From IMG/VR virus record IMGVR_UViG_3300037628_000039, positions 1 through 38,302 of that record: a DNA stretch of 38,302 nt. The stretch is one strand, 5' to 3'. The stretch comes from a virus. Of this stretch, positions 1 to 38,302 are shown piece by piece. Each line of letters starts with the position of its first letter. Position 1 is the first letter of the stretch. Below the pieces are notes generated by a model, which had not been told where the DNA came from, searched no databases, and was given only the letters and a program-made list of their open reading frames with translations. Both the position numbers and the translations under genes were made by a program.

Positions 1-941
1 CCATTGCTAAAGCTTTTATCAAAGTAATTTTGGATTTCTTTTGAAACATTTTCAGGATCAACGTCTTTAAAAGAAGATGTACCTTTTAGAAAAATGTCTC
101 TTCCTTGGGCATCTTTTCCAGTACTTCTTACTTCTGGACCAGCTTCTTGATTTTTTATTTCTCCACCTTTTTGCCCTGATACTTTTTTTGTAAAAAATTG
201 ATCAATATTTTTAATTATAGCATCTCCAAATTCGACAGCTTGTCCTTCCATGTTTGGGTTAATAGCTTTGAAACTACCACCTTTTTTTAAATTGTCTGAA
301 TACTCTTTTATAGTTATTACTTGCTCTTGAGCGCTACCAGCTGGGCTTCTACCTTTTAATGTGTAGTTTCCATTTTCATCTTTATCTAACTTAACGTCAG
401 AATCACCACTTGTTAATCCATATCTAAACAAATCGTAATCTTCATCTTCTATAGCAAAGCCATTTTCATCAACTTTTTGTATTAATCTTCCCTCCTCTTT
501 GGCTAGATCATAAGCCTCTAGATCAGCATCCATAGCACCTACCATCATAGTTAAATCATTTAACTGCCCTGTTAGGTTGTTATCTAAAGTTTGAAAAGCT
601 ATCATATCTTCAGGAGTTCCATCTGGACTATAAGCTTTCATATATTGATCACTAATTAGTCTAGCATTGTTTTCTATTTCAGCTATTATTTGTTGATCTA
701 AACCAGGATTTACTTTAGATATATCTTTAGCTATATCTCTATATGCTTGTGACTCAGCTAACGCTTCCTTGGTAAGTATTTTCATACCTAGCTTTTTAGC
801 TAATGAAGCTTTTGTAGCTTGATCGTACATTTTAGAGCCTTGAGCAGCTATATCTTTAGTAAATTTAGCAGCTCTTAAACCTCTAGGATCTCTTATAATT
901 GCTCTTTTACCTATTCTTCCGCCTGATTGTTTTGTTGCCAT
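1..941 (-). CDS. Start of a large structural/internal virion protein (cut by window edge)
   Basis: Open frame of 313 complete codons from ATG at 941 that runs off the left edge without a stop, so only the N-terminus is seen. It opens with a basic stretch (MATKQSGGRIGKRAIIRDPR) and continues as mixed alpha-helical, charged sequence without a signal peptide, membrane segment or recognised motif. It lies 12 bases downstream of the 250-aa gene and at the end of the tail module. In T7-like and crAss-like podoviruses this position is usually held by long internal, cargo or ejection proteins, so that role is inferred from context only. No catalytic motif is visible in the part shown. Confidence 0.75.
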   Translation of the reverse strand, partial: MATKQSGGRIGKRAIIRDPRGLRAAKFTKDIAAQGSKMYDQATKASLAKKLGMKILTKEALAESQAYRDIAKDISKVNPGLDQQIIAEIENNARLISDQYMKAYSPDGTPEDMIAFQTLDNNLTGQLNDLTMMVGAMDADLEAYDLAKEEGRLIQKVDENGFAIEDEDYDLFRYGLTSGDSDVKLDKDENGNYTLKGRSPAGSAQEQVITIKEYSDNLKKGGSFKAINPNMEGQAVEFGDAIIKNIDQFFTKKVSGQKGGEIKNQEAGPEVRSTGKDAQGRDIFLKGTSSFKDVDPENVSKEIQNYFDKSFSN

Positions 942-953
942 AATTTTATTTTT

Positions 954-1706
954 TTAACCTCCAAATAATCCAGAAATTTGACTCATAGCTTCTGGGTTAG
1001 ACATAATACTTTGTGCCATTTGCATTGTTCCGCTAACACCAGCTTGAGCTGTAGCCATTTGAGCATCTCTAGCATCCATTTCTTTTTGTTCTAATCTATC
1101 TAAATTACCTACTTCAAAATTAATTTTATCTAAATCTTGTTGTATCATTTCGTTTTGTCTTATTTGCTCGCCTTGAGCGAAGAACTTCTGATTAGTAGCT
1201 TCTTGTTTTTGTATATCAGCTGATATACCTTGTTTAGATTTAGCAGCTTCTCTAGCTAAAGCAGTAGCGCCACCAGCTCCAAAGCCTCCAGCTTGTATAG
1301 CATCTAAAGTGTTAGCAAGTGATTGATCTACTTGTTGAGCTTGAAATTCTGCAGCTTCAGTAGCTACAGCTAAATTAGCATAAGGATTTCTTACTTCTGC
1401 TCTATTAGCCATTAATTTTTGAACATCTTCCTCTTTAGCTAATCTTAGTGTTTCAAGATCTTTAGCTTTATTTTTTTGTCGTTGACTTTGTATAAAACCC
1501 ATAACCATAGGTGTAGCAGCTGCAGCCATTTGCATATAACCCATCATGTTTCCACTGCCACTAGCGTTAGTACTGCCACTACTTTCAGTTCCTAAACCTT
1601 CTGTAAGAAACTCATTGCCAACAGCATTATAGTCTTCAAAAGGACCGCCTTTTCTTAAGCTATTTCTTTTATTACTTCTGTTGTTGTTGTTGTTTAATAA
1701 ACCCAT
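954..1706 (-). CDS. Ala/Gln-rich internal virion-like protein, 250 aa
   Basis: Starts with an Asn-rich stretch (MGLLNNNNNRSNKR) followed by a short Gly/Ser-rich linker and a hydrophobic segment around residues 54-72 (MMGYMQMAAAATPMVMGF). The rest is Ala/Gln/Glu-rich helix likely to form coiled coil, with a central Gly-Ala stretch (GGFGAGGATALAREA). The composition and the place between tail proteins and a long downstream gene resemble the small internal virion proteins of podoviruses (T7 gp14 type), which form part of the DNA-ejection channel. I see no residue-level motif that proves it. It follows the 602-aa tail gene by 9 bases, in the same transcript. Confidence 0.7.
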   Translation of the reverse strand: MGLLNNNNNRSNKRNSLRKGGPFEDYNAVGNEFLTEGLGTESSGSTNASGSGNMMGYMQMAAAATPMVMGFIQSQRQKNKAKDLETLRLAKEEDVQKLMANRAEVRNPYANLAVATEAAEFQAQQVDQSLANTLDAIQAGGFGAGGATALAREAAKSKQGISADIQKQEATNQKFFAQGEQIRQNEMIQQDLDKINFEVGNLDRLEQKEMDARDAQMATAQAGVSGTMQMAQSIMSNPEAMSQISGLFGG

Positions 1707-1715
1707 ATTTTAATT

Positions 1716-3524
1716 TTAATAAGATGACATGACATATTCAGATCCCACGGCAAACAGTTCTTTAGCGCCACCTAGATCTGTTGTTGCATCTGTTGTCAAT
1801 TTCAATGTTGTAAAATATCCTTTAATACCGCTAGCTTGATTACCTATTATAATCTCTCTTGGTTGAGCTGTTGTATTGTTAATCACGTTGGCTACATATC
1901 TATTTTCTTTTAAGTCAAAGCCAGCTTTATATTCTATACCATCTTCAATATATGATCCTTCTCCATAGCTTTTTATAACAGCTGTTTCGTCTTCAAAGAT
2001 TTCAAAACCACCTCCAGCTGATAGTGCTCCTGTTTGATCACTTACCATACTAGTTAGTTCCCAACCATTAGTACCTTCGTAATTTACTGTTTTAAATGTT
2101 TTAACGATGTTTGGCTGAGCATTAAATATAAACTCTATAGAAGACGCAGCAGGTTCTTCACCATAAAAACTATTTCTTAAAACATTTTCAGCGTTATGCA
2201 TCCATAAATTAGTTTGACTAGTAGTATAAAATCTGTTAAATAAACTTTTAGCGTTGTAAGGCTTATAATCATAAAAAGATACCCAACCTAATACTTTTTC
2301 ATCAAATGACAACGTGTTATATTCTCCATCTCTTTTTTGCAAGCTCAATACATACTTGTCAGTGTAAGCATTGTAAGCTCCTATAACTTTATCTTTTTCA
2401 TAGATTATAAATTTAGCTTTTAAAGCTCCCATTGTCGATGTATCAAAAGGGATTAATTCTGTCAATTGTACTCTACCTGCAGTAGATCCACTTAAGATTA
2501 CATTCTTAACATAACATCCAGTATCTATATCATTTATGAGAAGTGAAGATCCAATAGGTATTCCTGTAAGAATATCCCCAACGTATTCACCTGGGTTGGT
2601 TATTTCTATATAAGGCTCTCCAACACCAATAGCTTGAATTGAACCGTATGGCCAGGTTGGCGATTGTATTCCTGATAAATCTCTTGTTACTATATTTTGA
2701 TACAAGTTATCATCTATTTCAGATAATTTATCTCTAAAAAAATCAGCCATGCCGTAGTCACTTATTGGTGTCAAGCCGTTGTCTGATAATCTTAATACTA
2801 CATTTCTGTTTTTATCAGTAAAGTATTTTCTTCTACCGTACTTAGCAAACGAATAAGGATTCCTACTAATACCATATTCACCTACAAATGGAGTTATTTC
2901 CCCTATTACAAGATTTTGTGAGCTAACAGGCGCGCCTCTTCCTTCGGCTGTGTATAAAATATTTTTATTAACCATAGCTCTACTAATTTTATTTTCTTGA
3001 AAAAATAATAATTTAGTATCTTCACTATACAACTTTTGTATAGATCCGTATTGCTCTGGCGCTGCGAATGTTATACTTTGTGCTGATGAAAAAACGTTTG
3101 TTTCATTAACGTTTGTTTTAGAGTTAAATAGACCTGAATATATAACATTGTTTTTTCTAGTTACAGCTGTATATTGGTCATCTAATAAATAAGCTTTAAC
3201 ACCATAATCAGTAGAATCGCCATTAAAAGCACCTTTTATTCTAGACTCTTCTATAACCCAGTTAAGCGTTAAGTCATATGTATCTGGAGAATAGTTAACA
3301 TCCGGTCTTTGATTTGGTATAGGAGACATTTGTGAAGTAGAAACATAATTTAAGTATCTAGTACCAGCAGTAGTTCCATAAGCCTTATAAGGTAATCCTG
3401 GCCAATTAGGTATTTTAGATATATTACCATGCCCAGCAGTTCCATATTGAGATTCTGTCCATTGATTGTTTGTCTTTTTTACCCAAAAAGAATTAAAATA
3501 AGATATTTCTAAGTTATAAGCCAT
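1716..3524 (-). CDS. Tail protein, 602 aa, beta-rich (tail hub/tube-like)
   Basis: Beta-rich, aromatic and Asn-rich protein with no membrane segment. The repeated pattern of short strands (for example ISRAMVNKNILYTAEGRG, FAKYGRRKYFTDKNRNVVLR, GAYNAYTDKYVLSLQKRD) looks like blades of a propeller, as in tail-tube/hub proteins of short-tailed phages. Its ATG overlaps the stop of the 1386-aa gene by one base (TAATG), so the two are translationally coupled. In crAss-like phages the large stabilization protein is commonly followed by such tail-tip genes. Assignment as a tail structural protein is likely; the exact place in the tail is inferred. Confidence 0.7.
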   Translation of the reverse strand: MAYNLEISYFNSFWVKKTNNQWTESQYGTAGHGNISKIPNWPGLPYKAYGTTAGTRYLNYVSTSQMSPIPNQRPDVNYSPDTYDLTLNWVIEESRIKGAFNGDSTDYGVKAYLLDDQYTAVTRKNNVIYSGLFNSKTNVNETNVFSSAQSITFAAPEQYGSIQKLYSEDTKLLFFQENKISRAMVNKNILYTAEGRGAPVSSQNLVIGEITPFVGEYGISRNPYSFAKYGRRKYFTDKNRNVVLRLSDNGLTPISDYGMADFFRDKLSEIDDNLYQNIVTRDLSGIQSPTWPYGSIQAIGVGEPYIEITNPGEYVGDILTGIPIGSSLLINDIDTGCYVKNVILSGSTAGRVQLTELIPFDTSTMGALKAKFIIYEKDKVIGAYNAYTDKYVLSLQKRDGEYNTLSFDEKVLGWVSFYDYKPYNAKSLFNRFYTTSQTNLWMHNAENVLRNSFYGEEPAASSIEFIFNAQPNIVKTFKTVNYEGTNGWELTSMVSDQTGALSAGGGFEIFEDETAVIKSYGEGSYIEDGIEYKAGFDLKENRYVANVINNTTAQPREIIIGNQASGIKGYFTTLKLTTDATTDLGGAKELFAVGSEYVMSSY

Positions 3525-6500
3525 TATCTATAAAGTTTTACGTAAACAACGAGTTGACCTAATTGAGAAACCTGACCATTTGCAAATGTTTCTCTAACGC
3601 CTATAGTTATTTTGTGTACACTATATTGTCCACCATTTAAAAATCCTTCAGCCCAAAATCTGTTATTACTCTTTTCAGTAGCAGCGCCTTGCCACTCAAA
3701 CGGAGGGTTATTGCCATCTGCAAGCAAATACCAACCACTGGTAAAGGGGTCAAACCCATTACCATTAAGCCATGGAGCTGGGCTTGACGAGTTGTAGTCT
3801 ACAAATTCTACTTTCCAAGGATAGTCATAGTAAGTATATCTTAAGTTTTGACTACCATAAGCAGATCCGCTTAAGTCTACTAATTGAGGACTGTCTTGCC
3901 ATATAGCAGTTGTATCAGTAAACCAATCTGGTTTAGGCACAATAGTTCCTGAGTTTCTATCAGCGTCTGTAACTCCTAGTTTTTTCAAAGTCCACCATTC
4001 TTGAAAGTCAAATTTTTCAGTATCATTTCCTTTGTTAATAGCACACTCTAGTTTTTCTATATAAAGCTCAGCTCCCGAAGTTAAACCTTTAAAACTACCA
4101 TTGTTCCAAGTGGTATTACCTGGAGGAAACAGCGGATATGGAACTGTTCCAGTATTGTATTGAGTCCATTTATCTTGATTAAAAAAGTGTTGATTTCTGT
4201 TTCTAGTTCGACTTCTACTAGCAGCTGTTATATTGTAATCAGTAGGACCGATGCCTAAGCTAACTATAGAGCCACCACTTGTTTTTTCAAATAAATGCTC
4301 TTTTTTTACGTAGTCATAGTCTGTTTGTCCTGAATCAGGTTCTTCACCGCCTATACTGAAAGCCCAGGTATCACCAGCCCAATTAGCAGTATCAGATGGA
4401 TTAACTGGGGAAGGATTAACTGTAGCACCTAGTAAAGGAGCGTTGTTACTAAAAAAGTTGTTTCTTTTAGACACGAAAGCTGGGGGATAAGGAGGTCCAG
4501 CAGGATTAGGATTTACTATTGTTAATTCAAAATTAAAAACAAACTCCTTGTTCCAAACGTTTAAATCGTCATCAGAATTGTATTGTAAAGTTTCTCTAGC
4601 AGCAGATGTTAAATACAAATTATATTCTTTTGCTGCAGGTATAGCAGATGGAAATGATTTTATTTCAAATAACGAACAGTCTGACTCTTGTCCATTTTTA
4701 TCTATAGACTTAACACTTAAAAGTTTTATATCGTAATTAATATTACTGTTTTCTACCCCAGCATTAGTAACTATATTTACGTTTTTGTTTAATAAGCAAG
4801 TGGCTAGATTAGCACCAGTGTATTCAATAGATTCTTGGCCTTCAAATAAAAATGTTGTAAGATCTTTAGGTGCGGTAGAAATGCCCGTTGTTAATATAGA
4901 TGAGTTTAAATCACTTATTAACCCTGAAGTTGCTGTTTCCCAATAGAGCTCTAGATTAGACAATTTAGGCTTAGTTTCCGCAACTATTAAAGATTGTGAA
5001 AACTTAGCTAAATCTGTAGAGCTACTAGATATTTGAGTAGTATTTAAAAAACCTACTCTATCTTTATTTTCGTTATTGTTAACGTTTGCAACAAATGGAT
5101 TATTGTCTGATTTTACTAATGGATCTATAGTGCCTGAAACAACTGTTCCAGAGTCATCATACGCTCCTGGGTAAGCTAAAGAACTAGTAACTCCTTTTTG
5201 AGTAACCCAAGTACCTAGATCTAAAAACGGTTGTATAGTTACAACTGTAGATTCTAACACAGGCAACACTGTTTGTCTAGAATTCCATCTATTAGTTTCT
5301 ACAGTAGCTGGAGTACTTTGAGCTGAAAAATTATAATTAGGTTGAACCACTCTATAGTACAAAGATTCTTTACTACCATATATTCTGTCGGTTGGACCAA
5401 CATTAGTCATATCTCTAGGTATCTTATTAATGTTATCACCATATAGAGATAAGTTAGAAGTATTCCAAGAATCTGAATAGTTTAATTTAGTTTCATTGTC
5501 TTTATATATGACATTTCCAGACATGCTGCCTGGCAAGTATACATTGTAATACTCTTGTTCTTGCTGTTTAACAACTATTTTATAACTATACCAACCACTA
5601 GGCCTAGTATTTATATTGTATAAACCAGGATAATTCAAAGTGTTATAATCTTCTATATCAGGTATTTTAAGATGCCAATCCATTTTTAATGAACTGCCAA
5701 AAAAGTTTAAAGTGCTAGTTGATCCAGAATTATTATAAGGCATAAAAACAGTGGATCTATCTCTATTGTTGTTGCCATAGTCTTCTGACTCAGAAGCTAG
5801 CATAACCGTAGACTGTCTACCATATCTATCTGAAAGAACTACTCCAACTTGATAAGTCCTGCCTTGTTTTATAGTTGCATTGTAATATTCTTTAATCTTG
5901 TTGTTTATAGTAGTAGCAATAGGTGGATTATTAGCAACGTTAAAATCAGGGTTAAATGAGCCTGTTTTTAGTGAATGATTAACTTCATACCACAACTTAG
6001 GAGGTAAAGCATGATTATCTACATAATTTCCATACATTATTCTATTTCCAGATGTTTCTTGAGCTAGCGCTCTTACTGGAACAATGTCATTAACTCTTGT
6101 TACGTCAGATTCTGGTACAACTTTGTAAGGTTTTTCACCTCTATATTTATATATAAATTGATTTCTTATAGCTTGAGATGCTCCATCAGGTGCTACTAAG
6201 TTTTCAGGAGGACAACCACCACCACTACTAATATCCACATTGTCTACAATGTATATATTATTATCATTAGAGGTTTTAATTAATATTTCTATTTCATCTA
6301 TATGTAACTCTCTTTGTAGTTCAAAATTAAAAGTAGGATAAAGTGCATCTCCATCACCACCTGGATAATAAGGTAAATTAATTACTAAACCTATTTCGCT
6401 AGCTCTATTTTCAAAAAATCCTAATTCAGTTGTTTTTGTAGCTACATCTTCATCTTGCCAAGTTATACTACCGTCTTGAGCTGGCATAAATACAGGCTGC

Positions 6501-7684
6501 GTAAAAGGTGCCATTAATGAATATTCGTTGTCTGTATATTTAAACCTATAACTAAACCTTGGAAATTTATCTTTTAAAAACTCTCTATCACCGTCAAAAG
6601 ATATATCAAAGTCAGGATTTTTTAATTGAAATATTATAACATCACCTGGATCAGCCCAAGTTGAACCATCTGGAGCTGTTGGTATACTCACTTGAGTAGT
6701 TAGCGAAGTTTGAGATATAGCTACTCCAGCTTCATTACCTGTGACGTTGTAGATATATAAATCTTGAGAACCTGGTTTTTGAGCATTTTTAATTCTTACT
6801 ACAGGGTAGTCATTGCTTCCTGTTTTAGAAAAGAAATTTGCAATACTACTATTCTGGGCGCCTGTACCTGTCCAGTTGGGCTTACTAGCAGGTGGAGCAG
6901 GTTGTGGCTGAGCAAGATCACGAAAATTTAAAACCGTATTAGAACCAACTGTTTTTATAGAATCTAAAGGAGCTGACAATGATATTGGTAGCCATTCTGT
7001 AGTAACGTTTTTAACAGTAGAAGTATAATTACTGCCGTCTCTTCTAATAAGTGAAAAAGAATTATAAGGATAATATTTAGCTACAGATATTTGATCTTCT
7101 CTATAGTAAAAAGAACGACTTAAAGCATCACCTTTAGCAAGGCCAGCTGCTTTTTCAATATTTATTTTTCTTGGACTATTTCTATTATCAGTCCAAAACA
7201 TTAAGTCTTCAACTATGTTAAAGCCAGATATAGGGTGAGTTTTAGAAAAGTTTAGAAAACTTCCTTCAACTAGTATTGAAGATTCATACCTATTTTCTTC
7301 TGGTAAAGTTAAATTGCCATTGTACTTAATTCTTGTCACGTAACAATGTGAACTGAATACATTAGCATGATTTTCTAATTGGTTTTTAGAAGCATCAGAA
7401 AATGTAGTTAAAAACATGTATATAGAAGAACTATCCTCATGTGTAAACATACCTATAATCTCTAAAGGCTTTTCATTAGGTGTTAAATTTGCGTTTAATT
7501 TATTTATAAAACCTGGAAAAATATTAACATTACCTTTTATATTTTCTAATGCACCGACATCAGATCCTTCAGATTTACTAACACCAATATTTCTACCTTC
7601 TCTATATTCACCATTAGGCATTAATCTAGCGTCTAAGTCTCTGTTCATCTTAGACTTGACAAATGTGTTTTTAACTTGAGCCAT
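3524..7684 (-). CDS. Large tail stabilization/muzzle-like protein, 1386 aa
   Basis: The N-terminus (FVKSKMNRDLDARLMPNGEY, then REGRNIGVSKSEGSDVGALENIKGN) matches the pattern I recognise at the start of the crAss-like phage 'stabilization protein': a basic segment, MN-DLD-R-PNGEYR, then a stretch ending in GALENIKGN. The remainder is a very long beta-rich protein full of Asn, Ser, Tyr and Pro, as expected for a multi-domain tail muzzle. No enzyme motif is seen. It starts one base downstream of the 388-aa ring-like gene's stop and is coupled to the 602-aa gene. It is the largest gene here and a likely major tail component. Recognition is from the N-terminal signature; the family was not searched. 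Confidence 0.8.
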   Translation of the reverse strand: MAQVKNTFVKSKMNRDLDARLMPNGEYREGRNIGVSKSEGSDVGALENIKGNVNIFPGFINKLNANLTPNEKPLEIIGMFTHEDSSSIYMFLTTFSDASKNQLENHANVFSSHCYVTRIKYNGNLTLPEENRYESSILVEGSFLNFSKTHPISGFNIVEDLMFWTDNRNSPRKINIEKAAGLAKGDALSRSFYYREDQISVAKYYPYNSFSLIRRDGSNYTSTVKNVTTEWLPISLSAPLDSIKTVGSNTVLNFRDLAQPQPAPPASKPNWTGTGAQNSSIANFFSKTGSNDYPVVRIKNAQKPGSQDLYIYNVTGNEAGVAISQTSLTTQVSIPTAPDGSTWADPGDVIIFQLKNPDFDISFDGDREFLKDKFPRFSYRFKYTDNEYSLMAPFTQPVFMPAQDGSITWQDEDVATKTTELGFFENRASEIGLVINLPYYPGGDGDALYPTFNFELQRELHIDEIEILIKTSNDNNIYIVDNVDISSGGGCPPENLVAPDGASQAIRNQFIYKYRGEKPYKVVPESDVTRVNDIVPVRALAQETSGNRIMYGNYVDNHALPPKLWYEVNHSLKTGSFNPDFNVANNPPIATTINNKIKEYYNATIKQGRTYQVGVVLSDRYGRQSTVMLASESEDYGNNNRDRSTVFMPYNNSGSTSTLNFFGSSLKMDWHLKIPDIEDYNTLNYPGLYNINTRPSGWYSYKIVVKQQEQEYYNVYLPGSMSGNVIYKDNETKLNYSDSWNTSNLSLYGDNINKIPRDMTNVGPTDRIYGSKESLYYRVVQPNYNFSAQSTPATVETNRWNSRQTVLPVLESTVVTIQPFLDLGTWVTQKGVTSSLAYPGAYDDSGTVVSGTIDPLVKSDNNPFVANVNNNENKDRVGFLNTTQISSSSTDLAKFSQSLIVAETKPKLSNLELYWETATSGLISDLNSSILTTGISTAPKDLTTFLFEGQESIEYTGANLATCLLNKNVNIVTNAGVENSNINYDIKLLSVKSIDKNGQESDCSLFEIKSFPSAIPAAKEYNLYLTSAARETLQYNSDDDLNVWNKEFVFNFELTIVNPNPAGPPYPPAFVSKRNNFFSNNAPLLGATVNPSPVNPSDTANWAGDTWAFSIGGEEPDSGQTDYDYVKKEHLFEKTSGGSIVSLGIGPTDYNITAASRSRTRNRNQHFFNQDKWTQYNTGTVPYPLFPPGNTTWNNGSFKGLTSGAELYIEKLECAINKGNDTEKFDFQEWWTLKKLGVTDADRNSGTIVPKPDWFTDTTAIWQDSPQLVDLSGSAYGSQNLRYTYYDYPWKVEFVDYNSSSPAPWLNGNGFDPFTSGWYLLADGNNPPFEWQGAATEKSNNRFWAEGFLNGGQYSVHKITIGVRETFANGQVSQLGQLVVYVKLYR

Positions 7685-7685
7685 A

Positions 7686-8852
7686 TTAATGTTTAATCTG
7701 TTTAGATTTGTTTCTCATTATTCTAACTATTTGATCTAGTTTAATATCTGATAATCTTATTTTAGCATTTCTTAGCTGAGCTCTTCTATCTTTTTTAAAT
7801 CTTTGAACAATGTATTCTTGGACTCCAGATCTTCCAGCTAATATAGAATAAGCTATATGCATATACATTGCCTCCTCGGCCATCTTAGGCACCTTAGAAT
7901 CAGTGTCATAAGCTAAACCGTCTGATATATACTCTAAAACAACTGTTCTACCATTCATGTCACTAGAGAAAGATATAGTACCTCTTGTTGGGTCCATGGT
8001 AAAATAACCATTCACTTGAGTAGTTTCAGGTAATGCGCCATATCTCATACCTAATTGTTGGTGCCCAAACATGTAGTTATCGCCGTAGTAGTTTTCAACA
8101 CCATCTTGATAAGCATCAAATCCACCGCTTAGTCTTCTTTGATTTAGATTGTCCCATCTTCTAGAAGTTTCAGAAGTTCCTTGAGTATTAGAACCATATC
8201 CGTCCTGTATGAATTCACCATTTACAGTTTGTAAAGGTACATCTGTAGGTTTTATAGTTAAATTATCTGACGGGTAAATAATATGTTTAATACCATAAGC
8301 ATCAATCCACGACAACCTAACATAATTAACATAATCTTGTGGTATTATCATAGATAAGCTAGGTAGTATTGTAACTTCTTGTGATTTAATACTTTTTAAA
8401 GTATCATAGCTAAACTCTTGTAAGCCACGCTTAGCGTGAAATATAACGTCAGTTCTTTTAACACTTGGTATTAATTTACCTGTACCTACATAAGTAGCTA
8501 TAAAAGTATTTATAATATCATTTAGCTTAACATAAGAATAACCTCCGTAATTATTTTGAACAGCATTTATTTTTAAAGTTACTCTAGCTATGGCAGGTCC
8601 AGCAACTGCTACACTTACATCAATTGTTTTATTTTCGTTACTTAGTGAAATAACGCCTGCTGAGTAAATAGCATAGGTAGCTCCACCGTCTGTACTTATC
8701 TCAAATATAAAATTACTACTAGCAGAAGAAGAGCTTAATGCTAGCTCAGTGTTAAAAGTAGTTGCAAATGAGCTTTGAGTTGTAGCTGCTGCTATTGGAA
8801 AAACTTTTTCACCAGCGTAATATTCTTCGTTAGTCTCTGTAATTAGTCCCAT
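7686..8852 (-). CDS. Head-tail ring/adaptor protein with N-terminal insertion, 388 aa
   Basis: Residues from about 105 onward (YVKLNDIINTFIATYVGTGK, VKRTDVIFHAKRGLQEFSYD, LPSLSMIIPQDYVNYVRLSW) look like the ring proteins that sit below the portal in crAss-like phages, comparable in role to T7 gp11-type tail tubular protein A. The C-terminus is strongly basic (FKKDRRAQLRNAKIRLSDIK...). Residues about 22-100 form a separate Ser/Thr-rich beta domain with the phrase FEISTDGGATYAIYSAG, which reads like an Ig-like insertion between the short N-terminal arm (MGLITETNEEYY) and the ring core. It follows the 356-aa ring gene by three bases. Function is inferred from family resemblance and context. Confidence 0.75.
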   Translation of the reverse strand: MGLITETNEEYYAGEKVFPIAAATTQSSFATTFNTELALSSSSASSNFIFEISTDGGATYAIYSAGVISLSNENKTIDVSVAVAGPAIARVTLKINAVQNNYGGYSYVKLNDIINTFIATYVGTGKLIPSVKRTDVIFHAKRGLQEFSYDTLKSIKSQEVTILPSLSMIIPQDYVNYVRLSWIDAYGIKHIIYPSDNLTIKPTDVPLQTVNGEFIQDGYGSNTQGTSETSRRWDNLNQRRLSGGFDAYQDGVENYYGDNYMFGHQQLGMRYGALPETTQVNGYFTMDPTRGTISFSSDMNGRTVVLEYISDGLAYDTDSKVPKMAEEAMYMHIAYSILAGRSGVQEYIVQRFKKDRRAQLRNAKIRLSDIKLDQIVRIMRNKSKQIKH

Positions 8853-8855
8853 TTA

Positions 8856-9926
8856 TTAAGATTTTTCATTTTGATCTTCTGCCATAGCCATTTGCTGTGC
8901 TGAATTTATTATTTGTGGATCTCTTATAACTATACCTGAGTATTTTAATATGTTTAATATAGTTTCTGTTTGATCAGTGTTGTCAATTTCAAATTGGGTA
9001 GATCCATATGTAGTCCCGCTGTATAGGCTAGCAGCTGTTAAAGTAACAACAGCGTCGGTTCCACCACCACCACCACCACCTGCTTGAAAAACAGAATTAG
9101 AAAAAGTTATAGTTTCACCAGCTACAAAACCTGTCCCGCTTGATCCATCAACATTTAAATTAGTTATAACTCCAGAAGAGTTCATTGTTAAAGTAAACTT
9201 TAACCCAGTGCCATTGCCTGTATAATTTACGCCAGCGGATGATATAGTTAAACCAGACCATACTATACTAGTTGGCTGACTTGAAGTAGCCACAAAATTA
9301 GTTGTTAAGCTTTGAAATAAATAATTATCAACTATAGGTAAGCCTGTAGGTATGTAAGCATTGTTGTCGTACAGGTATTGTCCTAAACCTCCTACAGTGT
9401 AACCAAATCTTATGTTGCTAGGTTTTCTTATGTATGTTACTGAAATATCTGACTGTATAGACGATGGCTCTATATATATTTTTGGATCTGGAGTAGTAGT
9501 TAATTTATCCTCGTATGAATACACGGGAAAAGATGTTGTTGGCTTTGTTAAAGGTGAAAGTTTTAGATATAGTAAATCATTTCTTTGAACTCTTTCAGCT
9601 TCTATTGACTGCTTGTATATCACAGTTCCTAATCTATGGACATTGTTAGGTGGTGTAAAAAGTTTATTAGTACCATTCCAGGTACAATCGCCTTGAGTTT
9701 TAAATATAGATATTTTATCATCTACATTTTTAACTCTATCGGCATATTCTGTTTCATCTTGACGTATACGTAAATTCTGATTCAAGTCTTCAAAATACTT
9801 TTCAAATATTTCTAACTGAACCTGTGTACCTGTTTTATTAAATTCATCAGGAGTTATATATCCTCTCTGCTCTTTGTTTAATATTAATAAAACCGTTTTA
9901 TAAACTTCATTTACGTTTATTGCCAT
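8856..9926 (-). CDS. Ring/adaptor protein with inserted Gly-rich domain, 356 aa
   Basis: I chose ATG at 9926 (MAINVNEVYKTVLLILNKEQ) over the upstream ATG at 9965. The 13 extra residues (MVLSPPFFFKNIK) would be encoded inside the intrinsic terminator and its A-tract at 9939-9969. The first ~210 residues (ITPDEFNKTGTQVQLEIFEK, VTYIRKPSNIRFGYTVGGLG) and the last ~50 (FEIDNTDQTETILNILKYSG, IRDPQIINSAQQMAMAED) look like one conserved ring-type core. In between lies a beta insertion rich in Ser/Gly/Thr ending in seven consecutive glycines. Neighbours are the 266-aa gene upstream, beyond a terminator, and the other ring-like gene downstream. Role inferred: part of the connector under the portal. Confidence 0.7.
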   Translation of the reverse strand: MAINVNEVYKTVLLILNKEQRGYITPDEFNKTGTQVQLEIFEKYFEDLNQNLRIRQDETEYADRVKNVDDKISIFKTQGDCTWNGTNKLFTPPNNVHRLGTVIYKQSIEAERVQRNDLLYLKLSPLTKPTTSFPVYSYEDKLTTTPDPKIYIEPSSIQSDISVTYIRKPSNIRFGYTVGGLGQYLYDNNAYIPTGLPIVDNYLFQSLTTNFVATSSQPTSIVWSGLTISSAGVNYTGNGTGLKFTLTMNSSGVITNLNVDGSSGTGFVAGETITFSNSVFQAGGGGGGGTDAVVTLTAASLYSGTTYGSTQFEIDNTDQTETILNILKYSGIVIRDPQIINSAQQMAMAEDQNEKS

Positions 9927-9938
9927 TTTAATATTTTT

Positions 9939-9969
9939 AAAAAAAAAGGGTGGCGATAAAACCACCCTT
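9939..9969 (-). terminator. Rho-independent terminator after the 266-aa gene
   Basis: Perfect 8-bp stem AAGGGTGG (9946-9953) with CCACCCTT (9962-9969) and an 8-nt loop. Read on the minus strand the stem is followed by a run of nine T (the A-tract at 9939-9947). It lies between the stop of the 266-aa gene (9985) and the next start (9926), so it should end or reduce transcription from the capsid side before the ring and tail genes. Confidence 0.9.
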
Positions 9970-9984
9970 ATTTATAATCACTTG

Positions 9985-10785
9985 TTATTTAAGTTTTTTA
10001 TCGATAGACTTATAAACTTCAAGTCCTTCATCTGTTTGGAACCAAGCAGCCATTGCTGAATATGGGTTCTCATCAAAAGGAACTGTCATTAATTTTCTAC
10101 CGTTAGTACCCCAAGTAAACGTTCTTTGATCTTGAGACAACTTAATAATACCTGACTCAGTTGCGTTAATAGCAAAGTTTCTAAGTACTACGTTTTCGTC
10201 TTCTGCTAAATCTAAAAACAATTTAGGGTTTCTCTTAGCGAATATTAATATATCTCTTTTTAGTTCTTTAGAACTTAAACCAGATACAGCTGAGCCGTTT
10301 TCAACTCTTAATATAGCTTCTGCTTGTTCAATATCCATTACTGAAGCAGCATTTAATGCTTTAATTTCAAACTCTATCATATCTAACTCATCAACAGCTA
10401 CAGCTTTTTTATCAAATTCATTATAAACTTTTCCTTTAGCTGGATGATATATAGATAATAGTTTTTGTAATTGAACTTTTTCTTTTGGTACATATAATGT
10501 TCCATCTTCAAAAACAATATGCTCTAAAGTAACTGGTCCTTGTTGCTCATCAACAAATACAGATCTTTGATTAGTTGCATATCTTAACTCTCTGTTATAG
10601 CCTTTTACAGGATCAAACCAAAACATTGGATGCCTAGGAGTATGTCTTGAAGGAATTTTAAATGTTAAAGGTTCTTTTGAACCTTTTAAAAAATAAGTTC
10701 TATCTTTGTATTCCCAAGTATCTTTTTTTACTTCAGGAGTTGCTGGGGCTTTAGCCACAGGCTTTTTCTTTTCTTTTGTTTCCAT
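9985..10785 (-). CDS. Conserved virion-region protein, 266 aa, unknown function
   Basis: Lys-rich start (METKEKKKPVAKAPA) followed by a compact, soluble alpha/beta protein without signal peptide or membrane segment. Notable stretches are TYFLKGSKEPLTFKIPSRHT, HPMFWFDPVKGYNRELRYA and GRKLMTVPFDENPYSAMAAW. It sits between the capsid gene group and the ring proteins and is fenced by its own terminators on both sides, implying a separately tuned expression level. Upstream of its ATG is a pure A/T leader (TATTATATTATATTATATTATG on the minus strand is interrupted only by the start). A head-completion or virion role is inferred from position only; I do not recognise the family with certainty. Confidence 0.75.
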   Translation of the reverse strand: METKEKKKPVAKAPATPEVKKDTWEYKDRTYFLKGSKEPLTFKIPSRHTPRHPMFWFDPVKGYNRELRYATNQRSVFVDEQQGPVTLEHIVFEDGTLYVPKEKVQLQKLLSIYHPAKGKVYNEFDKKAVAVDELDMIEFEIKALNAASVMDIEQAEAILRVENGSAVSGLSSKELKRDILIFAKRNPKLFLDLAEDENVVLRNFAINATESGIIKLSQDQRTFTWGTNGRKLMTVPFDENPYSAMAAWFQTDEGLEVYKSIDKKLK

Positions 10786-10807
10786 AATATAATATAATAT
10801 AATAATT

Positions 10808-10835
10808 AAAAAAGACCCCGCCGAAACGGGATCTT
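10808..10835 (-). terminator. Rho-independent terminator after the capsid gene group
   Basis: On the minus strand the transcript would read AAGAUCCCG-UUUCGG-CGGGGUCUU followed by UUUU. This is a 9-bp stem whose single irregular pair is a G-U wobble in this orientation but a C/A mismatch on the plus strand, which fixes the direction. Left arm 10812-10820, right arm 10827-10835, T-tract from 10813 down to 10808. It lies just after the 95-aa gene that follows the major capsid gene. Confidence 0.9.
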
Positions 10836-10849
10836 ATTATTGTTAGCTA

Positions 10850-11137
10850 TTAAACAGAAGCCATAGTTGTAGAGCTAATTCCAGAGCTTAATGATAATAC
10901 TGGAGCAGGGCCAGAAGCACCGTTCATTTTATCAATTGCACCTAAAATAGCATCAACATCAGCTTGAGTTAAATTAGAAGATCCATCTATAGTAACTTTG
11001 TAACCACTAAGGTAACTTACTACTACATCATTACTAACTAATTTAACCATACCTACGTTTTCCGCAGATACTAAATCAAATTCAGCAGAAGTTCCAGTAG
11101 CAACTGTACTATGCTTTTTTATTTTAATATATCCCAT
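10850..11137 (-). CDS. Small protein after the capsid gene, 95 aa (possible head decoration)
   Basis: A short soluble protein starting MGYIKIKKHSTVATGTSAEF, with a predicted beta N-terminal half and a short helix (TQADVDAILGAIDKMNG), ending in a Ser/Thr-rich tail. It is 26 bases downstream of the major capsid protein and just before the first strong terminator, so it is probably made at the same high level as the capsid protein. Small genes in this place often encode head decoration or auxiliary proteins; that is inference. No recognised family motif. Confidence 0.65.
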   Translation of the reverse strand: MGYIKIKKHSTVATGTSAEFDLVSAENVGMVKLVSNDVVVSYLSGYKVTIDGSSNLTQADVDAILGAIDKMNGASGPAPVLSLSSGISSTTMASV

Positions 11138-11163
11138 TTTCTTTATCTTTTAAATGTTAATAA

Positions 11164-12636
11164 TTATATAGTTGACTTAAACAATACGAAGTTATTCGCA
11201 GCTTGAGTAACTAAACATCTTTCAGATAAGAAGTGAACTTCCATAGCATCAAGAGCAGAAGTATAAGCACCACCTACAGAACCTGTAATCCAGTTTTTAT
11301 ATCGTCTGTCATCAGTTTGAGAAGCTCTATATCTTACGTGTAAGAAAGGACGTCTAATGTTTGATCCTAACATTTGATCATAAACAGTAGTAGTACCAGC
11401 AGGAACCATAACACCATCAATATCAGATGTTAAGCCTCTAGTAGTAGCATCGTTTAAGTATTTCCAGTCAGTTTTGTAGAAGTCATAAGAACCTCTTCTA
11501 AATCCTGAAAAACCAAAGTTAAGTGCCATTTCTGACTCATTGTCAAATAAACCATAAGAAGCAGCTTGTGTACCAGCATAACCTCCGCCAGCCATAGCAG
11601 CAATCATATCATCAAAATCCAAAGCAGTAGCTCTGTTTAAGAATAACATGTTTTCTTCAATAGCTCCTTGCTTGTCAAGTTGCTTAAGAATAGCATCAAA
11701 ATCACCTAATGCACCAGCTCCAGGAGCAGCAGCACCAGCAAAATTTTGCCATACATTACCTCTTGTTTCAATAGCATCAAATAAACCTTGAGTACCTATT
11801 GGAGCAACTCCAGAAGTACCAGCATTATTTAATGTAAATTGAGTATCAGCAAAAGTAGTAGCGTAATCAGCAGTTGCAACACCGGAAGCAGCAGCAGCTT
11901 TTACACCTTCAACGCAAGTCATCTCTAAGTAATCTTCAAAACGTAGTCTTGTTTCAGACTCCGCTTTTAAATACCACATGTAACCTGATGTTCCATCTTC
12001 AGTAGCAACTTCAATCCAGCCAATTTGAGCAGCATCAGAACCTGATACTTCAAATTTATCTTTAATGATAACTGGGTTGTTTGAAAAAGTTTCTGGAGTA
12101 GGCTCAATAGATCCAACCATTTGGCTAGTTCCTTTTGCAAACTCTGAACCGTAAACAAACATTTTTAAACCAGTAGTTCCTAAATTAGCAGCAGTTAAAC
12201 TAGCGGCTTCGTAAGGTACAGCAGTAATAGCTAAACCAGTTACATCAATAACTAAAGCTTTTACAGTAGTAAAGCCATCAGCTACAACGATAGTTTGGTT
12301 TAATCTTACAGCCTGGTTACCTGTTATAGTTAAAACATCACCAGCTCTAGTTACACCTTCATAAGCGATGTGTAATCTATTTTGCTCAGACCAAATTACT
12401 TGATCAGATGTCATAGGCATTTCAGCGCCTACCATTCTCAAGAAAGCAGATAAAGTTCTGTTTCCGTATCTTTCTACTTCAGCTTCGTAAAGCTCAGGTA
12501 GATATTGTTGTGTCCAAGTCGAAAAATTAGCGTCGTGAAAATTGATATAGTTATCAACCACAGCTTGTTGTTTCGGCATAGGGACAATTGATGGTGGAAA
12601 TGCTCCGCCACCTGCAGAATTGTCTAAAAATCCCAT
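11164..12636 (-). CDS. Major capsid protein, 490 aa
   Basis: Likely HK97-fold major capsid protein. It directly follows a typical scaffold gene and a portal gene. Its length (490 aa) matches crAss-like major capsid proteins, and its sequence is what one expects: a flexible N-terminal arm (MGFLDNSAGGGAFPPSIVPM), a long helix region (FSTWTQQYLPELYEAEVERY), many small and aromatic residues, and a C-terminal half with a recognisable axial-domain-like stretch (RRSYDFYKTDWKYLNDATTR lies near residue 385). An internal beta domain about residues 95-170 (RAGDVLTITGNQAVRLNQTI...) may be an inserted surface domain. No protease motif. Followed by a 95-aa gene and a strong terminator. Confidence 0.85.
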   Translation of the reverse strand: MGFLDNSAGGGAFPPSIVPMPKQQAVVDNYINFHDANFSTWTQQYLPELYEAEVERYGNRTLSAFLRMVGAEMPMTSDQVIWSEQNRLHIAYEGVTRAGDVLTITGNQAVRLNQTIVVADGFTTVKALVIDVTGLAITAVPYEAASLTAANLGTTGLKMFVYGSEFAKGTSQMVGSIEPTPETFSNNPVIIKDKFEVSGSDAAQIGWIEVATEDGTSGYMWYLKAESETRLRFEDYLEMTCVEGVKAAAASGVATADYATTFADTQFTLNNAGTSGVAPIGTQGLFDAIETRGNVWQNFAGAAAPGAGALGDFDAILKQLDKQGAIEENMLFLNRATALDFDDMIAAMAGGGYAGTQAASYGLFDNESEMALNFGFSGFRRGSYDFYKTDWKYLNDATTRGLTSDIDGVMVPAGTTTVYDQMLGSNIRRPFLHVRYRASQTDDRRYKNWITGSVGGAYTSALDAMEVHFLSERCLVTQAANNFVLFKSTI

Positions 12637-12655
12637 TTTTATATTTTAGTTTAAG

Positions 12656-13801
12656 TTATTTTTTTATTTTATTTATTTTTAACTTAGAACTTGTATCACC
12701 AGAAATAGCTCTTACTTTAAAACCATTTAAATAAACATCACCCGGAACCTCAGTTCTAGCATCTTTGCTTATATTCTTTGATTTAGCAGTAATATCTTTT
12801 ACAGCGTCACTTTTACCTTGCTCATAAAAATGAGAAGCAATAGTGTCGATGTTTCTAGCTCCATATATAGCTTTGTGGTATGCACCTGGATCATTAACTG
12901 TACCATCTTCGTTTAAGAACTTCTTAATAAATGTTGTTAGATCAGATTGCGCCTCGGCAACTTCATTAGCATCTTTAACACCGTATCTAAATTTCTTTTC
13001 ACCAACCTCGAAATCAAAACCTTTGAAATCATTAGTAAAATAATCTTTAGTTGCAGTCTTAAAGCTTTCATGACTTTGCTTTGCTACCTCTTGTTCTTTG
13101 TTATATCTATTGAAAAAATCAGTTGCTTTTTGTTGTTCTTGAGTAACGCCCGGTCTCAACTTGATCTCGTCGTAGTACTTCTTTTTCGTTTCCTCCAAAA
13201 AGTTTTTGGCTTTTGCAATTTCTTCCTTATAAGCAAGTTTCTTTTTCTTTTGCTCACGTTCCTCAGCTTCTTCAGGATCAAAGTAAAATTTATCTTCTAA
13301 TATAAAATCTACTTCTTCTCTATCTAAGTGAGGCTTAGTCTGTTTGTAGTATTCTCTAAGTAAAACATCCTCGTCTACATCAGTATAGTCTCTGCTTAGT
13401 CTTGCATAATCTTCTAATGTACCACCAGTCTCTTTCATAAACTCAACAAGTTTTTCTACGTTTTCAGGTAAATCTACTTGTTCAGCAACTGGCTCAGGTG
13501 CTTTTACAACCGGTTTTTCTACAGGAACTTCATCTTCTGCTACTTCATTTATAACAGTAAACTCTTCTTCTTTAACCGGCTCTTCCTTATTTTCTACTTT
13601 TTCTTCAACCTTTTCTTCTACAATTTCTTGTACAACTTCTTTAGTTTCTTCAGGTTGTTTTGTTTCTTCTTCTTTTTTAGTTAAATCTACTTTAGTTGTA
13701 GGTTCTGTATTAACTAATTTTTTAGGTTTCTTTTTCATTTTAAAGTCACCTTGTTCTAGAGTTCCATCAAGAGCCTCTTTTACTTCTTCTTTTTCTGACA
13801 T
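12656..13801 (-). CDS. Capsid scaffold protein, 381 aa
   Basis: Highly charged protein. The first ~110 residues are almost entirely Glu, Lys, Val, Pro and Thr (KKEEETKQPEETKEVVQEIV), followed by acidic and helical segments (LREYYKQTKPHLDREEVDFI; REQKKKKLAYKEEIAKAKNF) and a basic C-terminal tail ending KLKINKIKK. An acidic, coiled protein with a basic C-terminal capsid-binding end, placed between portal and capsid genes, is the classic scaffold pattern (T7 gp9, P22 gp8). The start at 13801 is preceded by a pure A/T leader. Nothing suggests a linked protease domain. Confidence 0.85.
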   Translation of the reverse strand: MSEKEEVKEALDGTLEQGDFKMKKKPKKLVNTEPTTKVDLTKKEEETKQPEETKEVVQEIVEEKVEEKVENKEEPVKEEEFTVINEVAEDEVPVEKPVVKAPEPVAEQVDLPENVEKLVEFMKETGGTLEDYARLSRDYTDVDEDVLLREYYKQTKPHLDREEVDFILEDKFYFDPEEAEEREQKKKKLAYKEEIAKAKNFLEETKKKYYDEIKLRPGVTQEQQKATDFFNRYNKEQEVAKQSHESFKTATKDYFTNDFKGFDFEVGEKKFRYGVKDANEVAEAQSDLTTFIKKFLNEDGTVNDPGAYHKAIYGARNIDTIASHFYEQGKSDAVKDITAKSKNISKDARTEVPGDVYLNGFKVRAISGDTSSKLKINKIKK

Positions 13802-13823
13802 AATATAATATAATAATTAATAA

Positions 13824-16259
13824 TTAACCCATCCCAAAAGGATTGAGCATTGGCATAGGCTCTTCACTAGGTGTTGGCTGATCTTTTTCAGTTGCACTTG
13901 TTTCAAAGCTTGTTGGTAGTAAATCGTTTTGTCTTTGGTCTATTAATTGAGACTGTTGAGAACCTTCAATACGTACTCTTTCATCTTTACGGTCTTCAAT
14001 TTCTTTTTCTTTGGTTTTTAAACCATTAACTTCCATTTGTTTTAATTCTAAATCAAACTTATGTTGTTGGTTCATGATCATTATCTTAACTTCAGCTTCT
14101 TGCCTGTATTTTTCAACATCAAACTGTACTTTAGCTTGTTCAAACTGTACTTTTTGCTCTGTTAATATTTGTTGTTTTTGAGTTTCAGCTAATGCTTGTT
14201 TTTCAGCTGCTTCTGCCTGCGACTGAGCTTGCTGTTGTATTTGCTGAAGTTTCATTTGTTGTTCAGCTGCTTGCTTTTGCTGTCTACGTTGTTTTAGCAA
14301 TTGATTAGCTAATGTTAAGTTTTTAACCTCTCTAATGTCTATAGCATCTTCTAAATCAATACCACCTGTCTTAAGTGCTATTTGTATATTCTGTTCTAAT
14401 TGAGCTTTTTCTTCATCATCTGGCTCAAGATCTAAAAATATACCAAAGTCATATATGTTTTTATCCATTAACTCTGTCAATGTAGACACATTAAATTTAG
14501 TTATACTGTTTTGTAAAGCTGATCTAGTAAGTGGAAACATTAAAGCATCACCTATTCTAAGTGATATGTTTTCACAATTTTTAAGCGTTAGATATAAACT
14601 AGCTTGTAATATATGTCTAGTTGCAGTATTTGAGTTAGCAGCAGCTATTTTCTGTAAACCTACTAAGGAGTTTTTATCAGGACTACTAGCATCTCTAGCT
14701 TCATTTAAACCTGTAACATCTCTAATAAGTTGTAAGTAATATTGATAAGTTTGTATTAAACTTTGTATTTTAGCTCCACCATTACCACTTTGTAATTCTT
14801 GAATAGGAACTTTACCTGGGTTCATGTCACCATCTTGAGTGAATGATCTACCAACAATAGAACCTGTTTGAAAATACATATTTAAAGCTTCTTGCGGATT
14901 ATATGTTGTTCCGTTACCTAAGTCAACCTCAGCTAACCCATCAACATCCATATAAACACCATCAGGAACTACTCTAGATAATACTTGTTGCAGTTTAAGG
15001 TGCGTTAATTGAATCATGTCAGCAAAACCTGTTATACGATTAACTAATGAATCTATACGTCCTTTATACATTCTAGGAGCACATATATTATAATTCATAT
15101 TAACCTTAGTAGTGTCAGCATTAGGCCTTGTCATATTTTGAGCCATTTCCCATCTTAGCATTTTAGGGTGCCCTAGTATTTTAACTCCACTATATAGTAC
15201 TTCTATAGATCTAAAAGCTTTAGTAAAGTTAACTTCTTCTGGTGGATTAAAAGCATCTGTTTTTTCTAATGCTTTTTCTAGACCATTTGGAGTTTCTTTT
15301 ATTTTAAATACTTGATTAGTAAATGTTTTATATTCAAAATATACTACTTGTATTTTATCGTCAAAATATCTACCTTCTGCCTGGTTTCTATAGTTAGAGT
15401 TACCTGGATACTTACTTATTTCCTTTAATTCCTCTGGTGTTAACATTGGGAACTGCTTTTTAAGCTCTGCCATACTAAGTCCTTTCACTTCACCAACATA
15501 CCATATGTCTTCAAAGTTTGGATCTTCTGTGTATGAATAAACTAGATTAGCAGGATCAACATAACTAATTCCAACACCTTCTTGCAAGTTGAACTCTGTT
15601 TTTGAACAAGCTATACCTAATACGGTTAAATCATGATTTAATCTTCTTCTAACTAGATCATATTTATTGTAATCTAAAACGTAGTTAATAGCTTCTTCTT
15701 GAGCTATTTCAATTCCTTGTTTATAATTAAGCTGCATGTAAACAGATACTTCATCTGGATTTGTTGGCATGTTTGACTTACCACCGCCGGTTGAAACATC
15801 TAAACCTAATTGAGCTTTTGCTTTAGCTATATATTCTCTAGCGTAAATATCTTTCATTAAACCTTGAATATATGCGGATCTTTTTCCAGTGGAAGAAGGA
15901 TCTTGAGCATAAGCTTTAATATCGTAGTTTTTTTGAGACATGCCGTTTACAACTATGTCTACAAATTTAGAAATAATAGGTACAGGTGTCCAGTCTAGGT
16001 TTAAGTAAGATAAATCTCCATTTATAGATAGTTCATCTTTGTACTTTTGAACAGATTGCTCTCCTCTAGCATATAGTCTTAATTGATGGAAGTTATTGTA
16101 GTTAGTTGAAAACCTATAACCTCCAGCACCTGTTCTAGTACCAGAAAACCATTCGCCTTCTATAGCTTGTCCTACTTTTAATCCATAGTCATAAGACGCT
16201 TTAACTGCATCAGGTACTACCTGATCCGGAAATGAACTTCCATAACTAGTTTCTATCAT
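13824..16259 (-). CDS. Portal protein, 811 aa
   Basis: Long portal-type protein between TerL and scaffold. The N-terminal two thirds carry the alpha/beta portal body (WTPVPIISKFVDIVVNGMSQ; RRRLNHDLTVLGIACSKTEF; PRMYKGRIDSLVNRITGFAD), and after about residue 660 there is a long Gln/Ala/Glu-rich coiled coil (RRQQKQAAEQQMKLQQIQQQ), ending in a Pro/Met-rich tail (PSEEPMPMLNPFGMG). This matches crAss-like portals, which are longer than the ~500-aa portals of lambdoid phages and end in a helical barrel. Its ATG overlaps the TerL stop (ATGA, 16256-16259), so portal and terminase are coupled. The portal forms the dodecameric DNA channel at the capsid vertex. Confidence 0.85.
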   Translation of the reverse strand: MIETSYGSSFPDQVVPDAVKASYDYGLKVGQAIEGEWFSGTRTGAGGYRFSTNYNNFHQLRLYARGEQSVQKYKDELSINGDLSYLNLDWTPVPIISKFVDIVVNGMSQKNYDIKAYAQDPSSTGKRSAYIQGLMKDIYAREYIAKAKAQLGLDVSTGGGKSNMPTNPDEVSVYMQLNYKQGIEIAQEEAINYVLDYNKYDLVRRRLNHDLTVLGIACSKTEFNLQEGVGISYVDPANLVYSYTEDPNFEDIWYVGEVKGLSMAELKKQFPMLTPEELKEISKYPGNSNYRNQAEGRYFDDKIQVVYFEYKTFTNQVFKIKETPNGLEKALEKTDAFNPPEEVNFTKAFRSIEVLYSGVKILGHPKMLRWEMAQNMTRPNADTTKVNMNYNICAPRMYKGRIDSLVNRITGFADMIQLTHLKLQQVLSRVVPDGVYMDVDGLAEVDLGNGTTYNPQEALNMYFQTGSIVGRSFTQDGDMNPGKVPIQELQSGNGGAKIQSLIQTYQYYLQLIRDVTGLNEARDASSPDKNSLVGLQKIAAANSNTATRHILQASLYLTLKNCENISLRIGDALMFPLTRSALQNSITKFNVSTLTELMDKNIYDFGIFLDLEPDDEEKAQLEQNIQIALKTGGIDLEDAIDIREVKNLTLANQLLKQRRQQKQAAEQQMKLQQIQQQAQSQAEAAEKQALAETQKQQILTEQKVQFEQAKVQFDVEKYRQEAEVKIMIMNQQHKFDLELKQMEVNGLKTKEKEIEDRKDERVRIEGSQQSQLIDQRQNDLLPTSFETSATEKDQPTPSEEPMPMLNPFGMG

Positions 16260-18484
16260 TTATTTTGTATTTTTGAAACAAACCCTTCGTTGTCGTATTT
16301 TTTAAAACTCAAATTAAGTGGTTGTTTATTTTTAATTGCATTAGGTCTATAATTATTTTTATTACAAGCCATAATAGCTAAACCAGAACTAATAGTAGCA
16401 TCGTACTTGGTTCTATTATTTATATTAAACTTAGACCAGTCTTGTAATGTTTTTTGGTGATACATGTCTCCAAAAGAATCTTTTAATATGCCTACGTAGT
16501 TTTCTATATAAGCTTCTATAGCAGCGGCATGTGCTTGTTTAATGTCTTCACTTGAATTAGGTATTCCACCTATTTCTTTTTCTGTTACAGATAATCTATT
16601 CCACAACTTATCAGGTCTGTTCATACTAAAACCTCTATAACCTCTTCTTCTTAAATAATATAATAATCTAGGTCTATTGTTTTCAGCTAGTATTGGCATA
16701 CCATAAAATACTAAAGACATTAAAACTTCTTCAAAAAATATATCAGCTGTTTCAGGTCTAGCTATATACTCTAAAAAAAAATGATTAGGCGGTGCGTCTT
16801 CCATTGAAAACTTAGTCAGTCCATGTAAAGCTCCATTAGAGCCTTTACCATCAACAGTACCGCTAATGTCGTAACTATCACAGCCAAAAGCTCCAATATG
16901 TTCGTTACCTGGATATTTAATGCCATTTTTTATTATAATTTTATTTTGCAAATTACTAGGTGGTACCCAACTTATATTAAACCTACCGTTATTATCAGGA
17001 ACAAATTGAACTCTAGTATCTTTAATCCCACCTTCCCACATAAATTTACCTCTAGTAACATTAGCTTTGTTATTAAATTCATCATTATAATCTACTTGTT
17101 CATAGATTTTAATTAGATTAAATAAACTTTCTTTTGTCTCGTCTCTAAAGGCATGAGCTTCAGTTCTTGGAAATTGTCTGTAATATTCGTTTAAACTATC
17201 TTGATCAGACTTTAAACCGTCAACTTCGTTTTCCCAGTGTTCAATAACTCCTGTTGTAATGTCATAACCATCAGCTCCTTTGACTTTATGCTTGCCTCTA
17301 GTGAAGACAGGTAATCCATAAGTATCGATGAATCCCTCATAGTTCCATTCCATAGGAACGAACAGGCTATAGAGTCCAGAAGATGTTTGTCCGTTTCTAT
17401 TTCTTTTAGTAACGTCTGAATTATTGTAAAGTCTTTTAAAATTTTCTCCACCTTTGTCTAAAGCATTTGAAGTTGAGCCCATCATACATTTACCTACTAT
17501 TCTAGATCCTAGTCTTAACGTAGTTTTTGTAACTCTCCAGTTGTTTAATATATTATCAGGTCTTTCCCATTTACCACTTTCATCATGAGCTAATAGCTTT
17601 AGCTTTTCACCATCATAAGAGTTATCACCTGTGTTTTTCCAGTCAATAGTTGTATCAAGCCCATCTAGCTCTCTTAGCTGTTCATTCGACTCAAGCTTCC
17701 TTCTAGTAAGTTTCGATGCTGGAACACGATATGCCAATTCAGTCTTCGGCCTATCCATACCATCTTGAATGGGTTTAAAAAAGAACGGGTAGTTAACTGA
17801 TATGGGTACAACTTTATCTGTAAACATTTTTTTTGCATCAGCACCAGACTTTGACAATATACCAAATCTTGAATCTGATGATATTGTAGCTTGGTTAACA
17901 AGCTCTGCTGATGACATAAATGAAAATCCAGATCTTCTGTTTTTAAGATAACACATTCCATAACACCTGTCGTCTGCTTTGCATGCTTCCCAAAATATAT
18001 AGAATAATCTATTTGCTTCTCTAAAATTTGGAGCTCCAACGTCAATCTTTGACCACTGCAGGTACATGTAATGAGTGCCAGTAATGTAAGTATCAACACC
18101 ATTGTTATGAAACCAAAATCCTTGTTCTCTTCTAGTAAACTCATTATCAATATAATCGTACCACTTTTCTTTAAATTCAGCTGGGTATTCTTCCCAGTCA
18201 AACCTACTTTTAATTCTACTTAATTCTTTTGGATATTCTGCTTTTTCCCAGTATTGCTCCGCTTTTTCTTTACTTCGTTTAAACGATTCATTTGTTGCTG
18301 GTAAAGCAATCCTGAGATTCTGTATTTCAATGATTTGTCCAATTTTACCTGTTTTACTTATTACTATAAAATCATAATCAGAATTATAACCATAATCCCA
18401 TTTTTTAAATCTATTGTTTTTAGCTAATATCTTAGGATTTACAACGTCCTTAATTTCTTTCCAAAGAGTTTGATTATAGCTCAC
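16256..18484 (-). CDS. terL: Terminase large subunit, 742 aa
   Basis: DNA-packaging ATPase/nuclease. The ATPase shows a Walker A-like loop of the variant KxRRxGxS kind (YLKNRRSGFSF, about residues 179-189), a Walker B (KLLAHDE, 296-302) and a coupling motif (GSTSN, about 336-340). The RNase H-like nuclease has acidic candidates D536 (FGCDSYD), E601 (PILAENNRP) and D695 (TKYDATISSGLA). The length of 742 aa fits crAss-like terminases. It overlaps the small upstream gene by ATGA (18481-18484) and the portal by ATGA. It cuts concatemeric phage DNA and pumps it through the portal. Motif positions are read directly from the sequence; family placement is recognition. Confidence 0.92.
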   Translation of the reverse strand: MSYNQTLWKEIKDVVNPKILAKNNRFKKWDYGYNSDYDFIVISKTGKIGQIIEIQNLRIALPATNESFKRSKEKAEQYWEKAEYPKELSRIKSRFDWEEYPAEFKEKWYDYIDNEFTRREQGFWFHNNGVDTYITGTHYMYLQWSKIDVGAPNFREANRLFYIFWEACKADDRCYGMCYLKNRRSGFSFMSSAELVNQATISSDSRFGILSKSGADAKKMFTDKVVPISVNYPFFFKPIQDGMDRPKTELAYRVPASKLTRRKLESNEQLRELDGLDTTIDWKNTGDNSYDGEKLKLLAHDESGKWERPDNILNNWRVTKTTLRLGSRIVGKCMMGSTSNALDKGGENFKRLYNNSDVTKRNRNGQTSSGLYSLFVPMEWNYEGFIDTYGLPVFTRGKHKVKGADGYDITTGVIEHWENEVDGLKSDQDSLNEYYRQFPRTEAHAFRDETKESLFNLIKIYEQVDYNDEFNNKANVTRGKFMWEGGIKDTRVQFVPDNNGRFNISWVPPSNLQNKIIIKNGIKYPGNEHIGAFGCDSYDISGTVDGKGSNGALHGLTKFSMEDAPPNHFFLEYIARPETADIFFEEVLMSLVFYGMPILAENNRPRLLYYLRRRGYRGFSMNRPDKLWNRLSVTEKEIGGIPNSSEDIKQAHAAAIEAYIENYVGILKDSFGDMYHQKTLQDWSKFNINNRTKYDATISSGLAIMACNKNNYRPNAIKNKQPLNLSFKKYDNEGFVSKIQNK

Positions 18485-18756
18485 TTGCTTCTCCCTTCTG
18501 CAAAGCCTTTAAAAGTTTTTTGTTCTTTAACTTCTTTAGGTTTTTCATTTAACATATCCTCTTCTATTTGTATACGATTAAGTATTTCAAAAGCATCGAA
18601 TATAGCTAGTTTCTTTGTTGCGGCAGCATTTTTTAATCTATCAGCGCTTACATCGTCGTCTGAGTCTACAATCTTTTCTTTTGCCACCTTAATAAGTTCC
18701 TCAACTGCCTTTTGCCCAGCTTGGATTATTTTCTTCTTCGTTTCCTTGGTATTCAT
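18481..18756 (-). CDS. Small protein coupled to TerL, 91 aa (possible terminase small subunit)
   Basis: Alpha-helical, charged protein. The N-terminal helix (MNTKETKKKIIQAGQKAVEE) is followed by an acidic turn (VDSDDDVSADRL) and a conserved-looking helical core (KNAAATKKLAIFDAFEILNR), then a Lys/Glu tail. It overlaps the upstream 197-aa gene by 56 bases and TerL by 4. The place just before TerL and the small helical build suggest a DNA-recognition small terminase subunit, but I see no clear helix-turn-helix and the length is short for one, so this is only a suggestion. A later start within the overlap cannot be excluded. Confidence 0.65.
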   Translation of the reverse strand: MNTKETKKKIIQAGQKAVEELIKVAKEKIVDSDDDVSADRLKNAAATKKLAIFDAFEILNRIQIEEDMLNEKPKEVKEQKTFKGFAEGRSK

Positions 18757-19294
18757 GAGTTAAAGCTATATCATTAGATTTCATACAATAAAGTCGTTCA
18801 CCTTCTATAATAAACTCAAACTCAGAGTCAGGTGTAAACGTAATAAGTGTTTTAGGTGTTATTCCTAGAGCTTCTAAGGACTTATTAGAATATTTTACTA
18901 TTCCAACATTAGGTTGTTCTTTTCTGTTCTCTAAGACACTTTGGTTTTTTAATGGTTTTACGAAGCAATAATCTAAATGTGGTTTTAAATTATACATATA
19001 GATTTGTTCTGGTATAACAAAATAAAGATCATCTTTAAAATAAGTTGAACTATTTCTCTCTCTATCCTTTTGATCATACCATCTTCTAAACACATTGTGA
19101 TGAACATAAACTTCATCCCCTATGTTTACTTTAGTAGTGTAAGCTGCAGGAGTTGAAACTACTACAGCTTTTTTACTAATAAATCTGTGATTTTCAATAC
19201 TACTATTGATAATAAGATTAGTACCAGCAACTCTTCTTGTGTTGTCATACCTATCGTTTAAAGGTTTGACAATAAAATAATATAAGCTTTGCAC
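18701..19294 (-). CDS. Tandem GroES-like (chaperonin-10 fold) protein, 197 aa
   Basis: The protein reads as two related halves, each with the strand order of GroES. Residues about 5-101 contain YYFIVKPLNDRYDN, a hydrophobic stretch (AGTNLIIN), then VNIGDEVYVHHNVF and DDLYFVIPEQIYMY. Residues about 107-178 contain DYCFVKPLKNQ, NVGIVKYSN, ITPKTLITFTPDSEFEF and ERLYCMKSNDIAL. In GroES the matching order is RPLxDRV, GGIVL mobile loop, VGDxVxFN..., and (D)EEVLIMSESDILAI. The tail after residue 180 is acidic and unrelated. No enzyme motif. It lies upstream of the pre-terminase gene, far from groEL. Family membership is my reading of the pattern, and no alignment was run; a single-domain or other beta-barrel origin is possible. 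Confidence 0.6.
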   Translation of the reverse strand: MQSLYYFIVKPLNDRYDNTRRVAGTNLIINSSIENHRFISKKAVVVSTPAAYTTKVNIGDEVYVHHNVFRRWYDQKDRERNSSTYFKDDLYFVIPEQIYMYNLKPHLDYCFVKPLKNQSVLENRKEQPNVGIVKYSNKSLEALGITPKTLITFTPDSEFEFIIEGERLYCMKSNDIALTHEYQGNEEENNPSWAKGS

Positions 19295-19521
19295 TAGTAC
19301 TTAAGATCATACTCTACAGATATTGACATATTAGCATTAAACTTTTTCCAAGGTAAGACTTCATTATTTTTAGTTATAAAAATATTATATGATTGGTCTT
19401 CGTCTTCAAAAAGAATATCGCTAATAGTATGTCCACCATATACTTCCTGACCAGTTGAATAATGCATTGCATCGTTCTTATAGTCAGAACCTATACTAAT
19501 CTTCCTTATTACCTTCGACAT
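19294..19521 (-). CDS. Small beta-rich protein, 75 aa, unknown
   Basis: Starts MSKVIRKISIGSDYKNDAMH and is predicted mostly beta (GGHTISDILFEDEDQSYNIF, then NMSISVEYDLKY). No membrane segment or known motif. Its start lies 26 bases inside the upstream 82-aa gene, and its stop overlaps the start of the tandem GroES-like gene by one base (TAATG-type junction at 19294), so all three are likely co-translated. No function can be assigned. Confidence 0.65.
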   Translation of the reverse strand: MSKVIRKISIGSDYKNDAMHYSTGQEVYGGHTISDILFEDEDQSYNIFITKNNEVLPWKKFNANMSISVEYDLKY

Positions 19522-19744
19522 CTTCTTTTATCTCAGTATAAGTACCATCTTCAAGATCAATATTAATAGCACCGTATTCAGCTTCTAATACCTCTTTGTA
19601 ATCTTCAACTTCCTTATTAACACCAGCTATTTCATGCAATAATCCATGTTTTTGGCTTTCTAATAATCCGATGTTGCTAACTAGTTCGTTAAGTTTCTTT
19701 TGTTGTTCTTGAATTAATAATAATTCTTCTTCTTTAATTTTCAT
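19496..19744 (-). CDS. Coiled-coil protein, 82 aa, unknown
   Basis: A Leu/Glu/Lys/Gln-rich helix of heptad character fills the first ~60 residues (LLLIQEQQKKLNELVSNIGL...), followed by an acidic tail with GAINIDLEDGTYTEIKEDV. This is the shape of small phage coiled-coil proteins found in many structural operons. Role unknown; it may be an oligomerisation or assembly factor. It is co-directional and overlaps the next gene by 26 bases. Confidence 0.65.
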   Translation of the reverse strand: MKIKEEELLLIQEQQKKLNELVSNIGLLESQKHGLLHEIAGVNKEVEDYKEVLEAEYGAINIDLEDGTYTEIKEDVEGNKED

Positions 19745-19770
19745 TTGATTTAATTTAATTGTGTTTTATT

Positions 19771-19986
19771 TTAGTCTGCGTCTGGTGGCTCAGGCACTAT
19801 GCCATGCTCTTTTAATTCCTCTAACCATTCATCCTCATTTATAGTTTCATCAATAAACCATTTAGATAAAAGTTTTTGATGAGGATCTACAAATCCATAA
19901 CCTTCAACTACTTTCCTCATTGAGTTTTTATAAGCTATCCAATAAGTTCTGATAGCAGGGTTGTCTATAGGAATATTACCACTCAT
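19771..19986 (-). CDS. Small acidic protein, 71 aa, unknown
   Basis: Soluble protein, MSGNIPIDNPAIRTYWIAYK at the start, and an acidic C-terminal helix (DEWLEELKEHGIVPEPPDAD). No recognised motif. It sits between two other small co-directional genes without overlap, with an A/T-rich leader that contains a run of eight T on the plus strand. Confidence 0.6.
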   Translation of the reverse strand: MSGNIPIDNPAIRTYWIAYKNSMRKVVEGYGFVDPHQKLLSKWFIDETINEDEWLEELKEHGIVPEPPDAD

Positions 19987-20008
19987 AATTTTTTTTTACA
20001 TTTAATCA

Positions 20009-20260
20009 TTAATCAATAGGGTCTGGTTCTGACCAAGCTGCAGTTGCCATTAAAGCTAAAGCCTCGTCTTGATTCATTACATCTCCCACAATTGGTAAAC
20101 TACCGTCTGTAATAAAACTTGGTGTAACACTATAAGAAAGTAACCCTTGAGTGTTTGCTAAGTTTCTTCTCATACTTTGTGCAGAGCTTTGGTTAACCTG
20201 AGAAAAAAGCACTTTATCTGTGTCGCTTAAATCTATTACTATATAACTTATATTATTCAT
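20009..20260 (-). CDS. Small protein after the LamG adhesin, 83 aa, unknown
   Basis: Starts MNNISYIVIDLSDTDKVLFS, with two short strands and then a helix (SSAQSMRRNLANTQG), a middle part with Val/Thr/Ser, and a C-terminus rich in Met/Asp/Glu/Ala (MNQDEALALMATAAWSEPDP). The fragment resembles small proteins I have seen downstream of tail-fibre genes in marine phages. A fibre-associated or chaperone role would be inference. It lies 19 bases after the stop of the 1042-aa adhesin. Confidence 0.6.
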   Translation of the reverse strand: MNNISYIVIDLSDTDKVLFSQVNQSSAQSMRRNLANTQGLLSYSVTPSFITDGSLPIVGDVMNQDEALALMATAAWSEPDPID

Positions 20261-20279
20261 TTTTATTTATTTTAAAATT

Positions 20280-23200
20280 TTAACTTGGTGTATCTGTGAC
20301 TCTGTCCAAAACGTCCATATTCACACTAAGAGAGTTTGCTGTGCTGTAAGGTGCATCACCTATAACTTCATCTCCACCCATTCCAGAGCTTAAACCATTG
20401 GCATAACTACCAACACCACCTACTATAGCACTTTCACCCATATTGTTAGGAGCTGCTACATTTTGGCTTTGTCCGTTGTTAGTTCCCTTTTCGTCTAAAG
20501 CTATCCAGTAAGGGTTTACCCAAGATGTATTACTTCCTAACTGCCACCAGCTTACTAAGTTTGAATAGGCACTATGATTGTTTAGGTTAGATGGTACTCC
20601 TTCGTTATAAATTTCTGATACCTGTGAAGACGCTAAAGCAGCATTCCACATTGATACATTTGACATTGAGCCATAAAAATTAGCAGGAGCATAAAAGTCG
20701 CTACCACAAAGTCTTGCATTTATAGTCGAGGAATGCAAAGTACTTACACCTGTTCCTTGAGTAGAATAACTTGCTTCTGCTCCATCTACGTAAACTTGAT
20801 TAACAACACCATTGCCGTTATTCACAAAAACTACATTATGCCAGTTAGTGTCATTAATTGCTGTTAAAGTATCTATACGGTGAGTTGAATCATAAGAACC
20901 TGTTGAGCTAACAAAAAAACCTAATTTACCAGTACTAGTAAACAAAAAGCAATTGTAAACTCTATTTGTGGAAATATCATCTTTTTGAATAAGATATTGA
21001 GAAGCTGCAGATTCTGGAGATGTTAGAGAAGTTCTTTTTATCCACATTGATATAGTAAAAACCCCTGTAACTATTGGAGAGTTTCCAACTAAAATTGAGT
21101 CATTTATTCCATCAAAATCTAAAGCATAAGGAGAGTAACCACTTGTAAAACTTAAATCACTTTGTATCAGGTTGGCTTGTGTCATTCCAAAACTTGTACC
21201 GTTTAATTGAGATACCGGTCCTACGTTAGTATAGCTATTAGAACCAACTATTGAAGCATTATAACCACCTATAGTATCAACTAAGCCTGTGGTAAGATTG
21301 TTTAATTTCCACCAACTAATTAAATTTGAAGAAGCTGAATGTGTGCTTAAGTCTTTTGGTTGACCATTATTAACTATTTCATTTACTTCAGCTTGTGTTA
21401 AAGCCTTGTCCCAAGTTGCATAATTAGATAATGATGCGCTCATATGTCTACTGGCAAAATTACCACCACCAAAAATTAAGCTACCTGTTCTAATTGTTCC
21501 TTCGGCTGGATATACGCCATTATATGCGTTACTTCCTCCTGGAACAAACCCTTGAGCTCCATTTGCGTAAGCTCGTATAGACCCAGATTGAGGTGCAAAT
21601 CCTCCAGCAGCAAGGGGTACAGGATCATTTCCATCGTATACTAATACAATATTTACCCAATCACCAATTCCTTGTATTCCAGCACTGTTGCCGGCTGCAG
21701 GCATATCCATATATCTTCCTCCAAAGTTTGTGGTCTTTGTAGAGAATGTGAAATTAACACCTCCAACTTCTGTATATAAAGTAAATTCCATGCCAGCATA
21801 TTGACCTCCAGCATTTCGTTTAAACTCAGCTACACTTCCACTTAAGGCTCCACTTTGATTATTAGCTTCTGAAGCATTGTACCAAAAAGACCAAGAAGCA
21901 GCAGTTTTTCCAGTTGTTCCAGAGTAATTAGTAACTTGCAAATAATCAGTTACAGTTTGTCCGCTAACATTAGGGCAAAATACAGAGCTTTGATACGGTG
22001 CTTGAACTTGATTAATTGTCCACTCTGTAGTTGTGTTATTATAAACCTCGCTTGCATCTAGTTTATACCAAAATTTTAGATTAGCTTCTTGCGGCTGCGC
22101 ACCTGTCATTAATGGTTGGCCATTGTTATAAAGAGTGCTTGCATTAGCTAAAGAAAGGTCTGTGTCCCATTGTTGCACGTTTGATAGTTCACCATCATAA
22201 TTATAAGAAAAACTACCACCACCTAATTGTAGTTGACCTAAATATAAGTTTCTATTGCTAGCTGAATTTCCATTTGGTAAAGTTGCAGGAAAATTAGCAC
22301 TATTAGAATATGTGCCAGCAGCGTTAGTTCCATTATGATAAACTTTTATTCTATCGTCACCAGCTGAAAGCGTTCCATTGAATACAACAACTACGTGCTG
22401 CCATTCATCTATTGGTAGTTCATTAGCTGATATTTCATAATAACCAAAACCACTACTAATTCCATTTTTACCTGTAGCTATTCTTAAATTTCCAGAGTTA
22501 AGCCAATAATACCAACCACTACCGTTAGCATCACCATAGTTATATCCCCACAAGCAACTAGTAGAATTACTACTTTTTTTAAACCATAAACTAGTAGAAT
22601 ACTTTGAAGCACCGCCTAAACCAAGTGAACTTTCTAGTCCTAAATCTATTCTATTGCTATTAAATTTAAAAACATAATCTTTCAAAGAACTATTAGGCAC
22701 TAAATAATTTGCTCCATTAAAAGCATCTTGGTCTCCTAAAGGATAGTAAGCAGCTGGCTTTGGAGATAAAATCATTGGATTACCTATACCAGTAGAGCTT
22801 GAACCATAAAGAGTTGTTACCTGGCTTGCAGAAAGAGTGTAATTGAAAATGGCTATTGAGTCAATAGAGCCATTGTATTGTGAATTAGAAGGAGGAAGAA
22901 GAACACCAAAAAGTAAATTTTCTGTTTGTGAAACCCACTCGGCTGGAGTTGTAGTGCTATCAGAAATATCTAAAGAACCATCAACATATAAACTTCTTGT
23001 GCTTGTTCCACTAGTGTAATCAAGTGAAAAAGCAATATGATGCCAATTACCGTCATCTAAAGTTGTAGCTACTGATCTTATTTGTGGAGGATTTGAAACA
23101 GGCATATTGGTTCCTGTTGATGGAAAACCACCCCCAGTTTCAACATATATTTGCCCATTTGAAGAAGTTATTTCTAAATCGCCAGTCGCATTTCCACCTC

Positions 23201-23408
23201 TGTATCTACTAATTATAGTTCCATTAGTATTGCCAATAGAAGGCGCTTTAAACCAAAAAGATATTGACCAACTACTTATAAATAAAGTAGGAACTGAACC
23301 AATTAAAACATAATCGCTACCACTACCAAATGAAAGCGAATAGTTACTCTGCTTGGATTTATTCTCATTGTTAGGAAGTCTCCACTGTCTGTTAAAAAAT
23401 TCTGCCAT
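20280..23408 (-). CDS. Tail adhesin with four LamG-like domains, 1042 aa
   Basis: Four concanavalin/LamG-type beta-sandwich repeats can be read: about residues 21-205, 246-452, 467-705 and 761-958. Each has an opening strand with S-W-FW or S-W-K (ISFWFKAP, TSLWFKKS, WSFWYNAS, ISMWIKRT), a DxxWHH/QHVVV-type core (DDGNWHHIAFSLD; DEWQHVVVVFNG; NDTNWHNVVFVNN), and a terminal segment ending in xxLISWWxLN-like sequence. Short linkers and a Gly/Ser/Asn-rich C-terminal tail follow. LamG sandwiches bind glycans and are common in phage receptor-binding proteins, so a host-attachment role is likely. No signal peptide is expected for a virion protein. Its upstream neighbour is a second LamG-bearing protein. 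Confidence 0.8.
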   Translation of the reverse strand: MAEFFNRQWRLPNNENKSKQSNYSLSFGSGSDYVLIGSVPTLFISSWSISFWFKAPSIGNTNGTIISRYRGGNATGDLEITSSNGQIYVETGGGFPSTGTNMPVSNPPQIRSVATTLDDGNWHHIAFSLDYTSGTSTRSLYVDGSLDISDSTTTPAEWVSQTENLLFGVLLPPSNSQYNGSIDSIAIFNYTLSASQVTTLYGSSSTGIGNPMILSPKPAAYYPLGDQDAFNGANYLVPNSSLKDYVFKFNSNRIDLGLESSLGLGGASKYSTSLWFKKSSNSTSCLWGYNYGDANGSGWYYWLNSGNLRIATGKNGISSGFGYYEISANELPIDEWQHVVVVFNGTLSAGDDRIKVYHNGTNAAGTYSNSANFPATLPNGNSASNRNLYLGQLQLGGGSFSYNYDGELSNVQQWDTDLSLANASTLYNNGQPLMTGAQPQEANLKFWYKLDASEVYNNTTTEWTINQVQAPYQSSVFCPNVSGQTVTDYLQVTNYSGTTGKTAASWSFWYNASEANNQSGALSGSVAEFKRNAGGQYAGMEFTLYTEVGGVNFTFSTKTTNFGGRYMDMPAAGNSAGIQGIGDWVNIVLVYDGNDPVPLAAGGFAPQSGSIRAYANGAQGFVPGGSNAYNGVYPAEGTIRTGSLIFGGGNFASRHMSASLSNYATWDKALTQAEVNEIVNNGQPKDLSTHSASSNLISWWKLNNLTTGLVDTIGGYNASIVGSNSYTNVGPVSQLNGTSFGMTQANLIQSDLSFTSGYSPYALDFDGINDSILVGNSPIVTGVFTISMWIKRTSLTSPESAASQYLIQKDDISTNRVYNCFLFTSTGKLGFFVSSTGSYDSTHRIDTLTAINDTNWHNVVFVNNGNGVVNQVYVDGAEASYSTQGTGVSTLHSSTINARLCGSDFYAPANFYGSMSNVSMWNAALASSQVSEIYNEGVPSNLNNHSAYSNLVSWWQLGSNTSWVNPYWIALDEKGTNNGQSQNVAAPNNMGESAIVGGVGSYANGLSSGMGGDEVIGDAPYSTANSLSVNMDVLDRVTDTPS

Positions 23409-23418
23409 ATCTTAAATT

Positions 23419-26070
23419 TTAGTCTCCCATTCTATTCCAGTACTTTAGGTTTGAACCTGATACTGTAGTTAAGTCTTTAGTTAAATTAGTTCCTTTTGCA
23501 TCGTAAATACTTTGTATTTGTGTAGAACTTAAATCTGTATTCCAGATTGCAAACTCGTCAAGTTTTCCTCCGTAGTTTTTAGTGTTTGCTGCTATTGCTG
23601 ACCAAGAGTCTTTTCCTATATTAAAATCACTTGAACCAGATACAAAAGTAAACCCACTTGACGCTAAAGTTAATGGAGTGCCATTATCAATAAAAAGTTT
23701 AAAAGTTGTTCCATCATAAGTTAATGCTATATGAGTCCAAGTACTACGGTAGTTAGTAAAAGTTGATGCTGGTATAACAAATAAACCACCACCAGTAGGA
23801 GCATTTAAATAAATATAACTTGCTTGTAACCAATTTCTTCCAAAGGCAAAAGCTAAACCATAGTTTGAATTATTAGAATCTCTATTGCCAAATACAATAC
23901 CTTGATTTGCAAAAATTAAATCAGAATTATACCAAAAAGAAATACTAAATTCAGTAGCTCCATTCATATCGGCTAATGTACCAGCATTTATAAAGTCATT
24001 CACCTCGTCAAATTCCATACTGTAATTATTAGCAATTCCAGGAGTTTCAACTACTATAGCTTGCTCTGTAAAACAACCGTCTGCAAGGGTATATCTAATT
24101 GTTGTGTTACCCGCATTTGGTGTATTTATAACACCTGTTGTATCATTAACTGGTATATTAGTTGCATCACTACTTGAAAAAATTCCTGTAAAAGCACTTC
24201 CAGTATTATTAGTTGGAGTTATATTTGTATTAGGTTCTAAACCAGTTCCATATTGGAATGGCATTGTAGCATCTGTTGAATTATCAGTAATATTCCAACC
24301 AGCTGTTCTTAGTTGATCAAGTTGTGATTGTACAACAGAAGGAGCTCCAGTTATTTTACTTGATTCTAAATTAAGTGTTAAAGCACCGTTTAAGTTTGTA
24401 GCAAATAATCTTCTTATTAGTGTATCAGCAACGCACGTTGTCAAAGGAGGATTACCAGCACTAGGACCATCAAGACCTTGAAAAGCAGTATTAAAACTTG
24501 TAGCACTACTATAATATGCTTCAGTTGGTAATATAATCTCCATTGGTTGAGTAGTTGAACCACCGTTGAAAGCTAGACTAGTAAAATCAGTACACCCTGA
24601 TAAGTCTACATTATTACCAAAAGTTACTTTTTCTATATTTGCGCCACTTAATAAACCATTGAAAGTACTAGGCTTGAATGTAGCATTAGATAAATCTAAG
24701 TGAGAACCCGAATAAGAAGTTGCTGTAATAGCAGAGAATGAAGCTGCAAAACTTACTGCTGTAGTTGGAAATGTAACAGTATCAAAATCAGGCATTGTTG
24801 CCAGCTTGGTACCTTGAAGCATGTTTTGAAAAGTAAGACAACTAGAGGCATCCATATTACTAAATATAGGAGCTTCAGAGTAGTCACTAGTTAAACCAGC
24901 TCCTGAATCTCTGAATGTAGATTTAAAAGTAATAGGTTTTATTGAAGAAGTAAATGTATTGCCAAAGTTGTTAGATCCGCTTAATTTTAAAAATCTCAAC
25001 TCTCTAAACGCGCTCTCCATTTGAATAGTTCCAGTATTACCAGTGTTAGCTCCTAAAGTACTAAGACCTGTTAATTCAGTTACGCCAGATTTCCAGCCAA
25101 AGAAATACATGCTATTTACATTTGTTGTGCCTAAGTTAGTTAGATTAATTTTAGCACCGGTATTACCAACAACATTCCAAGCATTGAAATTTTGAAACCA
25201 TTGAGACATTGAGTTTCCACTATAAGAAGACCAACCAGAAATATCTAAAGTTGAATTAGTTCCAGTTATTGTAGCACTTGTAAAAAGTTGAGTCATGCCA
25301 TTAGGCCCGACAGATGGATTAAAACTCCAGTTTGCAAAAGTTGATGTAGGTTTTATTTTTGTGCTTGAAAACCATTCGAAGTTTTGAGTACCTGTATAGC
25401 TCCAAGTAGAAAGATTTAATCCAGAAAATAAAAACTCACAACCATCAGTAGTTGTACTACCTACCGACTTAAATGCTCTTGCTGAAGAACTAGATATTTT
25501 TATATTAACACCTGTGAAGTCTAACTTAGTTAAATTAGTACAGCCTTCAAATATGTCTGCTATTGTAGATCCAGCTGATAGATTCCAGTTTTGACAAACA
25601 GCTTCAGTTAAACCGGTGCAGTCCCTAAAAATAGCTTGTAAATTACCAGTTGAATCTGTTATTAAAGAAGTTTCACTTATACTTGTTAAATTAGTACAGC
25701 TATCAAAAGCAGCTACCAAATTATTCCAAGGATTTTCACCCCAAGATATAACTTTAGTTATAGCAGTTTTATTACCTACAACTGCAAATTCATCAGCATA
25801 AGTAGTATCTAACTTTTCATTATTTATAGATACAACACCAGCCGTTGCATCAGGAGCTGTTATTGAAGCATTATCACCTGAGTATTGAACAACGTTACCA
25901 TTTGGCCAACTTATTCTAAAGTTACCAGCTGCAGCTGCGTTAGCTTTTATAGTTACAGCGCCAGTTACTTCAAACTGAAAGTCGTATGAACCCGCTGGTC
26001 CCCAACCTGGTCTACCCGGGCCTGGCTTATTCGATAAATCAGGGATCGGCATCCCTAGTCCCATAAACAT
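23419..26070 (-). CDS. Adhesin with BspA-like leucine-rich region and C-terminal LamG domain, 883 aa
   Basis: A short basic-Pro N-terminal segment (MPIPDLSNKPGPGRPGWGPA) precedes a beta-domain with TGAVTIKANAAAAGNFRISW, then a long region (about 100-620) of repeated units with the pattern FxxCTxLTxx (AAFDSCTNLTSI; IFRDCTGLTEAV; IFEGCTNLTKLD) seen in BspA/DUF285-like leucine-rich surface proteins. The last ~205 residues are a LamG domain (NYSMEFDEVNDFINAG, TEFSISFWYNSDL, STWTHIALTYDGTTF). This combination suggests a tail or surface adhesin with a recognition scaffold. The downstream stop at 23419 is 10 bases from the 1042-aa adhesin start. Two ATGs (26070, 26064) are possible starts. Confidence 0.75.
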   Translation of the reverse strand: MFMGLGMPIPDLSNKPGPGRPGWGPAGSYDFQFEVTGAVTIKANAAAAGNFRISWPNGNVVQYSGDNASITAPDATAGVVSINNEKLDTTYADEFAVVGNKTAITKVISWGENPWNNLVAAFDSCTNLTSISETSLITDSTGNLQAIFRDCTGLTEAVCQNWNLSAGSTIADIFEGCTNLTKLDFTGVNIKISSSSARAFKSVGSTTTDGCEFLFSGLNLSTWSYTGTQNFEWFSSTKIKPTSTFANWSFNPSVGPNGMTQLFTSATITGTNSTLDISGWSSYSGNSMSQWFQNFNAWNVVGNTGAKINLTNLGTTNVNSMYFFGWKSGVTELTGLSTLGANTGNTGTIQMESAFRELRFLKLSGSNNFGNTFTSSIKPITFKSTFRDSGAGLTSDYSEAPIFSNMDASSCLTFQNMLQGTKLATMPDFDTVTFPTTAVSFAASFSAITATSYSGSHLDLSNATFKPSTFNGLLSGANIEKVTFGNNVDLSGCTDFTSLAFNGGSTTQPMEIILPTEAYYSSATSFNTAFQGLDGPSAGNPPLTTCVADTLIRRLFATNLNGALTLNLESSKITGAPSVVQSQLDQLRTAGWNITDNSTDATMPFQYGTGLEPNTNITPTNNTGSAFTGIFSSSDATNIPVNDTTGVINTPNAGNTTIRYTLADGCFTEQAIVVETPGIANNYSMEFDEVNDFINAGTLADMNGATEFSISFWYNSDLIFANQGIVFGNRDSNNSNYGLAFAFGRNWLQASYIYLNAPTGGGLFVIPASTFTNYRSTWTHIALTYDGTTFKLFIDNGTPLTLASSGFTFVSGSSDFNIGKDSWSAIAANTKNYGGKLDEFAIWNTDLSSTQIQSIYDAKGTNLTKDLTTVSGSNLKYWNRMGD

Positions 26071-26076
26071 ACTATA

Positions 26077-26373
26077 TTAGTATAATGCGATTAACTCACC
26101 TGGTCCTGTTAAAGCTGTTCCTACAGCTGTTACTTGAGTAACTAAAACAGGTAGAAAAGATCCGGCTGTAACGCCTTTAAACTGTACAGTTGATCCACCT
26201 TCCATTTTAACTGTTATATCATTTGTAACCCCAACATATAAGCAAACGCCAATATTACTGGTGTTTGGTATATCTGTTCCTAATGTATAACCGCTAGCTT
26301 GTAAGTCTAATGCATCATGAGCAAAAACTCTTGGTTCTGCGTTTTGAGTGCCTTCTAATCCTCTTATTGCCAT
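26077..26373 (-). CDS. Spike-base-like protein (RCAP_rcc01079 type), 98 aa
   Basis: Short beta-sandwich protein with the pattern seen in the spike base proteins of gene transfer agents and related phages: ALDLQASGYTLGTDIPN, then the core VCLYVGVTNDITVKMEGGST, VQFKGVTAGSFLPVLVTQVT, and a terminal GELIALY. It sits between the holin and the BspA/LamG adhesin, at the point where the fibre or adhesin base would be expected. Role inferred: connects the adhesins to the virion. Recognition is by pattern; no search was done. Confidence 0.7.
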   Translation of the reverse strand: MAIRGLEGTQNAEPRVFAHDALDLQASGYTLGTDIPNTSNIGVCLYVGVTNDITVKMEGGSTVQFKGVTAGSFLPVLVTQVTAVGTALTGPGELIALY

Positions 26374-26378
26374 TTTAT

Positions 26379-26831
26379 TTATTTATTTATTTTTGTAATT
26401 TTTTCAGCACCTCTAGATCCAAAGTATGCTACATATACTGTAACCAGCAACGTTTTTAATAAGTTTATCCATGATTCATCTACATCAAATTGTAAATGAA
26501 ATGAATCTACAGCCATCATGAAAACCGCAGATACTGTTAAAAATACTAAAGCTAATGGTCTAGTGTTTTTACTAAGCCATGAGTCTGACTTCATATCAGC
26601 TCTCCATCTGCTAGATATTTCTTTTAACTCCTGCATATCTAGCTCTATAAGTCTCATAGCTTCTTCTTTGTCTACAGCTTTGATCTTAGTATCACTTGAT
26701 ATAATATTTTTTACTACACCTAAACCGCCTTGATCTGGCAATACGTCGCCTATAGCAGCTAGCACTTTAGGTGCTTTGTTAGCTAAAAATGCGCCTATTT
26801 TAGTTTCTTTAAATGTTTTCTTTTCGCTCAT
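26379..26831 (-). CDS. Holin of the 3TM (GTA_holin) type, 150 aa
   Basis: An amphipathic N-terminal half with a short Gly/Ala-rich turn, then RWRADMKSDSWLSKNTRPLA (74-93) leading into hydrophobic segments at about 93-108 (ALVFLTVSAVFMMAVD) and 122-137 (WINLLKTLLVTVYVAYFG), with basic and Gly residues near the end (GSRGAEKITKINK). The SDSWLSKN-RPL and AYFGSRG-EK signatures are characteristic of the 3TM holin family. It would form the membrane pore that starts lysis. The N-terminal half (residues 8-50, FKETKIGAFLANKAPKVLAA) is the usual helical lead. Its partner amidase is ~1.7 kb upstream in transcription, with several small genes between. Confidence 0.85.
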   Translation of the reverse strand: MSEKKTFKETKIGAFLANKAPKVLAAIGDVLPDQGGLGVVKNIISSDTKIKAVDKEEAMRLIELDMQELKEISSRWRADMKSDSWLSKNTRPLALVFLTVSAVFMMAVDSFHLQFDVDESWINLLKTLLVTVYVAYFGSRGAEKITKINK

Positions 26832-27034
26832 TTTAATTTAATTTCTTTTACCCACTTAGCATTAGGAAATTTATAATCACTACCTGGTTTCATTATAACA
26901 GACTTACCAGAACTAGGTATGGCTAACACTGGGAAATCAACCCCTTTCATTGTTATGCTACCTCCTTCAATATAGTTAACTTGCTTGTTAACATCGGGAC
27001 TATTTCTTAAATAACCAGTTTTAGAAAATTTCAT
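26828..27034 (-). CDS. Small basic protein, 68 aa, unknown
   Basis: Starts MKFSKTGYLRNSPDVNKQVN, with a likely beta middle (GGSITMKGVDFPVLAIPSSG) and a basic end (KEIKLK). Its start overlaps the stop of the 215-aa gene by four bases and its stop overlaps the holin start by four bases (ATGA on both sides), so it is translated between them. No motif identified. Confidence 0.65.
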   Translation of the reverse strand: MKFSKTGYLRNSPDVNKQVNYIEGGSITMKGVDFPVLAIPSSGKSVIMKPGSDYKFPNAKWVKEIKLK

Positions 27035-27678
27035 GGATTTAACTTAGCATATCTAGCTTTAAATTCTTCCATTGTTTCATCTGCTCTTTTAGTATTTGGA
27101 TTTTTCTTGTAGTAATCATCCATTGTCCCACCATATACATTATTACCCATTTTTTTATTTAAGTAATCAGCTTCCAATTGCGTCATAGATCTAGTCATAG
27201 GGTCTTTACCACCCCTTAAAGTAGAACCAACAGTTGAACTTATTGTTGTTCCATACTGTATACCATCTTTACCTTTATAACCGTGAGTTGGAGTTAAACC
27301 ATCTAAATAAGAATAATCAACTTCAGGTTCTTTTTGAACAACTGGATCTGGAATAAATTCAATTTTTTCTTCAGGTTTAGATTTTGGAAATAAATTGTAG
27401 TTAGAAGGATCAACAAGCTGTCTTCCTTGCGCTTCTTCTCTAGTTATACCTTTATTTATTAAATCTTGAATATATTTATTTGGATTTGAAGCTTGTGGCT
27501 GGTCTTGTGCTACAGTATAATTTTCCGGTAATTTTTTAGTTGTAGTTTTTATCTGTGTTCCGCCTTCAACTTTTGTTTTAACAACATCAGTTAAAGATTC
27601 GCTTGGATTACTTAAACCGTAAAGTTTAGCTGCGTGTTTTATAGGGTTTTTATTTGACTGGTATTTACTATAACTCAT
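27031..27678 (-). CDS. Unknown protein, 215 aa
   Basis: I place the start at 27678 (MSYSKYQSNKNPIKHAAKLY). An upstream ATG at 27732 would add MKKKLLILKFKRKLKTNI, all of which overlaps the end of the metallopeptidase-like gene; the shorter version has an overlap of 11 bases and a more usual N-terminus. The protein is hydrophilic: a basic N-terminal part, a Pro/Asn/Lys region (YTVAQDQPQASNPNKYIQDL), and a Gly/Thr-rich part (GLTPTHGYKGKDGIQYGTTI). It has no membrane segment. Function unknown. Confidence 0.6.
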   Translation of the reverse strand: MSYSKYQSNKNPIKHAAKLYGLSNPSESLTDVVKTKVEGGTQIKTTTKKLPENYTVAQDQPQASNPNKYIQDLINKGITREEAQGRQLVDPSNYNLFPKSKPEEKIEFIPDPVVQKEPEVDYSYLDGLTPTHGYKGKDGIQYGTTISSTVGSTLRGGKDPMTRSMTQLEADYLNKKMGNNVYGGTMDDYYKKNPNTKRADETMEEFKARYAKLNP

Positions 27679-28045
27679 TATATTTGTTTTTAATTTTCTT
27701 TTGAACTTTAGTATCAGAAGCTTCTTTTTCATGAGCTAAATAATGAGCTCCATCTACCTTACTGCTTCTTTTAGTAGTTATAGTTTTAGAACTACCTTTA
27801 GGTTTAAAAAACATATGCTCATTGTCATACCCAAATCTACCCGTATCATTACTCTCGGGCATCATTTGATCATAATGAACTAATTCATGTGCAACAACAC
27901 TTTTTAGCTGTGCAGGATCAGTGATGTCTTTGCTAATTCTAATAGCACCATTTTTGGTAGCTATACCTAATACACCATCTTCATCTAAAGTTCTGTATAC
28001 AGGCACGTGATTAAATTTGTAAGGAGCTTCTATCTTAAATGCCAT
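27668..28045 (-). CDS. Small zinc-metallopeptidase-like protein, 125 aa
   Basis: The segment SVVAHELVHYDQM (residues 49-61) has the HExxH zinc motif, with H53, E54 and H57. The downstream AHEKEAS (about 104-110) offers a Glu or His as third ligand, in the arrangement of gluzincin-like peptidases. The N-terminal third (FNHVPVYRTLDEDGVLGIA) is beta-rich and the C-terminus is basic. The ATG overlaps the stop of the 62-aa gene by one base (TAATG). Such small, domain-only metallopeptidases occur in phage late operons; the substrate is unknown. The motif is read from sequence; activity is inference. It could also be a non-catalytic relative. Confidence 0.65.
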   Translation of the reverse strand: MAFKIEAPYKFNHVPVYRTLDEDGVLGIATKNGAIRISKDITDPAQLKSVVAHELVHYDQMMPESNDTGRFGYDNEHMFFKPKGSSKTITTKRSSKVDGAHYLAHEKEASDTKVQKKIKNKYNEL

Positions 28046-28233
28046 TATTTTTTCTTACAACCAAAGTTATTAGCATAATTAGCCATCTTAACAACGGATG
28101 GCTTGTATTTCTTAGTATTTTTCATTACTTTACTAGCGGCAGCACAAGTGGATTTACCTGGCATGTTTTTTTCAACCCATGCGGTAAACTTACCTTCGTT
28201 TTTTTCTTTTATTTCTGGAAATTTTTTAGCCAT
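28045..28233 (-). CDS. Small basic conserved protein, 62 aa, unknown
   Basis: Starts MAKKFPEIKEKNEGKFTAWV and ends with a basic helix and Cys (KYKPSVVKMANYANNFGCKK). Two Cys and no membrane segment. I recognise this type of sequence as recurrent in marine bacteriophage genomes but not its function. Both ends are coupled: its start overlaps the stop of the 49-aa gene (TAATG, 28233) and its stop overlaps the next start by one base. Confidence 0.65.
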   Translation of the reverse strand: MAKKFPEIKEKNEGKFTAWVEKNMPGKSTCAAASKVMKNTKKYKPSVVKMANYANNFGCKKK

Positions 28234-28382
28234 TACTTATTCATATTATATGGAAAATTTTTATTAAACCATTGTTTACGATCGTCGCAGCCGCAACCAC
28301 CTGGTATTTTATCTGCTAATCTTTTTATTCCAGTTGCAGTAGTAAATTTTTCTATACTATCGCCTAAACCTCTTGATTTCAC
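28233..28382 (-). CDS. Small Cys-rich protein with GTG start, 49 aa
   Basis: Encodes (M)KSRGLGDSIEKFTTATGIK then a Cys-rich end (GGCGCDDRKQWFNKNFPYN). The start is GTG at 28382-28380; it overlaps the previous gene's TAG stop (TAGTG), and its own TAA overlaps the next gene's ATG (TAATG). There is no other in-frame start upstream. The CxC followed by basic/aromatic residues resembles a small zinc-site or redox motif, and the same short type appears in other marine phages by my recollection. Function unknown. Confidence 0.6.
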   Translation of the reverse strand: MKSRGLGDSIEKFTTATGIKRLADKIPGGCGCDDRKQWFNKNFPYNMNK

Positions 28383-28519
28383 TACTTCATGTGTTTTAAA
28401 ATCTTATGCGTTCCTGGATGCATAGATTTTTTCTTAGCAATATCTTCTTTGTGTATTTGTTTTTTTGCATCATAGATTAACTCTCTTTCATGCATCATAT
28501 CTTTGTCGTACTTATTCAT
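28382..28519 (-). CDS. Small charged protein, 45 aa, unknown
   Basis: Starts ATG at 28519 (MNKYDKDMMHERELIYDAKK), one base after the amidase stop; a longer reading from 28603 would overlap the amidase by 83 bases and is less likely. The protein is an amphipathic, Lys/His-rich helix ending in HPGTHKILKHMK. Its TAG stop is fused with the GTG start of the next gene. No function can be assigned. Confidence 0.6.
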   Translation of the reverse strand: MNKYDKDMMHERELIYDAKKQIHKEDIAKKKSMHPGTHKILKHMK

Positions 28520-28520
28520 T

Positions 28521-28934
28521 TTATAAATTTTTATATTCTTCAGTTGCATCAAAACTTGGACAAGCTTTATTTGCAAATTCATTATGTGAGTAAATAGTAG
28601 CAAGCGGAAACATAGCTATTAATGTTTTTAGCACATGTAACAAGCTTTCTTTTTGTACTTCTGTTCTAGTATCTTTTGGAGTTTTACCATCAGTCTCTAC
28701 GCCTCCGCAATAACAAATTCCTATCGAATTACGATTGTGCCCTTTCGTATGAGCCCCTGTTTTGTCTATATCTCTACCTTTTTTAACAGTACCATCTAGT
28801 TCTATATAAAAATGATAACCTATATCTGTCCAGCCCCTACCTTCTACGTGCCACTTTTTAATAGTTTCAACAGGTATTTCTTGGCCTTCTCTTGTAGCAG
28901 AGCAATGCACTATGATCTCGTTTATACTTCTCAT
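28521..28934 (-). CDS. N-acetylmuramoyl-L-alanine amidase endolysin, 137 aa
   Basis: T7-lysozyme-type amidase (Amidase_2 family) that cleaves between N-acetylmuramic acid and L-alanine in peptidoglycan. The zinc and catalytic residues can be read: H10 in IIVHCSAT, Y40 in IGYHFYI, H117 in IYSHNEF, and K123 plus C125 in ANKACPSFD. The middle has the usual GRDIDKTGAHTKGHNRNSIG turn. Length 137 aa is near the T7 enzyme (151 aa). It lacks a signal peptide, so it needs a holin for release, which fits the 3TM holin farther on. Overlaps the 66-aa gene by ATGA. Confidence 0.92.
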   Translation of the reverse strand: MRSINEIIVHCSATREGQEIPVETIKKWHVEGRGWTDIGYHFYIELDGTVKKGRDIDKTGAHTKGHNRNSIGICYCGGVETDGKTPKDTRTEVQKESLLHVLKTLIAMFPLATIYSHNEFANKACPSFDATEEYKNL

Positions 28935-29131
28935 TTGCTATTTTTATTTTCTTCGATTTGAGCGTCGGTTAAAGGCACATCAGCATCATCTGATGGCCGC
29001 AGCTTTATTGTGCCATTATCACAGTAGAACTCTCTTTTTTCTTTAGCAGCTTCTTGTTTACCACCTTCTTTTTTAGCATAGCCAGCTTCCCAATCTTTCC
29101 AAGCTTTTTTACATTTATTTTTTGTTCTCAT
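28931..29131 (-). CDS. Small charged protein, 66 aa, unknown
   Basis: Very hydrophilic, Lys/Glu-rich N-terminal half (WKDWEAGYAKKEGGKQEAAK) and a Cys-containing middle (REFYCDNGTIKLRPSDDADV). No signal or membrane segment, so a spanin role is not supported. It overlaps the amidase by four bases (28931-28934) and the upstream 50-aa membrane protein by four (ATGA, 29128-29131), so it is co-translated with the lysis genes. Confidence 0.6.
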   Translation of the reverse strand: MRTKNKCKKAWKDWEAGYAKKEGGKQEAAKEKREFYCDNGTIKLRPSDDADVPLTDAQIEENKNSK

Positions 29132-29280
29132 TTCTTCTTCTTATGTAACAACATCCATTTATGCACGGTGTACCCTATGGTTAAAGTTAGCAATAATATC
29201 TCTAACATTGGCTCTACCCAGTTTAAACTAGCTAAAGCAAATGAAGATGCATTTAATAAATACAGCTTCAAATCTTGCAT
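29128..29280 (-). CDS. Small single-pass membrane protein, 50 aa
   Basis: Starts MQDLKLYLLNASSFALASLN, contains a hydrophobic stretch (PMLEILLLTLTIGYTVHKWM) and ends in a basic cluster (HKKKK). A membrane protein of this size right next to an amidase gene could be a small holin, antiholin or a lysis accessory, and its C-terminal Lys run is like that of pinholins; this is inference from shape and place. A 3TM holin exists elsewhere in the window, so its exact part in lysis is uncertain. Overlaps the next gene by ATGA. Confidence 0.65.
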   Translation of the reverse strand: MQDLKLYLLNASSFALASLNWVEPMLEILLLTLTIGYTVHKWMLLHKKKK

Positions 29281-29285
29281 ATTCA

Positions 29286-29453
29286 CTATTTTTGAGCTTC
29301 TAGAGCTGGGTTTCCCTTGTAGACAACATTGTCTATAACTAAGCTATTAGTTATTGTATTGTCTTTAGAGGTCATAACTCTTTTTCCTATAACAGGTTTT
29401 TCTTTTTGTAAAGCAACACCTGCTGGCTTTTGTTTTTCTCCGTAACTTGGCAT
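29286..29453 (-). CDS. Small soluble protein, 55 aa, unknown
   Basis: Starts at ATG 29453 with MPSYGEKQKPAGVALQKEKP and ends VVYKGNPALEAQK at TAG 29286-29288, five bases before the next start at 29280. Hydrophilic and Lys-rich, one short beta stretch (NSLVIDNVVYKG), no membrane segment. It lies between the Gly/Ala-rich 159-aa gene and the 50-aa membrane protein gene with tight spacing, consistent with a real gene; its function is not recognisable. Confidence 0.6.
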   Translation of the reverse strand: MPSYGEKQKPAGVALQKEKPVIGKRVMTSKDNTITNSLVIDNVVYKGNPALEAQK

Positions 29454-29463
29454 AATTTTTGTT

Positions 29464-29943
29464 TTATGTAAATAAAGATCCGTAAGTGTCTGTTGGACCC
29501 ATTACGCTATTTATAGTGTTTTCATTCGCTGGATTAAATACTGGGTTTCCTCCAGCACTTGAATTTTGCGCAATATTTTCTGTAGCTGCAGGTGCTTGAC
29601 CAGGCATGCCAGCTTGAGGATTATTGTCAGCTAACATTCCCATTGAGCCTAATCCAAAATCAGTTCCTAGTAAACCTTGAGATACACCACCTAACATACC
29701 TTGTTGATATGCACCAAACGTTCTCAAGCCCGCTCCACCAAGCATTTTTAGTTTTTTACCAAACTTTTGTGATCTAAAATCTTTTTCTTTAAATTCATCT
29801 CTTATTTGACCTACTTCACCTATCCCAGCTGAGTAACCTCCGGCTAGTCCACCCACTAAACCTTTAGCTAGTGGCTCTATCGCTTGAGGCGGTATAGCTC
29901 TTGCTGGAGATGTCTTGTTACCTTGTTTTGTCTTTGTTGGCAT
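29464..29943 (-). CDS. Gly/Ala-rich protein, 159 aa, unknown
   Basis: Basic, Pro-rich start (MPTKTKQGNKTSPARAIPPQ) followed by a Gly/Ala-rich, mildly hydrophobic region (LAKGLVGGLAGGYSAGIGEV), a charged helix (FKEKDFRSQKFGKKLK), then Gly-rich repeats (GAYQQGMLGGVSQGLLGTDF) and an Asn/Pro/Ala tail. It overlaps the winged-helix-like gene by 26 bases. The low-complexity Gly/Ala build recalls small virion-internal or membrane-active phage proteins; no function is assigned. Confidence 0.6.
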   Translation of the reverse strand: MPTKTKQGNKTSPARAIPPQAIEPLAKGLVGGLAGGYSAGIGEVGQIRDEFKEKDFRSQKFGKKLKMLGGAGLRTFGAYQQGMLGGVSQGLLGTDFGLGSMGMLADNNPQAGMPGQAPAATENIAQNSSAGGNPVFNPANENTINSVMGPTDTYGSLFT

Positions 29944-30352
29944 ATTCTATTGCTTTTGTTATTACTTTGTAACTATATTTGTTAATATTTTCTAATTTTG
30001 TTGTAGGCATATCTTCTTCACCTAGCATAATACGGTACATGCGACTTATCAGCTGTTTGCACTTATAGGAAACTTTATATATATGATATTTTTGAGTGGT
30101 GCGGTTTCGTTTCCTCCACACTGTGATCCACCCTTGTTTCAATAATCTGTTCCAGCGCCTGTTATCCCAGCTGAATGAGTACGTACCTTTTTTAAAATCA
30201 TCTTTAGTAAACATGTCTATAGCGTCTAAATAAATTAGTAGCTCTAGATCTGCGTCTGTTAACTTATTGGTTTTACAAGCCCACTTTCGTATTATTCTAT
30301 AGTGCTTAAGTAATCCTAGATCTTTTAAATCACTAGATGTTAGTTTTCTCAT
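29918..30352 (-). CDS. Winged-helix (MarR-like) DNA-binding protein candidate, 144 aa
   Basis: A helix-rich N-terminus (LTDADLELLIYLDAIDMFTK, about 31-50) is followed by a possible recognition helix (SWDNRRWNRLLKQGW, about 61-75) and a basic two-stranded wing (ITVWRKRNRTTQKYHIYKVS, about 76-95), then further helices. This layout, with Arg/Lys/Trp in the wing, is the pattern of MarR-like winged-helix proteins. It overlaps groES by four bases (ATGA, 30349-30352), so it is made with the chaperonins and may control late genes or bind DNA during packaging. The fold is inferred from pattern and no search was run. Confidence 0.6.
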   Translation of the reverse strand: MRKLTSSDLKDLGLLKHYRIIRKWACKTNKLTDADLELLIYLDAIDMFTKDDFKKGTYSFSWDNRRWNRLLKQGWITVWRKRNRTTQKYHIYKVSYKCKQLISRMYRIMLGEEDMPTTKLENINKYSYKVITKAIEYANKDKTR

Positions 30353-30609
30353 AGAATAACTACTACATCATGTTCTTTAATTACTTTATATTCTTCTTTT
30401 TTAATTTCAATATTAAAACCAGATGATCTGTCATAATAAACTTCATCACCTTTTTTTAATACAGACACATCAGAGCCAGGTTCTATAACCTTAGCTCTTC
30501 TGTATCTAACATCTTCTCTTTGCTTTTCAGCTAGAATTAATCCGCCTTTTGTTTGAACATCAACTTCTTTGATTGGTTCAATAACTATATATTTACCTAC
30601 TGCTTTCAT
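30349..30609 (-). CDS. groES: Phage GroES-like co-chaperonin, 86 aa
   Basis: Small beta-barrel chaperonin-10. The start (KAVGKYIVIEPIKEVDVQTK) leads into the mobile loop with the hydrophobic tripeptide (GGLILAEKQ, about 22-30; GGIVL in E. coli), then YRRAKVIEPGSDV, LKKGDEVYYDRSSGF and a final strand EEYKVIKEHDVVVIL, equivalent to the GroES ending EVLIMSESDILAI. At 86 aa it is a little shorter than the 97-aa E. coli protein. It caps the GroEL ring. Its ATG overlaps the groEL stop (ATGA, 30606-30609): groEL comes first, the reverse of the usual bacterial groES-groEL order. Confidence 0.85.
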   Translation of the reverse strand: MKAVGKYIVIEPIKEVDVQTKGGLILAEKQREDVRYRRAKVIEPGSDVSVLKKGDEVYYDRSSGFNIEIKKEEYKVIKEHDVVVIL

Positions 30610-32150
30610 GCTCTCACGTTATTGATTACACAATCAGTTGATAATATAGTTGTAGCTACTGAAGCTGCGTTAATTAGTGCACTCTTAGTAACTAACAAAG
30701 GATCTATAATTCCGGCTTTTACCATGTCCACCGTATTTCCTGTAACCACATCTAATCCTTTACCTTCTTCAAGTTTTTGCATTTCATTAATACCAGCATT
30801 TTTTAATATTAATTCATGAGGTCTTCTTATAGCTTGGTATAATACTTCCTCACCTATGCATGTTGGTTTCAAATTAAAACTAGCATTTAATAAAGCTATA
30901 CCACCTCCTGGTACTATACCTTCTTTAATCGCAGCTTTTGTAGCGCAAATAGCGTCTTCAACTCTATCTCTCTTCTCTTTTAATTCTATCTCAGAGTTAG
31001 CCCCAACTTTAACTGTAGCAACCTTAGCCTTTAACTTAGCTAATCGTTTCTCTAGTCTAATAATAATATTAGGGTTTTTAGTTTCTTTTATATTACTCTC
31101 TAGTAAAGCAACAGTTTCCTTAACGTCTTCATTAGTTGATAAGTCAACTTGGAGTATAGTTTCTTCATGATTAGTAACTGATCTCATGCATGATCCTAAG
31201 TGTTCAGGACTTATAATGTCCATATCATCTCCTAGATCTTCGTTAATAAGTGTAGCGCCAGTAACAGCACATAGATCGCTTAACACGTCTTTCTTGCTGA
31301 TTCCGTATATTGGCGCATCTATGATGTTGACTTTTATATTACCCTTCGTTTTATTCATAGCCAGCGCGGAAATCACTTGTGGGTCAACATCTGCAATGAT
31401 AAGAAGACTCTTACCATTTTTAATAATATATTCTAAAACAGACTGTATTTTTCTAACATTAGGTATAACTGATTCAACTATTAAAACTAAAGGGTTTTCA
31501 AGCTCAGCAGTTCCTTTTTCTTTGTTAGTAATAAAATGGTTGTTTTTTAAAGGTCTATCATATTGAACACCTTCTATTAACTCTACTACAGTTTCAGGTT
31601 GTTCATTTGTTTCCATCATAACAACACCTGTTTCATCTACTAATCTAAATGCTTCACCTATAACTTTACCTAACTCTTTATCATTGTTAGCAGATATGGT
31701 AGCCACTTGGTCAATCTTCTTACCAGTAACTTTTTTAGACTTCTTATTTAAATACTTTATAACTTTGTCAACACCTGAGTCAATACCTTTTTTCATCTCT
31801 CTTGGATCATCAAGAAGAGAATGTTCTGTAGCTTGATCTAATATAGCTTTAGCTAGCACTGTAGCTGTAGTTGTGCCGTCGCCAGCATCTGACACTGTTC
31901 TTTGAGCCGCTTGTTTGATTAGCGTAGCTCCGATGTTTTCTAATGGATCTTGCAACGTTATGCTATTAGCAACTGTTACTCCATCTTTTGTTATCTGTGG
32001 TGCACCATTACTATCTTCTAGTATAACACATTTACCACTTGCCCCTAAAGTTGATCCTACTGCATTAGTAAGTTTTTCAACTCCAGTTAATATCTGACTT
32101 CTGGCATTATCACCAAAAGCCAGATTTTTAACTAACTTTAATTCTTGCAT
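30606..32150 (-). CDS. groEL: Phage GroEL chaperonin, 514 aa
   Basis: Group I chaperonin. Key parts: FGDNARSQILTGVEKL start, QITKDGV (D56), SDAGDGTTTATVLA (D91, matching E. coli D87), GVQYDRPLKNNHFI, apical stretch with IQSVLEYI, RVEDAICATKAA (D399, matching catalytic D398), VPGGGIALL (415-417), and GIIDPLLVTKSAL (D483, matching D495). The nucleotide-binding and hydrolysis residues are thus present, so it should be active. It is shorter than the 548-aa E. coli protein: the segment before GIIDP is condensed and the C-terminal GGM-repeat tail is missing (it ends TILSTDCVINNVRA). It likely folds phage capsid, tail or host proteins with the adjacent GroES. Confidence 0.95.
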   Translation of the reverse strand: MQELKLVKNLAFGDNARSQILTGVEKLTNAVGSTLGASGKCVILEDSNGAPQITKDGVTVANSITLQDPLENIGATLIKQAAQRTVSDAGDGTTTATVLAKAILDQATEHSLLDDPREMKKGIDSGVDKVIKYLNKKSKKVTGKKIDQVATISANNDKELGKVIGEAFRLVDETGVVMMETNEQPETVVELIEGVQYDRPLKNNHFITNKEKGTAELENPLVLIVESVIPNVRKIQSVLEYIIKNGKSLLIIADVDPQVISALAMNKTKGNIKVNIIDAPIYGISKKDVLSDLCAVTGATLINEDLGDDMDIISPEHLGSCMRSVTNHEETILQVDLSTNEDVKETVALLESNIKETKNPNIIIRLEKRLAKLKAKVATVKVGANSEIELKEKRDRVEDAICATKAAIKEGIVPGGGIALLNASFNLKPTCIGEEVLYQAIRRPHELILKNAGINEMQKLEEGKGLDVVTGNTVDMVKAGIIDPLLVTKSALINAASVATTILSTDCVINNVRA

Positions 32151-32183
32151 TTAATTTAATTTGATATAATTGATTTTGAATAT

Positions 32184-32474
32184 TTACTCGAAGGTTTTAA
32201 TTACTTTCGGTCCTTTGGTAAACTCTAGCTTTTTAGCATAATGTTCAATAGAAGCATCTATTGCTTGTTCTGCTCCAGCTATTGTTTCTCTTCTGGTAAC
32301 ATCGATCCAATTGTCTGAATCGATAGATCTATATTCGGTTTGTAAAAATCCATTTGGTAGTTGAACTATTCTCCAGTTTTTTTTCTGTGAAATATGTTTC
32401 CAGTACTTAATGGTTTCTTCTGTTGGTTGTGGTGCACTATTCCACGTGTTAGTGCGGGTATATAAAAACGTCAT
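32184..32474 (-). CDS. Small protein upstream of groEL, 96 aa, unknown
   Basis: Soluble protein, MTFLYTRTNTWNSAPQPTEE at the start, rich in Trp/Thr/Arg, with KNWRIVQLPNGFLQTEYRSI and a helix (ETIAGAEQAIDASIEHYAKK) and a Lys-rich end. The order strand-strand-helix suggests a compact alpha/beta fold. It is 33 bases before groEL and on the same transcript; there is no functional motif. It could be a regulator or a chaperonin accessory, but that is only a guess from place. Confidence 0.65.
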   Translation of the reverse strand: MTFLYTRTNTWNSAPQPTEETIKYWKHISQKKNWRIVQLPNGFLQTEYRSIDSDNWIDVTRRETIAGAEQAIDASIEHYAKKLEFTKGPKVIKTFE

Positions 32475-32510
32475 TGTATTTGGTTTTAAGTTAAACGTTG
32501 GTTATTATAT

Positions 32511-32526
32511 ACTATCACTTGATAGT
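32511..32526. repeat. Perfect inverted repeat between the fibre and the 96-aa gene
   Basis: ACTATCA-CT-TGATAGT: seven-base arms (32511-32517, 32520-32526) separated by two bases. It lies just after the stop of the S74 fibre gene (32535). There is no clear T-run after it on the minus strand (TATATAATAACC), so it may be a weak terminator, RNA-processing hairpin or operator; I cannot choose between these. Confidence 0.5.
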
Positions 32527-32534
32527 TCGGTTAT

Positions 32535-34430
32535 TTAAGCTTCTAATGCTTCTATCCTTGCGGTTAATTCTTTTATTGCTCCAACTAATAGTGGAACTAG
32601 CTTACTTTGATCTATGCCTTGATATATAGGATTATTATCGCTATCAACTGCATCTTTTTCTCCGTGTATTGCTTCTGGAACAACGCTAGAAACTTCGTGA
32701 GCTAGAAATCCATCTACAATCTTAGTATCTGGCTCTGATATAAAATTAAATCTACTTGGCTTAAGTTGTTTAACTCTATCAACAGATCCAGTCATTTCAA
32801 CTACATTTTCTTTTGATCTATAATCAGATGTAGTATTATAAGCTGTTGCGCTATTATCAAAGGTTATACTTCCAACTTGAGCATTAGCGCTTACTACTTG
32901 TTGAAATATCATAGCTGCACCACTATTTGCATTTTTTCTAACTACAATAATACCATCTCTATACCCGTCTAGACCTATACTAATCGCTTTTCCACCTTGT
33001 GCAGCTTTATAGGGTGTTAGACCTATACATGCTTCATAAATGCCAGATGATCCTTGAACATCGTTAATACTTAACGGAGCTGACATAGTTGGTGTAGTAT
33101 TACCTGTTCCTCTTATTTTCAAACTCTTCTGTGTGCCTTCGTATTGAATATAAGTGTCGGCTATTAAACCATTAGTTCCATTACCTCTTGTTATTGTTCC
33201 AGCAACTGCAGTAATTATACCAGTACCACCATTTCCAACTGGTAAAGTTCCAGTAACTCCAGTAGATAAGTTTACAGTAGGATAAGTAATAGCTTCCCAA
33301 TTTAAACCAGTGGCAGCAGCAGACTTCGCGGTTAATACATAAGTGTCTGTACCTACAGCTAAATTAGTAGTTGTAGTTCCATTACCTACAGCTATTGTAC
33401 CTTTAGCAGTTGTATCTAGTTGTGTCATAGCGTTTGTTCCATTACCAATCAACATATAGCCACTTACAACTTCTTGTGATACTAAATTAGTTATCCATTG
33501 AGGTGCAGTAGCACCGTTGTTAATACCTAGTATTTTATCATTAGTTGACAAGTTTAATGCTCCTAAAGTTGTAGTTGTTTCAGCATATAGTAAATCACCA
33601 ACTACATAAACGCTTTGACCAGTTCCACCATCTACAGCTCTTAATTCACCTGACATAGCTGTAGCAGCTAAATCAACTTTCATTTTAGCAGTATCAAATA
33701 CTAAACCACCATTAGTTAATAGTCCTGTATTTATAGTGTCTGGAGTTGTTCCAGTGTTTATATCAATACCATTACCCGCTTGATAAGAACTACCACTACC
33801 ACCAGTTGGAGTAGTTATCCAATTACCAACACCGGATGCATTAATTTCTAAAACTCTACCACCACTAACAGCTGACTGTGTAGCTATTTTGTTTGGCAGT
33901 GTTATAGAGTAACTAAGTGGGTTGTTAGTATGGTCTGGGCCTACAATTGTTACATTATGGTTATTGTTCCAACAATTAAACTTTAAACTACTAGCTACAG
34001 AAGATCCATCGCCTTTTATTATTATAGTATCTTGAACGTTTAAAATATCACTTAAAAATGTAAAATTAGGTGAAGCTCCAAAAACACCACCAGTATCATG
34101 GTATTGTATTTGAGATACTGCACCAGCTGGATTAGCAGCTCCACCTGCTGGCGTGCCCCAAGTTCCGTCATGAGCTAAGTATTGTCCAACATTTCCACCC
34201 GTAACACCTATAGTTATAGTACCGCTAGTTGTTATAGCTGCAGAAGCTTCAAAAGCTGCTGGTACTGCTATACCTACCGATGTTACTGAACCTGCGTTAT
34301 TACTAAATGGTAGTGTAGAAACCTTTATTTGCTTAGTAGCAAATTGAGGAGAACTAGCACTATCTGATATTAATATTAAATCATCGCTAACCGGAGTACT
34401 TTTTATAGGGTAAGAGTATATTACAGACAT
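32535..34430 (-). CDS. Tail fibre with C-terminal Peptidase_S74 self-cleaving chaperone, 631 aa
   Basis: The N-terminal half is a long beta-repeat fibre rich in Gly/Thr/Asn (ITTSGTITIGVTGGNVGQYL; LSTGVTGTLPVGNGGTG). The last ~97 residues form an intramolecular chaperone of the S74 type: SDYRSKENVVEM (535 on), KQLKPSRFNF, DGFLAHEVSSVVPEAI, and a final helix LVPLLVGAIKELTARIEALE. The chaperone trimerises the fibre and then cuts itself off, normally just before the Ser (S535) of SDxRxK; the Ser and Lys are present. A host-contact role follows from the family. It sits upstream (in transcription) of the chaperonin genes, separate from the other adhesins. Confidence 0.85.
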   Translation of the reverse strand: MSVIYSYPIKSTPVSDDLILISDSASSPQFATKQIKVSTLPFSNNAGSVTSVGIAVPAAFEASAAITTSGTITIGVTGGNVGQYLAHDGTWGTPAGGAANPAGAVSQIQYHDTGGVFGASPNFTFLSDILNVQDTIIIKGDGSSVASSLKFNCWNNNHNVTIVGPDHTNNPLSYSITLPNKIATQSAVSGGRVLEINASGVGNWITTPTGGSGSSYQAGNGIDINTGTTPDTINTGLLTNGGLVFDTAKMKVDLAATAMSGELRAVDGGTGQSVYVVGDLLYAETTTTLGALNLSTNDKILGINNGATAPQWITNLVSQEVVSGYMLIGNGTNAMTQLDTTAKGTIAVGNGTTTTNLAVGTDTYVLTAKSAAATGLNWEAITYPTVNLSTGVTGTLPVGNGGTGIITAVAGTITRGNGTNGLIADTYIQYEGTQKSLKIRGTGNTTPTMSAPLSINDVQGSSGIYEACIGLTPYKAAQGGKAISIGLDGYRDGIIVVRKNANSGAAMIFQQVVSANAQVGSITFDNSATAYNTTSDYRSKENVVEMTGSVDRVKQLKPSRFNFISEPDTKIVDGFLAHEVSSVVPEAIHGEKDAVDSDNNPIYQGIDQSKLVPLLVGAIKELTARIEALEA

Positions 34431-34436
34431 ATTCTA

Positions 34437-35261
34437 TTATTTATGATATTTCTTCTGAGCAGCCTTTACATTAGGCATATTATATGTAGCAACTTTAGTT
34501 ACCATATCCGACATTCTTTGCATTGATGGATGTTTGGCCTGCATTTTAGCTGGATCAATGTAAAATTTTTCACCTTTTTCATAATTTTCACCGCTTTCAG
34601 TTGCTGTTACCTTAGATCTTTCAGGTATCTTAGTAGTTATCTTACTAAACGACCCTTCATCTATCCCTCCAGTGGTTGTATTAAATCTCTCATCACTCTC
34701 TACGCTTGTAATAAACTTAGGCAAACCTGAAGTATGGTATTGATCTTTATTCTTTTTAAGAGCTTTAGGCATTATTGGATTACCTTTTTGCTGTGCAGCT
34801 AAAACATCTGATGTAGCTTGTTTGCCGTATCTTTCTTTAATACCCATATCAGTGTCTGACATTTTAGCAGCATAATCACCTTTCATAGGTGCTGCCATAT
34901 TTGGCATTGGCCCTTCTTTTTCAAACTTGAAATTGTAGTTGTTTTTAGCTTCAATATTTTTAAATACTTTTTTATTAGGATTAAGTATTAAACTAGCTTT
35001 TGAAATGTTTGAAGTTGGCTTACCTTTTTTCTTAGCCGCTGCAGACTTGTTTTTAGAAGCCTTAGCTTTAGCTTTTTGCTTCATTAAATTTACCTTTCCT
35101 CTTTGTTGAGCAGCATTGGAGTTTTTATCTTTAGCAGCTTGCTTCATCGATTCTTTTCTGTCTCCATCACCATCAATGTCTGGATAGTCAGGTTTAGCAC
35201 CTTTTTGTTGAGCAGCCATATTATTCTTAGTAGCTGTCATATTTTGTTTTTTATTTGGCAT
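34437..35261 (-). CDS. Lys-rich protein with a Ca-binding-like DxDGDGD motif, 274 aa
   Basis: Strongly basic, low-complexity protein. It has repeated AAQQKG/AAQQRG units (residues about 16, 51 and 155), a segment YPDIDGDGDRKESMKQAAKD (25-45) in which the DIDGDGD part looks like an EF-hand or dockerin-like calcium loop, and Lys/Ala-rich stretches (KQKAKAKASKNKSAAAKKKG). The second half has mixed Thr/Glu/Met sequence (TSDVLAAQQKGNPIMPKALK). Such proteins recur in marine phages but I do not know the function; DNA or polyphosphate binding is conceivable from charge. It begins 21 bases downstream of the 151-aa gene. Confidence 0.65.
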   Translation of the reverse strand: MPNKKQNMTATKNNMAAQQKGAKPDYPDIDGDGDRKESMKQAAKDKNSNAAQQRGKVNLMKQKAKAKASKNKSAAAKKKGKPTSNISKASLILNPNKKVFKNIEAKNNYNFKFEKEGPMPNMAAPMKGDYAAKMSDTDMGIKERYGKQATSDVLAAQQKGNPIMPKALKKNKDQYHTSGLPKFITSVESDERFNTTTGGIDEGSFSKITTKIPERSKVTATESGENYEKGEKFYIDPAKMQAKHPSMQRMSDMVTKVATYNMPNVKAAQKKYHK

Positions 35262-35282
35262 TTTGTTTTTTTTTAGTATTGT

Positions 35283-35738
35283 TTATCCAACTACTTTCGA
35301 GAAAGGATTACCGCGTTTAGCTTTATTTTCTATTTTGTCAATTTTTTTATCTATTTTATCAGCTGCTTTTTCTTCACTAACAAATCTAGCACCAACTCTT
35401 CTATTATACTTAGTTAGTCTTTTAGTATCTCTAGGAGTTGTAGGAATAAAATAACCTTCAGCAGCTTTTTTATCTCTGAACATAGGGTTTTCTTTCTTAT
35501 ATTCACTTTTTGGTACTTTAATAATATGTTTTGTCTTGCCAGTATCGTAACCTGTACCAACTTTTCTTTTTACTGTGTTTTCTACAGCATAATCAGTTAA
35601 ATTGCTCTTAGTAACGTTAGCTCCTCTAATACCTTGGTTGTCTTCATCTGTAAAAATAACTACTCTTTTTGTTTTTACCTTGTCTTTCTGCGCAGCTGGC
35701 GATACTTTGTTTAGATGTCTATCTGATAATATACTCAT
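35283..35738 (-). CDS. Basic unknown protein, 151 aa, first gene of the minus-strand block
   Basis: Lys/Arg-rich soluble protein that starts MSILSDRHLNKVSPAAQKDK and has a beta stretch (TKRVVIFTDEDNQGIRGANV), basic loops (KRKVGTGYDTGKTKHIIKVP) and a Lys/Glu-rich helical tail (EEKAADKIDKKIDKIENKAK). No known motif. As the first gene read leftwards from the control region, it would be transcribed early in the late block. Function unknown; a nucleic-acid-binding or virion role is possible from its charge. Confidence 0.65.
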   Translation of the reverse strand: MSILSDRHLNKVSPAAQKDKVKTKRVVIFTDEDNQGIRGANVTKSNLTDYAVENTVKRKVGTGYDTGKTKHIIKVPKSEYKKENPMFRDKKAAEGYFIPTTPRDTKRLTKYNRRVGARFVSEEKAADKIDKKIDKIENKAKRGNPFSKVVG

Positions 35739-35773
35739 ATTTTAATATTTTTGTCTTATTTTAGTATATTACA

Positions 35774-35802
35774 CAACTTTACTCGTTTTTACATGAAACA
35801 AA
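35774..35802 (-). promoter_or_regulatory. Possible Bacteroidetes-type promoter for the minus-strand block
   Basis: Read on the minus strand, TTTG (35802-35799) is followed after 17 bases by TAAAGTTG (35781-35774), an incomplete fit to the Bacteroidetes -33 TTTG / -7 TAnnTTTG pattern. It lies 36-64 bases before the ATG of the first minus-strand gene (35738). The spacing is slightly short and one -7 base differs, so this is a weak call. Confidence 0.25.
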
Positions 35803-35826
35803 CTGTATTTACATCATATAATATAC

Positions 35827-35919
35827 ATGAAGAAACTAGAGAAAACAAAGATAATTACAAGTATAGTACTTAATATAATAAAAATAGTCGATGTATTGAT
35901 TAATGTCACAAAAGTGTGA
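35827..35919 (+). CDS. 30-aa hydrophobic/basic micro-ORF ending in stem-loops
   Basis: ATG at 35827 opens a 30-codon frame reading MKKLEKTKIITSIVLNIIKI followed by VDVLINVTKV, stop TGA at 35917-35919. Lys residues at the N-terminus and a hydrophobic, Ile/Val-rich core could form an amphipathic or membrane-seeking helix, similar in shape to tiny phage or toxin-like peptides. The end of the frame runs into the first stem-loop (35904-35921). An A/T-rich box ATATAATATAC lies directly before the start. Without homologues it could be a chance frame in a regulatory region. Confidence 0.35.
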   Translation: MKKLEKTKIITSIVLNIIKIVDVLINVTKV

Positions 35920-35969
35920 CAATAGCCTGTTACTAGGCTAGGTCTAACGGCCTAATGTCACTGTTTTTT
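35904..35969 (+). promoter_or_regulatory. Tandem stem-loops with alternative pairings and a T-run
   Basis: Three adjacent hairpins are visible: TGTCACA-AAAG-TGTGACA (35904-35921), TAGCCT-GTTACT-AGGCTA (35923-35940) and TAGGTC-TAAC-GGCCTA (35939-35954, one G-T pair). A run of six T is at 35964-35969. GTGACA (35916-35921) can also pair with TGTCAC (35956-35961), enclosing the other two hairpins in a three-way junction, so the first hairpin and this outer stem are mutually exclusive. The site lies in the divergent region between the two gene blocks. It may be a terminator/antiterminator switch, a protein-binding site or a replication element; I cannot decide. Confidence 0.55.
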
Positions 35970-36074
35970 GTAACTGATTAGAAGTATAGAAGTAAAGTGT
36001 TGCCCCCTACCTAATCTATTTACGTTCTTCTACAAAATTGGATTTTTATTTTTGGCCCCACCCTTTTTTCCACG

Positions 36075-36099
36075 TTTTCAATTTATATATTTTCAATTT
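36075..36099. repeat. Short direct repeat TTTTCAATTT in the control region
   Basis: TTTTCAATTT occurs at 36075-36084 and again at 36090-36099, separated by ATATA and followed by another TTTATATATATTTATA stretch. The whole region 36000-36120 is pyrimidine- and A/T-rich, with a C-rich patch (GCCCCCTACC at 36003, GGCCCCACCC at 36054). The minus-strand reading of 36101-36120 (TATAAATATATATAAACG) resembles the plus-strand leader element. These could be promoter or origin elements. No gene of size is seen here. Confidence 0.4.
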
Positions 36100-36150
36100 T
36101 CGTTTATATATATTTATAATTTTTAAAAAATGTACAAACATACAAGCTAA

Positions 36151-36180
36151 CTACATAGACATGTAGATAATATAAATATA
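36151..36180 (+). promoter_or_regulatory. Palindrome plus leader element, copy 1
   Basis: CTACAT-AGAC-ATGTAG (36151-36166, six-base arms) runs directly into AGATAATATAAATATA (36165-36180), the first copy of an element repeated before plus-strand genes. It sits about 40 bases before the ATG of the 26-codon frame at 36205. The palindrome abutting the conserved box looks like an operator over a promoter. Confidence 0.45.
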
Positions 36181-36204
36181 ATTAACAACTAAACAAATAA
36201 ACAA

Positions 36205-36285
36205 ATGCAAATTAAAAAGAAATTAAACACATTAATAATAATTACTATAATATTATTACTAATCAATGAGATATTTCTAATGTAA
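36205..36285 (+). CDS. 26-aa membrane micro-ORF
   Basis: ATG at 36205 to TAA at 36283-36285. Reads MQIKKKLNTLIIITIILLLI then NEIFLM: a basic N-terminus and one transmembrane stretch. It has a leader element of the same type as the other plus-strand genes, at a similar distance (about 40 bases from element start to ATG), which favours it being real. Single-pass mini membrane proteins are common in phage early regions, but no function is known. Confidence 0.45.
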   Translation: MQIKKKLNTLIIITIILLLINEIFLM

Positions 36286-36373
36286 GATACTTAGAGAATA
36301 TGTGTAAGACTTTTAACTAATAATTAACATACAAATAAAACTACACTCTTACAAACTAAACACAACTAACAAA

Positions 36374-36395
36374 CGATAATATAAATATAAACTAA
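36374..36395 (+). promoter_or_regulatory. Leader element, copy 2
   Basis: CGATAATATAAATATAAACT begins at 36374, followed by AA. It lies 38 bases before the ATG at 36412, similar to copies 1 and 3. The repeat of the same box at constant distance before separate genes suggests a promoter recognised by the phage's or host's RNA polymerase. Confidence 0.5.
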
Positions 36396-36411
36396 ATAAT
36401 AAATATAAACT

Positions 36412-36648
36412 ATGAATAATAATAAACTAACAACAAAAAGATTTGTAATAAGAAAATCTTTACTCGGTACAAATACAGTAATTACATTTACTAATAATAA
36501 AGAAGTTACTTTCACTTATGATCATGATGAGATTTACTCAACATATCAAGAAAAGTTCGAATCAATGTCTTGCTTTCAACAGTATAAATCTTATACAAAT
36601 TCTAACACTGTTCCAAAATTCTGTAGAGAATTAAGTACTCAGTCTTAA
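36412..36648 (+). CDS. Small plus-strand protein, 78 aa, unknown (early block)
   Basis: Starts MNNNKLTTKRFVIRKSLLGT, followed by a beta stretch (NTVITFTNNKEVTFTYDHDE) and a Cys-containing helical end (FESMSCFQQYKSYTNSNTVP). Soluble, no motif recognised. First sizeable gene of the plus-strand block, preceded by leader element copy 2, and therefore probably one of the first genes expressed after infection. Function unknown. Confidence 0.65.
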   Translation: MNNNKLTTKRFVIRKSLLGTNTVITFTNNKEVTFTYDHDEIYSTYQEKFESMSCFQQYKSYTNSNTVPKFCRELSTQS

Positions 36649-36655
36649 AACTAAA

Positions 36656-36686
36656 AGTCGAAGTTGATAGTAATACTTTAACGACT
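36656..36686 (+). terminator. Imperfect hairpin after the 78-aa gene
   Basis: AGTCG-AAGT (36656-36664) can pair with ACTT (36675-36678) and CGACT (36682-36686), leaving a 10-base loop and a TAA bulge. It lies 8 bases after the stop at 36648. No T-run follows (ATAAATAAC), so it is a weak terminator candidate or an RNA structure. Confidence 0.3.
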
Positions 36687-36731
36687 ATAAATAACACGAA
36701 CATATTACTCAGCACAAATACAAACTAATTA

Positions 36732-36764
36732 CGACAAAGTGTCGATACTATAAATATAAACTAA
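36732..36764 (+). promoter_or_regulatory. Palindrome plus leader element, copy 3
   Basis: CGACA-AAG-TGTCG (36732-36744) overlaps the start of CGATACTATAAATATAAACT (from 36743), the third copy of the leader element; it differs from copy 2 at one base (C for A). The ATG of the 66-aa gene follows at 36778, 35 bases from the element's start. As at copy 1, a short palindrome abuts the element. Confidence 0.5.
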
Positions 36765-36777
36765 TAAATAAATAACT

Positions 36778-36978
36778 ATGTATAATCCTAATAATCCTTC
36801 AAATTGGTCTTGGTCAAAAGCTTTCCAAGAAGTTGAAGACACAGTAAATCAAGCTGAACTTACTCAACAATCTATAAATCACGTACTAAATTATCCTGGT
36901 GAGGCTAATGGTGTCTATATGTCACTAAGTAAATCACAACAAGATGATGTTTACGATATACTAAATCAAATATTATGA
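36778..36978 (+). CDS. Small acidic protein, 66 aa, unknown (early block)
   Basis: Starts MYNPNNPSNWSWSKAFQEVE, then a helix-rich Gln/Glu/Val sequence (DTVNQAELTQQSINHVLNYP) and SLSKSQQDDVYDILNQIL. Soluble, acidic, no motif. Its stop overlaps the next start (ATGA, 36975-36978), so it is co-translated with the 39-aa frame. Preceded by the third leader element. Confidence 0.65.
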   Translation: MYNPNNPSNWSWSKAFQEVEDTVNQAELTQQSINHVLNYPGEANGVYMSLSKSQQDDVYDILNQIL

Positions 36979-37094
36979 CAACTATAGAAAAAATAGCTCT
37001 TGAAGAATTCAATATAGAATACTCTCAACTTGGAGAGAACGAGCAACAATGGTGCCATGACGAAATGGTAAATAATAATAAACACTTAAAATAA
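36975..37094 (+). CDS. 39-aa protein, unknown (early block)
   Basis: ATG at 36975 overlaps the preceding TGA. It reads MTTIEKIALEEFNIEYSQLG and ends WCHDEMVNNNKHLK at TAA 37092-37094. A short helix with one Cys and His. The ATGA coupling and compact fit between two genes support it being real. Function unknown. Confidence 0.55.
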   Translation: MTTIEKIALEEFNIEYSQLGENEQQWCHDEMVNNNKHLK

Positions 37095-37096
37095 AT

Positions 37097-37375
37097 ATGA
37101 AAAAACTAATAATATCAGTTGGCGCTTTACTGTTAATGTCGTCAGCGACTAACAAAACTTATCCGTCAGATCAACTCTGTATGTCTATGTTGAATATAAA
37201 CGAACTTAACGAGTGGATATGGCAAGACTATCAAAATGGTAAAATAACAGAAGAACAAGCAGAAATGTATAGTGAACTACTACAAGAAACTTATACGTTC
37301 ATTGAAGATTACTACCAACATCTACCTGACGGAACTTACTATCAATTTGATTTACAAACTGAACACAATTACTAA
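37097..37375 (+). CDS. Small protein with signal peptide, 92 aa (early block)
   Basis: The N-terminus MKKLIISVGALLLMSSATNK has the n-h pattern of a signal peptide with a likely cleavage near Ser-Ala (SSA), so it is probably exported to the periplasm or held at the inner membrane. The mature part is acidic and aromatic (NEWIWQDYQNGKITEEQAEM; IEDYYQHLPDGTYYQFDLQT). An exported phage early protein could act in superinfection exclusion or envelope change, but this is inference. It starts two bases after the preceding stop. Confidence 0.6.
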   Translation: MKKLIISVGALLLMSSATNKTYPSDQLCMSMLNINELNEWIWQDYQNGKITEEQAEMYSELLQETYTFIEDYYQHLPDGTYYQFDLQTEHNY

Positions 37376-37377
37376 AC

Positions 37378-37393
37378 GATAATATAACTAAAA
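37378..37393 (+). promoter_or_regulatory. Leader element, copy 4 (short)
   Basis: CGATAATATAACTAAA begins at 37378, 24 bases before the ATG at 37402. It shares the CGATAATATAA core with copies 1-3 but is shorter and nearer the start, so it may be a weaker or decayed copy. Confidence 0.35.
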
Positions 37394-37401
37394 TAAATAA
37401 T

Positions 37402-37620
37402 ATGAATATAAAACAACATAAAGCTAAACTAAATAAAAAGTACAATCAAGCAATTGTAGACGAAGTCCTCAACACTATGTGGTCAAAGCTCGGTAACGAG
37501 TTAGATAATGTGATGATGGAATCAGGTGATTACTCTGAAACTAACAATGAAATGTTTGACGATCAAGATCACTACATGGGAATTATTTGCAACACTATGA
37601 AACTACAATGCGATGAGTGA
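37402..37620 (+). CDS. Small protein, 72 aa, unknown (early block)
   Basis: Starts MNIKQHKAKLNKKYNQAIVD and continues as an alpha-helical, acidic protein (EVLNTMWSKLGNELDNVMME; YSETNNEMFDDQDHYMGIIC). Ends at TGA 37618-37620; the following gene's ATG lies inside its end. No motif. Its Asp/Glu/Met-rich C-terminal half could be a DNA-mimic-like surface, but I have no proof. Confidence 0.6.
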   Translation: MNIKQHKAKLNKKYNQAIVDEVLNTMWSKLGNELDNVMMESGDYSETNNEMFDDQDHYMGIICNTMKLQCDE

Positions 37621-37783
37621 ACAGCAAAAAATAGAAGCAATCGCTAATGATATACAGAATGGTATCTACGGTTGGACACAGAAATGTGGAACAGAGTGGC
37701 AGAAGTGGACATACTCACTAAATCTAGCTAGAAAAATATACGAAGGTGAATTAATAATAGAATTAAATATAGATAATGAATAG
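37613..37783 (+). CDS. 56-aa protein, Trp-rich, unknown (early block)
   Basis: ATG at 37613 overlaps the end of the 72-aa gene by eight bases. Reads MSEQQKIEAIANDIQNGIYG, then WTQKCGTEWQKWTYSLNLAR and KIYEGELIIELNIDNE, stop TAG at 37781-37783. Four Trp in 56 residues and a helical pattern point to a small folded protein. Its stop overlaps the following ATG (37776). Function unknown. Confidence 0.55.
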   Translation: MSEQQKIEAIANDIQNGIYGWTQKCGTEWQKWTYSLNLARKIYEGELIIELNIDNE

Positions 37784-37967
37784 AGATAGAGAATGGGATT
37801 TTATTGATGAAGCACATCATAAACTATCAGATGAAAAAACTTTACTAGCAACTTTTGCAATAGTAGTCAACGAACTAGCTATAAAGTGTCCTAATGACCA
37901 AGAACTAGGTAAAGAAGTAAGACAACTAATAAAAGATTACAAACTAAATACGAATACTAATGGATAA
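37776..37967 (+). CDS. Small protein, 63 aa, unknown (early block)
   Basis: Starts MNRDREWDFIDEAHHKLSDE with an acidic, His-containing helix, then a mildly hydrophobic helix (TLLATFAIVVNELAIKCPND) and a Lys/Asn tail. The eight-base overlap with the preceding frame suggests co-translation. No signal peptide or motif. Function unknown. Confidence 0.6.
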   Translation: MNRDREWDFIDEAHHKLSDEKTLLATFAIVVNELAIKCPNDQELGKEVRQLIKDYKLNTNTNG

Positions 37968-37974
37968 TAATAAC

Positions 37975-38118
37975 ATGAAAACAATTAAATTTTACCCAAG
38001 CGACAGATCACTAATTAGATTAGACGGTCAAATGCTAAAAGGCTACACTATTAATAATATACCAGACGAATATACAAGCTGGTTTAACTACAAAGGACTT
38101 ACTTACATAACAAGTTAA
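37975..38118 (+). CDS. 47-aa protein, unknown (early block)
   Basis: ATG at 37975, TAA at 38116-38118. Reads MKTIKFYPSDRSLIRLDGQM, then LKGYTINNIPDEYTSWFNYK and GLTYITS, mostly beta with several aromatic residues. It starts seven bases after the previous stop. No motif; the beta-hairpin style resembles small phage regulators, but function is unknown. Confidence 0.5.
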   Translation: MKTIKFYPSDRSLIRLDGQMLKGYTINNIPDEYTSWFNYKGLTYITS

Positions 38119-38159
38119 CAAATAACTCGCGAAATGTAGTGAACTGGTGAGGGATCGTT

Positions 38160-38219
38160 ATGAACTCAGGATGTACTACAACAGCTCATACTTTAAACGG
38201 TATGGGCTTTTCGTGGTAG
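38160..38219 (+). CDS. 19-aa possible leader peptide overlapping a hairpin
   Basis: ATG at 38160 to TAG at 38217-38219, reading MNSGCTTTAHTLNGMGFSW; the last codons overlap a stem-loop (38183-38208). Its stop touches the ATG at 38220. GAGGG at 38150 is a rare Shine-Dalgarno-like site in this window, about 6 bases before the start. Three Thr codons in a row and the hairpin before the next gene resemble an attenuator, but the stop-hairpin geometry is not proven and the frame may be chance. Confidence 0.35.
   Translation: MNSGCTTTAHTLNGMGFSW
38183..38211 (+). terminator. Stem-loop with short T-run before the last gene
   Basis: AGCTCATAC (38183-38191) pairs with GTATGGGCT (38200-38208), eight Watson-Crick pairs and one G-T wobble, 8-nt loop; TTTT is at 38208-38211. 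It would end or attenuate transcription before the ATG at 38220. The T-run is short, so efficiency is unclear. Confidence 0.5.
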
Positions 38220-38302
38220 ATGAAAACAATAAAAGTAACAATGAAAGAAATATATGATGCTATGAAGCCTTCTGTGTATAAAAACAAGAAGAAATATACT
38301 CG
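38220..38302 (+). CDS. N-terminus of an unknown gene (cut by window edge)
   Basis: ATG at 38220 starts a frame that is still open at the right edge after 27 codons: MKTIKVTMKEIYDAMKPSVY then KNKKKYT. Lys-rich and helical. It begins at the base after the possible leader peptide stop and just after a hairpin. Nothing more can be said. Confidence 0.4.
   Translation, partial: MKTIKVTMKEIYDAMKPSVYKNKKKYT

Follow-up and report, generated by a model that had tools for sequence, protein, structure and literature searches.

A repeated 39-bp promoter-type element that occurs together with a phage sigma factor gene

A 39-bp element is repeated at gene starts in the virus record IMGVR_UViG_3300037628_000039 and in related loci, and this element family almost certainly consists of promoters, as judged from its sequence and arrangement. 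The promoters are probably read by the RNA polymerase core of the host together with a sigma factor encoded by the phage. The DNA analysed, termed the window, is the entire record (38,302 bases). An earlier sequence-only reading had pointed to a short box at four gene starts; these boxes would be the -10 parts of a phage promoter family that displays a -35-type block, a spacer block and a -10 block at fixed distances.

The window and its relatives

The minus strand of the window carries structural and chaperonin genes. The plus strand has very small genes from about 36.1 kb to the contig end, which truncates this block; the block, which contains the elements, looks early by its position, as the sequence-only reading had proposed. 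The terminase is related to those of phages of Flavobacterium, Cellulophaga, Tenacibaculum and Maribacter (the nearest is MW202828, 62.7%), and also to those of many uncultured contigs. Judged from the cultured relatives, Bacteroidota is the likely host phylum of the phage group. Among contigs, G020 is the nearest (91.6% in the terminase) and spans the first two boxes. The window is without a sigma gene; it ends before the position where relatives have this gene.

GroES and GroEL chaperonin genes of the phage are at positions 30349–32150 on the minus strand, and the GroEL has less than 60% identity to every GroEL in the phage collection. At 32475–32534 (minus strand), upstream of a 96-aa open reading frame, there is a short hairpin, ACTATCAAGTGATAGT, followed by ATATAATAACC, which is common to the window and G020 and is a candidate late regulatory site. 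In the gaps upstream of the minus-strand open reading frames that start at 9926 and 10785, T runs follow stem-loops rich in G+C (AGGGTGGTTTTATCGCCACCC and GATCCCGTTTCGGCGGGGTC). These are kept in G020 and are taken as intrinsic terminators between late genes. On the minus strand, a de novo search for late promoters returned nothing beyond coding or terminator signals and leaders rich in A/T. No relatives of a neighbouring 151-aa protein were found in IMG/VR.

The element and its five copies in the window

The full unit is about 39 bp and has the form TTACAAAC-T-AAATACGA-N9-GATAATATAAATA with fixed spacing; the box described earlier is its 3′ third only. The four boxes are where they had been placed, to within one base (GATAAT-type starts at 36166, 36375, 36744 and 37378), and are followed by ATGs at 36205, 36412, 36778 and 37402. 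The core, GATAATATAANTAWAA, is present with 0–1 mismatch at all four boxes. The 20-mer reported as repeated was recovered in part: it occurs with three or fewer mismatches at 36374 and 36743 (chance 0.00), but this accounts for only two of the four places. A near-exact search with this 20-mer (one base open) found one contig only. In addition, GATAATATAANTAWAA with three or fewer mismatches is common in the window (41 matches versus 20.3 expected), and thus the short box alone is a weak claim. What is decisive is that an upstream half pairs with the box: the two halves form five pairs at offset 24, and no pair at any of the other 19 offsets between 15 and 34.

A 39-nt profile of the element (35.8 bits), with the window absent from its training set and a site cut-off score of 12, gives exactly five sites at or above the cut-off, and every one is on the plus strand. 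In sixty Markov copies of the window, one such site was found in total.

Element 1 (positions 36140–36178, plus strand) has GATAAT at 36166–36171 and a profile score of 28.2, and a 26-aa open reading frame (36205–36285, plus strand) stands behind it. The box of this element is conserved in G020; the open reading frame is not. Element 2 (36349–36387, plus strand; GATAAT at 36375–36380; score 39.6) is conserved in G020 together with its upstream sequence. It precedes a 78-aa open reading frame (36412–36648, plus strand), and relatives of the 78-aa protein stand behind other copies of the element. Element 3 (36718–36756, plus strand) displays GATACT at 36744–36749, has a score of 27.0 and is followed by a 66-aa open reading frame (36778–36978, plus strand). 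Element 4 (37352–37390, plus strand; GATAAT at 37378–37383; score 34.2) overlaps the 3′ end of the open reading frame at 37097–37375 and precedes a 72-aa open reading frame (37402–37620, plus strand).

Element 5 (37937–37975, plus strand; GATAAT at 37963–37968) was not in the original set of boxes and has the best score in the window, 45.0. Its ATG, at 37975, is exactly 12 nt after the G of GATAAT and opens a 47-aa open reading frame (37975–38118, plus strand), which the open reading frame tool starts at an earlier ATG, 37960. A start similar to that of the 47-aa frame, MKTIKFYPSNRS, is found behind another copy of the element in a relative.

Palindromes beside two of the boxes had been proposed as operator sites. 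Both palindromes exist in the sequence, but their abutment to the boxes is at chance level, and as operators they failed the tests for conservation and for hairpin excess. The palindrome at 36151–36166 is not kept in G020, and the second is beyond the contig end of G020. Hairpins are present in 19 of 339 element sites, compared with 20.1 ± 4.4 after column permutation. Operator palindromes at these places are rejected as being at chance level.

Occurrence in related loci

Relatives with longer plus-strand blocks have the box before successive genes, and upstream of it a second conserved stretch. A seed regular expression gave 28 plus-strand and no minus-strand matches in 17 sequences. For a larger set, 80 loci (1.30 Mb) were fetched by the sigma protein, and the profile was refined on plus-strand sites only. 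A motif search over the genome and its relatives had been suggested as a check; beside the five window sites, it gives 339 sites on the sigma strand of the 80 loci, 2 on the other strand and 0 in Markov sequence (score of at least 12), where the loci are related, some being nearly identical, so that the 339 sites are not independent trials. GATAATATA alone has 252 occurrences in these loci on the sigma strand versus 30 on the opposite strand; the reversed sequence has 42 and 20. An expectation-maximisation search on 86 early upstream regions, to which the motif was not given, returned the same element. Strand bias, fixed geometry, position at gene starts and de novo rediscovery in relatives bear out the earlier suggestion of a phage-specific promoter family.

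Predicted start site

With GATAAT placed at -12 to -7, the -35-type block TTACAAAC is at -38 to -31 and the spacer block AAATACGA at -29 to -22. The -10 block is GATAATA (-12 to -6), and its G, A, T, A, A, T and A are each 99–100% conserved, a figure to be read with the fact that the training seed fixed that word.

In 73 of the 339 sites an ATG follows the G at a distance of exactly 12 nt; these ATGs belong to several protein families, and their A is exactly at the predicted +1. The 10–14 nt bin holds an ATG in 100 of 339 sites, versus 138 of 3000 random positions. Since the ATG is at the predicted +1, these mRNAs would be leaderless. This suggests that at about a fifth of the sites transcription may start on the A of the ATG. 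The mRNA from element 5 is likewise predicted to be leaderless, and elements 1–4, by the same +1 rule, would give leaders of 12 to 27 nt. Ten sites, in which the ATG is 6 nt after the G and precedes the predicted start, do not fit. The leader after the element is A/T-rich, as in Bacteroidota translation starts. For comparison, a study of Flavobacterium psychrophilum (PMC9723704) gives 5.5% of the mRNAs examined as leaderless.

The phage sigma factor

The group encodes a protein of 251–253 aa with sigma70 regions 2 and 4. For the protein from G012, the Pfam values for these two regions are 9.6e-7 and 0.0017; the Pfam scores of the G010 protein are just below the curated cut-offs. The sigma protein also matches the PHROG sigma factor (3e-21) and SigA in the PDB (7.6e-8). 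The best PDB matches of an AlphaFold model (mean pLDDT 77.7, pTM 0.47) are sigma factors; the global TM-scores are low, which would be expected from a different arrangement of the domains. At an E-value of 0.01 the only annotated phage relatives are cyanophage sigma factors, with about 26% identity. The gene is present in G002, G010, G012 and G013 among the first relatives, and one scan found 222 sigma-bearing loci. In bacterial genomes it was found at 8 loci, all in MAG contigs with mixed labels (L336–L343: Ilumatobacteraceae, Aliivibrio, Halieaceae, Lewinella and others) and with no clear host. Most of these look like misbinned phage contigs.

The element is present in all 58 sigma loci that have at least 4 kb upstream, with a median of 6 copies. 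The reverse search, by motif alone, considered contigs of at least 55 kb from 80 listed of 119 motif loci, and three contigs already in the sigma set were left out. Among the matches listed, 23 of 24 such contigs have the sigma gene; in one of these 23, G073, the frame is broken by stops. The remaining contig, G080, has the motif and no sigma match, and the completeness of its ends is not established. Five relatives (MW202828, elemoE, phi38:1, Panino and phi19:3) display neither the element, at a score of at least 8, nor the sigma gene.

Most of the promoters are 5′ of the sigma gene. Two contigs, G072 (129.5 kb) and G064, have two sigma genes each, about 61–62 kb apart, and are perhaps joined or repeated genomes.

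Host-type promoters

The host -7 box, TAHHTTTG, is present in 46 of 185 upstream windows in the five sigma-less relatives, and in none of 164 in eight genomes of the group to which the window belongs. Three control patterns gave 7, 14 and 6 matches in the former and 2, 11 and 4 in the latter; control patterns in the sigma-less set range from 0 to 23 of 185. Among the 80 sigma loci, 37 of 1077 upstream windows contain the host box; seven control patterns gave 9 to 49, and the box is thus at control level, not absent. Full host-like promoters show no clustering at any place relative to the sigma gene. With the host box absent or at control level, the group does not appear to lean on host-type promoters. 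Identification of the element with host sigmaA promoters is rejected, because its consensus is without TAnnTTTG and the eight group genomes gave no match.

A companion inverted repeat and an HTH gene

The divergent region of the window has a conserved inverted repeat at positions 35916–35961, GTGACAATAGCC...GGCCTAATGTCAC (also written GTGACAATAGCCTGTTACTA...TAGGCTAATGTCAC), which is kept in eight aligned relatives. A further half site, TTAATGTCAC, is at 35900–35909, just before the repeat. An 8-codon open reading frame starts in the right arm of the repeat and encodes MSLFFVTD in the window and MSLFFITD in G020.

In relatives, another copy of the repeat overlaps the start codon of an HTH gene, g206, which is close upstream of the sigma gene. 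Among the 80 sigma loci, g206 is found in 74 and the repeat (as a regular expression) in 63. The fold z values of four repeat copies are -2.66, -2.16, 0.16 and -4.10; the third value is for an incomplete copy. The repeat at 35916–35961 is a candidate for an operator of the HTH protein or an RNA hairpin, and it is a likelier control site than the palindromes beside the boxes.

Interpretation

In the proposed mechanism, the host core RNA polymerase would take up the phage sigma factor and read the elements, which stand at gene starts scattered through the small-gene block 5′ of the sigma gene. The last promoter upstream may read through into the sigma gene, and this would produce a self-reinforcing loop. 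The co-occurrence of the element with a gene of the phage sigma70 family, and its placement before plus-strand genes, speak for this reading. The co-occurrence follows common descent, and is not proof of recognition. The position of the sigma gene 3′ of most promoters leaves the source of the first sigma protein unexplained. Entry into the loop could be by a virion-borne sigma, by weak use of the promoters by a host sigma, or by an unseen promoter.

The information content of the element, with its two upstream blocks, exceeds the usual need of a lone sigma factor, and another protein may share the site. A wider proposal, which is speculative and somewhat doubtful, is that this widespread uncultured lineage left the host promoter code completely in its plus-strand block, that the sigma factor and the HTH protein jointly read the three-block promoter, with many leaderless mRNAs, and that the first sigma, since no host-type promoter able to start the loop was found, must come from the virion or from an unrecognised promoter.

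Phage promoters that depend on a specific polymerase typically combine rigid spacing with high information content, and the element has both. It might be read by an unrecognised phage polymerase, e.g. a virion polymerase in the form of a fusion with the giant internal virion protein (2936 aa in G010), similar to those of P23-45, crAss-like phages or N4; the sequence-only reading had also mentioned a phage RNA polymerase. Such an enzyme would explain the making of the first transcripts, the giant protein is largely without assignment, and P23-45 provides a precedent (PMC10770324). This explanation is nevertheless improbable: no T7-type polymerase was detected in 38 contigs of the group, which may be incomplete, with T7 itself detected as control; PHROG searches with ten large G010 proteins gave structural or tail families or nothing; and a phage sigma factor is present instead. 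PDB profile searches with the giant virion protein gave no match. A scan for the two-barrel polymerase motif was empty, but as it was also empty for the annotated polymerase genes of crAss001, used as control, it has no bearing on this choice.

There is an equally slim chance that the host polymerase reads the element with a host sigma, the host belonging to a lineage with an unusual sigma, and that the phage sigma serves late genes. The small genes behind the element look early by position and are located 5′ of the sigma gene, as might be expected for early promoters that the host reads. However, motif and sigma gene occur together, the cultured relatives use the TAnnTTTG box and are without the element, and the element is unlike the Flavobacterium promoter types (TAnnTTTG, sigma54, TAnnTTGY and ECF) given in PMC9723704 and PMC6847099. 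A site of another kind, such as a translation enhancer, a recombination site or a mobile cassette boundary, is hardly credible. The element is very long, fixed and repeated, and the leader after it is A/T-rich, as such a site might be, but its single orientation, the +1-like spike of gene starts at 12 nt, the -10/-35-like register, the linkage to the sigma gene and the lack of a hairpin excess across the spacer all argue for promoters. Reading by the host core with the phage sigma factor is thus the preferred explanation.

If this reading is true, a large group of marine phages has its own promoter code, and this code is readable from sequence. Operons and predicted start sites could then be called directly in metagenomes, and sigma factor and promoter could be used as an orthogonal expression pair in Bacteroidota.

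Comparison with known systems

No paper on this sigma factor or promoter was found in a literature search that left most subscription journals and all bioRxiv preprints outside its scope. Promoters of the T7 type and of the N4/P23-45 polymerase type are similar to the element in being long, rigid, repeated and phage-specific. TAATACGA, which opens the T7 promoter, is shared with the element, likely by coincidence, and T7-type promoters are rejected on the search for a T7-type polymerase in the 38 contigs. N4 virion polymerase promoters have a conserved hairpin next to the start site; the element sites differ in that they show no hairpins above the permutation level. Bacteroidota sigmaA promoters (TTTG / TAnnTTTG) share with the element the likely host phylum and leaders without a Shine-Dalgarno sequence, but the element does not have TAnnTTTG.

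T4 middle promoters combine a -10 with a MotA box, which is a conserved block near -30; here a -35-type block and a spacer block are both present, and the -10 would go with a phage sigma. In the SPO1 gp28 and gp33/34 cascades, the phage sigma factors have -35 and -10 boxes of their own. The system described here is alike in this respect, but the SPO1 sequences differ, we know of no third block in SPO1 promoters, and the sigma gene here is located after most of its supposed targets. T4 late promoters with gp55, as well as the cyanophage ACG-2014f sigma, are similar in that the phage encodes a protein of the sigma70 family and the -10 is specific to the phage. The T4 late promoter is a short -10-only sequence, TATAAATA, at -13 to -6 (PMC1524935). 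The element differs from it in having two more conserved blocks upstream, and the position of the ATG, 12 nt after the G, rules out the TATAAATA register at 73 sites; membership in the T4 late (gp55) class is rejected on these grounds. The element would thus work like the sigma-switching promoters of T4 and SPO1, as a class separate from that of T4 late promoters.
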